Shown here: positions 1 through 64,000 of the stretch, one piece after another
Numbering within the stretch: position 1 is the first letter of the stretch
Layout: the number at the start of each line of letters is the position of its first letter
From: Cardiobacterium valvarum
Lineage (GTDB): Bacteria; Pseudomonadota; Gammaproteobacteria; Cardiobacteriales; Cardiobacteriaceae
Direction: 5' to 3'
Length of the DNA stretch: 64,000 nucleotides
Assembly (NCBI RefSeq): GCF_900460955.1
Contig: NZ_UFUW01000001.1
Span: 682,001-746,000, forward strand
Notes under the pieces: generated by a model
The model's database searches: none
The model's input: the letters and a program-made list of their open reading frames with translations, nothing else
Told to the model about the DNA's origin: nothing
Translations under genes and position numbers: made by a program

Positions 1-1686
1 TATCTCATTCTGCGGCAGATGCGCCGCCCGGCGCTGATTCTGCTCATCGCCTACGCCGTCGCCATGCTCGGTATCACCCTGATTCCGACGATGAATAGCG
101 AGGGCGAACCTTCATACCTCACTCTTTTTCAGGCGTTTTACTGGGTCAGCTACACCGCGACCACCATCGGCTATGGCGAGCTGCCGCTACCGTTTTCCGA
201 GTGGCAGCGGATGTGGGTGGCTCTCAGCATTTATTACACCGTACCGGCGTGGTTCTATGCCATCGGTAAAGTCATCGCGCTGTTGCAGGACCCGACCTTC
301 CAGCACGCCCTCAGCGAGAGCCGTTTTGCCCGCCAGGTGGCGAAGCAGCGGCGCCGTTTCTGTATCGTCTGCGGTTTTGGCGAAGCGGGGCAGCGCCTTG
401 TCCATCTGCTGCTGAATGCCGGTTACCAGTGCATCGTCATTGATAAAGATCCCGTGCGCATCAGTCGCATGGCGCTTGATCCCGTGATGCACAGCGTGCT
501 TGCCATCAATGGCGACGCGTTCAGCGTCGAACTCCTGCTCAAATCGGGGATTCAGTCGCCTTACTGCCGCGCCGTCATCGCCATCACCGATTCTGAAGCG
601 GTGAACATCAAGGTGGCGCTGGCCGCCCGCTTACTCACCACCGATCAGACGCGTTTCCAGATTATCTGCCGCACCTACACCCGAGCCGGCAGCGCCAACG
701 CCAAATCCTTCAACACCGACGCCGTCATCAATACCAACCAGATTTTTGCCTTGCGCCTCATCACCGCGCTGCGCCGCCCGGCAATCGCCGAACTCGTCGC
801 CCGCCTGCAAGGCCGCCCTGGTGAGCGCCATGAACCGCCGCCACAGCCGCCCGGCGGACGCTGGATCATCTGCGGCAACGACGCCCTCGGCAAAACCCTG
901 AAACGCTTCCTCGATTACGAAGGAGTGGACTGCACCATGATTGACCCCGGCCTGCCAAGTGCACCGGGGCAAGTGCGCGGCCTCGGCACCGAAGCCGTCA
1001 CCCTGCGTGAAGCGCGTATCGACCGCGCCCAGGCCATCGTCGCTGCCTACAAATCGGACTCGGACAACCTTTCCATCGCCGTCACTGCCAAAGCCATGCA
1101 CCCCTCGCTCTTCGTTGTCGGCAAACAGAACCACAGCGCCGACCAGCGCCTCTTTGCCGTTGCTGGCTTTGACCGCGTCATGGCCGAAGCCGACCTTATC
1201 GTCAGCGAAGTCTTCCCGCGCATCGCCCAGTCCCTGCTCAGCCGCTTCATGAAAGTCCTCTGGCATCAGGACGACACTTGGGGCCAGCGCCTCTTGCAAC
1301 GCATTACCCTGCTCACCGGCGAACACAACCCGCATCACTTCGTCCTCAAAGTTGATGCGCAGCGCGCGCCCGCCATCATGAATGAAATGCAGAGTGGCCA
1401 CCTGCTGCGCCTGCAAAGCCTGTGGATGCTGCCGAACGACCCGCAGACCGCTAACGACGCCATCCCACTGCTACTGCTACGCAACCAGCAGGAACTCGTC
1501 CTGCCTAACGCCGCCACCTCGCTGCAAGCGGGCGACCAGGTGCTGATCCTCTACCACCGCGAAGAAATCGGCTGGCGGATGCAGCGTGCCGCACGTGATG
1601 AACACGAGCTCTACTACGCCACTCACGGCCGTGACAAACCCATTTCCCACCTCATGAACTACCTGCTGAAAAAACTCGATCCATGA
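1..1686 (+). CDS. Potassium channel-type protein with two RCK/TrkA-N domains (5' end probably outside window)
   Basis: The frame is open from the first base, so the true start probably lies upstream; the first ATG inside is at 19. Counting from that Met, a membrane segment (about 5-23) is followed by a pore loop with the K+ selectivity-type motif TIGYGE (49-54) and another hydrophobic helix. Two Rossmann domains follow: one begins with a GFGEAG dinucleotide-binding turn (119-124), the second near residue 281 with a degenerate CGNDALG turn. RCK domains of this kind bind NAD or nucleotides and gate K+ flux at the inner membrane. The stop overlaps the next gene by 4 bases (ATGA). The family is clear; the physiological role, Kch-like or other, is not. 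Confidence 0.85.
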   Translation, partial: YLILRQMRRPALILLIAYAVAMLGITLIPTMNSEGEPSYLTLFQAFYWVSYTATTIGYGELPLPFSEWQRMWVALSIYYTVPAWFYAIGKVIALLQDPTFQHALSESRFARQVAKQRRRFCIVCGFGEAGQRLVHLLLNAGYQCIVIDKDPVRISRMALDPVMHSVLAINGDAFSVELLLKSGIQSPYCRAVIAITDSEAVNIKVALAARLLTTDQTRFQIICRTYTRAGSANAKSFNTDAVINTNQIFALRLITALRRPAIAELVARLQGRPGERHEPPPQPPGGRWIICGNDALGKTLKRFLDYEGVDCTMIDPGLPSAPGQVRGLGTEAVTLREARIDRAQAIVAAYKSDSDNLSIAVTAKAMHPSLFVVGKQNHSADQRLFAVAGFDRVMAEADLIVSEVFPRIAQSLLSRFMKVLWHQDDTWGQRLLQRITLLTGEHNPHHFVLKVDAQRAPAIMNEMQSGHLLRLQSLWMLPNDPQTANDAIPLLLLRNQQELVLPNAATSLQAGDQVLILYHREEIGWRMQRAARDEHELYYATHGRDKPISHLMNYLLKKLDP

Positions 1687-2438
1687 TCTACTACCAAACC
1701 TACGGCCACGAAGCCTCGCAAGCCGCCGTCCTCCTGCACAGCGGCGGCATGGCCGGCGAAGAATGGCAGCCGCAAATCCCCACCCTCGCACAGCGTTACC
1801 GCGTCCTCGTTCCCGACCTGCCCGGGCACGGCAAAAGCCCGCTCGACAGCGAACGCCTCACCATCAGCCTGATGGCCGATGCCGTGCTGGAAATGCTTGA
1901 CGCCGAAGGCATCCGCGAAGCCAATTTCTGCGGCTCCAGCATGGGGGGCGCCGTCGCCCTGTGGCTGACCCTGAAACACCCCGAACGCGTCAAACGCCTC
2001 GCCCTCTACCGCATCAGCTACCGCAGCAATACCGACATCCACGCACAAGTACACAGCATGGCCGACCCCGGCTACTGGGAAAACTTCGGACTCGCCGCCT
2101 GGTTATCAAAACTGCACAGCCCGCAAGGCGGTGCGGACGCGTGGAAACAAGTCATTGCCCGCGTCGGCGACGCCCTGCACGCCACCGGCAGCGAACATGC
2201 GCACCGCCTGCACGACCTTGCCGCCATCACCTGTCCCGTCCTCATCATCACCGGTGACCGCGACCCCATTGCCCCGCTGACGGACGCCTGCGAGATGTAT
2301 CACACCATCCCCGATGCCGATTTGTGGATCATCCCGCATGCCGCACATATCACCGCCAGCAACACTTGGCGTGCTCCGGCTTTTGCCGAAGAACTGCGCC
2401 GTTTTTACAGCCGAAGCGCCAAGCACAGCGATGGCTAA
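1683..2438 (+). CDS. Alpha/beta hydrolase
   Basis: The protein has 251 residues in an alpha/beta hydrolase fold. The nucleophile elbow GSSMG places the catalytic Ser near residue 86. The acid is probably the Asp in GDRDP near residue 197, and the His lies in the late HAAHIT segment near residue 222. An early HSGG oxyanion-type turn and the DLPGHG motif are typical of esterase and C-C hydrolase members. There is no signal peptide, so it should be cytoplasmic. The start overlaps the stop of the channel gene, so the two are probably co-transcribed. The substrate cannot be read from the sequence. Confidence 0.85.
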   Translation: MIYYQTYGHEASQAAVLLHSGGMAGEEWQPQIPTLAQRYRVLVPDLPGHGKSPLDSERLTISLMADAVLEMLDAEGIREANFCGSSMGGAVALWLTLKHPERVKRLALYRISYRSNTDIHAQVHSMADPGYWENFGLAAWLSKLHSPQGGADAWKQVIARVGDALHATGSEHAHRLHDLAAITCPVLIITGDRDPIAPLTDACEMYHTIPDADLWIIPHAAHITASNTWRAPAFAEELRRFYSRSAKHSDG

Positions 2439-2601
2439 AACCGCGCGCAGGCTCCATTTGGCGGGCGTCATGCCGGAAAACGGGCACAAAAAACGCCGCC
2501 CCTATAACGAAACCGTATAATGCGCGCAAATTTTTACTAAATTTACCCTTAACCCGCCGCTTGCGGCGTCTGACATCCCCCCAAAGATCTAAGGAGAACC
2601 A

Positions 2602-3555
2602 ATGGAAGTCATCACTATCACCGCCAACCCTGCTATCGATATGACCGTTCACGTGGATGGCTGGCAACGCGATGCCGTTAACCGTGCGCAAGCAGTGGAT
2701 ATCACCGTCGGCGGTAAAGGCCTCACCGTTGCCATCAACCTCGCCGACGCCGGCATCAGCACCAGTGCCACCGGCTTCATGGGCGCTGATAACGAAGAAC
2801 GCTTCGTGCGTACCTTCAAACAGCATGGCGTTATCGACCACTGCATCCGCATTCCCGGCGAAACCCGCACCTGCATCAAAATCGTGGACGGCAGCAACGG
2901 CGAAACCACCGACATCAACCCGGCCGGCCTCTTCGTCCCCGAAGAATACCAACAACAACTGTGGGATTACATCGAGCAAAACATCGGTACCGCGCGTGTG
3001 CTGATGATGGGCGGCAGCCTGCCCGCCGGTGTCGAGAAAGACCTCTATGCCCGCATCGTCGCCAAATACCACGGCAAATTCGAATACATCGTGGTCGATA
3101 GCAGCGGCAAAGCACTGGCAGAAACCATGAAGGCCGACATCCTGCCTGACATGATCAAGCCCAACATCCACGAACTGCAAGAAATGTGCGGTCGCGAACT
3201 CAGCAGCGACGAAGACATCATCCGCGAAGCGCGCGGCTTTATCGAACGCGGCATGAAAATCGTCGTCGTCTCCATGGGCGGCCAAGGTGCCTGGTTCGTC
3301 ACCAAAAAAGAAGCCGTACACGCCAAACCGCCACGCGTACGTGTTGCCAGCACCGTCGGCGCCGGTGATGCCATGGTGGCCGGTACCATTCGCGGTCTCC
3401 TCCTTGGCCACGACATGGCGGAAATGGCCCGCACCGCCACCGCATACAGCGCCTCCAACATCGAACATGTCGGCACTTACCTCCCCGGCCAGCAACGCAT
3501 CGAACAGCTCAAAGGCTGGGTCGTCATCACCCGCGAAGGTGAAAGCCGCGCATGA
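2602..3555 (+). CDS. fruK: 1-phosphofructokinase family (PfkB-type sugar kinase)
   Basis: This is a 317-residue PfkB-family kinase. It starts with the TxNPAID N-terminal motif of the phosphofructokinase/tagatose-6-phosphate kinase branch, has a GGKGLTVA sugar-binding segment near residue 38, and ends with the GAGD anion-hole and catalytic-base motif near residue 253. FruK phosphorylates fructose-1-phosphate to fructose-1,6-bisphosphate. The start follows an AAGGAG Shine-Dalgarno. Oddly, no fructose PTS (fruA/fruB) gene adjoins it; the downstream partner is a lipoprotein gene overlapping by 4 bases. A 6-phosphofructokinase (PfkB/LacC-like) role remains possible. Confidence 0.82.
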   Translation: MEVITITANPAIDMTVHVDGWQRDAVNRAQAVDITVGGKGLTVAINLADAGISTSATGFMGADNEERFVRTFKQHGVIDHCIRIPGETRTCIKIVDGSNGETTDINPAGLFVPEEYQQQLWDYIEQNIGTARVLMMGGSLPAGVEKDLYARIVAKYHGKFEYIVVDSSGKALAETMKADILPDMIKPNIHELQEMCGRELSSDEDIIREARGFIERGMKIVVVSMGGQGAWFVTKKEAVHAKPPRVRVASTVGAGDAMVAGTIRGLLLGHDMAEMARTATAYSASNIEHVGTYLPGQQRIEQLKGWVVITREGESRA

Positions 3556-4340
3556 AGCGAGCCATCGTCCATAATCTGTGGACCGCCAGCATCCCCGTGA
3601 TGCTGGCGGGATGCGCCTTTTTCCCCCAAAGCGATCCGTCACTGACGCCGGAACAACTGGCCTATGTGCGAACCCACAACATTGTTGTGCAGCCGCTGCC
3701 GGTTGGCTATGAAGAGCCGCTGCTTGTTCATACCCGTAGCGGCAAAGTCGGTACCGATGTCGGGGTCAATATCGCCTTCGCCGTACTGACCGGTAGCTAC
3801 AACTATAAAAGCCCCAAAGGCGACGGTCCGCGCGATCGCTTCAGCAACAATGGACAACCGCTGCAAGGTGCCGTCAAAAATAAAATCCGCCAAGAAGCGG
3901 CGGAAGAAATCCACAGCAGCGAACCGACCCGCGTCCTCAACAAACTGCTGGCTGAACGCTACCCGGCGACTGTCGCCCCAACCAAAGACAACCTCACCAT
4001 CAGCACCACCCCCGTCGCCTGGCATCTCTACTACGGTAAAGGAGACACCTTTACCCTCGAATATGCCGGCGACATTACCTTGAAGCTGCCAGCGGCGAAA
4101 ATCAAACGCACCCTTTGGTGCGATCGCAAAAGCGAACAGGCGCTGACCCGTGAGCAATGGTTGGAAAACGACGCTGCCCGCATCCGTGATTACGCCCAGG
4201 AGACCGCACTGCAATGCGCGAATCAGGCACTGGACTTCCTGCAATTGCCGCGTCTGCCTACACAACAAGCCTTGCCGCAAGCTGCCCTGCCGATAGATAC
4301 GGCACCAACCCAAGCTGACGCTGCTACCACAAAACAATAA
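3552..4340 (+). CDS. Predicted lipoprotein of unknown function
   Basis: This 262-residue protein has an N-terminal signal ending in the lipobox LAGC, with the lipidated Cys at residue 21, so it should be anchored to the inner or outer membrane. I recognise no further domain. The mature part is soluble, and the last 30 residues are rich in Gln, Ala, Pro and Thr. The ATG lies inside the stop region of fruK (4-base overlap), which suggests co-transcription, but a functional link between a cytoplasmic kinase and a lipoprotein is not obvious. It is followed by a repeat and a bidirectional terminator. Confidence 0.75.
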   Translation: MKRAIVHNLWTASIPVMLAGCAFFPQSDPSLTPEQLAYVRTHNIVVQPLPVGYEEPLLVHTRSGKVGTDVGVNIAFAVLTGSYNYKSPKGDGPRDRFSNNGQPLQGAVKNKIRQEAAEEIHSSEPTRVLNKLLAERYPATVAPTKDNLTISTTPVAWHLYYGKGDTFTLEYAGDITLKLPAAKIKRTLWCDRKSEQALTREQWLENDAARIRDYAQETALQCANQALDFLQLPRLPTQQALPQAALPIDTAPTQADAATTKQ

Positions 4341-4410
4341 ACAGCTAGCAGGCATAAACCACGGCGGGCATTGCCTGCCTTTTTCTCGCATGACGCCTCC
4401 GTTTTGCCTC

Positions 4411-4474
4411 ACTTGGCGGGCCAGTAACGACGCCGCCTAATGCGAAGCCCAGTAACGACGCCGCTTGGCGGCCC
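4411..4474. repeat. Dispersed GCCGCTTGGCG-type intergenic repeat (tandem copies)
   Basis: Two tandem units share the phrase agtaacgacgccgc; the second is followed by ttggcggcc. Related ACGCCGCTTG/CAAGCGGCGT words recur in other gene-free stretches of this window, near 11270, 11295, 25175, 30140, 43878, 43982 and 48250. Function unknown. Confidence 0.5.
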
Positions 4475-4480
4475 GGCATG

Positions 4481-4507
4481 AAAAACGCCCCTTGTGGGGC
4501 GTTTTTG
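4481..4507. terminator. Bidirectional rho-independent terminator
   Basis: The stem is made by aaaaacgcccc and ggggcgttttt around a short ttgt loop, with A and T runs on both sides. It sits between two convergent genes, the lipoprotein (plus) and the PTS transporter (minus), and can serve both. Confidence 0.85.
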
Positions 4508-4518
4508 TTGGGCACTCG

Positions 4519-6471
4519 TCAGGCCTTCGTAATCTGCGGTTTGCCGTCTGCGATGGTGACGGTTTCGCCGTCATCGTAAGCGGTGAAGATGATAGGCGTG
4601 ATGAGGCTCGGCACTTTGTCGCGGATGGCGTCCAGATCTACTTGCAGGATGGCTTGGCCGGCGCTGACGCGTTCGCCTTCTTTGACGAGAGCGGTGAAGC
4701 CCGCGCCGTCCAGTTTGACGGTGTCGATGCCGAAGTGGATGAGGATTTCCAAGCCGTTATCCGCTTCGATGCCGATGGCATGGCGGGTTGGGAAGACGGT
4801 GGCGATTTGGCCGTTCACCGGTGAACGTACGGTGCCGTCCGCTGGGTTGATAGCGAAGCTCGCGCCCAGTGCACCGGCGGCAAAAGCCGGGTCGGGGATG
4901 TCGCTGGCGGCGAGGATGTCGCCCGCAATCGGCATGACCCATTCGGCGGGGATGGGGTCGGCAGGTTTTTCGGCTTTTTCTGCCGGGGCAGCGGTGGCAG
5001 GGGTTTCAGGTGCGCTTTCAGCAGCAGCGGCTGCCGGGGCGGTTTGCCGTTCCGGGTTGTAGCGGCTGCGTGAGAAGGCAAGGGTGAGGCTGAAGGTGAT
5101 GGCGAAGGCAATCGCCATGCCGATGATGTACGGCGTGAGGTATTGCGCGCCGATCGAGATGATGCCGGGGATGCCCGCTGCGCCGAGGGCGACGGCTTTG
5201 GTGTGGTAGAGGGTGATGTAGGCGGCGGCGCAGGCGGTGCCGATGAGGGCGGCGTAGAAGGGGTAACGCAGGCGCAGGTTGACGCCGAACATGGCCGGTT
5301 CGGTAATGCCAAGCACGGCAGAGATGCCCGATGCCGAGGCGACGGTTTTGAGTTTGGCGTTTTTGGTGGAGATGAGGGCGCCGAAGGCGGCTGCGCCTTG
5401 CGAGATGTTGTTCATCGCTGCGATCGGGAAGATGAAGGTGCCGCCGGTTTTGGCGATGTCGGCGATGAGCTGGGTTTCGACCGGGATGAAGCTGTTGTGC
5501 ATGCCGGTGATGACCACGGGCGCATAGAGGGCGCCGAGGACAGCGCCACCGATGACGCCGGCGGTGTTGTAGAGCCATTGCACGGCATCGGTGAAGGCAA
5601 CACCGGCGTCGCGGGTGAACGGGCCAACGACGGTGAAGGTGAGTAGTGCGGTGATGAAGATGGCGAGCAGCGGAGTGAGCAGCAGGTCAACACTGGCGGG
5701 GATGATGCGGCGCAGGCTGGTTTCGAGTTTGGCGAGTATCCAGCTTGAGACGAGGATGGGCAGCACGGTGCCTTGGTAGCCGACGCGGGCGATGTCGTAG
5801 CCGAGGATGTTCCAGTGTTGCAGGGAGCCTTCTTCGATGGCTTTGGCCAGTGCGTAGTTGTTGGTGAGGTCGGGGTGCACCATGATCATGCCGAGGACGG
5901 CGCCGAGGAAGGGGTTGCCGCCGAAGATGCGTGTCGCCGAGAAGGCGATGAGGATGGGCAGGAAGACGAAGGGGGCGTTGGCGAAGGTGTTGATCATTTC
6001 CGCCAGCCCCGCCCATTGCGGGTAGGCCTCAATCAGGGTTTTGCCTTTGATGATGAGGTCGTGTGCGGTGAGGACGTTGTTCAGGCCCATCAGCAAACCG
6101 CCGGCGACGATGGCGGGGATGATGGGGACGAAGATGTCCGACAGGGTCTTGACGAAGCGTTGCAGCAGGTTGCCTTTGGCGGCGCCGAGGTCTTTGGCTT
6201 CCTGTGTGCTGACTTGTTTGACGCCGGTGATGTCGAGCAGTTCGGCGGTGACTTTGTTCACAGTGCCGGTGCCGAGGATGATCTGGAATTGTCCGGCGGT
6301 GAGGAAGTTGCCTTTGGCAAGCGGGACGGTGTCAATGGCGGCCTTGTCGATTTTGTTTTCGTCTTTGAGCACCATGCGCAGGCGGGTGGCGCAGTGCGTC
6401 GCGGCGGCGATGTTTTCTTTGCCACCGACGGCCGCGATGATGGCTTCAGCGGTCTGGCGGTATTCATTCAT
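4519..6471 (-). CDS. PTS sugar transporter, fused EIIB-EIIC-EIIA (sucrose/trehalose type)
   Basis: This 650-residue inner-membrane permease is a three-domain fusion. The N-terminal EIIB domain has the phosphorylated Cys at residue 27 in the HCATRLR motif. A polytopic EIIC domain (about 105-465) carries the GITEPAMFG signature of the glucose/sucrose superfamily. After an Ala/Pro/Glu-rich linker (about 478-505) comes a Crr-like EIIA domain with the active His at about 579 in the LIHFGIDT motif. The adjacent fructokinase favours sucrose as substrate, and the architecture resembles ScrA. However, no sucrose-6-phosphate hydrolase gene is present in the window, so trehalose or another glucoside cannot be excluded. 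Its start overlaps the upstream SUKH gene. Confidence 0.88.
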   Translation of the reverse strand: MNEYRQTAEAIIAAVGGKENIAAATHCATRLRMVLKDENKIDKAAIDTVPLAKGNFLTAGQFQIILGTGTVNKVTAELLDITGVKQVSTQEAKDLGAAKGNLLQRFVKTLSDIFVPIIPAIVAGGLLMGLNNVLTAHDLIIKGKTLIEAYPQWAGLAEMINTFANAPFVFLPILIAFSATRIFGGNPFLGAVLGMIMVHPDLTNNYALAKAIEEGSLQHWNILGYDIARVGYQGTVLPILVSSWILAKLETSLRRIIPASVDLLLTPLLAIFITALLTFTVVGPFTRDAGVAFTDAVQWLYNTAGVIGGAVLGALYAPVVITGMHNSFIPVETQLIADIAKTGGTFIFPIAAMNNISQGAAAFGALISTKNAKLKTVASASGISAVLGITEPAMFGVNLRLRYPFYAALIGTACAAAYITLYHTKAVALGAAGIPGIISIGAQYLTPYIIGMAIAFAITFSLTLAFSRSRYNPERQTAPAAAAAESAPETPATAAPAEKAEKPADPIPAEWVMPIAGDILAASDIPDPAFAAGALGASFAINPADGTVRSPVNGQIATVFPTRHAIGIEADNGLEILIHFGIDTVKLDGAGFTALVKEGERVSAGQAILQVDLDAIRDKVPSLITPIIFTAYDDGETVTIADGKPQITKA

Positions 6472-7210
6472 GGGGGTTGTCTCCTGGTGATGGGTGATGG
6501 GGGCGGAATACGGCGGTGGCGCCGCGTTTGGTGAGCGCGGCCAGTAGCGGAGCGGCGAATTTGCGGGCGATGTTGTCGTCGCAGGTGATTTCTGCTGCGC
6601 GGCTGAGGGCGAGTGCTGCCGCCGGACTGAGGTTCAGGTAGTGCGCCAGCCATTGCCGCACGGCGGTGGGGTTGGAACCGATGGCGGTGATGACGAGGCT
6701 GCCGCGTTCCCAGTCGTAGGGGTCATAGTGCGGTTCGTCCTCTTTTTCTGTGGCGGTTTCTGCGGCTTCGCGCAGTTCGGCGCAGACTTCCTGCCAGTAT
6801 GGGTTGTCCACTGCGCAGTGCTGTTCGATATAGGCAGCGGCTTGTGCCGGGTCGTCCCTGCAAGCGGCGAGGTGGCGCAGGGTGTCGGTAAAGGCGGCGA
6901 GGCTGGCGGCAACGGGAAAGGGTTGCCAGCTGCCCTGGCCGTGGTAGGCGAAGGCCACAGGATAGCCCACCGCCGCTTCGTCGAGGTCAATGATGAACGG
7001 GTCGGCGAAGTCGTTGGTGCAGATGACGTACTGGCTGGGTTTCAGGTAGCCCGCTGTGCCGTCGTATTCGTCGTCTTTGTAGCCGTCCTGAAAGGCGTCA
7101 AGCGCGTCGGCATCGGCATAGACCTCCGGCAGGCTGCCGCACAGGGCGCCATCCTGCCCAATCCGGGCGTTGAGGAAGTCGCGCAGTGCGGCGGGACAGG
7201 CGGTAGTCAT
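6464..7210 (-). CDS. SMI1/KNR4 (SUKH) family protein
   Basis: This is a 248-residue soluble protein. Residues about 55-115 show the SUKH core pattern: a CTNDFADPFIIDLD strand pair, then the PVAFAYHGQGSW turn and an amphipathic helix. A Glu/Asp-rich linker and a helical C-terminal part follow. SUKH proteins are best known as immunity proteins of toxin systems and as regulators in fungi. Here the gene is locked inside a sugar operon, overlapping fructokinase by 4 bases and the PTS gene by 8. That suggests translational coupling and a role tied to sugar uptake, perhaps regulatory. The role is inference. Confidence 0.7.
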   Translation of the reverse strand: MTTACPAALRDFLNARIGQDGALCGSLPEVYADADALDAFQDGYKDDEYDGTAGYLKPSQYVICTNDFADPFIIDLDEAAVGYPVAFAYHGQGSWQPFPVAASLAAFTDTLRHLAACRDDPAQAAAYIEQHCAVDNPYWQEVCAELREAAETATEKEDEPHYDPYDWERGSLVITAIGSNPTAVRQWLAHYLNLSPAAALALSRAAEITCDDNIARKFAAPLLAALTKRGATAVFRPHHPSPGDNPHE

Positions 7211-8181
7211 TTGGGCTTTCTGGCGGTGAAGTCGTGCAGGCGGGCGCGGTCGGGCATGCTGTTGATGGCACCGCGTTGCAGGGTGGTGATGGCACCGACT
7301 TTCGCGGCGTGATCGAGCAGGGCATTGATTTGCGCGTCGCTGAGGTCGCCATGCACGGACAGACCGAGGTGCGCGATTTCAGCAAGCAGGCCGCCGATGA
7401 AGGCATCGCCTGCGCCGGTGGCGTCCACAGCGTTGACGCGGTAAGCGTCCGTCCAGCCGCGCGCGCGGTCACTGTGCCGGTCATAGATGGCTGCACCGTT
7501 TGCGCCGCAGGTATAGACGACGTATTTGACGTGTCCCTGAAAAAGCTGCGGGATGCCGCGCGCGGGGTCGCTTTCGCCGGTGACGAAGGCGAGTTCGTCG
7601 TCGGAGATTTTGATGATGTCGGCCAGCGGCAGGAATTCGTGCACGGCGGCGTAGAGGTCAGCCGGGTTCTTCCACAGCGGCAGGCGCAGGTTGATGTCGA
7701 AGGAAATCGCGGCACCGGCGGCGCGGAATTTGTCGATGGCGGCACGGTGTGCCTCGCGCATCGGGCAGGGAACCAGCGACACCGAGCAGTAGTGCAGGAT
7801 GTCGCCCGCCTGCGGGGTGATGGCGGCGAGGTTTTCCGGCGCATAGAGCATGTCCGCCGAGGGATCGCGGTAGAAGGCAAATTCGCGCTCGCCGCCGTCG
7901 TGCAGGGTGACGAAGGCCAGCGCGGTTTTGGCTTCGCACGTGCGTTGCAGATAGCGGGTGTCCACCCCGGCGGTAGCGGCGGTGGCAGCAATTTGCGCGC
8001 CGAAGGCGTCGTCGCCGACCTGGCTCAGGATGTAGCTGGTGCCGCCGAGTTTGGCGTAAGCGGCAGCGACGTTGAGCGGCGCGCCACCGACAGCGGGGGT
8101 GTAGTGCATGTCGGCGTCGGGTTTGCCGCTGCGGCTGGGAACGAAGTCGATGAGGGCTTCACCGATGGCATAAAGCGCCAT
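7207..8181 (-). CDS. Fructokinase (PfkB-family carbohydrate kinase)
   Basis: I start at the ATG at 8181, which follows an AGGAGG Shine-Dalgarno; the open frame extends 21 codons further but that part is not fructokinase-like. The product has 324 residues. The N-terminal GEALIDF and GGAPLNVA motifs are the sugar-binding region typical of ScrK-type fructokinases. Near the C-terminus, about residue 258, is the DATGAGDAF catalytic motif. It phosphorylates fructose to fructose-6-phosphate in the cytoplasm. It is the first gene of the operon with the SUKH protein and the PTS permease, with a good promoter upstream. Other PfkB substrates are possible. Confidence 0.85.
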   Translation of the reverse strand: MALYAIGEALIDFVPSRSGKPDADMHYTPAVGGAPLNVAAAYAKLGGTSYILSQVGDDAFGAQIAATAATAGVDTRYLQRTCEAKTALAFVTLHDGGEREFAFYRDPSADMLYAPENLAAITPQAGDILHYCSVSLVPCPMREAHRAAIDKFRAAGAAISFDINLRLPLWKNPADLYAAVHEFLPLADIIKISDDELAFVTGESDPARGIPQLFQGHVKYVVYTCGANGAAIYDRHSDRARGWTDAYRVNAVDATGAGDAFIGGLLAEIAHLGLSVHGDLSDAQINALLDHAAKVGAITTLQRGAINSMPDRARLHDFTARKPK

Positions 8182-8215
8182 GTTTCCTCCTGTGGCTGGT
8201 TGTGGTTTGCCGTTA

Positions 8216-8244
8216 ATGGTAGCGGCTGGGCCAGGGATTGACAA
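8216..8244 (-). promoter_or_regulatory. Putative sigma-70 promoter of the fructokinase-PTS operon
   Basis: On the minus strand a TTGTCA -35 (8244-8239) and a TACCAT -10 (8221-8216) are 17 bases apart. They lie 35 bases ahead of the chosen start codon. Confidence 0.5.
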
Positions 8245-8283
8245 TTGGTAAGAAGCGGCAGTTTTGCAGGCGTTTTTAGGGAC

Positions 8284-8553
8284 TTAGGTGATGCCGAGTT
8301 CACTGTGACTGCCAAGGCGTATCAGGGTTACGTTTTCTGCTTCCAGGCGGTAGAGCAGTATAAGGTCGGGCTTGATGTGGCAGTCCCTTATGCCTTTGAG
8401 ATTGCCCGTCAAGGCATGATCCCGATATTTTGTGGGCAGTGTTAGGCCGCTGGACAGGCAATGCAGGACTTCTGCCCAGGCAGGGGTCAGCAATTCCAGG
8501 TATTGTTTTTTGGCGTCCCGCTTGAATTGGCCGGTCAGCTCAATGTTCTTCAT
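8284..8553 (-). CDS. YafQ/RelE-type mRNA interferase toxin
   Basis: This 89-residue protein matches the YafQ branch of the RelE/ParE toxin fold: an N-terminal FKRDAKK helix, the DHALTGN and GIRDCHIKPDLILLYR strands, and the short C-terminal RLGSHSEL strand with the conserved His. YafQ-like toxins cut mRNA in the ribosomal A site. The start lies 14 bases inside the end of the antitoxin gene, the usual antitoxin-first, overlapping arrangement. Expression should be autoregulated by the antitoxin-toxin complex, but I did not find a clear operator. Confidence 0.85.
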   Translation of the reverse strand: MKNIELTGQFKRDAKKQYLELLTPAWAEVLHCLSSGLTLPTKYRDHALTGNLKGIRDCHIKPDLILLYRLEAENVTLIRLGSHSELGIT

Positions 8554-8824
8554 GCAGTTCTGCCATGAAGTCGTCGAAGCTGGCGTAGCGGGTTACCTTG
8601 CCATCGCGCGCATCCTGCACGGCTTGCATGGTGATGGGGTTTTTTTCGTACTCGGCGCTGTGGTCCTGGTCATCCAGCGCAAGCGGTACGTTGTCGGTTT
8701 CCGCAATTTGGGTTAGAAACAGGCGCACGGCCTGGGTCGGGGTCAGGCCAGAGCGCTCGATAACAGCAAAGGCGCGCTGCTTCAGGTCATCATCCAAGGG
8801 GATATGAAAGGTTGTGGTATTCAT
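8540..8824 (-). CDS. RelB/DinJ-family antitoxin
   Basis: I start at the ATG at 8824, preceded by GGAG, rather than the upstream ATG of the open frame. The 94-residue product has an N-terminal ribbon-helix-helix: a TFHIPLDDDLKQRAFAV strand-helix, then the GLTPTQAVRLFLTQI helix, as in DinJ. The C-terminal part is acidic and probably unfolded, as expected for the toxin-wrapping arm. It binds its own promoter and neutralises the YafQ-type toxin encoded next. A MITE sits just upstream and may contribute to its promoter. Confidence 0.85.
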   Translation of the reverse strand: MNTTTFHIPLDDDLKQRAFAVIERSGLTPTQAVRLFLTQIAETDNVPLALDDQDHSAEYEKNPITMQAVQDARDGKVTRYASFDDFMAELHEEH

Positions 8825-8857
8825 GATTGCTCCGTGGTGGTAGTGGGATGTCATGGC

Positions 8858-8961
8858 ATAGTCGTTTCAAATAGGGCTGAGACAAGGCAGCGAGCCGAAG
8901 ACAGTACAAATAGTACGACGAGGCGAGCCAACACCGTATCAGTTCTATTTGAAACGACTAT
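8858..8961. mobile_element. 104-bp MITE with perfect 17-bp terminal inverted repeats
   Basis: The left end ATAGTCGTTTCAAATAG is the exact reverse complement of the right end. The interior, gacagtacaaatagtacg then gaggcgagccaacacc, holds no gene. A second, incomplete relative starts at 56145. From memory, small neisserial inverted-repeat elements carry a very similar interior core. This looks like a non-autonomous element mobilised in trans. Confidence 0.8.
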
Positions 8962-8991
8962 AGGAGCGATGTAAGACGCAGACAAGCCTCT

Positions 8992-10458
8992 TTACAGCAA
9001 CGGGCTCACCAATCTTGCACAGCGTTCGATGAAGCGTTGCAGGCGGCGGCGCTGTTCCCATTTTTTCAGCTCGACCGCTTCGCTCTGTTCAAGGTAGCCG
9101 TCGAGCAGGGTGCGGATAGCGGCGACGGTGTCCGGGGTATAGACAGCGAGGCTGACTTCGAGGTTGAGGTAGAAGCTGCGCATGTCCATGTTGACCGTGC
9201 CGAAAAGGGCGAAGCGGTTATCGATGACCACGGCTTTGGTGTGCAACAGGCCCGCGTCGAAGGTTTTCAGGCACACGCCGGCATCCAGCAGTGGGCGGTA
9301 GTAGGCGCGGCTGGCGTAGCGCACCAGTCGTGAATCGACGCGGCGCGGCACGATCAGCGTGACTGCCACACCACGGCGGGCGGCGATAATCAGCGTGTTC
9401 AGCAGGGTTTCGTCCGGCACGAAATACGGCGTGCTGATGATGACGCTTTCCTGCGCGATGTTCAGCGCGTTGACCAGCACGTCGTACACCAGCGCGGTAT
9501 CGCCGCCCGGATGCGAGGGGATGACTTGCAGCAGTGCGCCGCCGGTTACGCGCGGCAGGGTCGCTCGGTCGGGCATTTCGTCGGCGTAGCGGTTCAGGTG
9601 TTCGAGGGTGACACTGAGGTTGTGTTCGTTCTCGACTGCCCAGTCGCCGTAGAACACTGCCGCCAGTTCCTGCGCTACTGTGCCTTCGCAGCGCATGACG
9701 GCATCGACCCATTCGCCCACGCCCGCGTCCTGCTTGAAAAGGCGCGGGTCAACGAGGTTGTAGCTGCCGGTGTAGGCGATGCGGTAGTCCACGACGAGGA
9801 TTTTGCGGTGGTTGCGCAAGTCGCCACGTACCCACGGCGCATGCCACAGGCTGAAAGGCAGGGCTTCGGTGAGTTCGACCCCGGCCGCACGCAATTTATC
9901 CGGCCAGGCCGAGCGCCAGAAGCCTTGACTGCCGAGTGCGTCGGCGAGCAGCTGGCAGCGCACCCCGCGCCCTGCCGCCCGCATCAGCGCTTCCAGCACG
10001 GCATCCACGCGGCCATTGCCTGCGACGATGTAAAACTCCAGCAGGCAGCAATGTTGCGCGGCGTCAATGTCGGCGGTGAAGGCTTGCAGGATGGCGTCGG
10101 TGTCGGCGAGCAGACGGGTATCGTTACCGCCGGTTGCGACGTAGCCCGCTTCCACCTGCACCAGGCGGGCAATCTGGCGGAAGCGCGTTTCGCACAGCGG
10201 CACGGCTTGCGGCGGCAGAAAACGGTCGGCAAAGGCGTCGTGAAAGGCGTGCAATTCCGCCTGCCGCTTGGCGCGCGCCCGCCCCAGTTTCGGCTCACCA
10301 ATCAACAGGTATAACAGAAGGCCGAAATAGGGGAAGGCAAAGAGCACCGCCAGCCACGCCAGCGCCGCGCTACTGGAACGGCGCGCGTAAATGACGCGCA
10401 GGGCGATGGAAACCGTCAGCATAAAGTGGCAGAGGAAAAAGAGTTCGAGCCAGTGCAT
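8992..10458 (-). CDS. cls: Cardiolipin synthase (phospholipase D superfamily)
   Basis: I chose the ATG at 10458, preceded by a GAGG, which gives 488 residues beginning directly with the hydrophobic leader. Two N-terminal membrane helices (about 3-22 and 30-52) anchor the protein in the inner membrane. Two PLD catalytic HxKxxxxD motifs follow: NHRKILVVD near residue 214 and LHTKAVVID near residue 405, each followed by a Gly-Ser/Thr and Asn-rich strand. It transfers a phosphatidyl group between phosphatidylglycerols, or a similar donor, to make cardiolipin. It is divergent from an EEP-fold gene, a neighbourhood resembling E. coli ybhP-clsB. Confidence 0.9.
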   Translation of the reverse strand: MHWLELFFLCHFMLTVSIALRVIYARRSSSAALAWLAVLFAFPYFGLLLYLLIGEPKLGRARAKRQAELHAFHDAFADRFLPPQAVPLCETRFRQIARLVQVEAGYVATGGNDTRLLADTDAILQAFTADIDAAQHCCLLEFYIVAGNGRVDAVLEALMRAAGRGVRCQLLADALGSQGFWRSAWPDKLRAAGVELTEALPFSLWHAPWVRGDLRNHRKILVVDYRIAYTGSYNLVDPRLFKQDAGVGEWVDAVMRCEGTVAQELAAVFYGDWAVENEHNLSVTLEHLNRYADEMPDRATLPRVTGGALLQVIPSHPGGDTALVYDVLVNALNIAQESVIISTPYFVPDETLLNTLIIAARRGVAVTLIVPRRVDSRLVRYASRAYYRPLLDAGVCLKTFDAGLLHTKAVVIDNRFALFGTVNMDMRSFYLNLEVSLAVYTPDTVAAIRTLLDGYLEQSEAVELKKWEQRRRLQRFIERCARLVSPLL

Positions 10459-10531
10459 ACGCGCCTCGCGGTGGAAAAGAGACGGCAAGTATAGCCGCTA
10501 TAATGGCCGCATCCCCCCAGTCTCACCGACT

Positions 10532-11248
10532 ATGCGCATTCTCAGCTACAACATCCAGGCCGCCATCAACGCCCGCAGCTACCTTAGCTACACCTACCAA
10601 TGGCACCGCCAGTTCCTGCCCGGCCCGGCCAAGCGCAAAACCCTAGCCCGCATCGCCGCCTACATCCGCGATTTCGACCTCGTCTGCCTGCAAGAAATCG
10701 ACCTCGGCGGCCTGCGCAACGGCTTCAAGAACCACGTCGAACAGCTGCGCGAGCTGACCGGCTTCCACTACCACCTCGCGCAAGTGAACCGCCGCCTCGG
10801 CAAACTCTCGTTGCATGGCAACCTGATTCTCAGCAAGCGACCGCTACGCGAAGTGCTGAATGTGCCGCTGCCCTCGCGCATCCCAGGACGCGGTGTGCTG
10901 GCGGCGGCGGTCGCCTGCAACGACGGCGAACTCGTCGTTGCCAACGTCCACCTCAGCCTCGGCGCACTCGACCAGCACAAACAACTGCGCTTTATCAGGA
11001 ACCGCCTCAGCGCCTATCCGGACGTGCTGATCACGGGGGATTTCAACTGCACCCCGGATGCGCCGCAACTGCAAATCCTTACCCGCCACGGCTACCGCCG
11101 TCTCGGTGATGACGCCCCGACCTTCCCCAGCTGGAAACCGCACAAAGCGCTGGATCACGCCCTGCTCAAAGGCGCCTTTGCCGGCGACTGCCAGGTCAGC
11201 CATCATGCAGACAGCGACCATCTGCCGCTTTTGGTGGAAGTGGAATAG
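10532..11248 (+). CDS. Endonuclease/exonuclease/phosphatase (EEP) family protein, YbhP-like
   Basis: The start at 10532 gives 238 residues beginning MRILSYNIQ, the canonical first strand of the EEP fold with the metal-ligand Asn. Other active-site landmarks are LQEI (metal Glu), NVHLS, TGDFNC (catalytic Asp and Asn) and a final SDHLPL His. There is no signal peptide. Such proteins cleave phosphodiesters in nucleic acids, inositol phosphates or lipids. Adjacency to cardiolipin synthase resembles the ybhP-clsB pairing of E. coli and suggests a link to phospholipids, which remains inference. Confidence 0.82.
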   Translation: MRILSYNIQAAINARSYLSYTYQWHRQFLPGPAKRKTLARIAAYIRDFDLVCLQEIDLGGLRNGFKNHVEQLRELTGFHYHLAQVNRRLGKLSLHGNLILSKRPLREVLNVPLPSRIPGRGVLAAAVACNDGELVVANVHLSLGALDQHKQLRFIRNRLSAYPDVLITGDFNCTPDAPQLQILTRHGYRRLGDDAPTFPSWKPHKALDHALLKGAFAGDCQVSHHADSDHLPLLVEVE

Positions 11249-11265
11249 GGCATTGCCAGCGACTG

Positions 11266-11308
11266 CGCCAAGCGGCGTCAATACTGGACCCGTCAAGCGG
11301 GGTAATAC
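11266..11308. repeat. Dispersed CAAGCGGCGT repeat, two units
   Basis: gccaagcggcgtcaatac and gtcaagcggggtaatacc lie in tandem in the 66-base gap between two convergent genes. They are relatives, in opposite orientation, of the repeat at 4411-4474. Confidence 0.45.
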
Positions 11309-11314
11309 CTTGGT

Positions 11315-12178
11315 TCAGCGGTAATCCACGCGCAGCGGGCGATGATCGGAATATTGCCACGGCAGCGGTGTGGTATCGGCAGTCAGGTTTTTCACCAGGG
11401 CATGATCCAGGTTGAGAAAGAGCGGGCGCCAGGTCGGGGTGAGATAACGGGTGGTCGCCGTGGCGCCGCTCGTATGCAGGAAATCGCGGTAATGTGGGGA
11501 ATAGGGGCTGCTGTTGAGGTCGCCGACTGCCAAGGCGCGCGGTTCGGCGGCGATACGTGCAGCGGTGTCATGCAGGTAGGCGATGCGGGCTGCGGCGAGG
11601 GCACTGCTGATGGGCGGCGGCGGATGCAGGGCGTAGAGGGCGGTGCCGTCGGTAGTTGTGGCGCGGATGTAGGGGAAATTGCCGCTGTAGGCGATGTCGC
11701 AGCGGGCAAGCGGCACGGCGCTCCACAGGGCAAGGGCAAACGGGCTGGTTTCCTGATGTTGGCAGCCGTGCGGATAGTGTGCGCGCAGGCGTTGCCAGCC
11801 GGGATTATCCAGATTGATTTCCGCCAAGGCGAGGATGTCGGCCTTTTCTGCCAGCAGGGCAGTGCTTTCACCGGCAGCATCGGGGTTGTTGAGGTGGACG
11901 TTGTACCAGATGAGGCGTTCTCCCGCTTGGGGCGCGTTTGCCAGGGAAAGAGGATGCAGCAGCCACAGGATAGAGGCGAGAGTAGCGACAGCCCAAAAGC
12001 CGCCCCAATGCTTGCCGCGCGGCAGGCAGGCGGCGAGGAGGAAGACGGCGGCGTAATAGGGCAGGAAATGGCTGAATAGTTCGGCGAACCAGTACAGGCG
12101 GCCGAGTTGGCCACAGATGAGCGCGGCGAGACTGAGCAGGGCGAAGATGTGCAGGGTGCGGGTCATCAGCGTTTTCAT
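11315..12178 (-). CDS. Membrane-anchored EEP-family phosphodiesterase-like protein
   Basis: The start is taken at 12178, giving 287 residues and beginning with a charged-then-hydrophobic leader. The first 85 residues hold about three membrane helices. The soluble remainder is an EEP domain: WYNVHL, LAEINLD (metal Glu), ALHPPPP, VGDLNSSPYS (Asp/Asn) and the final SDHRPL. This matches the YafD-like group of membrane-tethered EEP proteins, whose domain probably faces the periplasm. It is convergent with the YbhP-like gene, so two EEP proteins of different topology sit back to back. Substrate unknown. Confidence 0.8.
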   Translation of the reverse strand: MKTLMTRTLHIFALLSLAALICGQLGRLYWFAELFSHFLPYYAAVFLLAACLPRGKHWGGFWAVATLASILWLLHPLSLANAPQAGERLIWYNVHLNNPDAAGESTALLAEKADILALAEINLDNPGWQRLRAHYPHGCQHQETSPFALALWSAVPLARCDIAYSGNFPYIRATTTDGTALYALHPPPPISSALAAARIAYLHDTAARIAAEPRALAVGDLNSSPYSPHYRDFLHTSGATATTRYLTPTWRPLFLNLDHALVKNLTADTTPLPWQYSDHRPLRVDYR

Positions 12179-12195
12179 GGCGGTTATGCGATATG

Positions 12196-12222
12196 AAAAA
12201 AAACCGCCTGACGGCGGTTTTT
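12196..12222. terminator. Rho-independent terminator after gatA
   Basis: The stem accgcc/ggcggt has a tgac loop and an A run that becomes a U run on minus-strand transcripts. It lies 5 bases beyond the gatA stop, separating gatA from the EEP gene downstream. Confidence 0.8.
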
Positions 12223-12227
12223 GGGGT

Positions 12228-13682
12228 TTAACGGTAAGCGGCGGGGATTTGCCGGTGATGGTCAGTCTGCTGCTGGTACTGGTGTACGCAGTTGAGCAGG
12301 CGCGGTTCGGCAAAGTGTGGGCCGATGAGCTGGCAGCCGACCGGCAGGCCGTCAATGTTACCCGCCGGATGGCTGATGGCGGGGAGTCCTGCAAGGTTAA
12401 CCGGCACGGTGTAGAGATCACCAAGGTACATCGCTACCGGGTCGTTCAACTGGCTGCCGAGTTTGAAGGCAGGGTACGGCGTGGTCGGGGTGAGGATGAT
12501 GTCCACCTCGGCAAAAGCGGCTTTGAAGCCGTTCAGGATGGCATGACGGGCACGGCGCGCCTGCTCGTAGTAAGCGTCGTAGTAACCAGCAGAGAGGGCA
12601 TAGGTGCCGATGAGGATGCGGCGTTGTACTTCGGCGCCGAAGCCTTCGCTGCGGCTGCGGCGGTACATGTCTTGCAGGTCTGCGGGGTCGGCGCAGCGGT
12701 GACCGTAGCGCACGCCGTCATAGCGCGAGAGGTTCGATGAGGCTTCGGCGCAGGCGATGATGTAGTAGCTGGCGATGGCGGCGTCGCTGTTTGCGAGGCC
12801 AATGTCCACCAAGGTCGCGCCGAGGGTTTCGTAGGTTTTGGCGGCGGCGTGGATGATGTCGGCCATTGGCGCGTTGAGCTCGCGGTAGTAGGCGCGCGGC
12901 AGGCCGATGCGGATGCCGGTGAGCGGGCGGTCAAGTTCCTGGTCGAAAATGGTACGAGTCTGCGGGCTGGAGGTGGAATCGCGCGCATCGTGCCCGGCCA
13001 TGCCGTTCAGGACGAGGGCGAGGTCATCGGCACTCGCGGCGAAGGCACCTGCCTGGTCAAGGCTGGAGGCGTAGGCAATCATGCCCCAGCGTGACAGGGT
13101 GCCGTAGGTTGGCTTGATGCCGGTAATGCCACACCAGGCGGCAGGTTGGCGGATGGAACCGCCGGTGTCGCTGCCGGTGGCATAGGGCACGAGGCGGGCT
13201 GCGACGGCAGCGGCGGATGCGCCGGATGAGCCGCCGGGGACATATTCGTGCTGCCACGGGTTTTTCACGGCACCGAAGGCGCTGTGCTCGTTGGACGAGC
13301 CCATGGCAAATTCGTCCATCGAGAGTTTGCCGGTCATGACGGCGCCTGCGTTGGCAAGGTTTTCGACGATGCCGGCGTCGTAGGACGGGATGAAGTTGGC
13401 GAGCATTTTGCTGCCGGCGGTGGTACGGATGCCGTTGGTGCAGAAGATGTCTTTGTGCGCCATCGGGATGCCGTCCAGCGGACCGAGGGTTTCGCCTTTG
13501 GCGCGGCGGACGTCGCTGGCGTCCGCTGCGGCGCGGGCGTGGGCAAAGGTCGGGGTGAGGTAGGCGTTGAGCGTTGGGTTGTGTTGTTCGATGCGCGCGA
13601 TGTGGTAGTCGCAGAGTTCACGCGCGCTGATGTCGCGGGCGGCGAGTTTGGCGGCGAGTTGGCGTAGGCTGAGGGTGTGCAT
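12228..13682 (-). CDS. gatA: Asp-tRNA(Asn)/Glu-tRNA(Gln) amidotransferase subunit A
   Basis: The 484-residue protein is a full-length amidase-signature enzyme. The Ser-cisSer-Lys triad is visible: Lys77 in AHKDIF, Ser152 in PGGSSGAS and the nucleophile Ser176 in SDTGGSIR. GatA releases ammonia from glutamine and channels it to GatB, which amidates mischarged Glu-tRNA(Gln) or Asp-tRNA(Asn). It follows gatC by 3 bases and ends at a terminator. gatB, often the third gene of this operon, is not in the window and must lie elsewhere if the complex is functional. Confidence 0.95.
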
Positions 13683-13685
13683 GGG

Positions 13686-15129
<1,444 letters not shown>

Positions 15130-15136
15130 TTGCACG

Positions 15137-16099
15137 ATGTGGTTTGATTTTTCGCCGGATGCGCCACAGGAATTGCGGCTGCGTCCTGTGTTTGGGGCGC
15201 TGTTTGTTGCGGCCTTTTTGCTGGTGCTCACGCAGCGCGGCTGGCTGACGTATCCCTACGCCTGGTTGCATGACGGGGTTTATGCGCCGGTGCGCACGGT
15301 GCTGCACGCGCCAATGCGCTGGTCGCAGGCCGGTTGGCAGAAACTGGCGGCGCATCAGGATGAACACGCGTTGTTGTTGCAGGTGCAGCAGGAAAATCAG
15401 GAGTTGCGTGCGCAGGTGCAGCTGCTGGGACATTTTCAGGCAGAAAACCGCCGCTTGCGGATGTTGATGGATTCGCTGCTGGATGTGACGGATCCGGTGC
15501 TGATTGCCGAGTTGAGCGATACGTCCATTGACGGCTATCGTGAACTGGTTACGCTGAACAAGGGTATGCGGGATGGCGTGTATGTGAATCAGGCAGTAAT
15601 TGATCCGTATGGTCTGGTCGGGCAGGTGGTCGAGGTATTCGCGCATGAGTCGCGGGTGATGTTGATAACCGATACCCGCAGCCGGGTGCCGGTGTATGTG
15701 GCGCGCACACAGCAGCGCACACTGGTTTTCGGCAGTACCGGTTATGGTTCGCTGGAAATGCCCGCCCTGCGCGCCGACAGTGATATTCAGGTCGGTGACC
15801 GCCTGGTCAGTTCAGGCTTGGGCGGGATTTATCCGCGTGGTTATCCGGTCGCTGAGGTGACAGCGGTTGAGCGAGACAGCCGTGCGTCATCCATAACGGT
15901 GCGCCTGCGGCCGCTGGCGCATTTGCAGTCCATGCTGGAAGTGCTGCTGCTTGACCAGCGGCATATTGCCTATCAGCCGCAGGTGGTGGTGCCAGTCGGG
16001 CCGCCGCTGCCAGACGTGTCGGCGGCAAAGGGAGACGCTGGCGAAAGTGACAAGAACGGGGTCGTGCCCGAAGGGGGAGCTCATGCGGATGCGCAGTAG
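15137..16099 (+). CDS. mreC: Rod shape-determining protein MreC
   Basis: This 320-residue bitopic protein has one membrane helix at about 18-36, then a coiled coil (about 75-115, heptads rich in Gln, Glu and Leu), then the beta-barrel MreC core with the ELVTLNKGMRDGVY and GLVGQVVEV segments. The periplasmic domain contacts PBP2 and activates the elongasome. The C-terminal 40 residues are low-complexity. It starts 7 bases after mreB and runs into the mreD start. Confidence 0.93.
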   Translation: MWFDFSPDAPQELRLRPVFGALFVAAFLLVLTQRGWLTYPYAWLHDGVYAPVRTVLHAPMRWSQAGWQKLAAHQDEHALLLQVQQENQELRAQVQLLGHFQAENRRLRMLMDSLLDVTDPVLIAELSDTSIDGYRELVTLNKGMRDGVYVNQAVIDPYGLVGQVVEVFAHESRVMLITDTRSRVPVYVARTQQRTLVFGSTGYGSLEMPALRADSDIQVGDRLVSSGLGGIYPRGYPVAEVTAVERDSRASSITVRLRPLAHLQSMLEVLLLDQRHIAYQPQVVVPVGPPLPDVSAAKGDAGESDKNGVVPEGGAHADAQ

Positions 16100-16568
16100 T
16101 TATCCGGTCGGCCTGCTCTTTTTGCTGCTATGGGTGCTGATGGTGGGTACGGATTTTTATGCATCGTGGTTCGTTTTGCCGGATGTGGTGATTGTGGCCG
16201 CCCTGTATTTCTTTTTGTTTGTGCCACAATTGCCGCTGTGGCGCTGGTTGTTGCCGGTCAGCCTGTTGATGGACGTGGCTTCCGCCGCGCCATTTGGCTT
16301 TCATGCCCTTTTTTATGCACTGGCGGCGCTGATGTCGCTGCCGTTCCCCGGGGTATGGCGTATGGCGGCGCCAGCGGTAAGTGTGCTGGTACTGTGTCTG
16401 CTTGCATTTGCCTTGCAGGTGCTGCGCTGCCTCCTGCTTTTTGCCTGGCAGGGGGTGCCAGCACCGCCCGGCTGGTTGTGGGGCGGGGTGTTGGCACTGC
16501 TCTGCCTGCCGTTTCTTCGTTACCTGGCTGACCGCACGGCGTGCCGTGTCCTGGGGGATTTTTCATGA
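16083..16568 (+). CDS. mreD: Rod shape-determining protein MreD
   Basis: The start at 16083 follows a GGGGGAG and gives a 161-residue protein that is almost entirely hydrophobic, with about five membrane helices, the normal MreD size. It overlaps the mreC end by 17 bases and the mrdA start by 4. MreD is the inner-membrane partner of MreC and modulates PBP2 activation. Sequence identity in this family is low, so the call rests on topology, size and position between mreC and mrdA. Confidence 0.88.
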   Translation: MRMRSSYPVGLLFLLLWVLMVGTDFYASWFVLPDVVIVAALYFFLFVPQLPLWRWLLPVSLLMDVASAAPFGFHALFYALAALMSLPFPGVWRMAAPAVSVLVLCLLAFALQVLRCLLLFAWQGVPAPPGWLWGGVLALLCLPFLRYLADRTACRVLGDFS

Positions 16569-18451
16569 AGCGCTGGCGTGCCGACCCGCTGAGCAGCAAT
16601 GAGCAGGGCGATGAGGAAGCGCGCCTGCAACAGTCTTTTTCCCGCCGTATCGTCCTCTCTGCCATGCTGGTGTTTGCCGGTTTTCTCGGCCTGTTTGCCC
16701 GCATGGGGTATTTGCAGGTGCTGCGTTATGATTATTTCCGCACCCGTTCGCAGAGTAACCGGATGCGTCTTAAGGCGATTGTGCCGGAACGTGGCACGAT
16801 TTATGACTGCAAGGGGCGGGCGCTGACCGAGAATATTCTGCGCTACCGCGTCATCATCAGTCCGTCACAAACGGTGAATGTACGCGAGACAGTGGATGCG
16901 GTGGATGAAATCCTGCCGCTCTTGCCGGAAGAACGTGAGCGTTTTTTCCGCCTGTACAAGCAGACGCGCCGTTATGAAGCGGCGGTGTTGAAGGCATCTA
17001 TCAGCGAGCAGGATTATTACCGTCTGGCGGTGCAGTTGTACCGCCTGCCGGGGGTGTCGGTCGAGGAATACTACGAACGTTACTATCCCTATGGCGAACT
17101 CGCCTCGCATGTGATTGGCTACACCAACCGCATCAGCGAGGAAGATCTGGAAACGCTCAATCCTGATGATTATCGCGGCCTGCAATATATCGGCCGTTCC
17201 GGTATTGAGCAGCAGTATGAAGACCGCTTGCGGGGACGCCCCGGCTATCAGCAGGTTGAGACAGACGCCAACGGTAATATCGTCCGCCTGATGCACGAGC
17301 AGCCTGCCGTGCGCGGGCAGGATATTTACCTCAGCCTTGACATTGAATTGCAGGCGTTTATTTACCGTATCCTTGGCGATTATCGCGGCTCGTCAGTGTT
17401 GATCGACCCGCAGAGCGGCGAGGTGCTGGCGATGGTAAGCAAGCCCGGCTTTGATGCCAACCTGTTCGCGCGAGGCATCACGCAGCGGCAGTACAAACGC
17501 CTGCTGGAAGACCCGCATGGGCCGATGTATGACCGCGCCCTGAAGGGCCGTTATCCGCCAGGCTCGGTTATCAAGCCGTTCATGAGCCTCGCCGGCTATC
17601 ACTATGGCGTATTTACCCCCTATACCCGTGTCAGTTGCCCTGGTTATTTTCGCGTACCCGGCGCGGCGCGGCGTTTCCACTGCTGGAACCGGCGCGGGCA
17701 CGGCTCGGTCAATGCTGACCGCGCTATGGCGCAATCCTGCGACGTGTATTACTACACCCTCGGCTACCAGCTCGGCATTGACCGTATCGCCGAGTTTGCC
17801 AGCCATTTCCGCCTCGGTATCCCCACCGGTATTGACATGCCGGATGAAGGTAGCGGCATTGTGCCAACGCGCGAATGGAAGCAAAAGCGCTTCAAGGTGC
17901 CGTGGTTTATTGGTGACACGATCAATTGCAGCATTGGGCAGGGTTTTTTCACCACCACGCCGCTGCAACTCGCTTACATGGCCGCGCTGATTGCCCGCGA
18001 CGGCAGCGAATTTACGCCGCGTCTGCTGCAGCGCTACTATGATCCGGAAACGGCGGCTTTTACTGCCATCAAAGCCCCGCCGGATACAGGGAAAGTGGCC
18101 GTTTATGAATCCGGCATCTGGAATACGGTGCGCCAGGACATGGTCAACGTCATCCACAGCGCCTATGGTACCGCGCGCAATATTTCGCGCGGGCTGACCT
18201 ACCGCATGGCGGGCAAATCGGGCACAGTGCAGGTGGTGTCGTTCAAAACCGAGCGGCGGGTACACGCACACGAGCTCGGTGCGGAGGAGCAGGACAACGC
18301 CATGTTCATCGCCTTTGCTCCCGCCGACAAACCGCGCGTCGCTATCAGCATGGTCGTAGAGCGCGGTGGCGGCGGCAGCTCCACTGCCGCACCGCTGGTG
18401 CGGCAAATCACCGATTACTACCTCAGGGGGCAGAACGATGCTGATGCATGA
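16565..18451 (+). CDS. mrdA: Penicillin-binding protein 2 (elongasome transpeptidase)
   Basis: I start at 16565, after GGGGGA, giving 628 residues. A single membrane helix (about 30-50) is followed by the PBP dimerisation domain with the RG(T)IYD motif and then the transpeptidase. Its active-site motifs are SVIK (nucleophile Ser near 334), the SCD/SxN-type motif in AQSCDVYYY and KSGT near 548. It cross-links peptidoglycan during rod elongation together with RodA. It overlaps mreD and mrdB on both sides, so translation is coupled. Confidence 0.96.
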   Translation: MKRWRADPLSSNEQGDEEARLQQSFSRRIVLSAMLVFAGFLGLFARMGYLQVLRYDYFRTRSQSNRMRLKAIVPERGTIYDCKGRALTENILRYRVIISPSQTVNVRETVDAVDEILPLLPEERERFFRLYKQTRRYEAAVLKASISEQDYYRLAVQLYRLPGVSVEEYYERYYPYGELASHVIGYTNRISEEDLETLNPDDYRGLQYIGRSGIEQQYEDRLRGRPGYQQVETDANGNIVRLMHEQPAVRGQDIYLSLDIELQAFIYRILGDYRGSSVLIDPQSGEVLAMVSKPGFDANLFARGITQRQYKRLLEDPHGPMYDRALKGRYPPGSVIKPFMSLAGYHYGVFTPYTRVSCPGYFRVPGAARRFHCWNRRGHGSVNADRAMAQSCDVYYYTLGYQLGIDRIAEFASHFRLGIPTGIDMPDEGSGIVPTREWKQKRFKVPWFIGDTINCSIGQGFFTTTPLQLAYMAALIARDGSEFTPRLLQRYYDPETAAFTAIKAPPDTGKVAVYESGIWNTVRQDMVNVIHSAYGTARNISRGLTYRMAGKSGTVQVVSFKTERRVHAHELGAEEQDNAMFIAFAPADKPRVAISMVVERGGGGSSTAAPLVRQITDYYLRGQNDADA

Positions 18452-19574
18452 CGTGCGCAAGAAAAGCGTCCGGCAACTGGTCGGCGAATGGCTGCGCCGC
18501 ATTGATATCCCGATGTTGTTCGGCTTGCTGGTGCTGATGGGGGCGAGCCTGCTGATTCTGCGCAGTGCGGGCAGCGGCGATGAAGACATCATGATGCGGC
18601 AAACCCTGCGCTTCGCCGCCGCTATCGGCGTCTTGCTGGCCATTATCGCCGTGCCGCCGCGTTACATCCGCCGCCTCACCGCCCCCGCTTATTGGTTGAC
18701 CCTGGTATTGCTGTTGCTGGTGTTGATCATCGGTACCCGCAGTAACGGCGCGCAGCGCTGGCTCAACATCGGCATCGCCCGTATCCAACCGTCCGAACTT
18801 GCCAAGCTGACCATTCCGCTGATGGTCGCCTGGCTCGTCACCATCCGCGCCGCCATTCCCGGCATTGGCAGCGTTATCCTTGCCATCCTCGTCATCGCAG
18901 TACCGGTCATCCTGATCTTTATAGAACCCGACCTTGGTACCGCGCTGCTGGTCAGCGCTTCCGGCTTCATTACCCTTTTCCTCGCCGGACTACCCTGCTG
19001 GATCATCGCCCTTAGCGGGGTGCTGGCCGCTATCGGCCTGCCACTCTTCTGGATGTTCGGCATCAAAGAATACCAGCGTGACCGCGTCCTTACCCTCTTC
19101 AATCCCGAAGCTGACCCCTTCGGCAACGGCTATCACATCATCCAGTCGAAAATCGCCATTGGCTCCGGCGGGTTGTCCGGCAAAGGCTACATGCAGGGTA
19201 CCCAATCCCAACTCGAATTCCTGCCTGAATCCAGCACCGACTTCATTTTCGCCGTCATCGCCGAAGAAACCGGCCTCATCGGTGTCGGCCTGCTGCTGCT
19301 TTGCTACGGACTGATTATTGCGCGTGGCCTCTACCTTGCCCTGCACCTCACTGACCGCTTTGCCCGCATTATGGTAGCCAGCATCCTTCTGACCTTATTT
19401 ATTAACGTCTTTGTCAACATCGGCATGGTCAGCGGTATCCTGCCGGTGGTCGGCCTGCCGCTGGCGATGATCAGTTACGGGGGCAGCTCCATCCTGTCGT
19501 TGATGGCAGGTTTTGCCCTGGCAATGAATCTCGCTGGCGGTTTCCGCGAAAAAAAAGATGAGGAACACCTATGA
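18438..19574 (+). CDS. mrdB: Peptidoglycan glycosyltransferase RodA (SEDS family)
   Basis: The start at 18438, behind CAGGGGG, gives 378 residues with about ten membrane helices. SEDS landmarks are GAQRWLNIG near residue 108, the FIEPDLGTALL segment with the catalytic-region Asp, and the C-terminal GLPLAMISYGGSS signature. RodA polymerises glycan strands and works with PBP2. It starts 14 bases inside mrdA and its stop overlaps the mltB start. Confidence 0.96.
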   Translation: MLMHDVRKKSVRQLVGEWLRRIDIPMLFGLLVLMGASLLILRSAGSGDEDIMMRQTLRFAAAIGVLLAIIAVPPRYIRRLTAPAYWLTLVLLLLVLIIGTRSNGAQRWLNIGIARIQPSELAKLTIPLMVAWLVTIRAAIPGIGSVILAILVIAVPVILIFIEPDLGTALLVSASGFITLFLAGLPCWIIALSGVLAAIGLPLFWMFGIKEYQRDRVLTLFNPEADPFGNGYHIIQSKIAIGSGGLSGKGYMQGTQSQLEFLPESSTDFIFAVIAEETGLIGVGLLLLCYGLIIARGLYLALHLTDRFARIMVASILLTLFINVFVNIGMVSGILPVVGLPLAMISYGGSSILSLMAGFALAMNLAGGFREKKDEEHL

Positions 19575-20584
19575 CCATACGCCGACTGCTCACACTAATC
19601 ACCGCTTGCATCCTCAGCGGTCATGCTATAGCCGACAACAGCTACGGCACCAACCCCGCCGCTATCAAAATGATGCAGGAGCTCGCTGCCCGCGACGGTT
19701 ATGACGCCGACTATCTGCAAGCTTTGCTGCTGGCCGTTGGACGTGATGACGGCGTCCTTGCCAAAATCAGCAAACCGGCAGAAAAAACCAAGCCGTGGTA
19801 CGAATACCGCAAAATTTTCGAAGATCAGGCGCGTACAGATGACGGTGTCGCTTTTTGGGATGCCAATGTGGCTACACTGGTACGTGCCGAAGCACAATAC
19901 GGCGTTGACCCCGCCATTGTCGTGGCAATCCTCGGCGTAGAAACCCGCTACGGCAAAGTCACAGGCACCACCCCCGTCTGGCAATCACTGCTCACCCTGT
20001 GCATTGACTATCCGCCTCGCTCCCCGTTTTTCTGCGAACAAACCGATTACTTCCTGCGTCTCGCCAAGCGGGAAAACCGTAACCCGCTTGCCATCAAAGG
20101 CTCATATGCCGGAGCGATGGGCATGGCGCAGTTCATGCCGAGCAGCTACTACAACGACGCGGTGGATTTTGATGGGGACGGACGCATTGACCTTTGGTAC
20201 AGTCCGGCTGATGCCATTGGTAGCATCGCCCATTACCTGCAAGTACGTGGCTGGCAGAAAAACGGGCGCTACAAATACCGCCTGCCCGCAAAACCATCGC
20301 TTGCCGCCTTTGGCAACGACCACAAACCGCATTACCAAATTCATACACTTTTGACAGATTCTAATCTGAAAAATGACATAGATTTAATAAAAGAAATCGG
20401 TGATAATGGCACGGAAACAGTCGGAAGCCTTGTCGTTGACGCATCAGAGCAGGAAAAAGCATGGTGGATAACCTATAACAACTTCTACGTTGTCACCCGC
20501 TATAATGCGTCCCCGCTTTATGCCATGGCGGTCGGCGATCTTGCCGACCGAATCAGACACAAAAGAGAGAGCAAATTGAGATAA
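19571..20584 (+). CDS. mltB: Membrane-bound lytic murein transglycosylase B
   Basis: This 337-residue protein has a signal peptide of about 21 residues ending in HAIA-D. No lipobox Cys is present, unlike E. coli MltB, so it may be soluble or periplasmic. The family 3 lytic transglycosylase core shows the catalytic Glu124 in GVETRYGK, the SYAGAMGMAQFMPSSY signature and the DFDGDGRIDLW loop. It cleaves glycan strands to 1,6-anhydro products. It is part of the elongasome cluster, with ATGA coupling to rodA. The C-terminal 80 residues are less GC-rich. Confidence 0.92.
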   Translation: MTIRRLLTLITACILSGHAIADNSYGTNPAAIKMMQELAARDGYDADYLQALLLAVGRDDGVLAKISKPAEKTKPWYEYRKIFEDQARTDDGVAFWDANVATLVRAEAQYGVDPAIVVAILGVETRYGKVTGTTPVWQSLLTLCIDYPPRSPFFCEQTDYFLRLAKRENRNPLAIKGSYAGAMGMAQFMPSSYYNDAVDFDGDGRIDLWYSPADAIGSIAHYLQVRGWQKNGRYKYRLPAKPSLAAFGNDHKPHYQIHTLLTDSNLKNDIDLIKEIGDNGTETVGSLVVDASEQEKAWWITYNNFYVVTRYNASPLYAMAVGDLADRIRHKRESKLR

Positions 20585-21240
20585 TGAACGTAAAACAACT
20601 TCTGGTGCTAACTATCGCAGCGGCTGCACTTACCGCACAAGCGGAAGAAACAGCGGCGGATAAAGCCGAACCCGCGTCGGCTACAGCAGAACAGCAGGTG
20701 AATATCGTTAAAGTAATCGATTTTACCCAACCGCAAAAAACCCTCGCTTCGCAAGAAGCCAAAACCAAAGCGCTGCTTGCCGGTGAAGACAGAAAAGCCC
20801 TGCGCAACATTGACTTTACCCGCCCAAACCTGCGCAACCTTGTAGACAACAACGCCAAAGGCGATGTCATTACCAAAAGCAGCGGTCGCAAAAGCTACAG
20901 CTATACCGTTCTCGGTAAACGCTACCAAACCTTGGCTGACAGCAAAGGCTTCGAACAACAAGGTCCTGCTTCTTGGTACGGCAACCCCTTCCATGGTCGC
21001 AAAACTGCCAACGGCGAAACCTACAATATGAATGAGATGACAGCGGCACATAAAGAATTACCGCTTGGCACCCGCGTCGAAGTCACTAACCTGTCTAACG
21101 GACGTAAAGTCGTCGTCCGCATCAATGACCGTGGCCCTTTCCACGGCAACCGCGTTCTTGATTTGTCCCGTGCTGCCGCCCAAGAACTTGGCACCCTCAA
21201 TGCAGGCGTCGCCCAAGTCCAAATCCGCGCACTACAATAG
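20584..21240 (+). CDS. rlpA: RlpA family septal ring lytic transglycosylase
   Basis: This 218-residue protein carries a Sec signal (about 1-20, ending in AQA-E) and a C-terminal double-psi beta-barrel. The RlpA signature is visible as ASWYGNPFHGRKTANGE, then TAAHKELPLGT and the catalytic-region INDRGPF. There is no SPOR domain, so septal targeting by denuded glycan, as in longer RlpA proteins, is not expected. RlpA cleaves glycan strands lacking stem peptides. The start shares one base with the mltB stop. Confidence 0.9.
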   Translation: MNVKQLLVLTIAAAALTAQAEETAADKAEPASATAEQQVNIVKVIDFTQPQKTLASQEAKTKALLAGEDRKALRNIDFTRPNLRNLVDNNAKGDVITKSSGRKSYSYTVLGKRYQTLADSKGFEQQGPASWYGNPFHGRKTANGETYNMNEMTAAHKELPLGTRVEVTNLSNGRKVVVRINDRGPFHGNRVLDLSRAAAQELGTLNAGVAQVQIRALQ

Positions 21241-21248
21241 GAAACGTG

Positions 21249-22373
21249 ATGCGACACCTGTTCCGTCAACTTATCCTGAACATCGCCGCTGTTTACAGCG
21301 GCTTTGTCTTAGCACAAAACGCCCCGGAACTACCGGTCAAAAGCTACATCCTCACCGACGCTGCGAGCGGGCAAATCCTGCTCAGCAAAAACGCCAACGA
21401 AAAACTGCCGCCCGCCAGCATCACCAAACTGATGACCGCTTACCTCGTTGTCGAAGCGCTGGAAAACGGCAAACTGACCCCGGATACGCCGATTACCGTG
21501 AGCCAAAACGCCTACAAACAGGAAGGTTCACGCATGTTTATCGAAGTGAACAAACAAGTTTTTGTGCAGGATTTGCTGCAAGGGCTGATTATCCAGTCCG
21601 GCAACGATGCGGCTGTCGCCTTGGCGGAATATCTTGGCGGCTCGATGGATGGTTTTACCGAGATGATGAACCGCAAGGCGGCACAGCTCGGCATGAGGGA
21701 CACCCACTACACCAATCCGACCGGCCTGCCCGACCCCGAGAATTACACCACGGCGGAAGACATTGCTATCCTCTCGCGCCATATCATCAATGACCATCCT
21801 CAGTACTACCATCTCTACGGACAAAAAAACTACACCTATAACAAAATCAAGCAGGACAACCGCAACCGTCTGCTGTGGCGTAACGCCAGTATTGATGGCT
21901 TGAAAACTGGGCATACCAAAGAAGCGGGTTATTGTCTCGCCAGCTCGGAAAAACGCGGTAACATCCGCTTCATTGCTGTTGTTCTTGGTGCTGACAAAGA
22001 GAGTGATCGTTACGATGCATCTCAGGCACTCTTTAACTACGGTTTCGCCCAATTTGAAGAAACCGTTGTCATCAAAGAAGGGCAGAATCTGTCCGCTGTT
22101 CCTGTTTACAAAGGTACAGTGAATGAAATCAACGTCCGCCCACAGCACGATGTCAAACTCATGCTACCGGTGAGCGATAAAAGCAAAGTCGTAGTCTCAC
22201 TTGATTTGAATAAGCCCATCATTGCCCCACTTGCTGCTGGGCAAGAAATCGGTACCATCCGCGTCAAAATTGGGGACAAAGTCTATGCGACCTTGCCCGC
22301 TATTGCAGGCGAAGCCGTAGATAAAGCGGGTTTCTTCAAACGTTCCTGGCATAGCATCAAACTGCTTTTCTGA
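21249..22373 (+). CDS. dacA: D-alanyl-D-alanine carboxypeptidase (PBP5/6 family)
   Basis: The ATG at 21249, 6 bases after AGGA, gives 374 residues; a GTG one codon earlier is also open. A signal peptide ends near residue 22. Active-site motifs are SITK (Ser57-Lys60), SGN near 117 and KTGHT near 220. A beta-rich PBP5 C-terminal domain follows, with a short amphipathic terminal helix ([12 protein letters not shown]) for membrane attachment. It trims the terminal D-Ala of stem peptides. It is the last wall gene of the cluster, directly followed by lipB. Confidence 0.95.
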
Positions 22374-22378
22374 ACCCC

Positions 22379-22990
22379 ATGTATATCCGCCATCTTGGTC
22401 TGCGCCCCTATTTGGAAACATGGGAAGCGATGCGGACTTACACCGCTGCACGTGACACAGACAGTGCGGACGAACTGTGGCTGGTGCAGCATCCACCGGT
22501 GTTTACGCAAGGACAGGCGGGTAAGACCGAACACCTGCTCGCCCCCGGCGATATTCCTGTCATTCACATAGACCGGGGGGGACAAATCACCTATCACGGG
22601 CCTGGGCAAATCATCATGTACCTGCTGCTGGACATCCGTCGCAGCGGCATCGGTATCCGTGCCCTAGTCAGCATGATTGAAAACAGCGTCATCACCCTCT
22701 TGCAGACACACGGCATCACCGCTGCCGCCCGCCCTGACGCCCCCGGCGTGTACGTTGCAGGTAACAAAATAGCCTCGCTTGGTCTGAAAATCAGCAATGG
22801 TCGCACCTATCACGGCGTTGCCCTGAACGTGGATATGGATCTTGAACCCTTCACCCGTATCAACCCTTGCGGTCTCGTGGGAATGCATATGACCCAATTG
22901 CGTGATCTTGGTATTCCTCTCAGCCCAACAGCAGCGGGTGATGCACTTGCTGCCGCGTTTACGCAGCAATGGCTGGCTAGAGCCTGCTGA
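22379..22990 (+). CDS. lipB: Octanoyl-[ACP]:protein octanoyltransferase LipB
   Basis: The 203-residue protein shows the LipB signature [12 protein letters not shown] near residues 62-73, the catalytic Lys in the GNKIASLG motif near 126-133, and the catalytic Cys165 in NPCGLVGM. It moves octanoyl groups from acyl carrier protein to lipoyl domains in the cytoplasm. In E. coli the order is dacA-ybeD-lipB with lipA farther on; here ybeD is absent, dacA and lipB are 5 bases apart, and an IS630-like remnant follows instead of lipA. Confidence 0.95.
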
Positions 22991-23094
22991 TATGCGACTT
23001 GCGCAGCAGCTTTTTGTAACAAAAACGGCAGGTGCAAAGCAAAAAGTCGCAGTAAGGGGGGGTATACGCTTACGAGAGTTTTTAATGCAGCAGA

Positions 23095-23984
23095 TATAGT
23101 TAAATAGCAAAAAAACAGTAACCATCAAAATCATGACCTATCCAGCCCATATCCGTAAAAAAATCCTTGCAGAACTTGAAGATAGCACCTATCGCGAAGT
23201 AGCAGCCAGACACCGCATCAGTCCCAACACCCTCGCTACCTGGAAGAAACAGCCACAACCCAAAGGCAGCCGCCGTTCTACGCCCCGCCTTCTCACAGAA
23301 GAAGTCATTAGGCAAGACGTAACCGAGCACCCTGATGACTATCAATGGGAAAGGGCTGCACGTTTGGGCCTGCTCACAAAACGGCATCTGCAAGGCGCTC
23401 AAACGCTATCGCTTCACCGTTAAAAAAAAGACTTCCGCCACCGCAAGGCAGACGAAGAAAAACGCCGTGAATTCCTCGAAGTAAAAAGTGTCTATGAAGC
23501 ACGCCTACACCCATTCGTTTATATCGATGAAAGCGGCTTCAGAAAAGACATCTCCCGTCCTTACGGTTATGCACCACGCGGGCAAAAATGCGCAGGCGTA
23601 TCCGGATGGAGCAAGGCACAAACCAACGTTATAGGCGCCCTGTGTGGCACTGTGCCATTTGCTTTCACTGCCTTTGATTGCAGCATAGACAGCGATGTTT
23701 TTCATACATGGGCGACAGAAATACTGCTGCCGGAGCTGCCTGCCTGCAGTGTGATCGTGATGGACAACACGCCTCCTTCCACAAACGGCAGGACACGCTG
23801 GATGCGTTGCAGGCCGAGGGACATACGGTGCTGTGGCTTCCGCCCTATAGCCCGGATTTCAACCCGATAGAGAAGACATGGGCATGGATCAAGCGGTTGA
23901 GGAAACAATGGCGGTTGGCTGATGTGAATGCCCTGCTGTTTTGGTTCTTTACTCTCGTTACTCTTTATTAGCGATTCGACTATA
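23095..23984 (+). mobile_element. Decayed IS630-family insertion sequence
   Basis: Imperfect terminal inverted repeats begin TATAGTTAAATAGC on the left and, reading inward from the right, TATAGTCGAATCGC. TA lies at both boundaries, as expected for the IS630/Tc1 target. Length is about 890 bp. The single transposase gene inside is frameshifted. Confidence 0.75.
23133..23971 (+). pseudogene. IS630-family transposase, frameshifted
   Basis: The N-terminal helix-turn-helix (YREVAARHRISPNTLATWKK) reads in one frame. The frame then slips near 23365, slips back at an A8 run (23422-23429), and slips again near 23770. Stitched together, the DDE catalytic core is complete: YIDESG, VMDNASFHK and NPIEKTWA. 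At least three frame breaks make an active product unlikely, although A-run slippage could repair one of them. It is flanked by lipB and rpmE2, so it probably separated lipB from its former neighbours. Confidence 0.85.
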
Positions 23985-24035
23985 CTGAATCTTGGCTGAA
24001 AAACCACACAATGCTGGGGGTCAGCAGGTTCCTCC

Positions 24036-24064
24036 TTGCAACAGTAACTGTAAACCGATAAAAT
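24036..24064 (+). promoter_or_regulatory. Promoter of rpmE2
   Basis: TTGCAA (24036-24041) and TAAAAT (24059-24064) are 17 bases apart, followed by a GC-rich discriminator. A small palindrome, acagtaactgt (24041-24051), lies in the spacer and could be an operator. Type B L31 genes are often Zur-regulated, but this palindrome is too short to call a Zur box. Confidence 0.55.
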
Positions 24065-24105
24065 CGCGCGGTTTTTTCCATAGCAAACCGAATTTAGGAG
24101 ATTTC

Positions 24106-24351
24106 ATGAAACCCAATATTCATCCGAACTACCGTCCGGTCGTCTTTAAAGACAACAGCGCCGACTTCGCCATTCTGACCCGTTCCACTGTCGAAACCAA
24201 AGAAACGATTACTTGGACCGATGGTAAAGAATATCCGCTGGTGCGCGTTGATATCAGCAGCCAATCCCACCCGTTCTATACCGGCAAACAGAGCATTGTT
24301 GATACCGCCGGTCGTGTGGATCGCTTCAAACGCAAATACGGCAAGAAATAA
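24106..24351 (+). CDS. rpmE2: 50S ribosomal protein L31 type B
   Basis: The ATG at 24106 follows AGGAG and gives 81 residues. The sequence [24 protein letters not shown] and a basic [12 protein letters not shown] tail is the type B (zinc-free) form; the zinc-binding CxxC motifs of type A L31 are absent. Such paralogues replace the zinc form in the large subunit when zinc is scarce. Monocistronic, with its own promoter and a strong terminator. Confidence 0.95.
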
Positions 24352-24361
24352 GCCGCTTTCT

Positions 24362-24401
24362 GCGATAAAAAAAACCGGCATCAAGCCGGTTTTTTTATCG
24401 C
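24362..24401. terminator. Terminator after rpmE2
   Basis: This is a perfect inverted repeat (gcgataaaaaaaaccggc, loop atcaa, then its complement) with U runs on both strands, 10 bases after the rpmE2 stop. Confidence 0.9.
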
Positions 24402-24414
24402 AAGTTCGGTAGAA

Positions 24415-24443
24415 GAAAAAAGGCTCCATCATGGGGCTTTTTA
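24415..24443. terminator. Second hairpin terminator, serving the minus-strand operon
   Basis: The GC-core stem aaaaaaggctcc/ggggcttttta lies 24 bases beyond the pgmB stop, with A and T runs on both sides. It can end the maltose operon from the minus strand. Confidence 0.65.
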
Positions 24444-24466
24444 TTTTTGTTTGTCGCATTGATGCT

Positions 24467-25129
24467 TCAATGCAGCGCCGCCCAAACTTCATCTAGATAG
24501 GCGAGAGTCAGGTGGGCAGTATCGGGGACGAGGGCGATGTCACTGCCCAGGTCTTCTGCTTTGCCCACGCCGACAGGCAGTGCACCGGCGGCTTTGATGG
24601 CGGTGATGCCGGCGGCGGCGTCTTCGATGCCGATGCAGTCGCGGATGTCCACCCCCACGCCTTGCGCGGCGGCGAGGAAAATGTCCGGTGCCGGTTTGGA
24701 GTGGGCGACGGCGGCAGGGTCGGCAATGGCGTCGAAGTAGGCGGTGAGCTGCATTTTTTCGAGCAGGAAGGGGCCGTTTTTGCTCGCCGAGGCCAGCGCG
24801 ATTTTTTTGCCCGCCGCGCGCAGGGCTTGCAGCAGGGCGAGGATGCCTGGGTACACGTCTTCAGGACGGACGGCCTGAATCATTTCGACGTAGTTGTCGT
24901 TTTTGCGTGTGGTCAGGCGGGCAAATTCGGCATCGTCCACGCTTTTGCCGCCGTGGGCGAGAATGCGGCGCAGGGAATCGTCACGCGAAACGCCTTTGAG
25001 TTGTTCGTTGAAGGCGCGGTCGATATGGATGCCCTGTTCTTCGGCGAGTTTTTTCCAGGCCAGGTAGTGGTATTCGGCGGTGTCGGTGATGACGCCGTCG
25101 AGGTCGAAGAGGACGGCTTGGTAGGTCAT
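24467..25129 (-). CDS. pgmB: Beta-phosphoglucomutase
   Basis: The protein is a 220-residue HAD-superfamily phosphatase-fold mutase. The nucleophile Asp9 and acid/base Asp11 are in FDLDGVITD. The [10 protein letters not shown] cap helix, the [10 protein letters not shown] loop, the SASKN motif II Ser and the GIEDAAAGI metal motif are all characteristic of beta-PGM. It converts beta-glucose-1-phosphate to glucose-6-phosphate. It is the last gene of the maltose operon, downstream of maltose phosphorylase, which makes its substrate. RBS is AGGAG. Confidence 0.93.
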
Positions 25130-25232
25130 GGTTGTTCTCCTGTGTTGTTTTTTTGTACGCGACAGAGATTCGTCAAGCGGCGTGATTGTTGGGTTTGCGA
25201 ATAGTCTTCCCCCTTTACGTCGCTGCGCGACA

Positions 25233-25255
25233 CCTTCCCCCGTAGCGGGGGAAGG
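25233..25255. repeat. GC hairpin in the mapA-pgmB intergenic region
   Basis: ccttccccc and gggggaagg form a perfect 9-bp stem with a gtagc loop; upstream, gtcgctgcgcgac is a second small palindrome. No U run follows on the minus strand, so it may stabilise or partly attenuate the operon mRNA rather than end it. Confidence 0.5.
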
Positions 25256-25277
25256 GATTTGTCTCTGTGGGGGTTTT

Positions 25278-27542
25278 TTACCCGTTTTTTTGCAGTGGCG
25301 CGCTGTGGCTGTCTTTCAGGGTCAGGGCTTCGCCGTAGAGTTTGAGCGGCAGGGCGTCGCCTTTGAGCAGGCGCAGGGTGACGTTTTTGCCGTCCACTTC
25401 TATTTTTATCAGGCGGCCACGGTAGTTGATATGGAAGGTGTAGCCCGTCCAGTCTGATGGCAGGAAGGGCGCGAAGCTGAGGGTGCCACCCCAGGTTTTC
25501 ATTTGTGCGAAGCCCTGGACGATGGCCAGCCATGAGCCGGTCATGGAGGTGATGTGCAGGCCGTCTTCGGTGTCGTTGTTGTAGTTGTCAAGGTCGAGGC
25601 GGGCGGTGCGCTGGTACATTTCCACGGCTTTGGCTTCTTTGCCGAGTTCGGCGGCGAGGATGGCGTGGATGGAGGGCGACAGCGAGCTTTCGTGCACGGT
25701 CATCGGTTCGTAGTAGTCGAAGTTGCGCCGTTTTTCGTCGAGGGTGTAGCGGTCGCCGAAGAAGTAGATGCCTTGCAGGACGTCGGCCTGTTTGATGAAG
25801 GGCGAGCGCAGGATTTTGTCCCACGACCATTTTTGGTTCAGCGGCAGGTCGTCTGGCGAGAGGGCGGAGACGGGGCGGATGTCTTTGTCGAGGAAGCCGT
25901 CGTGCTGGACGAAGATGCCTTGTTCTTTGTCTTCGGGATAGTACATGTTCGCGATGATGTCCTGCCATTTGCCGCGCTCGGCGTCGCTGACGTTGAGGTC
26001 GGGGCGCGGGTGTTTTTGCAGGGCGTCCAGGGTGTATTGCAGTACCCAGGCGGCGAGGGTGTTGGTGTACCAGTTGTTGTTGATGTTGTTTTCGTATTCG
26101 TTCGGCCCGGTCACGCCGTGGATCATGTATTTGCCGTGGCGTTTGGAGTAGTGGACGCGATCCGCCCAGAAGCGCGAGACTTCGACCAGCACTTCCAGAC
26201 CTTCTTTGGCGAGGTAGCTGTCGTCGCCGGTGTAGTTGGTGTAGTTGTAGATGGCGTAAGGGATGGCACCGTTGCGGTGGATTTCCTCAAAGGTGATTTC
26301 CCATTCGTTGTGGCATTCGACGCCGGTGAAGGTAACCATCGGGTAGAGCGCGCCGGCGAGACCTTGCTGGCGGGCGTTGTGCTGGGCCTGCGGCAACTGA
26401 TTGTGGCGGTATTTGAGCAGGTTGCGGGTGACGTTCGGCTCGGCCAGGGCGAGGTAGAGTGGCACAGCGTAGGCTTCGGTGTCCCAGTAGGTGGCGCCGC
26501 CGTATTTTTCGCCGGTGAAGCCTTTCGGGCCGATGTTGAGGCGGGCGTCTTCGCCGTAGTAGGTGGCGAATAGCTGGAAGAGGTTGAAGCGGATGCCTTG
26601 TTGGGCTTCGTCGTTGCTGCTGATGACGACGTCGGCGATATCCCAGCGCTGTTTCCAGCCCGCTTCGTGGGCGGCGAGGAGGTCGGCGTGGTTTTGTCCG
26701 CTGATTTTCGCGGAGAGGTCGCGTCCGGCTTTTTGTACGGCGGCGAGACCGTCGTAGTCGCGGCTGGTGGTGATGATGACGCGTTTTTCAAAGGTTTTCG
26801 GCGCCGCGCCCACTTCGGCTTCGAAGCGGTTGGTCACGCGCCAGTCGCTGCTGTCGTGGCCGGTGGCGGTGAAGTTGCCGGCGAAGGTTTGTTCGGCGTT
26901 GACGATGAATTGGTCGACGCCGAAGGGGTTGGCGACGGTTTGGGTGGCGATGCTGCCACGGTCGGCGGTAACGTCGCGCGCCAGTACTTGCCAGAATTTT
27001 TCTTCGTAGTTGGCGTCTTCGTTTTTCACGTCGGCGTCAATGACGGCGTCGATGCGTACTTTGTGGGTTTTGCCGTCGGTGGCGGTGATGTCCCAGCGGA
27101 TGAGCGCCAGTTCTTTTTGCGCGACGGAGAGGAATTTGCTGATGCGGAACTGGACGCCAAAGAGGGTGAACTGGCGGTGCAGGACGCCGGTGTGCATGTC
27201 GAGTTCAAGGACGAAGTCGGTGGGGGTGTGTTTGCCGAGGTCAACTTCCTGGCCGTCAACGTAGATGGCGACTTTGCTGTAATTCAAGGCGTTGATGGCT
27301 TTGCCGAAGTATTTGGGGTAGCCGTTTTTCCACCAGCCGACGCGGGTTTTGTCCGGGAACCACACGCCGCCGATGTAGGTGCCGAGGTGGCTGTCGCCGC
27401 TGTAGGTTTCTTCGAAGTTGCCGCGCATGCCCATATAGCCGTTGCCGAGGCTGGTCAGGCTTTCTTGCAGGCGCTTGTGTTCTTTTTCCAGTTTGGTGCT
27501 GCGGATGCTCCAGGGGTGGATTTCCATGATTCTCAGGTACAT
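25278..27542 (-). CDS. mapA: Maltose phosphorylase (glycoside hydrolase family 65)
   Basis: The ATG at 27542 gives 754 residues; a Met five codons later is an alternative. This is a full-length GH65 phosphorylase: an N-terminal beta-sandwich, a linker, an (alpha/alpha)6 barrel with the general acid Glu near residue 480 in TGPNEYENN, the phosphate-binding HESSLSPS loop, and a small C-terminal beta domain. [17 protein letters not shown] closely matches maltose phosphorylases rather than kojibiose or trehalose enzymes. It splits maltose with phosphate to beta-glucose-1-phosphate and glucose in the cytoplasm. The neighbouring mutase and epimerase fit this reaction exactly. Confidence 0.92.
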
Positions 27543-27543
27543 A

Positions 27544-28521
27544 TCAGAGTCCTCTTTCGGGTTGGAAGATGATGGTGGATTGGTGGCGCGCGCCGTCTTT
27601 GAGGCGGATGTCGCCGTATTCGGGACGGTGCAGGCTGTTGGGCAGGGTTTGCAGTTCGGTGGCGAGCGCGTCATAAGTGCCCGCCTCATGCGCGGTGCCG
27701 TCCTGCGGCGCGGCGGTGAAGATAATCAGGCCGTTGCGATCGCCATAGAGGCGGATGCGGTAGTCGGGGGTGCTCAGGATGGCTGCTGCCTGGCGGATGT
27801 CAGTGGGGACGCGGTAGATGTCGTCAAAACCCCCGCTTGCGCGCACGGCATCATCCAGCGGACGCACGTGGCGGAAGTCGTAAGCAGGGTTGTCGTCTGC
27901 ATTGAGCGGCAGTTTTTCCGCATCAACGGCGATATGTTCGCCCTGCGGGATGTGCAGGGTGCAGTCGTGCAGGCCGCGCGGCAGGCGCCAGTAGATGTGC
28001 AGGGTCGGGTCAAACACGGTGTCGCCGTGCGCCGTCGCTTCGTAGCGGAGGATGAGGCGGTCGTCCGCGTCCAGCTGGTAATCAATGCGGAGTTCAAGGT
28101 CGCCGGGGTAGCCGTCCTGCGCCGCAGTCACGGTCGTGCTGAGGCGCAGTAACTGCGCATCCAGCCGCTGCACGGTGAAGAGCATCCTCGCCAGCCCGTG
28201 CGAACCGCCGTGCAGGGCGTTACGCCCTTCGTTCGCCTCCACGTGGCAGGGTTTGCTGAAGAGGTCGAATGCGGCTCCGGCGATGCGTCCGGCGACGCGG
28301 CCAATCTGCTTGTTAATCTGAAACGGGTTCTGCACATAATCGGCGGCGTTGTCGTAGCCGATGACCAGCGGCAGGCGGCCATTATCTGTGCGCAGCGAGT
28401 AATCCTGGATGATGCCGCCAAGATTGAGCACGCACACCCGTGTGCCGCGCGCATTTTCCAGGTAATAGCCGACGACCGGCACCCCGTGCAGGGTGCCGAA
28501 CGGTTTGGACAGCGCATCCAT
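27544..28521 (-). CDS. galM: Aldose 1-epimerase (mutarotase)
   Basis: This 325-residue galactose mutarotase-like protein has the NALHGGSHG motif with catalytic His near residue 104, the [13 protein letters not shown] strand and the second-His region in DPTLHIYW. It interconverts alpha and beta anomers of glucose. In this operon it probably equilibrates the glucose released by maltose phosphorylase. The start codon shares one base with the stop of the MFS gene and the stop lies one base from the mapA start, so the genes are tightly coupled. Confidence 0.9.
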
Positions 28522-29879
28522 CAGGCGTGATCCGTCTTGGCGTGCGTTTCCTTAATCAGGAACACCGAAAACGCGCCGGCGAGCAGGATAATCCCGGCAG
28601 CAATAAACATATTGGCCTGTGTGCCGCCCAATAACGGGTAGAGGCCGAAACTCATAAGCGAAGCGACAATTTGTGGCAGGCAAATCGAGCCGTTAAAGAG
28701 GCCGAGGTAGGTGCCCATGTGTTTGCCGGAAAGGGCATTGGTCACGATCGTCAGCGGGTAAGTGATAATCCCCGCCCAAGCAATGCCGACCAAGATAAAG
28801 GACAGAATCAGCACATATTTATTGCCGACATAGGCGATGGAGAGGAAACCCAGCGCACCCAGCGCCAGACAGGCGAAATAACCGTGCTTATGGAACTGGT
28901 TCGGCACCTTCGCCAGCACATACGAGCACACGACCGCCGCGATGGACTGCACCGCCGCCAGCATCCCGTACCAGTTACCCGCTTCCTGATAGCCGGCAGA
29001 AGCGGCATCCGTGGTCTGCCAGACATTGGCGGCAATCGCGCCTGCGGAATACGTCCACAAATACTGGAAGGCAAACCAGCAGAAAAACTGCGTCAATGAC
29101 ACCGTCCAGAAGGCCTTGGGCGCGGTTTTCAGTAGCGTCAGCCAGCTCACTTTGTCCTGATTGTCCTGCACTGAAATACCGTGATAACGGGCATAAGTGG
29201 CAGGGTCGTACTCCTTCACCTTGAAAATCGTGAAGGCGCTGGTGATGACGAGCAGCGCCGCGCCGACATAAAACGCGACCACCACCGTCTGCGGCACTAC
29301 GCCCTGTGGCGCGGTATTGGCAAGACCGATATAGGCGAACACGAACGGCAACACGGCGGCAATCACCGAACCGGCATTGGCGAGAAAACTCTGAATACCG
29401 TAGGCATAACTCTTCTGCTCGTCGTTAACCATATCGCCGACCATCATCTTGAACGGCTGCATTGCCATGTTGGACGACACATCCAGCAGGGCAATCATCA
29501 GCGCGCCAAATACCAGTGCGGCAAGCGGGCCAAAGCCGAAACTGCCGGAGTTCGGCATCAAAATCATCACCAGCACGGCAATCAGCGCGCCATAAAGCAG
29601 ATATGGCAGGCGGCGACCGCCGAGACGCGGTGCCCAAGTGCGGTCCGAATAATGGCCGACGATGGGCTGTACCAAAAGACCCGCCAGCGGCGGCAGGATA
29701 AAGAACCAGCCGAGACTGTGCGGGTCAGCGCCGAGTGTTTGGAAAATGCGGCTCATCTGCGAGCTTTGCAGGGTGAAGGCCGTCTGCACGCCGAGAAAGC
29801 CGAAGCTGATCATCCAGATAGTATTTTTGGGCAGCGTGGGCAGGCCTTGCTGCGCCGTTTGCGGGGTGGGTTCCGACAT
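28521..29879 (-). CDS. MFS sugar transporter, probable maltose porter
   Basis: This 452-residue protein has twelve predicted membrane helices. N-terminal landmarks of the GPH/SLC45-like sugar porter branch are present: the first helix with GFLGVQTAFTLQSSQMSRIFQ, then QPIVGHYSDRTWAPRLGGRR between helices 2 and 3. It should import maltose, perhaps by cation symport, without phosphorylation, as required for phosphorolysis inside the cell. It is the first gene of the galM-mapA-pgmB operon. As I recall, the neisserial maltose locus has the same gene order. Confidence 0.87.
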   Translation of the reverse strand: MSEPTPQTAQQGLPTLPKNTIWMISFGFLGVQTAFTLQSSQMSRIFQTLGADPHSLGWFFILPPLAGLLVQPIVGHYSDRTWAPRLGGRRLPYLLYGALIAVLVMILMPNSGSFGFGPLAALVFGALMIALLDVSSNMAMQPFKMMVGDMVNDEQKSYAYGIQSFLANAGSVIAAVLPFVFAYIGLANTAPQGVVPQTVVVAFYVGAALLVITSAFTIFKVKEYDPATYARYHGISVQDNQDKVSWLTLLKTAPKAFWTVSLTQFFCWFAFQYLWTYSAGAIAANVWQTTDAASAGYQEAGNWYGMLAAVQSIAAVVCSYVLAKVPNQFHKHGYFACLALGALGFLSIAYVGNKYVLILSFILVGIAWAGIITYPLTIVTNALSGKHMGTYLGLFNGSICLPQIVASLMSFGLYPLLGGTQANMFIAAGIILLAGAFSVFLIKETHAKTDHA

Positions 29880-30196
29880 AAGAAAACTCCTTTGATGGGC
29901 GGAATGCCCCTGATTGCGGCATTCCGGTGATTAATCATTCCGTGGGAAAACGCTTTAATAATTCGCAAATTAAAGTTCCGGTAAAAACAAGATTCTCCAC
30001 CCCCTGTGATTGATAAATCTTGAAGGATATTAACGGGAATAGGGAAAAAAAACTAGGAAATCCACGGTTATTTTCACAAAGCAGAGGTGATGATTATCAG
30101 GGGATAACATCTGCATACGTGGCAACACGCAGGATTAACGCCGCTTGGCAGGATTTCGCAGTCAGGCAAATAGCCGGAGAGATGACCGGGGACGGC
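29880..30196. promoter_or_regulatory. Upstream region of the maltose operon (317 bases, no gene)
   Basis: Reading on the minus strand, this leader has a palindromic AAAGCGTTTTCCC box (29945-29957) like LacI-family/CcpA operators, then a hairpin (ggaatgcc/ggcattcc, 29901-29908 and 29918-29925) close to the start codon. A dispersed CCGCTTGG repeat unit is at 30135-30150. No LacI-type regulator is encoded nearby, so any repressor would act from elsewhere. I see no gene in it. Confidence 0.45.
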
Positions 30197-30841
30197 TCAG
30201 GGCTCACGTGTGCCAAGGCGTTCGCGCAGCACTTCCATGCGGGTTTCAAGGTCGTGCAGGGTGCGGGCGCGCATCCCGGCGTGGCCATTGCGGATGAGAT
30301 CGTGAGTGTCGCTGATAAGTTGCAGCAGTTGACGGCGGTTATGTTCGCCAAGTTCGGCGGCGGGCAGTTGTAGGTAGAGCAGGCTGATATGCGCCAGTTC
30401 GGGCAGATAGACGGTGAGCAGCGGGCGGTTGGCGCGGATTTTATCGTCATCGTCGCCGAGACCACGCAGGTAGATTTCGCTGTGGTTGCAGAGTTGTTCG
30501 AGGAGGAGGCCGATGCGTTCGCCATCGGCACGGCAGCGGTATTGTGCAGCGTTATCGCGCAGGGCGGCGAGATCGGCCATCGCTCGCGTTAGCAGTTGTT
30601 GGCGGATACTCGGCGGTCTGGCGGCAGGTTGGGGGCGGTAGCAGTGCAGGTAAACCGCCCACAGCCAGGGTAGGGCGGCCAGCGTCAGGCTGGTGATGAG
30701 CGCCAGCAGCCATGCGCCGACGGGAGCTGCGCCGCGCCAGATAACGCCATGCACGAAGGCCGTGCCGAAGTAGAGGCTGATGAGGCTGGCGACGGCGTAG
30801 CAGAGCAGACGAACGTGCCGCTTATTGACGTATTTTTTCAA
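30197..30841 (-). CDS. Membrane protein of unknown function
   Basis: This 214-residue protein has a basic N-terminus, two adjacent membrane helices (about 11-32 and 40-65) and a helical cytoplasmic region. The start is probably the TTG at 30841, which lies 20 bases inside the end of dnaQ (AGGCC upstream); no ATG gives the full membrane part. Patterns such as LLEQLCNHSEIYLRGLGDDDDKIRANRP suggest a coiled, tetratricopeptide-like or XpaC-like domain, but I do not recognise the family with confidence. Co-transcribed with dnaQ. Confidence 0.65.
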   Translation of the reverse strand: MKKYVNKRHVRLLCYAVASLISLYFGTAFVHGVIWRGAAPVGAWLLALITSLTLAALPWLWAVYLHCYRPQPAARPPSIRQQLLTRAMADLAALRDNAAQYRCRADGERIGLLLEQLCNHSEIYLRGLGDDDDKIRANRPLLTVYLPELAHISLLYLQLPAAELGEHNRRQLLQLISDTHDLIRNGHAGMRARTLHDLETRMEVLRERLGTREP

Positions 30842-31517
30842 GGTAGGCCTGATGAGCAGCGGCTTCTTCGCTGCTGATGCTGATGCGCTGCCAGCTATCG
30901 CTGCTCGCGCTGATCGTGGTTATGATGGTTTCAGCAGGTGTAGCGGCGGATTGCACGGTAGTGGCGGCGAAGTCGAAACCGGATTGTTCGGTGGTCAGGC
31001 GTAGATAGACTTCGGCGAGGAGCTGCGAGTCAAGCAGCGCGCCGTGCAGGCTACGGTTGCTGTTATCAATGCCGTAGTATTTGCAGAGTGCGTCCAGATT
31101 GTATTTGGCAATGGGGACTTTGTTTTTGGCGAGTTGCAGGGTATCGGTGAGCGGGAAGCGGTCTTCGAGTTTGAAGCCGGCTTTGGCGAGTTTGAATTCG
31201 CGGTTAAGGAAGGACTGGTCGAACGGCATATTGTGCGCGATGAGCTCATCCGCGCCGTTGAGGTAGGCGAGCAGATCTTTGAGGATGGCGGCAAAGGTCG
31301 GCTCACCGGCGACGCGTTCGTTGGTGATGCCGTGCACGCGCACGGCGTCAGGGTCAATGGTTTGTTCGGGGTTGATGTATTGGTGAAAGTAGTTTTCGGT
31401 CGGGCGGCGGTCGATGAGTTCGACGCAGCCGATTTCAATGATGCGGTGGCCTTCGGATTTGTCACGGCCATTGAAGTTCATGCCGGTGGTTTCGGTATCG
31501 AAGATGATTTGGCGCAT
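30822..31517 (-). CDS. dnaQ: DNA polymerase III epsilon subunit (3'-5' proofreading exonuclease)
   Basis: The 231-residue protein shows all DEDDh exonuclease motifs: ExoI DTETTG (Asp7, Glu9), ExoII HNMPFDQSFL and ExoIII HGALLDSQLLAEVY with His and Asp. A short linker precedes a C-terminal segment that would bind the alpha subunit. In E. coli the gene is paired divergently with rnhA; here it sits instead behind a small TPR gene and ahead of a membrane protein. The start ATG is 9 bases after the TPR stop. Confidence 0.95.
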   Translation of the reverse strand: MRQIIFDTETTGMNFNGRDKSEGHRIIEIGCVELIDRRPTENYFHQYINPEQTIDPDAVRVHGITNERVAGEPTFAAILKDLLAYLNGADELIAHNMPFDQSFLNREFKLAKAGFKLEDRFPLTDTLQLAKNKVPIAKYNLDALCKYYGIDNSNRSLHGALLDSQLLAEVYLRLTTEQSGFDFAATTVQSAATPAETIITTISASSDSWQRISISSEEAAAHQAYLEKIRQ

Positions 31518-31526
31518 GGGGTTTCC

Positions 31527-31940
31527 TTAGTGAAGAGCGGCGAGATATTTGGGATCTTCGTCGGCAAAGACGGCCTCGCCACCGAGATTATGCGCCTGTT
31601 GTAATGCGGCGGTGGCAGCCGTCTCGCCCAGTTCAAGCAGAGCCTGGCCGAGGCGCAGATGGATGAAGGCATTGTCGCTGCCGCCGGGGCAGGGCAGGGC
31701 GATCTGGAAATTATCGCGCGCACGAATGTAATCACCGTGCAGAAACCAGGCGTCACCAATAGCGGCGAGTATCCAGGTTGCCGCTTCCCAGCGGGTTTTG
31801 GGTTCGGGCAGCAGATTCCAGGCGTACTGGTAGGCTTCGATGGCTTGCGGGTATTCGCCCTGCGCGGCGAAGGTATCGCCGATTTCGCAGAAGCGGTTGA
31901 TGCGGGTGTGCAGATGCGGGTCGAGAGCGATGTCGGTCAT
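31527..31940 (-). CDS. TPR-repeat protein
   Basis: This 137-residue soluble protein contains three degenerate tetratricopeptide units; the clearest reads GDTFAAQGEYPQAIEAYQYAWNLLP, then AIGDAWFLHGDYIRARDNFQIAL and RLGQALLELGETAATAALQQA. TPR folds mediate protein contacts; the partner is unknown. The start follows AAGGAATCC. It lies 9 bases upstream of dnaQ and 15 bases downstream of a possible small lipoprotein ORF, so all four genes may form one operon. Confidence 0.75.
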   Translation of the reverse strand: MTDIALDPHLHTRINRFCEIGDTFAAQGEYPQAIEAYQYAWNLLPEPKTRWEAATWILAAIGDAWFLHGDYIRARDNFQIALPCPGGSDNAFIHLRLGQALLELGETAATAALQQAHNLGGEAVFADEDPKYLAALH

Positions 31941-31955
31941 TGGATTCCTTGCTGG

Positions 31956-32066
31956 TCAAGCGGATGTATTCAGCTGCGCAACACCCGATGAATTCCAGGC
32001 TGGCAGCGTTGACATGCAGGCGGACAGCGCTGAGCAGAGAGTAACCATCAGGGCGGCTTTCAACAT
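31956..32066 (-). CDS. Possible small lipoprotein (36 residues)
   Basis: This short frame starts MLKAALMVTLCSALSAC: a Lys, a hydrophobic stretch and a lipobox LSAC with Cys17. A 19-residue tail rich in Ser, Thr and Ala follows and ends just before the TPR gene. That is the layout of small bacterial lipoproteins. Against it, no good Shine-Dalgarno precedes the ATG at 32066. If real, it would be the first gene of the TPR-dnaQ operon. Confidence 0.4.
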   Translation of the reverse strand: MLKAALMVTLCSALSACMSTLPAWNSSGVAQLNTSA

Positions 32067-32504
32067 GAATGATGGATGGTTGGAAAAACGGCGCGGATTG
32101 TACGGGGTTTGCACGGGTAGTGCTATTGTCGATCCCTCTTATCGCTAAAGACATTTATGCAGCCATAACATGGCATAAAAATCCATGAAATTCATTCAGA
32201 TATTCGCTGAGAAGAGTCTTGTTTTCACTCATGATGGCAATAAATGCTATGGACTTCCTGACAGTAGCCGTATCGGTTTTGTTATGCGAGATATTGCTTG
32301 CTAAATTGCGGATAGCGCCATAAAAACCATGCCGCTGTCCCGCTTGTCCATAAACCGCATGAATTTCATGCGGGAAGCGGTGATGACTATCTCTTATATC
32401 AGCAAAATTATTGGCGACTTATGGGCAGGCACTTTGCACTCGTCGTTTTCTTGTTTCATAATGCGTCGCCTGCTCATTTTTCCCGTTTTTATTCGGAGTT
32501 ACCT
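32067..32504. other. 438-base gene-free region between divergent genes
   Basis: No convincing gene on either strand. The region is more AT-rich than its surroundings. It contains a perfect palindrome with a 3-base loop, ccgcatga att tcatgcgg (32355-32373), about 130 bases before the antiporter start. This could be a regulator site or an mRNA hairpin. I could not fit a known riboswitch. Confidence 0.45.
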
Positions 32505-33884
32505 ATGAATCCAGTCGTCCTTGCTGTGTGTTTGATGCTGATTTTATCGCTGGTACGCGTGCATGTTGTGTTCAGCCTGATTATCAGTGCTTTTGTTGGC
32601 GGACTTGTCGCCAATATTCCCGCAGAAACTATTCTTGCCGCTTTCCCGCCGGATAAGGTAGCGGGTGTTACGGAGCCGGATACAATTTTGAAACTGAAAT
32701 ATCTGGTCAAGGTCTTTGAAGAAGGCATTGCCGCAGGTACGGCGACGGCCTTGTCTTATGCGGTGCTCGGTGCCTTCGCCGTCGCTATTTCTTATTCCGG
32801 CTTATCGCAGGCAATGGCGAATGTTATCGTCAAACGCGCTGCGCACGGCAGCGGTAGTTATCTGAAATGGCTGCTGATTATTGCGCTGCTCGCCATGAGC
32901 ATCATGAGTCAGAACCTGGTGCCGATTCATATTGCCTTTATTCCACTGATTATTCCGCCGCTGCTGACTGTCATGAACCGCCTCAATCTCGACCGCCGTA
33001 TGCTTGCTTGTGTGGTCACATTCGGTTTGGTTTGTACTTATATGTTTGTGCCCTATGGTTTTGGCGATATTTTCTTGAACAAGATTCTGCTGGGTAATAT
33101 CAGTAAATTCGGCATGGATGTATCTGGCGTCAATATTTATCAGGCCATGGCGATTCCGGCTTTGGGTATGGTTGCAGGGTTGGCAACGGCTATTTTTTAC
33201 AGCTACCGCAAGCCGCGTCATTATGAAAATCTGCCGGTCGAAGGGGCAGCGGAACAAATTCCCATCAAACCGGGCAATATCATCATCGCCATAATTGCCG
33301 TTACTGTCGCTTTTTTGGCACAAAAATATACCGGTTCGCTGATTCTCGCCGGCCTGCTGGGTTTTGCCATTTTTATGGTCGCGCGCGTCATTCACTGGCA
33401 GCAGGCAGATACCGTCTTTAATAGCGGCATCCGCATGATGAGCATGATTGCCTTCATCATGATTGCTGCCAATGGTTTTGCCGCCGTGATGAAAGCCACG
33501 GGCGGGATTGACCCGCTGGTGCAAGACAGTGTCGCCTTTTTTGGCAACAGTAAGGCATTGGTGTCGCTGGCAATGCTGGTGGTCGGATTATTGGTGACGA
33601 TGGGTATCGGCAGCTCCTTTTCCACCTTGCCGATTATCGCCGCGATCTACGTGCCGATCTGCGTGCATATGGGCTTTTCGCCGCTGGCGACGGTCGCCAT
33701 CATCGGTACCGCTGGGGCACTTGGTGACGCTGGTTCGCCCGCTTCCGATTCGACTCTCGGCCCGACGATGGGCTTTAATGCCGACGGGCAGCATAATCAC
33801 ATCCGCGACAGCGTGATTCCGACATTCTTGCATTACAACGTACCATTACTACTGGCCGGCTGGCTGGCGGCGATGGTGCTGTAA
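32505..33884 (+). CDS. Na+/H+ antiporter family protein (YuiF/NhaC-like)
   Basis: I start at the ATG at 32505, preceded by CGGAG, giving 459 residues. There are about eleven membrane helices, with conserved polar stretches in the middle and C-terminal helices, for example GTAGALGDAGSPASDSTLGP near the end. This matches the Na_H_antiporter family (COG2056, YuiF type), related to NhaC-like carriers and probably exchanging Na+ or an amino acid for H+ at the inner membrane. Monogenic with its own terminator. The substrate is inferred only from family. Confidence 0.8.
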   Translation: MNPVVLAVCLMLILSLVRVHVVFSLIISAFVGGLVANIPAETILAAFPPDKVAGVTEPDTILKLKYLVKVFEEGIAAGTATALSYAVLGAFAVAISYSGLSQAMANVIVKRAAHGSGSYLKWLLIIALLAMSIMSQNLVPIHIAFIPLIIPPLLTVMNRLNLDRRMLACVVTFGLVCTYMFVPYGFGDIFLNKILLGNISKFGMDVSGVNIYQAMAIPALGMVAGLATAIFYSYRKPRHYENLPVEGAAEQIPIKPGNIIIAIIAVTVAFLAQKYTGSLILAGLLGFAIFMVARVIHWQQADTVFNSGIRMMSMIAFIMIAANGFAAVMKATGGIDPLVQDSVAFFGNSKALVSLAMLVVGLLVTMGIGSSFSTLPIIAAIYVPICVHMGFSPLATVAIIGTAGALGDAGSPASDSTLGPTMGFNADGQHNHIRDSVIPTFLHYNVPLLLAGWLAAMVL

Positions 33885-33899
33885 TTCCTTAAATATAAA

Positions 33900-33943
33900 G
33901 CGTATCTGCCGCGATTATCTGAAACGGTAGATACGTTTTTTCG
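33900..33943 (+). terminator. Terminator after the antiporter gene
   Basis: cgtatctgccg pairs with cggtagatacg (one G-U) and is followed by a run of six T. It begins 15 bases after the stop. Confidence 0.75.
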
Positions 33944-33967
33944 TTTCTTGTGTTAACGGAGTCTGTG

Positions 33968-35350
33968 ATGCGCAAGTCATTCATTATGTTACTGGCTGCT
34001 TTGGGCGCGTATAGCGTTCATGCCGCTGATATTGAATTGCCCGATCTCGGTAATCCCGAAAAACGTATATTCAGCGGCGATAAGGCACGCAATATCGGCA
34101 TGGCGGTTGAAGGCCGCCTGCGGCAAAACGGCGAGCTGCTTGAGCAGCCGGAAATCACCCAATATGTGCGCGAATTGGGTAATCGTCTCAGCAAATATGC
34201 CCCTGCCGCTTCTAGTTATCATTTCTTTGTGATCGATTCGCCCGCTATCAATGCCTTTGCCACCAGTGGCGGCTATATTGGTATCAATAGCGGCCTGATA
34301 GCGATGACGGACAATGAAGATCAGCTGGCCGGGGTCATCGCGCATGAAATTGGACACGTCAGCCAATCGCATATCGCGCGCTCTATTGCCAACGCCGAAA
34401 AATATACCTGGATACAGGCAGTCGGAATGCTGGCTGGCATTGCTGCTGCTGCCGCCGGTGATAGTCCGCAAGGCGCGCGCGCAGCCATTATCGGTTCGCA
34501 AGCCTATGTGCGCGAAAAACAATTGGAATATTCACGCGCCCATGAACAACAGGCGGATGATGTCGCTGTTAAAATCCTGCGTAAAGCGGGCTATGACGAA
34601 TCACAAATGGCGGTATTCTTCGAGAAATTGATGGCGCATGGCAGTCAGCCACCGGAATTCTTATTGACGCACCCCTTGCCGCAAAACCGTATTGAGCGCC
34701 AATTGGCAAAAGCCGAAAAAAATAAATCCAGCCGTAATCCGCTGGAATACCAACTCGCCAAAGCGGCTATTGGGCGCTATAGCCGTTATAAACAACGCGA
34801 TTTCCAACCCGCCGACCCTCTTGCCGCCCAATACCGTCAGGCGCTGGATGCCGAGCGGCGCTACGACCGCACCACGCTGGCGGCATTATTGCCAAGCCTG
34901 CCTGCCGATAAAAACGCCGCTTTTGCCCGCTTGCACGGCGAACAGGCATTGGCGGATGACGACAATAGCAAAGCAGAAGAAATCCTCAGCAAGGCCTGGC
35001 AGCGTTGGCGCAATAATGAAAACCTGATTATTCCCTATGCCCGCAGTTTAATAGCCGTCGGTAAATATCAGGAAGCGGAAAAGCTCTTGCAGGCACAAAT
35101 CGCCCGCGACCCCGGTGCAGTGCAATATTACGATGTCTATGGCGGTTTGCTTGACCGGCAGCAGCGTAGCGCCGAACAATTCCTGCTATCCGCCAAATAC
35201 TATGCCTTGATTGGCGATTACAAACTGGCGGAAGCACAAGTATCGCGCGCCTTGAAAGATCCAACCCTGCCGGTTAACGAACGGCAGAAAGTCGGTAATC
35301 TGCAAAAGCGTTACGAGAGGCTGAAAGAAGAGGCCGAAAACGAAAAATAA
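33968..35350 (+). CDS. bepA: BepA-like M48 periplasmic metalloprotease with TPR tail
   Basis: The ATG at 33968 (CGGAG upstream) gives 460 residues with a signal peptide of about 19 residues ending in VHA-A. The M48 core has the zinc site HEIGH (126-130), a third ligand Glu in the HEQQADD motif (about residue 195), and a hydrophobic helix between them. The C-terminal 200 residues are helical with TPR-like repeats, as in BepA/YfgC. BepA degrades misfolded outer-membrane proteins and helps LptD assembly in the periplasm. lptD itself lies at the far end of this window. Confidence 0.9.
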   Translation: MRKSFIMLLAALGAYSVHAADIELPDLGNPEKRIFSGDKARNIGMAVEGRLRQNGELLEQPEITQYVRELGNRLSKYAPAASSYHFFVIDSPAINAFATSGGYIGINSGLIAMTDNEDQLAGVIAHEIGHVSQSHIARSIANAEKYTWIQAVGMLAGIAAAAAGDSPQGARAAIIGSQAYVREKQLEYSRAHEQQADDVAVKILRKAGYDESQMAVFFEKLMAHGSQPPEFLLTHPLPQNRIERQLAKAEKNKSSRNPLEYQLAKAAIGRYSRYKQRDFQPADPLAAQYRQALDAERRYDRTTLAALLPSLPADKNAAFARLHGEQALADDDNSKAEEILSKAWQRWRNNENLIIPYARSLIAVGKYQEAEKLLQAQIARDPGAVQYYDVYGGLLDRQQRSAEQFLLSAKYYALIGDYKLAEAQVSRALKDPTLPVNERQKVGNLQKRYERLKEEAENEK

Positions 35351-35444
35351 GAGATAAAACAGACGGTACGTAAATCATTTGTTGGGTATGTAAAAAATAA
35401 AACCGCAGGCATTAAAATATTCTGCAATAAAGCGGTGGCAATAC

Positions 35445-35474
35445 TTTACAGATAGACAAATGGCGCTATATAAT
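35445..35474 (+). promoter_or_regulatory. Strong sigma-70 promoter of the H-NS-like gene
   Basis: TTTACA (35445-35450) and a consensus TATAAT (35469-35474) are 18 bases apart, 34 bases before the start codon. The surrounding DNA is AT-rich, so autoregulation by H-NS is plausible. Confidence 0.7.
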
Positions 35475-35508
35475 TCGCCCGCTTTCTAACAACAAACGAG
35501 GACAAACA

Positions 35509-35820
35509 ATGAGCCTAGAAGAACTCTTTAATCAAGTTGACAATCTGAACAACGATGACTTTGAAGCACTGATCAATCATATTGATCGCCAGAAGAAGAA
35601 ACGCGCCCGCGATATTCTTTCCGAAGCCCAACGGCAAGCGGCACGATTCATCACCAGTATGGAAGGCAATAAAGTCCCGGTACAACGCACTGTAATGCCG
35701 CCGCGTTACCGTAATCCTGCCAACCCGAAACAAACCTGGAGCGGCATGGGACGTAAACCACAATGGTTTATTGACCATCTGCAACACGGCGGCAGCGAAC
35801 ACGATCTGCTGATCCAATAA
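35509..35820 (+). CDS. H-NS family nucleoid-associated protein
   Basis: This 103-residue protein has an N-terminal coiled-coil oligomerisation region (about 1-50, LEELFNQVDNLNNDDFEALI then a Lys/Arg-rich helix) and a C-terminal DNA-binding domain. That domain holds the family signature RNPANPKQTWSGMGRKPQWF (about 69-88), the AT-hook-like loop that reads the minor groove. The length fits the compact H-NS/BpH3 type of betaproteobacteria and relatives. It silences AT-rich, often foreign DNA. Own promoter and terminator. Confidence 0.92.
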   Translation: MSLEELFNQVDNLNNDDFEALINHIDRQKKKRARDILSEAQRQAARFITSMEGNKVPVQRTVMPPRYRNPANPKQTWSGMGRKPQWFIDHLQHGGSEHDLLIQ

Positions 35821-35851
35821 ACAGACCGATTAAATGCCGTAAATAACGGAC

Positions 35852-35882
35852 AAAAGGCACGATTAATTACCGTGCCTTTTTT
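35852..35882 (+). terminator. Terminator after the H-NS-like gene
   Basis: aaaaggcacg and cgtgcctttt form the stem around an attaattac loop, followed by more T residues, 31 bases after the stop. Confidence 0.85.
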
Positions 35883-35905
35883 ATTTATCCCGCGAGGAAA
35901 AAACC

Positions 35906-36319
35906 ATGAGTGACACCATATTTCACAAAATTCTGGCCGGCGAAATCCCCTGCGCCAAAATCTACGAAGACGACAACCTCTTTTCCTTTATGGATGCCTT
36001 CCCGCAAAGCAAAGGGCATAGCCTGATTATCCCGAAATGCTTTGCCACCGACCTGCTCGATGCCGACCCCGCATCGCTGCAACACATCATCAACTTCAGC
36101 CAGAAACTCGCGCGCGCGCAGAAACAGGCTTTGCAGGCGGACGGCATTCGCGTGGTGCAATACAACGGTGAGGCGGCGGGACAGTCCGTCTTCTATTACC
36201 ATATGCACCTGATACCGATGTGGGCGGGCAAAACGCTCGGCTCGCACGGCAAGGGAGCGGCGGATCTGGCCGAATTGCGCGATACCGCAGACGCTATCCG
36301 CGCTGCATTAACCAACTGA
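35906..36319 (+). CDS. HIT-family nucleotide hydrolase/transferase
   Basis: This 137-residue HIT protein has an N-terminal [18 protein letters not shown] and the [15 protein letters not shown] strands. The signature, usually HxHxH, reads FYYHMHLIP: the second (nucleophilic) and third His are kept but the first is Tyr. Hint-type enzymes hydrolyse purine nucleoside phosphoramidates. The changed first His is tolerated in some members, but activity should be tested. It lies 17 bases upstream of folD, probably in one transcript. Confidence 0.88.
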
Positions 36320-36336
36320 AATACAAGGGAAACCCA

Positions 36337-37206
36337 ATGAGTGCAGACATCATTGACGGCAAAGCCTTTGCCGCCACTATCCGCGCTGAAGTGGCGCGCG
36401 ATACCGCTCTTTTCCGCGAGAAGACCGGCATCCGGCCCGGCCTTGCCGTCGTCCTCGTCGGCAATGACCCGGCCAGCGAAGTCTATGTGCGTAATAAAGG
36501 CATCCAGGCCAAAGAAGCGGGTTTTGCCAGCCTCGAATACAAACTGCCCGCCGACACCACTCAGGAAGCGCTGCTTGCCAAAGTTGCCGAACTCAATGCC
36601 GATCCGCAAGTGCATGGCATCCTCGTGCAATTGCCGCTGCCTAAACACCTTGACGCCGATGCCGTGCTGAATGCCATCACCCCGGACAAAGACGTGGACG
36701 GTTTCCATCCCGTCAACGTTGGCCGCCTGTGGACGGGTAACCCTGTCTCCATTCCCTGCACCCCGCTCGGCTGCTCGCTCATCCTGCGCGACCGCTTGGG
36801 CGATCTCGCCGGCAAACGCGCCATCGTCATCGGCCGCTCCAACATCGTCGGCAAGCCGATGGTGGCACTCCTGCTTGCCGCGAATGCCACCGTTACCATC
36901 GCCCATTCACGCAGCCCCGACCTGCCTGCACTCTGCCGCGAAGCCGACATCGTCGTCGCCGCCGTCGGCAAGGCACAGCTCGTCAAAGGCGACTGGCTGA
37001 AACCCGGCGCCATCGTTCTCGACGTCGGCATCAACCGCATTACCGAAGGCGATAAAATCCGCCTCGTCGGCGACGTGGACTTTGCCAGTGCCGTTGAGAC
37101 CGCCGGCGCCATTACCCCCGTACCCGGCGGCATCGGGCCGATGACCATCGCCTGCCTGCTGCGCAACACCCTCGCCTGTGCCCAAGCCCTGCACGGCCAA
37201 CCATAA
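36337..37206 (+). CDS. folD: Methylenetetrahydrofolate dehydrogenase/cyclohydrolase FolD
   Basis: The start at 36337 gives 289 residues. The catalytic [13 protein letters not shown] segment (Tyr49 and Lys53, counting from this Met), the substrate motif VQLPLPKH and the NADP-binding GRSNIVGKP turn are all present, as is the C-terminal [12 protein letters not shown] signature. FolD interconverts methylene-, methenyl- and 10-formyl-tetrahydrofolate. It is flanked by the HIT gene and by flavodoxin, 10 bases downstream. Confidence 0.96.
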
Positions 37207-37216
37207 GGAAACCCCC

Positions 37217-37744
37217 ATGAGCCAAGAAATCGGATTCTTCTACGGCAGCACCACCGGCATGACCGAAGACGTTGCCTACCGCATCGAAGCCTACATCAAA
37301 GAAAAACACGGTTTGGAAATCGTGCCGATCAACATCATCGACCTCGACGACCCGAACGACATGTTCCTCTACAAACGCATCATCCTCGGCATGCCGACCT
37401 GGAACTACGGCGAATACCAGGATGACTGGGAACAAGTGGTGGACAAAATCGCCTCGGCCAACCTCGATGGCACGGTGATTGCCATGTTCGGCCTCGGCGA
37501 CCAGATCGGCTACCCCGAATACTACCTGGATGCCCTGGGGATGATCGGTGAACAACTGAGCGCGCAAGGTGCAACCTTCATCGGCGAATGGCCGACCGAC
37601 GGCTACAAATACACTTCTTCCAAGGCGGTGAAGGCAAACGGCAAATTCATCGGCCTCGCGCTGGATGAAGACAGCCAGCCGGAAAAGACTCAAGAACGGC
37701 TGGAAGCGTGGGTGGATCAAGTTCTCCCGCAGCTGCTTGCCTGA
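37217..37744 (+). CDS. fldA: Long-chain flavodoxin
   Basis: The start at 37217 (AAGGAAA upstream) gives 175 residues, the long-chain class. FMN-phosphate loop GSTTGMTED near residues 9-17, isoalloxazine loops at PTWNYGE (about 59-65) and FGLGDQIGYPEYY (about 94-106) with the stacking Tyr. FldA carries single electrons in the cytoplasm, for example to biotin synthase, MetH or IspG/H. Last gene before a strong terminator. Confidence 0.94.
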   Translation: MSQEIGFFYGSTTGMTEDVAYRIEAYIKEKHGLEIVPINIIDLDDPNDMFLYKRIILGMPTWNYGEYQDDWEQVVDKIASANLDGTVIAMFGLGDQIGYPEYYLDALGMIGEQLSAQGATFIGEWPTDGYKYTSSKAVKANGKFIGLALDEDSQPEKTQERLEAWVDQVLPQLLA

Positions 37745-37750
37745 CAGGAA

Positions 37751-37774
37751 AAGCCCGCTTCGGCGGGCTTTTTT
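37751..37774 (+). terminator. Terminator after fldA
   Basis: aagcccgc, loop ttcg, gcgggctt and a T6 run, 6 bases after the stop. Confidence 0.9.
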
Positions 37775-37866
37775 GTGCGGCGGTATTTTGCAATCAGCAA
37801 CTGGTGGGTTGGAGTCGTCCTGCATACGAGGTTGCTGTTTACCCTGATCGTTTGCCGGGCAGGGCG

Positions 37867-39117
37867 CTACTCGCGTATTTGTCCCTCGCCGCAGACGTAG
37901 TATTTGGTGCTGGTCAGGGCTTCCAGCCCCATTGGGCCGCGCGCATGCATTTTCTGGGTCGAGATGCCGATTTCCGCGCCCAAGCCGAAGACGAAGCCGT
38001 CGGTGAAGCGGGTTGAGGCGTTGACGTACACCACTGCTGCATCCACTGCATCTTGAAAGGCGCGGGCATGGGCAATATCGCGGGTGATGATGGCTTCGGA
38101 ATGGTGGCTGGTGTAGCGGTTGATCCAATCAATGGCTTCTGTAGCGCTGTCCACCACTTTTACCGCCAGGATGTAATCAAGGAATTCTGTCGCGTAGTCT
38201 GCCTCCGTGGCTGCGACGGCATTCGGCAGAAGCGGTTGGGCACGTTCGTCGGCGCGGTATTCCACGGCGTGTACCGCTGCCATTGCCACGGCCAGTTGTG
38301 GCAGGAAGCGAGACGCCACGGCGCTATGCACCAGCAGGTTTTCCGCAGCGTTGCAGACGCTGGGGCGTTGGGTTTTGGCGTTGACGACGATGCGCGTCGC
38401 CATGTCGAGGTCGGCGCTTTCATCCACGTAGATGTGCACGTTGCCGACGCCCGTTTCGATAACCGGAACCCGCGCCTTTTCTTTGACGCTGCGGATGAGT
38501 TGCGCGCCGCCGCGCGGGATGAGGACGTCGATGTAGTCGGTAGCCTGCATCAGTGCTTCGGCCAGACGGCGGTCGGGGTCATCCGGTAGTTGTACGGCGT
38601 CGGCATTAAGTCCGGCAGCGTGCAGGGTGCGGCGGATGATGTCCACCAGGGCGGCATTGCTGTGCCGGGCATCGCGGCCGCCACGCAGGATGATGGCGTT
38701 ACCGGTTTTGAAGGCGAGGCTGAAGGCGTCCACGGCGACATTGGGGCGGCTCTCGAAGATCATGGCGATCACGCCCAGCGGCACGCGTTTTTGCAGGATT
38801 TCGAGGCCGTCGGCGTTGGTGTAGCCGCGCAGCACAGTGCCGATGGGATCGGGTAGGTCGGCGACTTGTGCCACCCCTGCGGCGATGGCCTGGATGCGTG
38901 CGGCGTCAAGACGCAGGCGGTCGAGCATGACGCCGCTGATGCCGTGATCAGCAGCGGCCGCCAGGTCGCGCGCGTTAGCGGCGAGGATGTCGTCCGTGTG
39001 CGCGAGTAAGGCAGCGCTCACGGCATGCAGGGCTTGGTTTTTCGCGCTGCTGCTGAGTCGGGCCAGTTGGTGGGCGGCGAGACGGGCGTTTTGCCCAAGT
39101 TGGGTAATGGTGATCAT
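37867..39117 (-). CDS. proA: Gamma-glutamyl phosphate reductase
   Basis: The 416-residue protein is of the aldehyde-dehydrogenase fold. The catalytic Cys lies in the [12 protein letters not shown] motif. The NADP-binding region includes [22 protein letters not shown] and [11 protein letters not shown]. Near the C-terminus is the [21 protein letters not shown] signature. It reduces gamma-glutamyl phosphate to the semialdehyde, the second step of proline synthesis. It follows proB by 5 bases. Confidence 0.95.
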
Positions 39118-39122
39118 AGTGG

Positions 39123-39926
39123 TTATTCCTCCTGGGCGAACCAGGTACCGATGTTTTCGCCGTCCAGCACGCGCAGGATGTCACGCGGTTCGCGGCTGTT
39201 CATCAGCACCATCTGGCTGTTGCGGGCAAAGACCATTTGTGCGCAGCGGATTTTGCTTGCCATACCGCCGGTACCGTGCGCGCTGCCCGCGCCACCCGCT
39301 GAGCGGATGGTAGCGTTGTCAATCAGGCTGACCCGCTGCCGCAACCGGGCGTCAGGATGTTCCGCCGGGTTTTTGTCGTAGAGGCCGTCAATATCGGAGA
39401 GCATGATGAGCAGGTCGGCGTTGATGATGTCCGCTACCACTGCCGAGAGGCGGTCGTTGTCGCCGAATTTGGTGATGTGATCCATTTCTTCGACGCTAAC
39501 CGCATCGTTTTCGTTGACAATGGGGATGATGCGCAGGGCAAAGAGGCTGGCGAAGGCGTTGCGGGCATTGTCGAGGCTGGTGGGGTATTCGACCACGTCG
39601 CGGGTCAGCAGCAGTTGCGACACGGTACTTTGGTAGTGGCTGAATATTTGCGCATAGAGGCTCATCATCGCCACCTGACCGACACTGGATACCGCTTGCT
39701 GGCGTGGTACTTCCGGCGGCCGCTGTGACAGGCCGAGGACGTTCAGGCCGAAGCCCATCGCACCGGATGAGACCAGTACTACATCTAGGCCGCGCTGGGT
39801 CAGGGCGCTGATGACGAAAGCGAGACGGTCAATGCGTTCCAGGCGGATGCTGCGGTCAGGGGCGACCAGCGAGCTGGTGCCGACTTTGATAACGAGGCGT
39901 TTTACCGCCGAAAAATCGCGTTGCAT
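39123..39926 (-). CDS. proB: Glutamate 5-kinase (short form without PUA domain)
   Basis: The 267-residue amino-acid kinase fold has KVGTSSL at the N-terminus, VSSGAMGFG, the NENDAV substrate loop, the [11 protein letters not shown] motif and a final GTGGMASKI nucleotide loop. E. coli ProB has about 100 more residues forming a PUA domain; this one ends after the kinase domain. It phosphorylates glutamate as the committed, proline-inhibited step. Short forms occur in other bacteria, so this is probably complete and not truncated. Confidence 0.93.
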
Positions 39927-39971
39927 GGATGTTTCCTTGGAAAGGGGGGGAGTGGCAGCCTATCACGGGCG

Positions 39972-40931
39972 TCAGCGTTTTTTGCGGGCGATGAGGATGA
40001 CGCGTTGCGGTGGCGGCAGGCCTTCGATGGTCGCGCTGAAATCGGGTTGCATGAAGTCGGTGAGCGAGCAGTCGGTGCTCCAGGCGGTTTTGCGCTGTTC
40101 GGTGCCGGTGGTGGCCACGGGTGTGCCGCTGTATTCGAGGTCGAGGCCGAGGCGGTGCAGCCAGCGGGTGAGTGCCGCCACGCTCGGCAGGAACCAGACG
40201 TTGCGCATGCCCGCATAGCGTTCCGGCGGCATGAGCACGGTTGTCGCGTCGCCATCAACCACCAGGGTTTCGAGGATGAGGCGGCCATCGGCACGCAGGG
40301 TGTCGCGCAGTTGGGCGAGGTGTTGCAGTGGTTCGCGGCGGTGGTAGAGCACGCCCATGGATAGGGTCAGGTCGAAGTCGCGCGGGGCGATGTCGTCGAG
40401 GGTCAGCGGCAGGTAGGCGCAGTGCTGCGGGCCGAGCAGTTTTTCCAGGGCGAGGTATTGCGCGAAGTAGTGCCAGGAGGGATCGAGGCCGAGGGCGAAG
40501 CGCGCGCCCGCGCCGAGCATGCGGTAGAGGAAGTAGCCGTTGCCGCAGCCGACGTCGAGGATGTGCTTGCCGGTGAAGTCCACGCCGGCGGCGAGCAGGC
40601 GGGCGAATTTGTCGTCGCTGCGCCATTCGCTGTCGATGTGGACGCCGTAGAGGTCGAACGGGCCTTTGCGCCACGGCATCAGCGCGCGCAGTCCCGCTTC
40701 CGGTGAAGGGGCGGTGATGCTGCTGGCACGAACGGTGGCGGTATTGAGTTCGATGGTGGCTGCCGGGTCGTGCGGCAGGGCATGGACGACGGCCAGCCAG
40801 TCGGTGAACTGGCCGTGCGGCCTGGTGGCGGCGAGGGCGGCGCGGACGGTTTCATCTGCGGCAGCCAGAGCCGGTTTTTCGGCGAGGGCGTGCTGCCACT
40901 GGGCGAGGACGGGCGAAACGGGGCGGTTCAC
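39972..40931 (-). CDS. cmoB: tRNA U34 carboxymethyltransferase CmoB
   Basis: The 319-residue protein matches CmoB: MPWRKGPFDLYGVHIDSEWRSD, the SAM/carboxy-SAM site DVGCGNGYF, LGLDPSWHYFAQYLAL, MGVLYHRREPLQHL and the PPERYAGMRNVWFLPS segment. It transfers a carboxymethyl group from carboxy-SAM to 5-hydroxyuridine at the wobble position of several tRNAs. The start overlaps the previous methyltransferase stop by 4 bases. Confidence 0.93.
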   Translation of the reverse strand: MNRPVSPVLAQWQHALAEKPALAAADETVRAALAATRPHGQFTDWLAVVHALPHDPAATIELNTATVRASSITAPSPEAGLRALMPWRKGPFDLYGVHIDSEWRSDDKFARLLAAGVDFTGKHILDVGCGNGYFLYRMLGAGARFALGLDPSWHYFAQYLALEKLLGPQHCAYLPLTLDDIAPRDFDLTLSMGVLYHRREPLQHLAQLRDTLRADGRLILETLVVDGDATTVLMPPERYAGMRNVWFLPSVAALTRWLHRLGLDLEYSGTPVATTGTEQRKTAWSTDCSLTDFMQPDFSATIEGLPPPQRVILIARKKR

Positions 40932-41593
40932 GCGCGGCGTTCCAGCAGCCAGGCGGCGATGGTCGGTACGCGGAAATAGAGGTACGGCGCAGTAAAACCG
41001 CTTGATTGTGCGAGAGCAGCGAAGTCGTCTGTACTGATGCCGTGAATATCGGCAGTAAAGCGTTGTTGCATCAGCGGGATGCCGGCGACGGGCATGCCGG
41101 CAGCGAGGGTATATTCAATGAGTACGGGCAGTTCGTCGGGGTTGGTCGCGATGACATCGCTGTGCAGCAGTAGGGCGGCGGGTTTGAGGCGGGCAGCGAT
41201 GTGCTCAAGCAGGCTGCGCTTGTCGGCCGTTTCTGCGATGAAGTGCATGACGAGATGGCAGACGGCAGCATCAAAGGGATCACTCTGCGGCAGGTCGGCA
41301 AGGTAGCCGTGGTGGAAGTGGATGCTGGCGATATCTGCGGTTTTGGCACGTGCCTGGGCAAGCATTTCCGCCAGTGGTTCGACGGCGGTAATGTGCCAGG
41401 CAGGTTGCTGGCGGTGCAGGGCGAGGATGTCTGCCCCCGTGCCGGCACCGACGACGAGGATGCGCGCGTCTGCGGGCAGACGCGTGGCGAGCAGGGCGGC
41501 GGTGGTGCGGTGGAGGGTGTCGTAGCCGGGAACGGCGATGGCAATTTTTTGATCGTAGTTGTCGGCATCTTGCGGGCGGAAATGTGGGGTCAT
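40928..41593 (-). CDS. Class I SAM-dependent methyltransferase
   Basis: I start at the ATG at 41593, giving 221 residues. Motif I VVGAGTGADIL begins near residue 48; motif II and post-I follow as ITAVEPLAEML and FDAAVCHLVMHFI. ATGA coupling to cmoB suggests a linked job. CmoA, the carboxy-SAM synthase that feeds CmoB, is the obvious partner by position and has a similar N-terminal VPGY pattern, but the motif I here (VGAGTG, not the CmoA LGCSLG) makes me leave it unnamed. Confidence 0.72.
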   Translation of the reverse strand: MTPHFRPQDADNYDQKIAIAVPGYDTLHRTTAALLATRLPADARILVVGAGTGADILALHRQQPAWHITAVEPLAEMLAQARAKTADIASIHFHHGYLADLPQSDPFDAAVCHLVMHFIAETADKRSLLEHIAARLKPAALLLHSDVIATNPDELPVLIEYTLAAGMPVAGIPLMQQRFTADIHGISTDDFAALAQSSGFTAPYLYFRVPTIAAWLLERRA

Positions 41594-41672
41594 GGCAGGC
41601 TCCGGTGGGAAATCGCCACATGATACACATCGTCGCAAATAAACGGGGCGGCTTGCACCGCCCCGTACGGGT

Positions 41673-42581
41673 TTACAGTGTGACTGCTACGTAGAAGCTG
41701 ACATCGGCCGCATAGGGCTGCGGCTGGAAGCTGTGGTAATACTCGAAGCAGGGGCGGTTATCCACTTCCAGTTTGGCGCCCACGACCGCTGTCATCAGCT
41801 CCTGCCAATATTGGGCGTATTGCGCGGGTTCGGTCACGGTGCGGCGGATGACCGCGTAGCTGCCGCCGGGCAGGGTTTGTTTTTCGATGCCGCCGCCGAC
41901 GGCGGTATCCGGCGGTACGCTCAGGCAGATGTCGGTACGGCAGCGTTCGACCGGGGTGACTTCGGGGTGGTCGAGGTAGATGAAGATACATTCGCCGTCC
42001 GCCAGGCCGTGTGCGCCTGCCCATTGGTAGAGGCGCCCGGTCGCTTCTTCGTAGCCGACGCCGTAGGCACCGGTGACGCGGATGTAAGCCAGGGTGCGCG
42101 GGGCGAACTGTTCGGTATGCAAGGTTGTCATGTTGCTCTCCTGTTTGGGTTCGCGCGCAGTGTAAGCAGCGGTGCCGGCCGCCGCGTGTCCGTTTTTGCG
42201 CAGGCCGTGTCCGATTTTGCTGTTTTGCAGGGCGCGGCGGTAGCTGGCGAAATCCTGGCAGGTGCGGAGCTCACTGGCGGTGATGCCAAAGTGGGTGCGG
42301 AAGGCTTTGGCCAGAGCCTGCGAGCTGGCGTAGCCGTGTTCGAGGGCAAGCGTGGTGATGTCGGCCTTACCGTAGAAGAGCTGGCGGGCGATGTTTTCCA
42401 GACGCAGGCGGCGCAGGTAGGCAGCCAGCGTTTCGCCGGTTACGGCGGTGAAGATGCGGTGGAAGTGATACGGCGAGAGGGATGCCAGCGCCGCGATGGT
42501 GGTGAGGTTGGGCGGGGCGCGGTAGTGCTGTTCGAGGTAGCGGATGACGGGTTGCAGGCGGCGGTGGTAGTCGGTACTCAT
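41673..42581 (-). CDS. AraC-family regulator with GyrI-like effector domain
   Basis: The ATG at 42581 gives 302 residues; the frame runs on upstream through the DUF819 gene but is not coding there. Residues about 5-105 form two helix-turn-helix units of AraC type (LASLSPYHFHRIFTAVTGETLAAYL and ALEHGYASSQALAKAF). Residues about 150-302 are a GyrI-like small-molecule binding domain, as in Rob and BmrR. Such proteins sense drugs or amphipathic ligands. The gene overlaps the DUF819 gene by 4 bases and probably controls it. Confidence 0.88.
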   Translation of the reverse strand: MSTDYHRRLQPVIRYLEQHYRAPPNLTTIAALASLSPYHFHRIFTAVTGETLAAYLRRLRLENIARQLFYGKADITTLALEHGYASSQALAKAFRTHFGITASELRTCQDFASYRRALQNSKIGHGLRKNGHAAAGTAAYTAREPKQESNMTTLHTEQFAPRTLAYIRVTGAYGVGYEEATGRLYQWAGAHGLADGECIFIYLDHPEVTPVERCRTDICLSVPPDTAVGGGIEKQTLPGGSYAVIRRTVTEPAQYAQYWQELMTAVVGAKLEVDNRPCFEYYHSFQPQPYAADVSFYVAVTL

Positions 42582-43813
42582 GGGGCGACGATGTGGCGCA
42601 GGATTTCTGCGGTGAAGTAGCCGCCGACGGTGCCGAGGGTGTAGCCGAGGATGCCGAGCAGCACGCCGACCGGGGCGAGGGCAGGGTGGAAGGCGGTGGC
42701 GACGATGGTAGCCGATGAGGCGCCGCCGGTGTTGGCGTTTGAACCGACGCAGAGGAAAAAGAGCGGGGCACGGATGAGGCGGGCGACGGCGAAGACGATG
42801 GCGATGTGCACTGCGAGCCACAACGCGGCGACGAGCAGCAGGCGCCACTGGTCAAAAATGCCGTGCAACTGGATTTGCATGCCGATAGCGGCGATGAGGA
42901 TGTAGATGAGGGCCGTACCAAGTTTGGAGGCGCCGGCGTGGTCGAGGTGGCGGGCGCGGGTGAAGGAGAGGCAGAAACCGGCGAGGGTGACGCTGATGAC
43001 TTGCCAGAAGAAGGCGCTGTTCAGGCTGTATTCGACGGCCCGGGGGAATTGCGCGAACCATGCCGCAAGCGCGCCGCCCAGCGGATGGGCGAGGCCGACC
43101 ACGGCGAAAGTGAGGCCGAGCATTTTCATCAGGTCGGGCAGGGTGGTGATGCGGGCGTGTTCGCGTTCGTAGCGCTCAACGGTGTCGATGACGGTGTTGA
43201 TACCGCTGGTATCGGCGCGCAGCCAGCGGTCAATGCGTGTGGCGTGGCGCGCCATGGCGAGGATGGCGAAGAGCCAGACGGAGGCGAGGGTGGCGTCAAT
43301 CAGCAGCATGGTGCCGAAGAGGGCATCGTCCACCTGGTAGAGTTCTTTCATCGCCGCCTGGTTTGCTGCACCGCCGATCCAGCTGCCGGCGAGGGTGGAG
43401 AAGCCGCGCCAGATGTGTTCGCCGTTCACCCAGTCCGGGGCGATGAAGTGGAAGACGGTGAAGCTGATGATGCCGCCAAGCATGATGGCGAGCGTCGCCG
43501 TGAAAAACATCGCCAGCACCTTCCAGCCGAGGCCGATGAGTTTCGGCACATCCATGGAAAGTGTCATAAGAAAGAGGCTGGCGGGGAGGAGGTAGGTGGC
43601 GGCGAAGCCGTAAATCTGTTTGCCGAGGCCGGGGGCGAAGACGCCGGCGCTGTTGAGGCCTGCCGGGACGAAGCAGCAGAGGATGATGCCGGGGATGATG
43701 GCGTAGAAGCGGCGCCAGAAGGGGTGGGCGCTGTCGCCGGTAGCGAAGATGAGGCCGACGACGCCCATGATGAGGCCGAAGGCGGCGGGCAGGGTAGTGA
43801 TAAGCGGGGTCAT
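42578..43813 (-). CDS. DUF819-family integral membrane protein
   Basis: The ATG at 43813 gives 411 residues with about ten to twelve membrane helices. The pattern GSWIGGAANQAAMKE in the first half and SNANTGGASSATIVATAF in the second are twin Gly/Asn-rich loops with re-entrant character, the hallmark of DUF819 (YjcL) proteins. Their substrate is unknown; the fold resembles two-domain anion or dicarboxylate carriers. It is translationally coupled to an AraC/GyrI regulator, suggesting an inducible porter. Confidence 0.82.
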   Translation of the reverse strand: MTPLITTLPAAFGLIMGVVGLIFATGDSAHPFWRRFYAIIPGIILCCFVPAGLNSAGVFAPGLGKQIYGFAATYLLPASLFLMTLSMDVPKLIGLGWKVLAMFFTATLAIMLGGIISFTVFHFIAPDWVNGEHIWRGFSTLAGSWIGGAANQAAMKELYQVDDALFGTMLLIDATLASVWLFAILAMARHATRIDRWLRADTSGINTVIDTVERYEREHARITTLPDLMKMLGLTFAVVGLAHPLGGALAAWFAQFPRAVEYSLNSAFFWQVISVTLAGFCLSFTRARHLDHAGASKLGTALIYILIAAIGMQIQLHGIFDQWRLLLVAALWLAVHIAIVFAVARLIRAPLFFLCVGSNANTGGASSATIVATAFHPALAPVGVLLGILGYTLGTVGGYFTAEILRHIVAP

Positions 43814-43874
43814 GTGTGAAGTTCGGGTTATAGAAATGGGGCGGCTATTGTAAGGCAAAGTCCTGATGCCGGCT

Positions 43875-43992
43875 CCGCCAAGCGGCGTAATTGCGGAGTG
43901 CGCGTAGGGTGGGCTTCAGCCCACCGAGCAGGCGGAAGCCTGCTTTTTGCGTTCTTGACAATGGTCTGGAAGAAATGCTGCCAAGCGGCGTG
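43875..43992. repeat. Intergenic repeats: two CAAGCGGCGT units around a GGTGGGCT inverted repeat
   Basis: Units at 43875-43890 and 43979-43992 flank ggtgggct-tc-agcccacc and gcaggc-ggaa-gcctgc hairpins. A closely similar ggtgggct/agcccacc hairpin recurs after pilR (49583-49608). It fills the gap between two minus-strand genes. Confidence 0.5.
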
Positions 43993-44028
43993 GCAGGCAA
44001 CCCGGCGAGGCGCGTCAACGCGTTTGGA

Positions 44029-45426
44029 TTATTTTCCGGGATGGCCATTGCCTTCGAGCAGGCGCTCGCCGTCCTGACTGTGCAGGCGGGCGAAGACGGC
44101 AGAGGAGGTGAAGGTGATGAGGCCGACAGCAGCGAAGGTGTAGCGGAAGGCGATGTACAGATCGCCGTGGCTGACGGCGGGCAGGCTGAGGGTTTTGAGC
44201 AGGAGCGCGCCGATGGCGATGCCGAAGCCGGTTGCCAGTTGCTGGTTGACGGCAAGCAGGCTGTTGCCGGCGCTGTTCTGGTCGGGGCGCAGGTCGGCGA
44301 TAGCGAGGGTATTCATCGTGGTGAATTGCAGCGAGTTGCCGAAACCGGTGATGAAGAGCAGCACGACCCATACCCAGGCCGGGGTGCCGGGCGGGGGCAG
44401 GGCAACGGCCATCATCATCAGGCCGAGCAGTTGCGTGTTGGTGATGGTGATGCGGCGGTAGCCGTAGCGGGCGATGACGGCTTTGGTAAAGGGCTTGGCG
44501 ATGATGGTGCCCACGACGGTCGGCACCATCATCCAGCCCGCGCTGCTAGCGTCGTAACCGAGGGCGAGCTGGTAGAAGAGCGGCAGCAGGAAGGGCATGG
44601 CGCCGATGCCGAGGCGGCTGACGAGGTTGCCCGCGAGGCCGATGCGGAAGGTGCGCACCAGGATGAGGCTGATGGGGAAGAGCGGATAGTCGCAGCGGCG
44701 GGTGTGGCGCAGGTAGGCAATCCCGCCGGCAAGCGCGAGGAGGAAAAGGAGGGCGGCAGCGACCGGTTCGCCGTGTGGCGCGATTTCCAGCGCCAGCGTC
44801 AGTCCGGTCGCCATGCCGGCGATGAGGAGGAAACCGCCGGTATCGAAGCGGGTAATCTTGCCGTACACGTCGGGCATGATGGGGATGGCGAAAAGGATGC
44901 CGAGGATGCCGAAGGGGATGTTGATGAGGAAAATCCAGTGCCAGCTTGCGTATTGCACGAGGTAGCCACCGATGAGCGGGCCGAGGATGGGGCCGATAAG
45001 CGCCGGGGTGACGGCGTAGTTGATAGCGGTAATCAGCCGCTCTTTTTCATAGACTTTGAGGATGGCGAGACGCGGCACGGGCATGATGATGGCGCCGCCC
45101 ATGCCCTGGATGATGCGCGCGCCGACGAGCATCGGCAGGTTGGTGGAAATGGCGCAGAGCAGCGAGCCGAGCATGAAGACGATGAGCGCGATGATGAAGG
45201 TCTTTTTCGTGCCGAAGCGGTCGGCGAGGTAGCCGCTCGCCGGAATAAGCAGGGCGACGGTGAGGGCGTAGGAGATGACGGCTGACTGCATGTTGAGCGG
45301 TGAGACACCGAGATCGGCGGCAATCGTCGGCAGGGCGGTGTTGAGGATGGTGGCATCGAGCATCTGCATGAAGATGGAGATGGCCATCAACAGCGGCAGC
45401 CAGCGGGACGGGGTGGGGGTGGTCAT
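44029..45426 (-). CDS. MFS drug-type efflux transporter (DHA2, EmrB/MdtD-like)
   Basis: The ATG at 45426 gives 465 residues with fourteen predicted membrane helices, as in the DHA2 branch. Helix 1 has the LDATILNTALPTIAADLG motif (D1), the loop 2-3 motif A is GYLADRFGTKK, and motif C is in the PALIGPILGPLIGGYL helix. It exports drugs, metabolites or dyes by H+ antiport across the inner membrane. No partner membrane-fusion gene adjoins it, so it is more MdtD-like than EmrB-like. Confidence 0.85.
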   Translation of the reverse strand: MTTPTPSRWLPLLMAISIFMQMLDATILNTALPTIAADLGVSPLNMQSAVISYALTVALLIPASGYLADRFGTKKTFIIALIVFMLGSLLCAISTNLPMLVGARIIQGMGGAIIMPVPRLAILKVYEKERLITAINYAVTPALIGPILGPLIGGYLVQYASWHWIFLINIPFGILGILFAIPIMPDVYGKITRFDTGGFLLIAGMATGLTLALEIAPHGEPVAAALLFLLALAGGIAYLRHTRRCDYPLFPISLILVRTFRIGLAGNLVSRLGIGAMPFLLPLFYQLALGYDASSAGWMMVPTVVGTIIAKPFTKAVIARYGYRRITITNTQLLGLMMMAVALPPPGTPAWVWVVLLFITGFGNSLQFTTMNTLAIADLRPDQNSAGNSLLAVNQQLATGFGIAIGALLLKTLSLPAVSHGDLYIAFRYTFAAVGLITFTSSAVFARLHSQDGERLLEGNGHPGK

Positions 45427-45590
45427 AAATCGCGTGAATGTGGTGTTTGCCCGCATTGTAGCAGCATGGCATGAGCAGGGCGGGCGGCGCATTTTCCTTT
45501 TGCCGTCTGGGCAAATGTTCTAAAATTGCGACCGCTTACGAGGACGTCATCATTACGTCATGTGGGCTTTTCTCATTTCCGGACTCTTAT

Positions 45591-47117
45591 ATGCAAAAAC
45601 CGACAACCGCCGAGAATTCCGCCAAGCGCGGCAGCTTCGGCCTGAGCCAGTTTTTGGTTGCCGTGACGATCACCACGGTGGCTTATTTCGTCTATTGGGG
45701 GCTGGGTTACACCGGCTTCAATCATACCCTCCTCTTCCTGCTAGCCTGCACCTTCGGGCTGTTCATGGCCTTCAACATCGGCGGTAACGACGTCGCCAAC
45801 TCCTTTGGCACCTCCGTCGGTGCCGGCACACTCTCCATCACCCAGGCGCTCATCGTCGCCGCCATCTTTGAAGTCAGCGGTGCACTTATCGCCGGGAGGG
45901 AAGTGACCGACACCATCAGCACCGGCATCGTTGATCTTTCCGTCATCAATATCCAGCCGTTGCAATTCGTTTATATCATGATGAGTGCGCTGATTGCCGC
46001 TGCGCTGTGGCTGCTTTTTGCCTCCTACAAGGGCTTGCCCGTCTCCACTACCCACTCCATCATCGGCGGTATCGTCGGCGCCTCCGTTGCCCTCGGCCTC
46101 TCCCTGCACAGCGACCAGACCTTCTCGCTGGTGTACTGGCATAAAATCTGGCACATCGTCGCCTCCTGGGTCATCTCGCCCGTGCTTGGCGGCATCATGT
46201 CGTGGCTGGTGTATGGGCAAATCAAAAAACACGTCCTCATGCACGGCACGGTTGCTGACCACGTCACCTACTCGCGCCGCATGAAAAGCCTGCGCCCGCG
46301 TATCCACCGTCACCTGACCTCACGCCTGACCCAGTTCCAGACCATGCTGCTGGTCAACCCTGACGACGGTGCGCATGCCCCCGGTACCGAAGCGGAAAAA
46401 GTCCTCGCCCGCCGCGCCCTGCGCCTGTGGATCCCGCTGATTGCCACCTTCGGCGCGCTGATGGTTTCTTCCATGCTGCTCTTCAAGGGCCTGAAAAACC
46501 TCAACCTCGGCCTGAGCGACTGGCAATACAGCCTCGTCATCGGTGTCCTCTGTGCCGCCGTGTGGTTCACCGTGCGCCGCTACGCACGCGGCTTCCGTAG
46601 TAGCGAAGTCAGCCGCGCCACCTACATCCTGTTTAGCTGGATGCAGGTCGTGACCGCCTCCGGCTTCGCCTTCAGCCACGGCTCGAACGACATTGCCAAC
46701 GCTATCGGCCCCTTCACCGCCATCATTGATGTTCTGAAAAATCAGAGTATCAACGATAGTGCCGTGCCGGTGCCGGTCGTCGCCATGGTTGCCTTTGGTG
46801 TCGCCCTTGTCGCTGGGTTGTGGTTCATCGGTCGCGAAGTCATCGCGACAGTCGGCACGCACCTTGCCGAAATGAGCCCGGCAGCGGGATTTACTGCCGA
46901 ACTCTCGGCAGCCATGGTCGTCATGCTGGCGTCTTCGCTCGGCCTGCCCGTCTCCAGCACGCATATCCTCGTCGGCGCCATCCTCGGCATTGGTCTCGTT
47001 AACAGAAACGCCAACTGGCGCCTGATGAAGCCCATCACGCTCGCCTGGCTAATTACCGTCCCTGCCGCCGGCATCTGCGCCGCTATCGCCTTCCTCTGCT
47101 TCAACAGCTTCTCCTGA
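45591..47117 (+). CDS. pit: Low-affinity inorganic phosphate transporter (PiT family)
   Basis: The ATG at 45591 gives 508 residues. PiT signatures occur twice: [19 protein letters not shown] in the N-half and [14 protein letters not shown] in the C-half, along with the repeated STTHSIIGG and SSTHILVGA motifs. It carries metal-phosphate or Pi with H+ or Na+ across the inner membrane. No PhoU-like gene adjoins it. Ends at a hairpin terminator. Confidence 0.93.
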
Positions 47118-47120
47118 ACA

Positions 47121-47145
47121 AAACCCCGCAGCAGCGGGGTTTCTT
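47121..47145 (+). terminator. Terminator after pit
   Basis: aaaccccgc, loop agca, gcggggttt and a T-rich tail, 3 bases after the stop. Confidence 0.8.
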
Positions 47146-47165
47146 CATTCCACCGGCACATTCCC

Positions 47166-47366
47166 ATGCAAGACCAGACCCAAGAAACGCTTCGCACCAT
47201 CCGCAAACTGAAACACACCGAGAGCGCGCAAGAACGCCTGCAAGGCTGGCGCAGCGTCAGCGCCGCGCGCGGCCTCAGCGGCGAATACGCCCTCGCTGCG
47301 CGCCTGAACGGCAAAGCCTACACCGAAGAAGAAGCCGACATGGTCGCGGCATTATTTGGGCGCTGA
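47166..47366 (+). CDS. Small protein of unknown function (66 residues)
   Basis: This Arg- and Ala-rich helical protein ([20 protein letters not shown] start) has no recognised domain. It ends 2 bases before the ATG of the DUF4336 gene, so the two are probably coupled. Shine-Dalgarno is weak. The pI looks near neutral and no signal or membrane segment is seen, so it should be cytosolic. Confidence 0.6.
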
Positions 47367-47368
47367 AC

Positions 47369-48121
47369 ATGGCTACACCGCTTTACCTTTACCAGCCGCT
47401 CAACACCCTGAAGCCTTGGGGTGACGACATCTGGATCGCCGACGGCGGCATCATCCGCATGAAATTCCCGCTGGGGCTCACCATCCCGTTCAGCACGCGC
47501 ATGACCGTGGTGCGCCTGGCTGACGGCGGTCTGTGGTGCCATTCGCCCATTGCCCCTGATCCGGTACTGCTCGCCGCGATTGACGCTCTCGGGCCGGTGC
47601 GCCACCTCGTCTCGCCCAACCGCATCCACTACGCCCATATCCCCGCCTGGCAGCGCCACTATCCGCAGGCGAAAGCCTGGGCCAGCGCCGGCGTACGCGA
47701 GCGGGCGGCATCGCAACGTATCAGCGTTAGCTTTGCTGCCGACCTCGGCGCAGAAGCCCCGCCGGACTGGGCGGAGGACATCGCGCAACTGCCTTTTCGC
47801 GGCAGCAGCGTGATGACCGAAACCGTCTTCTACCACCGCGCAAGCCGTACCCTTATCCTCACCGACCTCATCGAAAACTTCGAGACCGCAAAATTCCCCA
47901 GCCGTTTCTGGGCGGGTGTGATGAAACTCAGCGGCATCGCCGATCCGGACGGCAAAACCCCGCCCGACTGGCGCGCCACCTTCAAAGATAAAACCGCCGC
48001 CCGCGCTGCGCTGGCGCACATCCTCGCCTGGCAACCGGAACGCATCATCCTCGCGCATGGCCGCTGTTACGACAAAGACGGCGTCGCCGAACTGCGCCGT
48101 GCCTTCCGCTGGCTGGATTGA
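47369..48121 (+). CDS. DUF4336 domain protein
   Basis: This 250-residue soluble protein fits DUF4336: [25 protein letters not shown] at the N-terminus, then [21 protein letters not shown] and the terminal [10 protein letters not shown]. The order of strands and His residues recalls a degenerate metallo-beta-lactamase fold, but the usual HxHxDH metal motif is not evident, so enzymatic activity is doubtful. Function unknown. Confidence 0.75.
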
Positions 48122-48175
48122 GGGCCGCGCTGCGCCGTTTTACAGACGTTTGGCCACGGCAGCGCGGGAAACGTA

Positions 48176-48197
48176 GAGACGTTGCAAGCAACGTCTC
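48176..48197. repeat. Perfect palindrome gagacgttgc-aa-gcaacgtctc
   Basis: This is a 10-bp perfect stem with a 2-base centre in the gap between convergent genes; its form is that of REP-like intergenic palindromes. Together with the repeats that follow, it could form a bidirectional termination zone. Confidence 0.5.
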
Positions 48198-48214
48198 AAG
48201 AAATCAAAAGCCAG

Positions 48215-48258
48215 CGTTTATCCCGCTTGTCGGGCCCAACATTTATGCCGCTTGACGG
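48215..48258. repeat. Dispersed CCGCTTG repeat, two units
   Basis: cgtttatcccgcttgtcggg and catttatgccgcttgacgg are tandem, diverged units of the same dispersed repeat as at 4411, with conserved TTTAT-CCGCTTG spacing. The second is followed by a T6 run and may help terminate upstream transcripts. Confidence 0.45.
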
Positions 48259-48284
48259 TTTTTTGCCATGCGCAAGGGGCGGTA

Positions 48285-49274
48285 TCAGTCTTCGCCGATG
48301 ATGTCCGGCTCAATGGCGAGCGTCAGACCGTAGCGGGCATGGATGTCCGTCTGGATGCGGGCGGCGAAAGCGAGGATTTCTGCTGCGGTACCACCGTGGT
48401 TGGTGAGGACGAGGGCGTGTTTGTCACTGATGCCGACTTTGCCGTCGCGTACGCCTTTATAGCCGCTTTGTTCGATGCACCAGGCGGCGGGGATTTTCAC
48501 GCGGCCATCCGCCGCCGGGTAGTGCGGGATGTCGGGGTAGTGCCGTTGCAGGGTGGCGAAGGTAGCGTGGTCGGTAATGGGGTTGTGGAAGAAACTGCCC
48601 GCGTTGGGCTCGGTTTTGGGGTCGGGCAGGCGGGTGGCGCGCAGGCGGCGGATGGCAGTGTAGGCGTCCTGGGCGTTGTGGATGGTCGCTGCCTGTTCGC
48701 GCAGGCCGGGGTAGGCGGTGTCCGGCTGGCCGCGTTTGGCAAGGCGCAGGGTGATGGCGCTGATGATGTAGCGGCTGCGCCAGTGTTGTTTGTAGTAGCT
48801 TTGCCGGTAGGCGAAGCCGCAGGCGGCGGCGGGGATATCTTCGCCTTGCCGGGTGTCGCGGTTGTAGGCGTGGATGGTGTGGACGGCATCGGCGATTTCG
48901 CGGCCATAGGCGCCGATGTTCTGTACGGGCGCGGCGCCGACGCTGCCGGGAATGGCGGCAAGGTTTTCGATGCCGTACCAGTTTTGCGCCGCAGTCCAGG
49001 CGACGAGATCGTCCCAGCGTTCGCCGGCGGCAACACGCAGGTAGAGATGCTCCTGGTCTTCGCCGGTGATTTGCCGCCCGGTGTAACGCGGGCAGAGCAG
49101 GCGCTTACGCACTTCCGCGCGGAAGATGATGTTGCTGCCGCCGCCGAGGATGCGGTCGCCGGGGGCGGTAATGCGCCATTCGTCGGGGTGGTCGATGTGG
49201 ATGAGTTCGCGCGCGGTGGCGGGGCAGGCGAGGGTGTGGCGCGGGGCGAGGTCGGCGTGGTGTTCGGTTTGCAT
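48285..49274 (-). CDS. murB: UDP-N-acetylenolpyruvoylglucosamine reductase
   Basis: I start at the ATG at 49274, giving 329 residues; another Met 16 codons upstream is possible but lies within the preceding gene. FAD-binding PCMH motifs: LGGGSNII, AIPGSVGAAPVQNIGAYG and the YRQSYYK segment with the catalytic Tyr. The C-terminal GSFFHNP carries the proton-donor Ser, and KIPAAWCIEQSGYKG follows, typical of type I MurB. It reduces the enolpyruvyl intermediate to UDP-MurNAc. The gene starts 3 bases after the Cdd1-like stop. Confidence 0.93.
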   Translation of the reverse strand: MQTEHHADLAPRHTLACPATARELIHIDHPDEWRITAPGDRILGGGSNIIFRAEVRKRLLCPRYTGRQITGEDQEHLYLRVAAGERWDDLVAWTAAQNWYGIENLAAIPGSVGAAPVQNIGAYGREIADAVHTIHAYNRDTRQGEDIPAAACGFAYRQSYYKQHWRSRYIISAITLRLAKRGQPDTAYPGLREQAATIHNAQDAYTAIRRLRATRLPDPKTEPNAGSFFHNPITDHATFATLQRHYPDIPHYPAADGRVKIPAAWCIEQSGYKGVRDGKVGISDKHALVLTNHGGTAAEILAFAARIQTDIHARYGLTLAIEPDIIGED

Positions 49275-49276
49275 GG

Positions 49277-49564
49277 TCAGGTTGGGTTTTGTTGTTTGCG
49301 CTTGGCGCTGTATGTCCACCACGGTAAGGCTTCGCCACCGTGCATGTAGTCCACGACGGATTGCAGGACGTCGAGAACACAGGGGTCATGGCGGATGCCA
49401 TCTAGGGCGCAGAGGGTGTGGTAGAGGGTATCGGCGTTTTTGCCGATGAGGTCTTTGGGATGGTGGATACCCAGGCGGCGCAGGTCTGCGGCACTGGCCG
49501 GGCCGATGTTGGGCAGATCGGTGAGTTGGTGCAGGCAGTCGCGGCGGACTTTGGCGGGGTGCAT
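49277..49564 (-). CDS. Helix-hairpin-helix protein of the Cdd1/pathogenicity-locus type
   Basis: The ATG at 49564 gives 95 residues. The segment LTDLPNIGPASAADLRRLGIHHPKDLIGKNADTLY is a helix-hairpin-helix, followed by DPCVLDVLQSVV, the two conserved pieces of the short Cdd1 family. HhH motifs bind DNA non-specifically, but the role of Cdd1 proteins is not established. It lies between pilR and murB on the same strand. Confidence 0.72.
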   Translation of the reverse strand: MHPAKVRRDCLHQLTDLPNIGPASAADLRRLGIHHPKDLIGKNADTLYHTLCALDGIRHDPCVLDVLQSVVDYMHGGEALPWWTYSAKRKQQNPT

Positions 49565-49582
49565 GGGCGGTAGGGATATAAG

Positions 49583-49608
49583 CGATGGTGGGCTAAAGCC
49601 CACCATCG
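49583..49608 (-). terminator. Hairpin directly after pilR
   Basis: cgatggtgggct-aa-agcccaccatcg is a perfect 12-bp stem 3 bases beyond the pilR stop. The U run is poor, so termination is probable but not certain. The core matches the repeat at 43905. Confidence 0.6.
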
Positions 49609-49611
49609 TGG

Positions 49612-51141
49612 TTAGTCGATGCCGAGTTTTTTAAGTTTGTAGCGCATGGCACGGAAGCTGATGCCGAGTTTTTCGGCGGCTTTGGTCTTGTTGTAGTTGC
49701 AGTCTTCGAGGGCTTTGAGCAGCAGGTTTTTTTCCATGGTCTGCATGTAGTCTTCGAGGTCGTCCGGCAGTTGGGCGGCGCTGCGTGGCGGCGGGGTGTA
49801 GGTGGCCGCTTCTTGCGGGTAGGGTGCGCTGTCTTCGTCGCGGTGGGGGTAGTGGGGCGGCGGTACGTAGGCAGGCTGTTGCGGCGGGTAGGGGTAGGGC
49901 GGTTGCGGCGGTTGGTAGGCGTGGACGGGTTGCGGCGCGGCGGCGGGTTCGTTGTGCGCGGGCAGGCGGTTTTCGTTCACGTGGATGTCTTCGGCTTCGA
50001 TCATGTTGCCTTCGACGAAGGTGAGCGCGCGTTCGAGGATGTTCTCGAGTTCGCGCACGTTGCCGGGGAAGTCGTAGTTCTCCAGTTTGCGCAGGGCTTT
50101 GGGGGTGAGCTGGGCCTCAGGGTAGCCGGAATCGCGCGCGAGTTTGGCGAGCAGGTGGCGCGAGAGGATGGCAATGTCACCGCCACGTTCGCGCAGGGGC
50201 GGCATGGTGAGTTCGATGACGTTCAGGCGGTAGTAGAGGTCTTCACGGAATTTGCCTTCGCTGACGCGTTTGGCGAGATCGTGGTGGGTGGCGGAGATGA
50301 TGCGCACGTCCACGGCTTCTTCGCGGTCGCCACCAATGGGGCGTACGGCGCGTTCCTGGATGGCGCGCAGGAGTTTGACTTGCATGGACAGCGGCAGGTC
50401 GGCGACTTCGTCGAGGAAGAGGGTGCCGCCGCTCGCAGCGACGAAGAGGCCGTCCTGGTCCTGGTTGGCGCCGGTGAAGGCGCCTTTTTTGTAGCCGAAG
50501 AATTCGCTTTCGACGAGGTTTTCCGGAATGGCCCCGCAGTTGACGGCGATGAAGGCGCCTTCGCTGCGGTTGCTCTGGTGGTGGATGGAGCGGGCGGCGA
50601 CTTCTTTCCCGGTGCCGGATTCGCCGTGGATGAAAACGGGGGCCTGGGATCTGGCGACGCGGGCGATCATGTCGCGTACGCGCTGCATGATGTCGGCGTC
50701 GCCGATGAGTTCGACTTTGCTGGTGGAGCGACCGCCGGTGGTGGTCGGTTTGGTGTTACCCGCACCGCCGTCCGTACCGGGGTTTTCTTTGAGCGCAGCT
50801 TTGCAGATGTTGCGCAGTTGTTTGAGGTCGAAAGGTTTGTTGACGAAGTCAAAGGCACCGAGCTTGAGGGCGCGGATGGCAGTGTCCATGTTGCCGTGCG
50901 CGGTGATCATGCACACGGGCAGGCCGGGGTAGTGTTTCTGGATGTGGGCAAGGAGATCGAGGCCGTCGCCGTCGGGGAGCTTGATGTCGGAGATGACGAA
51001 GTTGAACTGCTCTTCTTTCAGGGCCTTGATGGCGGCTTTGACGCTGTAGGCGCTGGTGCAGGTGATGTCCTGTCCCATGAGGCTCATTTCTATGAGTTCG
51101 CAGATGTCGCGTTCGTCGTCAATGATGAGGGCTTTGGTCAT
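49612..51141 (-). CDS. pilR: Sigma-54 response regulator, PilR-like, with proline-rich linker
   Basis: The ATG at 51141 gives 509 residues. A receiver domain (DDE and phospho-Asp in SDIKLPDGDG) is followed by the AAA+ domain with Walker A GESGTGKE, the sigma-54 loop GAFTGA and Walker B GGTLFLDEV. A Fis-type helix-turn-helix closes the protein (NYNKTKAAEKLGISFRAMRY). Unusually, about 60 residues (near 395-453) between AAA+ and HTH are Pro/Tyr/Gln-rich. PilR activates pilin transcription from a -24/-12 promoter when phosphorylated by PilS. Its partner lies 43 bases upstream. No pilin gene is in the window. Confidence 0.9.
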   Translation of the reverse strand: MTKALIIDDERDICELIEMSLMGQDITCTSAYSVKAAIKALKEEQFNFVISDIKLPDGDGLDLLAHIQKHYPGLPVCMITAHGNMDTAIRALKLGAFDFVNKPFDLKQLRNICKAALKENPGTDGGAGNTKPTTTGGRSTSKVELIGDADIMQRVRDMIARVARSQAPVFIHGESGTGKEVAARSIHHQSNRSEGAFIAVNCGAIPENLVESEFFGYKKGAFTGANQDQDGLFVAASGGTLFLDEVADLPLSMQVKLLRAIQERAVRPIGGDREEAVDVRIISATHHDLAKRVSEGKFREDLYYRLNVIELTMPPLRERGGDIAILSRHLLAKLARDSGYPEAQLTPKALRKLENYDFPGNVRELENILERALTFVEGNMIEAEDIHVNENRLPAHNEPAAAPQPVHAYQPPQPPYPYPPQQPAYVPPPHYPHRDEDSAPYPQEAATYTPPPRSAAQLPDDLEDYMQTMEKNLLLKALEDCNYNKTKAAEKLGISFRAMRYKLKKLGID

Positions 51142-51184
51142 GGTTGTATTTCCGGTTTGAGGTTGGGTGTCTGGGGCAGTGTAT

Positions 51185-52942
51185 TCAGGTGTAGTCGTCT
51201 CCGTCGTTGCCGCTTGCAAGGTAGCGTTCCATGGTCAGGCGGAAGCAGGCGCCGCTTTCCCGGCGCACGTAAACGATTTGTGCCTGGTTCGCCACGCACA
51301 TTTCGCGCACGAGGTAGAGGCCGAGGCCGGTGCCGTGCCGTTTGCTGAAGAAGGGTTCGAAGATGCGTTCTTCGTCTTCGGCGGCGACGCCGTAGCCGTT
51401 GTCCTGGATGTCGATGTAGAGGAAGCGGCCAACGTCGCCCAAGCGGGTGCGCACGGTGATTTCCACGTCATCGCGGCGCGCATGTTTGGCGGCGTTCAGC
51501 ATGAGGTTGTGCAGGATTTGTTCGAGGTGGCCGATGTCGAAGAAGACGGCGTAGTCCTGCGTCGCGGCAATGTCAGCGAGGATGGTGGTCGCGCCGGTTT
51601 CGTTGTTGGTCTGCGCTTCTTTGATGATGCGTTGCAGGAAGGGGTTTAAGCGGATGAGCTGGGTGTTGCGCGGTTTGTCGGAAAAGAGGTTCAGGATATC
51701 GCTGATGATAGTGTTCATTCGCTGGGTGTTGTTGCGGATTTTGCCGGTGAGGAAGTGGATTTTCGGGTCGTCGCTCATTTCTTCGAGGAGATCGGCGGCA
51801 CTTTGCACGGAACTGAGCGGATTACGGATTTCGTGGGCAATCCCGGCGGTCAAGCGCCCCAGCGAGGCGAGGCGGGTTTCGCGCACGCGCTGGTAGCTTT
51901 CGTCAATGCTTTCCAGCATGAGCAGGGTGAGTTGCATGTCTTCGTCGCTGCGCAGGGCATTGAAGCTCAGGCTGTAGCTGCCTTTGCCGATATCAATGGT
52001 GCGGCTGTCGTTGTAGCGCATGTGTTGCCAGCGCCCAAAGCGCCGCGCCATTTCCGGCAGCAGTTCACCGAGAGTACGCGGTACTTTGCCCTGTTCGCTG
52101 AGACCGAAGATGGTACGTGCCTGGCGGTTCAGGGTGAGGATGGCGCTGTCGCCGCTGACGACGATGAGGCCGTTTTGCATATCCTCAATGATGGAGTCGT
52201 TCATTTTGCGCAGTTGCCGGGTATAGCTGCGGTTGAGTTCGGCGTTGATGCGGTTGTCACGACCTTGGGTGGAGAGGTAACTGACGAGGACGGCGAGGAC
52301 GGCGGTGCCGATGGCTATCAGTGCTGGTTCGCGGTAGAGGTGGGTGTTCTGACTGAGGGCGGTGGCGATGTGGCTCAAGCGGTCGTAGGCATTGAGCGCC
52401 CTGAACTGCTGCCAGGGAATTTGTGGCAGGATGAGCAGGCAGCCGCCGGCACCGGTCCAGAGGAGGATTAAGCTGGCGCCGTAGAGGATGCTTTGTCGCA
52501 GGGTCAGGGTGAGCGCGGAGAGGAGGATAGTGCTGAGGATGGTCATCATCAGCAGGCTGGTATTGCTGAATGCGCCGAGCTGGATGATGAGGGCGGCCAT
52601 CAGCAGCAGGTCGAACAGGGCGTTGCTGAGCAGCAACCTGTCGCTAACCGGGTCATGCAGGGAAACGAACCAGTGCACACCGAGGACAGTGATGTAGGTG
52701 AGGACGAGCAGCACGAACCAGCTGGTACCGCCGAGGCCGACGCCATGCAGCGGCGAACGCGCCGCCTGATCGCTCAAAATAAAGCCGAGCATGAAAAGGA
52801 GTGCCGCGACGATGCGCACAACGTTGAAAACGCGCAGCATGGCGGCGCGGTAGTGCATGCTTTCCTCGCCGGTAATCTTGATGATGCGGCCGGGGTCGTG
52901 GAGCGGGATTTGCAAGTCTTCGTTCTTTTTCAGGGCAAGCAT
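51185..52942 (-). CDS. pilS: Sensor histidine kinase, PilS-like
   Basis: The 585-residue inner-membrane kinase has about six N-terminal helices (about 38-250), a PAS-like domain (MQNGLIVVSGDSAILTLN) and HisKA with the phosphorylated His near residue 369 in AHEIRNPLSS. HATPase motifs are N-box LMLNAAKHA, G1 DIQDNGYG and G2 GTGLGLYLV. This is the PilS architecture, signalling to the adjacent PilR. A Met 28 codons in (MHYRAAML) is a possible alternative start, since the first 28 residues are not typical. Confidence 0.9.
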   Translation of the reverse strand: MLALKKNEDLQIPLHDPGRIIKITGEESMHYRAAMLRVFNVVRIVAALLFMLGFILSDQAARSPLHGVGLGGTSWFVLLVLTYITVLGVHWFVSLHDPVSDRLLLSNALFDLLLMAALIIQLGAFSNTSLLMMTILSTILLSALTLTLRQSILYGASLILLWTGAGGCLLILPQIPWQQFRALNAYDRLSHIATALSQNTHLYREPALIAIGTAVLAVLVSYLSTQGRDNRINAELNRSYTRQLRKMNDSIIEDMQNGLIVVSGDSAILTLNRQARTIFGLSEQGKVPRTLGELLPEMARRFGRWQHMRYNDSRTIDIGKGSYSLSFNALRSDEDMQLTLLMLESIDESYQRVRETRLASLGRLTAGIAHEIRNPLSSVQSAADLLEEMSDDPKIHFLTGKIRNNTQRMNTIISDILNLFSDKPRNTQLIRLNPFLQRIIKEAQTNNETGATTILADIAATQDYAVFFDIGHLEQILHNLMLNAAKHARRDDVEITVRTRLGDVGRFLYIDIQDNGYGVAAEDEERIFEPFFSKRHGTGLGLYLVREMCVANQAQIVYVRRESGACFRLTMERYLASGNDGDDYT

Positions 52943-52956
52943 GGGGAAAAGCGGGT

Positions 52957-53685
52957 TCAGCGGGATAAATCACCATAGCGCGACTGGGCGCGGGCGATGG
53001 CGACAGTAGCAGCAGTATCGGCGCGCAGGATGCGCGGGCCAAGATGTTGGATGAACCAGCCGGCAGACCGGGCGGCGGCGACCTCATCCGGTGTAAAACC
53101 GCCTTCGGGGCCAATCAGCAGACTGAGGTGGTCGGCAGACACAGGGGCGTCAACCGCAGGGACATGATGCGGGGAAAAAATCCAGCGCAGACCATCGGCA
53201 GCATCCAGCACGGCAGCAAGCGGCGTGATCTCATCCAGCGCCGGCAGCACCGCCCGCCCGCACTGCATGGCGCTGGCGACAATAACACCTTGCCAGTGCG
53301 CCAGCTTCTTGTCGCGCCGCTCGCCCGCTGGCAGTGCCTCGCTGCGCGCGGCGACGACGGGGACAATGCGGCTGATGCCGAGCTCGACAGCCTTCTGCAT
53401 CACACGATCCATGGCCTCGCCTTTAAGCAGGGCAGCAAACAACGTGAGATGCAGCGGTGATTCATTGCCCGGATTCTCCTGACCGAGGATGCGGACGCGG
53501 GTCGCGCGGCGGTCGCAAAAACAAATCTCGCCGGCATAATCAAAACCGTCGCCATTGAAGAGCGTCAGCGCGTCGCCTGCGGCCAAACGCAGGACACGGG
53601 CGACATGACGATGCGCATTATCGTCCAGCTCAATCTCCATTCCGGCATGAAGAACCAGCGCCGAAAACACCCGAATTTCCCGCAT
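52957..53685 (-). CDS. rsmE: 16S rRNA m3U1498 methyltransferase RsmE
   Basis: The 242-residue SPOUT methyltransferase has an N-terminal PUA-like domain (DDNAHRHVARVLRLAAGD) and the trefoil knot with GPEGGFTPDEV and the LGPRILRADTAA signature. It methylates U1498 of 16S rRNA. It precedes pilS by 14 bases, so the three genes rsmE-pilS-pilR may share a transcript. Divergent from xth. Confidence 0.94.
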   Translation of the reverse strand: MREIRVFSALVLHAGMEIELDDNAHRHVARVLRLAAGDALTLFNGDGFDYAGEICFCDRRATRVRILGQENPGNESPLHLTLFAALLKGEAMDRVMQKAVELGISRIVPVVAARSEALPAGERRDKKLAHWQGVIVASAMQCGRAVLPALDEITPLAAVLDAADGLRWIFSPHHVPAVDAPVSADHLSLLIGPEGGFTPDEVAAARSAGWFIQHLGPRILRADTAATVAIARAQSRYGDLSR

Positions 53686-53765
53686 ACAGCTTCCGTTGAG
53701 GATGAAAAATATCCGTGATTTAATGACTTATCCATTTTACCCCCACTGACAAAAATTGACACCAC

Positions 53766-54527
53766 ATGAAAATTACCAGTTGGAACGTGAACTCGCTGAA
53801 CGTGCGCCTGCCGCACGTCCTGCAATACCTAAATGAAGCCGCGCCGGACGTGCTCGGCCTGCAAGAACTCAAACAAACCACAGACGCCGTGAACAGCGAA
53901 GCCCTCGCCCAGGCGGGTTACCACAGCGCCATCTTCGGTCAAAAAACCTACAACGGCGTCGCCCTGCTCGCGCGCGAACCGCTCACGGACGTGGTCTGCG
54001 GCATCCCCGGTTTTGCCGACGAACAGGCGCGGGCGATTGCAGCGACCGTTGGCGACGTGCGCGTCCTCAACCTCTACGTCCCAAACGGCAAAGCAGTCGG
54101 CGACGAAAAATACAGCTACAAACTGCGCTGGCTGGACGCCGTCACCGCCTACATTGACGAACTCAAACGCGCGCACGACAAAACCATCATCATCGGCGAC
54201 TTCAACATCACCCCAGCTGACCTCGATGTGCACGACCCGGACGCCTGGCGCGACAAAATCCTCTGCTCGGCGCCGGAAAGACAGGCGCTTGCCGACATCC
54301 TCGCCCTCGGCTACCGCGACGCCTACCGCAACCTGCACCCCGACACCGTGCAATACAGCTGGTGGGACTACCGAATGGGCGGCCTGCGCCGCAACATCGG
54401 CATGCGCATTGACCTGACCCTGTGCAGCAACAACCTCGCCCTGCATGATGCCGGTATCGACACCGCGCCGCGCCACTGGGAACGCCCCTCCGACCACGCC
54501 CCGGCGTGGGTAGCTATCAAACCCTGA
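53766..54527 (+). CDS. xth: Exodeoxyribonuclease III
   Basis: The 253-residue AP endonuclease of the EEP fold begins MKITSWNVNSLNVR with the metal Asn, then LQELKQT (metal Glu), LYVPNGK, GDFNITP (Asp/Asn) and the C-terminal SDHAPAW His pair. It cuts abasic sites and has 3'-5' exonuclease and phosphatase activity. Single gene reading away from rsmE; the next gene is 15 bases downstream and may be co-transcribed. Confidence 0.94.
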   Translation: MKITSWNVNSLNVRLPHVLQYLNEAAPDVLGLQELKQTTDAVNSEALAQAGYHSAIFGQKTYNGVALLAREPLTDVVCGIPGFADEQARAIAATVGDVRVLNLYVPNGKAVGDEKYSYKLRWLDAVTAYIDELKRAHDKTIIIGDFNITPADLDVHDPDAWRDKILCSAPERQALADILALGYRDAYRNLHPDTVQYSWWDYRMGGLRRNIGMRIDLTLCSNNLALHDAGIDTAPRHWERPSDHAPAWVAIKP

Positions 54528-54542
54528 AACCAAGAAAACAAC

Positions 54543-55709
54543 ATGACCATAATCCAATTCGTCGCCAGCGTTTACGTCAGCACACTTGGTACTATCTTGG
54601 GAACCCCGCAAGTCGAACCCGATCCGGCACTGATCGCGCAGCTCGAACAAGAACGCCCCGCTGCTGTCGGCAAAAACGGCGCGGATGCCCTCTTTGTCCT
54701 GCCCAAGGTTCCTACGGTACCGGCACTTCAATGTCAGACAGACAGTACCGATTGCCTTGCTAAAGCGAGACAGAACCTCGCTACCTACCACAAAGAAGCC
54801 ACACAGCACCAAAAAGCCTGGCAGAAACAGGAAAAAGCCATTGCCGCCCTGCTGCAATATGGACACTTCCGCTACCTTGCCAATTTGGACGCACCGCCTT
54901 ACGGGCACATGATTAGCGAACGCTTCCGTGCTACTTACCGCTTTGTGGATGGAGAAAAAGAAGCGGCGATGCAAAGCGTCTGCACCGATGCCGCACTTGG
55001 GTTGCACTTTATCAACACCGCACACAGCCAAATACTGGATGGCATCATCGGGGCATCCATGATCGGTCGAGACGTGCCCCTGCTTGCTGAAATGCTGGCC
55101 GAAAGCCCGGCAGGTACCCATCTGCCCGCTGCCTGCGACGAAGTCAAAGTGCAGCCTGCGGAAAACCTGTCCCTGTGTCCGCGTATGTACGGCGAATGGC
55201 GCGGCATGTCTGAACGGTTACAGAATGCCCTGCAAGAAGAGGAGTTGAAGAAAAACGACGAAAAACTCTACAAAGAATCCGGTATAGATCCCAAAACCCA
55301 CATCATCGCTGCTGGCTTTCGGCAACAAACCCTTGCCTACGCCTTGCATGAAGTCGCGCGTGCCTGTACGGCGGAGGCTAAAGCTGCCGTCGCACGCGGT
55401 GAATTGCCCGACCTTAGCGTGAGCATTGAGGCCAAAGCGAAATATTGCAGCCCGTACAACGGCATCTGCATCGCCATAGAAGGGCTAGACTACACCCACT
55501 ACCAGGCGAGCCTGCTCAACGCCAACCGCTACCTCACCGCGCTGGACTACCTGCGTCACCCCATAGATACCCCACCGGCAGGTTATCACATCGAAAACAA
55601 CACCCTGACTTTCACCCGCTACCCGATACGCAGAAACGAAGAAGGAATGCAGACCGTCACCCTACCGCTGCCCGGCAGTCGACAGAACAGCACGACAACG
55701 GCGCAATAA
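54543..55709 (+). CDS. Unknown protein, 388 residues, eight cysteines
   Basis: No family recognised. The first 20 residues (MTIIQFVASVYVSTLGTILG) are hydrophobic with no positive charge, so it is a weak signal or membrane anchor. A Lys/Gln/Glu-rich coiled-coil-like segment lies near 80-105. Eight Cys are spread through the rest (in QCQTD, DCLAK, VCTD, ACDE, LCPR, ACTA, YCSP and ICIA). The even number hints at disulfides and a periplasmic location. The C-terminal 35 residues are low-complexity. It lies 15 bases after xth. No function can be proposed. Confidence 0.6.
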   Translation: MTIIQFVASVYVSTLGTILGTPQVEPDPALIAQLEQERPAAVGKNGADALFVLPKVPTVPALQCQTDSTDCLAKARQNLATYHKEATQHQKAWQKQEKAIAALLQYGHFRYLANLDAPPYGHMISERFRATYRFVDGEKEAAMQSVCTDAALGLHFINTAHSQILDGIIGASMIGRDVPLLAEMLAESPAGTHLPAACDEVKVQPAENLSLCPRMYGEWRGMSERLQNALQEEELKKNDEKLYKESGIDPKTHIIAAGFRQQTLAYALHEVARACTAEAKAAVARGELPDLSVSIEAKAKYCSPYNGICIAIEGLDYTHYQASLLNANRYLTALDYLRHPIDTPPAGYHIENNTLTFTRYPIRRNEEGMQTVTLPLPGSRQNSTTTAQ

Positions 55710-55739
55710 ATGCCGGAACAAAAAATCATGAAAAAAGGC

Positions 55740-55767
55740 TTGCCCCAAACTTAAAAAACACTATAAT
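55740..55767 (+). promoter_or_regulatory. tRNA operon promoter with GC-rich discriminator
   Basis: TTGCCC (55740-55745) and a consensus TATAAT (55762-55767) are 16 bases apart. gcgcgcc follows the -10, the discriminator type of stringently controlled stable-RNA promoters. It is 18 bases before the first tRNA. Confidence 0.65.
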
Positions 55768-55784
55768 GCGCGCCTTCACATAGC

Positions 55785-55860
55785 GGGTGCTTAGCTCAAT
55801 TGGTAGAGCATCGCCCTTACAAGGCGAGGGTTATAGGTTCGAGTCCTATAGTACCCACCA
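55785..55860 (+). tRNA. tRNA-Val (anticodon TAC)
   Basis: This 76-base cloverleaf runs from GGGTGCT to the encoded CCA; acceptor GGGTGCT pairs with AGTACCC allowing a G-U. The D-loop, anticodon loop CTTACAA and the TTCGAGT T-loop are all standard. Confidence 0.95.
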
Positions 55861-55866
55861 ATACGC

Positions 55867-55943
55867 GGAGTGGTAGTTCAGCTGGTTAGAATACCTGCCT
55901 GTCACGCAGGGGGTCGCGGGTTCGAGCCCCGTCCATTCCGCCA
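55867..55943 (+). tRNA. tRNA-Asp (anticodon GTC), copy 1
   Basis: The 77-base sequence is nearly identical to the E. coli tRNA-Asp, with anticodon loop CTGTCAC and encoded CCA. Relative to copy 2 it has CTGG for TCGG in the D arm and TTCGAGC in the T-loop. Confidence 0.96.
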
Positions 55944-55978
55944 TTTTTTTCTTCTTTCCTTTTTATCCATAGCCACGC

Positions 55979-56055
55979 GGAGTGGTAGTTCAGTCGGTTA
56001 GAATACCTGCCTGTCACGCAGGGGGTCGCGGGTTCGAGTCCCGTCCATTCCGCCA
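55979..56055 (+). tRNA. tRNA-Asp (anticodon GTC), copy 2
   Basis: Second tRNA-Asp, 77 bases with CCA, 35 bases after copy 1. Its T-loop is the standard TTCGAGT. Confidence 0.96.
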
Positions 56056-56074
56056 AGCATTGCATTCATCACAG

Positions 56075-56096
56075 CTACCATAATGGTAGTTTTTTT
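56075..56096 (+). terminator. Terminator of the tRNA cluster
   Basis: ctacca, loop taa, tggtag then a T-run of seven, 20 bases after the last tRNA. Confidence 0.8.
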
Positions 56097-56144
56097 ATGC
56101 CTGAATTTCTGTATGGCTCTCCCTGTGATACCAATCCCGGTTGT

Positions 56145-56272
56145 ATAGTCGTTTCAAACAGGAATGAGGCAAGGCGACGAGCCGAAGACAGTACAGATAG
56201 TACGGCGCAGGTTTCCCATAAAAATTGCTACGCGATTTTTATGGGTGCCCGGTCAGGTGAGCCAACACCCTC
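56145..56272. mobile_element. Truncated MITE copy with nested 31-bp hairpin
   Basis: The left end atagtcgtttcaaa and the core gacagtacagatagtacg match the complete element at 8858. It differs by an extra block (about 56209-56255) bearing a perfect 11-bp stem hairpin (cccataaaaat at 56215-56225, atttttatggg at 56235-56245). The right half is missing: the copy stops exactly where the IS5-type element begins. Confidence 0.7.
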
Positions 56273-56281
56273 AGAACGTGT

Positions 56282-56800
56282 TCATAGTCTTCGTAGCAGG
56301 ACTCCCAAGAAAGCCAAAACGACCATTTGCAGACCGGTACTCAACTTACGCTCGCAGTTTGTCCAAAGCCGCCTGTTCTTTTCCAACCAGGAAAAACTGC
56401 GCTCTACTACCCATCGCCTCGGCAATACCGCAAAACGGTGCAATTCGTTTCGTTTGGCAATCCCTACCTCCGCACCCATCAACTCCCGTACCGACGAAGC
56501 GAATGCCTTACCCGTGTAACCACCGTCAGCAAGGACTTTTTGTACCGCGCCAAGATTATCCCGCTCACGTTCCAATGCCGGTAGGCAGCCTTTTCTATCC
56601 GTAACATCCGCCGTCGTCACCGCAAGGGCATGCGGCAAACCCTGCGTGTCAACCGCTATATGCCGCTTGATACCGCTCACTTTCTTGCCCGCATCGTAGC
56701 CTTTTTCCATGGCCGTATCCGTGTTCTTCACACTCTGCGCATCAATAATCAGGAAAGTGGTTGCTTCATTACGTCCCTGCTTGCGGCGCTCCGCAACCAC
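56282..56800 (-). CDS. IS5-family transposase, C-terminal frame (orfB)
   Basis: These 172 residues carry the catalytic half of the DDE transposase: the first Asp in IIDAQSVKNTD, the second in LADGGYTGKAF, and the Glu in RWVVERSFSWLEKNRRLW. It probably is made as a fusion with orfA by slippage or frameshift at the seven-A tract (T run at 56805-56811); losing one A puts the two frames in register. Confidence 0.85.
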   Translation of the reverse strand: MVAERRKQGRNEATTFLIIDAQSVKNTDTAMEKGYDAGKKVSGIKRHIAVDTQGLPHALAVTTADVTDRKGCLPALERERDNLGAVQKVLADGGYTGKAFASSVRELMGAEVGIAKRNELHRFAVLPRRWVVERSFSWLEKNRRLWTNCERKLSTGLQMVVLAFLGVLLRRL

Positions 56801-57074
56801 CTGATTTTTTTAACGCTTCCTCAAGGATGCTGATGCCGTTTTCGCGGGGCTCGCTCCATCTCTGGAAGTAGGAATGAACGGTGCGCCATTTGGGAAAATC
56901 GCCCGGTAAGGCACGCCAGGAACAGCCGGTACGCTGCAGATAGAGGATGGCGCAAAAGACATCGTACAAGTCCACTTTGCGCGGTGCTGTGCGTTTACGG
57001 GCACTTTCCAAAAGAGGGAGAAGGGGGGCAAATTGTGTGCGACTGATGTCGCTTGGATAGGCTTTTCTGTTCAT
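56769..57074 (-). CDS. IS5-family transposase, N-terminal frame (orfA)
   Basis: These 101 residues hold the DUF4096-type DNA-binding part: YPSDISRTQFAPLLPLL, then DLYDVFCAILYLQRTGCSWRALPGDFPKWRTVHSYFQRW. Overlaps orfB by 32 bases with the A7 slippery run inside the overlap. The intact ends and frames suggest the element may still be mobile. Confidence 0.85.
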   Translation of the reverse strand: MNRKAYPSDISRTQFAPLLPLLESARKRTAPRKVDLYDVFCAILYLQRTGCSWRALPGDFPKWRTVHSYFQRWSEPRENGISILEEALKKSGGCGAPQAGT

Positions 57075-57116
57075 GCCGATAGTTTACAGCAGAGACGGAT
57101 ACTATGAACACGTTCT

Positions 57117-57281
57117 AAGGCAGCGCGTGAGTATGACAAGGAGATGTATAAGTGGCGGCATCTAGTTGAGAATTTCTTCTGTAAATTGAAAGAGTTCAAG
57201 AAGGTTGCCATGCGGGTGGAGAAGACGGATACATCCTTTTCCGCCAAATTTATCTGGCTGCCACTCATCGCCTTGCAATAA
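57117..57281 (+). pseudogene. C-terminal remnant of a second IS5-family transposase
   Basis: An open frame directly abutting the IS right end encodes 54 residues: REYDKEMYKWRHLVENFFCK, with the catalytic Glu, then a typical KLKEFKKVAMR tail, and a stop at 57279. It reads in the opposite direction to the intact IS. Its 5' part is gone, so an older element was cut by insertion or deletion here. Confidence 0.75.
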
Positions 57282-57297
57282 TGTCAACAGTCCCTAG

Positions 57298-58035
57298 TCA
57301 AAGTGGCAGCTCAATGGTGCGGATATCTACTATTGCCTCATGTCCGAATTGGTCGCTCAGGCAGTAGGCGAGGATTTTTAGCGCAGTGTCATTGGCGTTT
57401 TGCAGCCCGCCATCGGCGTGGATTTTGGTGAAGTGTTCGCGCAACGGGAAATGTAGGTTGCGGCGCAGCCCTTCTTGCATGGCGGTATCGACGGTACCGG
57501 GGGCGAGGCTGACAATGCGCACGCCGCGTTCTTCGTTCGCGGCGTCGGCGGCATGGCGATCAAGCGCAGCTTTGCTCGCACCGTAGATGCTCCAGCCAGG
57601 GTAGGCTTTGCGACCAGCGCCGCTGCCGATGTGGACGATGTTGACGTTATCTGGGCGGCGTGCTTCTGCGACCACGGCGTTGCTGAGCAGGAACGGTGCG
57701 GTGATATTGAGGTTGATGGCAAGCGCAATTTGTTCGTCGTCCTGCGTGCCAAGCGGGGCAGACGGGGCGACGGTCCCGGCGTTGTTGAAGAGCCACAGGC
57801 GTCCGGCCTCTGCGCAGAAGTGACGGAAGGGGGGGCTGTGGATGAGGGCGAGCACAGCAATGGGGTTGGCGAGGTCGCACTGGATTTCCTGCAGGGTATG
57901 CGGGTAGGTGGCTGCAAGCGCAGGGTTGGTGCTGCGCGCGATGCCGAGAACGCGCGCGTCGCATTGCAGCCAGGCGGCGGCGAGGGCGGCACCGAGGCCA
58001 TAGCTGTGGCCGGTGATGATGACGGTTTCGCTCAT
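57298..58035 (-). CDS. Short-chain dehydrogenase/reductase (SDR)
   Basis: The 245-residue classical SDR has the cofactor turn GHSYGLG near residues 8-14, NNAG near 84-87, the catalytic Ser in HIGSGAG and YGASK (Tyr and Lys near 151-155). It uses NAD(P)H on an unknown carbonyl substrate; the overall sequence resembles the YueD/benzil reductase type. The start overlaps the rsmA stop by 4 bases. Confidence 0.88.
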   Translation of the reverse strand: MSETVIITGHSYGLGAALAAAWLQCDARVLGIARSTNPALAATYPHTLQEIQCDLANPIAVLALIHSPPFRHFCAEAGRLWLFNNAGTVAPSAPLGTQDDEQIALAINLNITAPFLLSNAVVAEARRPDNVNIVHIGSGAGRKAYPGWSIYGASKAALDRHAADAANEERGVRIVSLAPGTVDTAMQEGLRRNLHFPLREHFTKIHADGGLQNANDTALKILAYCLSDQFGHEAIVDIRTIELPL

Positions 58036-58829
58036 GGATGTTGTTCCTTGTGGTAATGGGCATTGGCAAGGCGGGCGTAGGCGGCGCCATCGAGGGTTTC
58101 AGGGCGCGCGGTCGGGTCAATGTCGAGTGCTGTGAGTTCGGCTGGGCTGAACCATGCGGCGAAGGTATGGCGCAGCATTTTGCGACGCTGGTTGAAGGCA
58201 CGGCCAACGGTTGCGGCGAAGGTTGCTTCATCGTCGATCATCCAAGCGGGGGTGGTACGCGGCACGAGGCGGACGATGGCACTATCGACTTTCGGCGGTG
58301 GCGCAAAGGCGGCGGGCGGGATGGTGAAGAGGGCAGCGGTGTCGCACCACAGTTGTGCCATCAGGCTGAGGCGGCCGTAGTCTTTACCGCCTGGCGCAGC
58401 GGTGATGCGCTCCACAACTTCTTTTTGCAGCATGAAGTGCATATCGGCGATGTGCGCGCGCGCGGCGAGGCAGTGGAAGAGGATGGGTGAGCTGAGATTG
58501 TAAGGCAGGTTGCCGACGAGACGCCAACGTTCGGGCTGCGGCGGAATAGCGCCAAGATCCACGTCGAGGATGTCGGCATGGATGAGGTGTAACTCGCCCA
58601 GCGATGCAGCGCGGGTGGTAAGCGGAGCGATAAGGCGGGTGTCGTATTCGATGGCAGTGAGCTGTCCGGTTTCACGCAGTAGTGGCAGGGTAAGGGCGCC
58701 GAGGCCGGGGCCGATTTCGAGCAGGGCCTCGCCCGGCTGCGGATGGATGACGGCGAGGAGGCGGTCAATAACGCTGTTATCGCGCAGGAAGTGCTGGCCG
58801 AGGCGTTTGTCAGCGCGGATGGAGGTCAT
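58032..58829 (-). CDS. rsmA: 16S rRNA (A1518/A1519) dimethyltransferase
   Basis: The ATG at 58829, preceded by a modest GGCTAT, gives 265 residues and the expected KsgA start with RADKRLGQHFLRD. SAM motif ILEIGPG-like (LLEIGPGLGALT) near residue 40, the catalytic NLPYN near 106-110 and the helical C-terminal domain follow. The frame is open for 107 more codons upstream and encodes hydrophobic helices, noted separately. In many gammaproteobacteria the order is lptD-surA-pdxA-rsmA; here pdxA is absent and an AT-rich island separates surA from rsmA. Confidence 0.94.
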   Translation of the reverse strand: MTSIRADKRLGQHFLRDNSVIDRLLAVIHPQPGEALLEIGPGLGALTLPLLRETGQLTAIEYDTRLIAPLTTRAASLGELHLIHADILDVDLGAIPPQPERWRLVGNLPYNLSSPILFHCLAARAHIADMHFMLQKEVVERITAAPGGKDYGRLSLMAQLWCDTAALFTIPPAAFAPPPKVDSAIVRLVPRTTPAWMIDDEATFAATVGRAFNQRRKMLRHTFAAWFSPAELTALDIDPTARPETLDGAAYARLANAHYHKEQHP

Positions 58830-59179
58830 GATATAGCCGTGTATATTTGAGGGATGAAAATAGCGAAGGAAAAGGCTAACAGGGCAATGATTGGGCAGCC
58901 ACCAGGCAGGGTCGTAGTTCGCCCAGAAGCTGATGGCCATGAAGCCGGCAGTGAAGGTCAGGGTAAATCCGGCGGTGAGAAGGATTTCGCCTATTTTGTA
59001 TTGATATTGATACCGTATGAGAGCGATTTTGTTTAGGGTGGTGATAGCAAGCCAGTAAGCGACGGGGGAGATTCCAGTCAGAATAAGTGGTATTTTGGTG
59101 ATTTTTATATAATAAGCTGAGAACATAGAATGTTTTTTGTATTCAGGCAAGAAGAATAAAAATCCATTTTGAGATATTT
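58830..59179 (-). other. In-frame AT-rich upstream extension of rsmA; possible membrane-protein fragment
   Basis: From an ATG at 59150 an uninterrupted frame runs into rsmA. Translated, it gives two or three hydrophobic helices (ISPVAYWLAITTLN; IGEILLTAGFTLTFTAGFMA) and a WANYDPAWWLP motif. It may be a small membrane-protein gene that lost its stop, or chance. I do not include it in RsmA, because all known RsmA proteins start near the chosen ATG. Confidence 0.35.
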
Positions 59180-60334
59180 TTATGGGCTGCGTAGATATTC
59201 GTACTCGCCTGGTAAATTGTATAGGGGATCAATCTCTAATATGCGATTATAAATATGTTCGCTGGCGGAAAGAGCTTTACGCCTTTTATATATTTGGTCA
59301 TTTTTCTTGCTCTCTTCTATTAAAAGTTCAAGATCTTCTAATTCTGCATCTTGCAATATTCTCAAAATAATTTCTTCAAATCGTTTGTCAGCAATATCAA
59401 AACTATAGCTTGCGCCATAGCATTTTATAGCCAGATAAATAACGGTTTTTTTCCATTCATCTGATTGTGAAATATGTGCAAGATCATCCCAAAAGTTCTC
59501 TGTATCATCAGGAAATTTGTCATGGTTTGGTTTGTCATCAATCCAGCTGCGCAAGCTGTTAATATGTTCTTTAAGGGAGCTGGCAGTAAACCATGCCAGC
59601 CAGCGGGCAGTTACATCTTTTTCAACGAATCCTTCAATAAGGGTTTTTGCATCTTCTGTTAATAAATTATAGACTTCAGGATAAAGGGAAAGGAACTTGA
59701 TTAAAAGGAGTAGTATGTTGTCAGTACTTGCTGTATTACTAAAATAAGTTTTGTCAGTCTCTATCTGTCTATTAAATTCAGTACGTTTTTTATTATAAAG
59801 AATGAATAGCGCTTTGTAATTTATTTCTCTATTTTCTTCACAGTTATCATCTTCAGAGCGGAAGACAAATTTCCATAGTGATCTGAATACACCTTTTTCA
59901 GCTTCCATGCTTAATCTTGAGTAGTACTTGCTGTCCAAATAGGTTTTTAGTTTTTCAATGCTAGGAAAGAGTTCTTTGTTCTTCCTAATATCATCTACCA
60001 AGTCAGATGCAATTTTTTGTGAGCGAGATAAAAGCGGATCTTTAATAAGTAGTCCATCAAGCGTATTTCTAATTAACGCCCGTACGGTCTCTTGATTAGG
60101 TCGATGTAGCTGAAAATCTTCATTGACTACTGGGTGTGCTGAAAGATGTCTCTGTTCTTGTAAGTGGCGCAGATTTGTTTCTTCTGAAGTATTAAGGAGT
60201 TCAGTTCTTTCTGAAATTTTATTAATTAACTCTTCCTCCCATTTTGGAGACCTCTTGTTATTTTCTTGTTGAGATTTTATCTCAGCAAGTATTTTTTTTT
60301 GCTTTTGTATCATCATATCTTTCTGCAAGTTCAT
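59180..60334 (-). CDS. C-terminal piece of the HEPN-like protein (384 residues as open frame)
   Basis: The open frame from ATG 60334 lacks a good Shine-Dalgarno, and its first 14 residues (MNLQKDMMIQKQKK) look out of register, so translation probably depends on a shift from frame 1. It contains RHLSAHPV (Rx4H), then a long all-helical region rich in Lys, Glu and Asp. No membrane segment. Confidence 0.5.
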   Translation of the reverse strand: MNLQKDMMIQKQKKILAEIKSQQENNKRSPKWEEELINKISERTELLNTSEETNLRHLQEQRHLSAHPVVNEDFQLHRPNQETVRALIRNTLDGLLIKDPLLSRSQKIASDLVDDIRKNKELFPSIEKLKTYLDSKYYSRLSMEAEKGVFRSLWKFVFRSEDDNCEENREINYKALFILYNKKRTEFNRQIETDKTYFSNTASTDNILLLLIKFLSLYPEVYNLLTEDAKTLIEGFVEKDVTARWLAWFTASSLKEHINSLRSWIDDKPNHDKFPDDTENFWDDLAHISQSDEWKKTVIYLAIKCYGASYSFDIADKRFEEIILRILQDAELEDLELLIEESKKNDQIYKRRKALSASEHIYNRILEIDPLYNLPGEYEYLRSP

Positions 60335-60497
60335 TTAGTTTGAATAATAAATCGCAAACAGCGACAGACCACAGCATGACCACGGCTGAACGGTAATTGC
60401 CAGAATTATAGCAACTAACTACTTCTGCAAAATAATCTTTGGTATTTTTGTTAGGAATTGATTTGGCTCGCTGTTCAATGGAGTATTCGTCAAACAT
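60282..60497 (-). CDS. N-terminal piece of the HEPN-like protein (71 residues)
   Basis: Start ATG at 60497 with an AAGGAA site 6 bases upstream. The reading frame MFDEYSIEQRAKSIPNKN to DDTKAKKNTC ends at TGA directly after the A9 tract. The helix YNSGNYRSAVVMLWSVAVCDLLFKL is the conserved first helix of the family. In its current phase it would give a 71-residue product. Confidence 0.5.
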   Translation of the reverse strand: MFDEYSIEQRAKSIPNKNTKDYFAEVVSCYNSGNYRSAVVMLWSVAVCDLLFKLNELAERYDDTKAKKNTC

Positions 60498-60563
60498 ATG
60501 TATTTCCTTATTTTGGTCACGAATACCCCTCCCATATAGAGGTGGGAGAGGCAGTTGTAAGCG

Positions 60564-61865
60564 TTAGCGGATATCAACGTAGGCTTCGCGGCGTAGCGCT
60601 TGCAGGCGCTGTTGCCAGGCTTCTTCGATGGCTTTGCTGTAAAGGCCCTGCTTGATTTGCTGGCGCATCATGTCCTCGCTTTTATTGCTTTGGCGGTGGC
60701 TGCGTACGAGCAGGATGTGGTAGCCGTAGGGGGTGCGGATGGGTTTGCTGATGCCGCCGTCAGGCAGGCTGGTGATGGCCTGGGCGAGTTCGCCGCCCAG
60801 GGACTCGCCGCTCACCCAGCCGAGGTCGCCGCCTTTGGCCGCACTCTGGCCGTCTTCGGAGTAGCGGCGCGCGAGGCTGGCGAAGTCCGCCCCGCCTTGT
60901 AGTTCGCGGTAGATGGCGTCAATGCGGTTTTTCTGGGTGGCGTCGTCGCGGCCATCGTTGGTGCGCAGCAGGATATGTGAGACGTCGGCTTCGTTCAGGG
61001 TGTAGTTTTCGCCGGCGTTGTGTTTGGCGACGACTTTTAGGAAGTGCATGCCGTCGTCGTCCACCACCGGGCTTTCGACGATGTCGCCCGCGCCGAGTTT
61101 GGCGAGCGCGCGCGCGAAGCGGGGCGGGATGGTGGCGAGGTTGAGGTTGCCGAGGTCGTTGAAGCGGGCGCCGCTGACGCGGGCGCCCGCCTGGCCGAGG
61201 TTTTGTCCGCTTTCTTGCAGGGCGCGGGCGACTTCACGGATTTTTTCGTCCACGGCGGCGGCGCGGGTTTTGGCATCGCCTGCAGGCAGCGGGATGAGCA
61301 GGTCTTGTACGTGCATGGTGCTGCCTTGTTCGCGCGCGAGTTTGGCGAGGTAGTCGTCCACTTGCTGGTCGCTGATGGTGATGTCCGCGCCGACCATGCC
61401 TTCTTTCATCTGGTCCTGGGCGAGGGTGCGGCGGATTTGTTCGCGGAAGGCTTCGCGGTCCAGGCCGGTATCTTTTTGTGCCTGGGCGTAGAGGGCTTTT
61501 TCGCTGAGGCGGTTGCGGTTCGCGATTTGCGCGATGGCGGCATTTACTTCGTCATCGCTGATGTTGAGGCCGACGCGTTTTTCGATCTGGCTGAGGATGT
61601 GGTTCATGATGACGCGCTCGAGCAGTTGCTGGCGTAGTTCGGCGTCGGGGAGGTTCAGGCCTTTGGGGACGCTGCGCCGCTCGGCTTCGATTTCTTGCGC
61701 GAGCTGGCGGCGGGTAATGGCTTCGTCGTTGACGACGAGGCCGATTTCGTCAATGGGCTGGCTTTGCGGGGTAGTGGCCGGGCCAAAGGTGAGGTTTTGT
61801 GCGCTGCTGCTCAGGGTGATGGCAGCTAGGGCGAAGGCGAGGGTCAGGGTGTGTGTGGGTTTCAA
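60564..61865 (-). CDS. surA: Periplasmic chaperone/prolyl isomerase SurA (TTG start)
   Basis: I start at the TTG at 61865 (GGAG upstream), which gives 433 residues and a proper signal peptide, KPTHTLTLAFALAAITLSSSAQ; the longer open frame lies in lptD. The SurA N domain (VVNDEAITRRQLAQEIE) is followed by two parvulin domains, of which the second (HILLRTND, the ARRYSEDGQSAAKGGDLGW motif) is well preserved. SurA escorts outer-membrane proteins to BAM. It overlaps the lptD stop by 4 bases. Confidence 0.92.
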   Translation of the reverse strand: MKPTHTLTLAFALAAITLSSSAQNLTFGPATTPQSQPIDEIGLVVNDEAITRRQLAQEIEAERRSVPKGLNLPDAELRQQLLERVIMNHILSQIEKRVGLNISDDEVNAAIAQIANRNRLSEKALYAQAQKDTGLDREAFREQIRRTLAQDQMKEGMVGADITISDQQVDDYLAKLAREQGSTMHVQDLLIPLPAGDAKTRAAAVDEKIREVARALQESGQNLGQAGARVSGARFNDLGNLNLATIPPRFARALAKLGAGDIVESPVVDDDGMHFLKVVAKHNAGENYTLNEADVSHILLRTNDGRDDATQKNRIDAIYRELQGGADFASLARRYSEDGQSAAKGGDLGWVSGESLGGELAQAITSLPDGGISKPIRTPYGYHILLVRSHRQSNKSEDMMRQQIKQGLYSKAIEEAWQQRLQALRREAYVDIR

Positions 61866-64000
61866 AATTCTTTCTCCTCTGCGAGTGGGGTGAAACCGTG
61901 GATTTGATCTTTGAGCATCCGTCCTGAGCGGCTGCCCATGTTGCCGAGTCCTTTCAGGACGAATTCGAGGTAGATGGCGTCGTGGGTTTTGCTGTCTGTC
62001 GGGTGGTCGCGGTAGCGTCTGCCGGCGAGGCGCCACGCCCAGCAGCAGTCGTTGTATTCGACGCCGATGATGTTGTTGAAGAGGCGGTGGTGGGTGTTGG
62101 AGTAGTCCTGGCGATAGAAGGTGCGCCATTGCGGGTTAATGCGCCATACGGTTGCGAGGGTGGTCTGGTTGTAGTCGCCACGGGTGTAGTGGTGGCTGAG
62201 GTTGATGAAGCGGTCTTGGTCAAGGCGGTAATCAAGGCTGAGGACGTCGCGTTCGTTTCGGTGGGTCTGGGTGTCCCAGAAGCTGAGGCCATAGAGCCGC
62301 CAGTGGTTGTCAATTTGGTAGAGGCCTTCGCCGACGAGGACGGACCGTCCCTGTTTGTCCACGCGGTTGTTGTTGAGCTGGACGCGGCGGTCGCGGAAGT
62401 ACTGGATTTGTCCCAGCGAGAGGCGCATTTTTTCTTGTCCGTCGCGGCTTTTGTAGAAGCTGCTGCTGATGGCGGTGGTGAGCTGGTTGGCATCACCGAT
62501 GCGGTCAGCACCGATGAAGCGGTTGCGCGCAAAAAGCCAGTTCCAGGAGAGGCTGCGTTCATCGCTGTCGAAGTCGGGGATGTCGCTCTGGTTTTTGTAG
62601 GGGGTGTAGAGGTAATAGAGGCGTGGTTCGAGGGTTTGTGTCCAGTCTTCGCCGCGCCAGTGGAGGTTGCGTTCGAAGTTGAGTTTGCCGTCAATGGACA
62701 GGGTCGGCAGGGTGCGGGTTTTGTGTTTGTTCGCGAAGTTCTGTTTGTCCTTGCGGCTGCCGAAGTTGTAGTAGGCGAGATTTGCGCTCGCTTTGGGCTC
62801 AAGGTAGCCGTAGGGGGCTTCGAGACGGTAGGCGACGGCGGCGTCGGCACTCAGGCGGTCGGCGTTGCCGAGGTGGTTTTTGTGGAATCGCACGGCTTCG
62901 GCGCTGAAGTCGTAGCGCCAGTTGCCGTGTTGCAGGGTGTTGTTGTAGGTGAGTTGCGGCAGGCGGGCGTAGGGCTTGTCTTTTTCGCTGACGTTGCTGT
63001 CAATGCGCTGGTATTTTTGCCCGCGCAGCATGATGTTGCCATAGCCGGTGTCGCCGTAGAGGGTGGCATGACGCTCAAGGTACCAGTCGTCATAGAGGCC
63101 GAAGTCGGTGGTGAGGTCTTCAACGTAGTCCACATCGGATACGCGTTGGTGCAAGAGGTCGGTATGCCACTCTTCGTTGAAGCGGTACTGGTGTGTGCCG
63201 CGCCAGCTCCAGCGCATGTGTTTGCTGTTTTGCCGGTCATGCGGCAGCAGGCTGGCATAAAGGGTACCTTCCTGTTTCTCGCCGAGGAAGCGGTATTCGC
63301 CTTCGGCCATGAGGCCGCGTTTGGTCATGGGGCGCAGGGTGAAGGTGGCGTCCTGGTTCGGCGCAATGTTCCAGTAGTAGGGGATGCTGGCTTCGAGGCC
63401 GCGTGCTTCGCTGCTGCCCAGTGAGGGGATTAGGAAGCCGCTTTGCCGCGCGGAGGTGATGGGGAAGGAGAAGTAGGGCAGGTAGAAGACGGGCACTTTG
63501 CCGATGCGCAGGGTCATGTCGTGGGCGATGCCGCGCTCGCGGTTGTGATCAAGCATGAGGGTGCGGGCACGCAGGTGCCAGGCGGGGTGCAGGCGGGTGC
63601 AGGTGGTCCAGGTGACGTTGTCAAAGTCGTCGCGGTTGTTTTTGCGGTCAAAGCGGGCGTTTTGTGCCGCACCGACGGCGGATTGCTGTTTGCCCCTGAT
63701 GTAGTATTCGGCTTCTTCGAAGGTGGCGGTTTCGGCTTCGCTGTCGTAGCGGCCCTTGTTGCCTTCGACGGCAACCTGGCTGTTGGACAGGATGCCGCCG
63801 CGTTTGAGTTCGGCCCTGCCGTCTTCGTGCCGGTAGGTGAGCTGTGGCGCGAAGAGGTGTTTGTCACCCTGCTGCATTTCCACGGAGCCGTCGAATTGGG
63901 CGAGGGCGTAGTCGCCTTCGGAATTGTCGGCGTGGATGTGGACTTGCTTGTCATCGGGATCACCGCCCAGTTTGGTAAAGACGGCGAGCGGATCGGCGAC
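61862..64000 (-). CDS. lptD: LPS-assembly outer-membrane protein LptD (N-terminus outside window)
   Basis: The frame is open to the window edge; 712 residues are visible. The N-terminal part is the periplasmic jelly-roll (LptA-like) domain with the VEGNKGRYDSEAETATFEEAEYY type of repeat, and the rest is a 26-strand barrel with alternating aromatic and charged strands. Cys pairs appear at TTCTRLHP and at the NDCCWAWR near the C-terminus, as for the LptD disulfides. LptD inserts LPS in the outer membrane. It is upstream of surA, as in E. coli. Confidence 0.93.
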   Translation of the reverse strand, partial: VADPLAVFTKLGGDPDDKQVHIHADNSEGDYALAQFDGSVEMQQGDKHLFAPQLTYRHEDGRAELKRGGILSNSQVAVEGNKGRYDSEAETATFEEAEYYIRGKQQSAVGAAQNARFDRKNNRDDFDNVTWTTCTRLHPAWHLRARTLMLDHNRERGIAHDMTLRIGKVPVFYLPYFSFPITSARQSGFLIPSLGSSEARGLEASIPYYWNIAPNQDATFTLRPMTKRGLMAEGEYRFLGEKQEGTLYASLLPHDRQNSKHMRWSWRGTHQYRFNEEWHTDLLHQRVSDVDYVEDLTTDFGLYDDWYLERHATLYGDTGYGNIMLRGQKYQRIDSNVSEKDKPYARLPQLTYNNTLQHGNWRYDFSAEAVRFHKNHLGNADRLSADAAVAYRLEAPYGYLEPKASANLAYYNFGSRKDKQNFANKHKTRTLPTLSIDGKLNFERNLHWRGEDWTQTLEPRLYYLYTPYKNQSDIPDFDSDERSLSWNWLFARNRFIGADRIGDANQLTTAISSSFYKSRDGQEKMRLSLGQIQYFRDRRVQLNNNRVDKQGRSVLVGEGLYQIDNHWRLYGLSFWDTQTHRNERDVLSLDYRLDQDRFINLSHHYTRGDYNQTTLATVWRINPQWRTFYRQDYSNTHHRLFNNIIGVEYNDCCWAWRLAGRRYRDHPTDSKTHDAIYLEFVLKGLGNMGSRSGRMLKDQIHGFTPLAEEKEF

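Follow-up and report, generated by a model that had tools for sequence, protein, structure and literature searches.

A PD-T7-3/Dandelion phage defence gene inserted between surA and rsmA of Cardiobacterium valvarum and interrupted at a nine-adenine tract, probably by an inactivating single-base slip

The window analyzed in this work, a 64,000-nucleotide stretch of the Cardiobacterium valvarum genome, carries between the housekeeping genes surA and rsmA an interrupted member of the PD-T7-3/Dandelion family. With moderate confidence, we propose that this gene was acquired horizontally and then interrupted by a single-base slip that inactivated it. The gene comprises two overlapping minus-strand frames: the first, of 71 aa (60282-60497), encodes the N-terminal part of the PD-T7-3 HEPN domain and stops just after a tract of nine adenines (A9; 60292-60300, minus strand, T9 on the plus strand), at which the sequence changes frame, and the second, of 384 aa (59180-60334), overlaps the first by 53 bp and encodes the rest of that domain together with a helical C-terminal half. 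The first-pass annotation had read the two frames as one protein, and this reading is borne out: joined across A9, they give 438 aa with 0 stops, a construct that we used as a device for searching and folding only; four homologues align across the junction without a gap, the P2-EC30 homologue having GCGGAAAAGATA where the window has GC-A9-TA; and the chance of a stop-free stretch of 370 codons, the longer part of the joined reading, is ~4e-13. No lesion other than A9 occurs in the 438 codons. One continuous open frame, which an active PD-T7-3 protein requires and descent from the family does not, is absent, being broken at A9, and therefore the window gene is an interrupted family member.

The family assignment, which we regard as almost certain, is carried by collinear matches on both sides of the tract. 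The first frame matches the PADLOC PD-T7-3 model at E 7.4e-31 (profile positions 2-67 of 432), and the second continues in the same order at E 3.9e-115 (positions 64-415 of 432). The read-through protein matches PDB entry 9wxf, a structure of 12 chains, at E 2e-81 over residues 5-419, and both it and a profile of 68 homologues yield three convincing PDB matches, 9wxf, 9wx2 (named 'Dandelion-hepn') and 9wwz, all named Dandelion, with the aligned parts of these PDB sequences being the E. coli/P2-EC30 protein. All 68 homologues scanned with PADLOC match PD-T7-3 and no other model, while Pfam, NCBIfam and PHROGs returned nothing useful for either frame. Therefore, the first-pass annotation's suggestion of an undescribed system is not upheld, since both frames match PADLOC PD-T7-3 and the read-through protein matches the Dandelion structures. 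PD-T7-3 was discovered by functional selection in E. coli, where it protects against T-even phages more strongly than against T7 (Vassallo et al. 2022, PMC9519451), and a review places it under HEPN (PMC10952713); by this homology, the defence role that had been suggested for the window gene is supported. The window gene resembles PD-T7-3/Dandelion in collinear full-length homology, with 37% identity to the P2-EC30 protein, in the HEPN domain with RHLxAHP, and in being a single gene without an antitoxin, but differs in lying in the chromosome between surA and rsmA instead of in a prophage, and in its interruption by A9. The family thus reaches into a host lineage new to it and, beyond prophages, into a site within a housekeeping operon.

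The HEPN reading was already part of the first-pass annotation, which recognized an Rx4H motif in RHLSAH (60134-60151, minus strand; residues 116-121 of the joined reading) and suggested a structure prediction; both lines of evidence agree with it. The motif is invariant as RHLxAHP in 86/86 full-length homologues, an invariance that is partly circular as RHL[SC]AHPV was one of the two retrieval patterns, although sequences with RHLAAH could have entered only via the other pattern. Also invariant in the 68-row alignment are E25, R36, V40, L42, D49, K53, D63, W86 and E87, together with R116, H117, L118, A120, H121, P122, L130 and P133; the wider set of 86 sequences agrees, and all the family-wide invariant residues, RHLxAHP included, are present in the window reading. 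The model of residues 1-255 is all-helical with pLDDT 89, and in it helix 103-120 ends in RHLSAH. Only two structures, 2hsb and 2q00, match it at a probability of 0.99, both HEPN or HEPN-like, and HepT toxins and AbiV follow further down the list, all of these with weak E-values; viral models gave no informative fold match. The N-terminal domain is thus predicted to adopt a four-helix HEPN fold with the R-x4-6-H motif, consistent with the name Dandelion-hepn of 9wx2. In its helical fold and in the R-x4-6-H that terminates a core helix, the window protein resembles the HEPN ribonucleases HepT, AbiV and ApeA, but it has no sequence-level match to them, it carries an extra C-terminal helical half, and its gene lacks a nucleotidyltransferase antitoxin.

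Based on these findings, we propose how the family could act and how its function may have been lost here. Intact relatives protect against phages; infection would be sensed through the C-terminal half, whereupon the HEPN active site (R116/H121), as the HEPN domain of PD-T7-3 proteins suggests, would cut RNA and so stop the infected cell. In the window gene as assembled, A9 ends translation after residue 71, ahead of the active site, and in the model the tract lies in helix 64-79, likewise ahead of it. The 71-aa product lacks the R-x4-H motif, and the second frame lacks the first HEPN core helices as they are modelled. Most probably, a slip of one base within a run of lysine codons switched the gene off, leaving it presumably inactive at present. 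A single-base slip in A9 would be easily reverted and may be slightly leaky via RNA-polymerase slippage.

The insertion itself is evident from the locus. Upstream lies surA (60564-61865, start approximate, minus strand) and downstream rsmA (ksgA; 58032-58829, minus strand; Pfam RrnaAD, E 6e-60), in the same surA-rsmA order as in congeners, and in two congeners the two genes are directly adjacent, in one of them with stop and start overlapping as ATGA. This adjacency marks ~1.7 kb of the present locus as an insertion. The GC content of the island is 35%, against 63% for surA and rsmA, and the arrival by transfer that the first-pass annotation had suggested from the AT-rich island is thus supported: the PD-T7-3 gene was acquired horizontally. 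The 384-aa frame has no match among 40 relatives except in its own genome, although the PADLOC PD-T7-3 model matches one family member (L020), distantly and weakly (E 5e-5). Neither an integrase nor a partner gene stands beside the PD-T7-3 gene, and nothing antitoxin-like adjoins it, as had been noted from the sequence. A GC-rich hairpin (60513-60554, minus strand; RNA fold z -2.5 for 60490-60566) lies past the surA stop, ahead of the first frame, and might act as an attenuator or terminator-like structure. On the other side, separating the PD-T7-3 gene from rsmA and in frame with rsmA, is a partial reading of a DUF5360-like membrane protein (58830-59150, minus strand; Pfam DUF5360, E 4e-7), which covers only profile positions 52-108 of 127, looks like a remnant, and is absent from 12 relatives. 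Separately, rsmA of one congener (G001; L013 1240-1500) carries an in-frame insertion of ~260-280 bp that is rich in C and G runs and has inverted-repeat character.

How A9 arose was weighed among several readings, to which we assign weights by judgement rather than by computation. A real inactivating slip is probable. Since the gene bears no other lesion, the loss must be recent or the A9 call wrong. Of the P2-EC30 alleles in 15 E. coli genomes, one is broken by a nonsense mutation and a second by the loss of one A in an A6 run, which shows that simple loss occurs in the PD-T7-3 family; the A9 allele and these E. coli alleles together suggest that a PD-T7-3 defence gene can be lost via single mutations.

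An error of assembly or base calling, with the gene intact in the cell, is a less likely explanation. Errors in long reads usually fall in homopolymers, the 438 codons are otherwise free of lesions, and the genome completeness is 89.7%; against this, the assembly shows no excess of flagged frameshifts, with 6 here versus 8 in a congener (~270-280 frames shared with the congener, in 600-kb samples), and two further coding-frame A9 runs, one of them in dnaX, are read correctly. Several of the flagged frameshifts lie in IS-like or opposite-strand frames, and an apparent frameshift in lptD was rejected as an artefact of an extended opposite-strand reading. The low frameshift count and the intact A9 runs lower the likelihood of an error at 60292-60300.

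Alternatively, slippage at A9, by RNA polymerase or during replication, could allow a minority of transcripts or cells to yield the full protein and be kept by selection; the first-pass annotation had suggested that the gene may be phase-variable or slippage-expressed, which we consider improbable. In many bacteria, selection against slippage becomes evident once runs reach nine nucleotides (PMC1088944), so that A9 is indeed long enough for slippage, as had been pointed out. Rescue of an interrupted gene by slippage has precedent (PMC4256274), both frames are otherwise intact, and in dnaX of the same genome an in-frame A9 is followed at once by stops in the slipped frames. However, the tract and the split are absent from all homologues: at 97 related loci there is no run of nine or more, the longest being A8. 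The length is also within chance: when the gene is simulated with a Markov model or its codons are shuffled, a run of at least nine A arises in 16% and 24% of cases, respectively. A minus-one ribosomal frameshift at A_AAA_AAA was rejected, as it reaches another early stop. The hairpin after the tract was likewise discarded as a recoding signal: it scores z -5 against dinucleotide shuffles, but 3/100 synonymous shuffles are as strong, and folds elsewhere in the gene are stronger. The window gene shares with the slippage-expressed genes Thermus dnaX, Shigella mxiE and Citrobacter tssM a frame change at a homopolymer of slippage length, but those genes differ from it in being backed by transcript or product evidence (PMC1088944, PMC4256274). 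We see no sign of selection for reversion or leakiness. Were the A9 allele switchable, it would represent a phase-variable HEPN defence gene, of which our literature search found no case. We hold it improbable that the tract keeps a PD-T7-3 effector at a low or switchable level, with slippage by RNA polymerase or in replication confining an abortive-infection nuclease to a minority of transcripts or cells and sparing the rest its cost.

It is very improbable that the two frames encode separate proteins of a split two-piece enzyme. An ATG at 60334 does open the 384-aa frame, but no purine-rich ribosome site precedes it, each half lacks conserved core helices, and no homologue is so built. The inactivating slip thus remains the reading that we prefer.

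Homologues were retrieved with an alignment-based contig scan, as a single-sequence scan found nothing. The nearest full-length homologues of the window gene share ~50% identity with it, and most of this group stand directly behind a BREX-helicase-like gene; a quick tree places the window gene beside the group, without firm support. In this clade, the PD-T7-3 homologue starts 2-11 bp after an SNF2 gene of 900-1000 aa resembling the BREX helicase (L043 2224-6302 and ~19 loci, L044-L054, L064, L108, L116 and L120-L123). In two examined loci an adenine methylase precedes the SNF2 gene, and in one the PD-T7-3 homologue is followed by a GmrSD-like gene. The setting resembles that of BxaP, a protein reported as structurally similar to PD-T7-3 and likely to act by abortive infection (PMC10799925), but the window gene lies outside any BREX or RM locus, with surA and rsmA as its neighbours. 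From a comparison by description only, the window gene may be kin to BxaP.

Other homopolymer sites of the same genome were observed outside the window gene. In dnaX, which lies outside the window (G000:C2:1009796; frame 1008274-1010248), only a few codons separate A9 from a stop in the slipped frames, an arrangement shared with Thermus dnaX, making it a candidate for production of a short gamma subunit, whether by ribosomal frameshifting or by transcriptional slippage. Two near-identical loci, probably an IS (G000:C2:705100-705868 and 784984-785850), each have two frames that meet at an A8 run, possibly a slippage-expressed transposase. Finally, a C9 run at G000:C2:767904 lies in a 332-aa frame beginning MTNQPTNTTRK, which has a paralogue at 802183-803038, and the two are candidates for a phase-variable surface-protein family.
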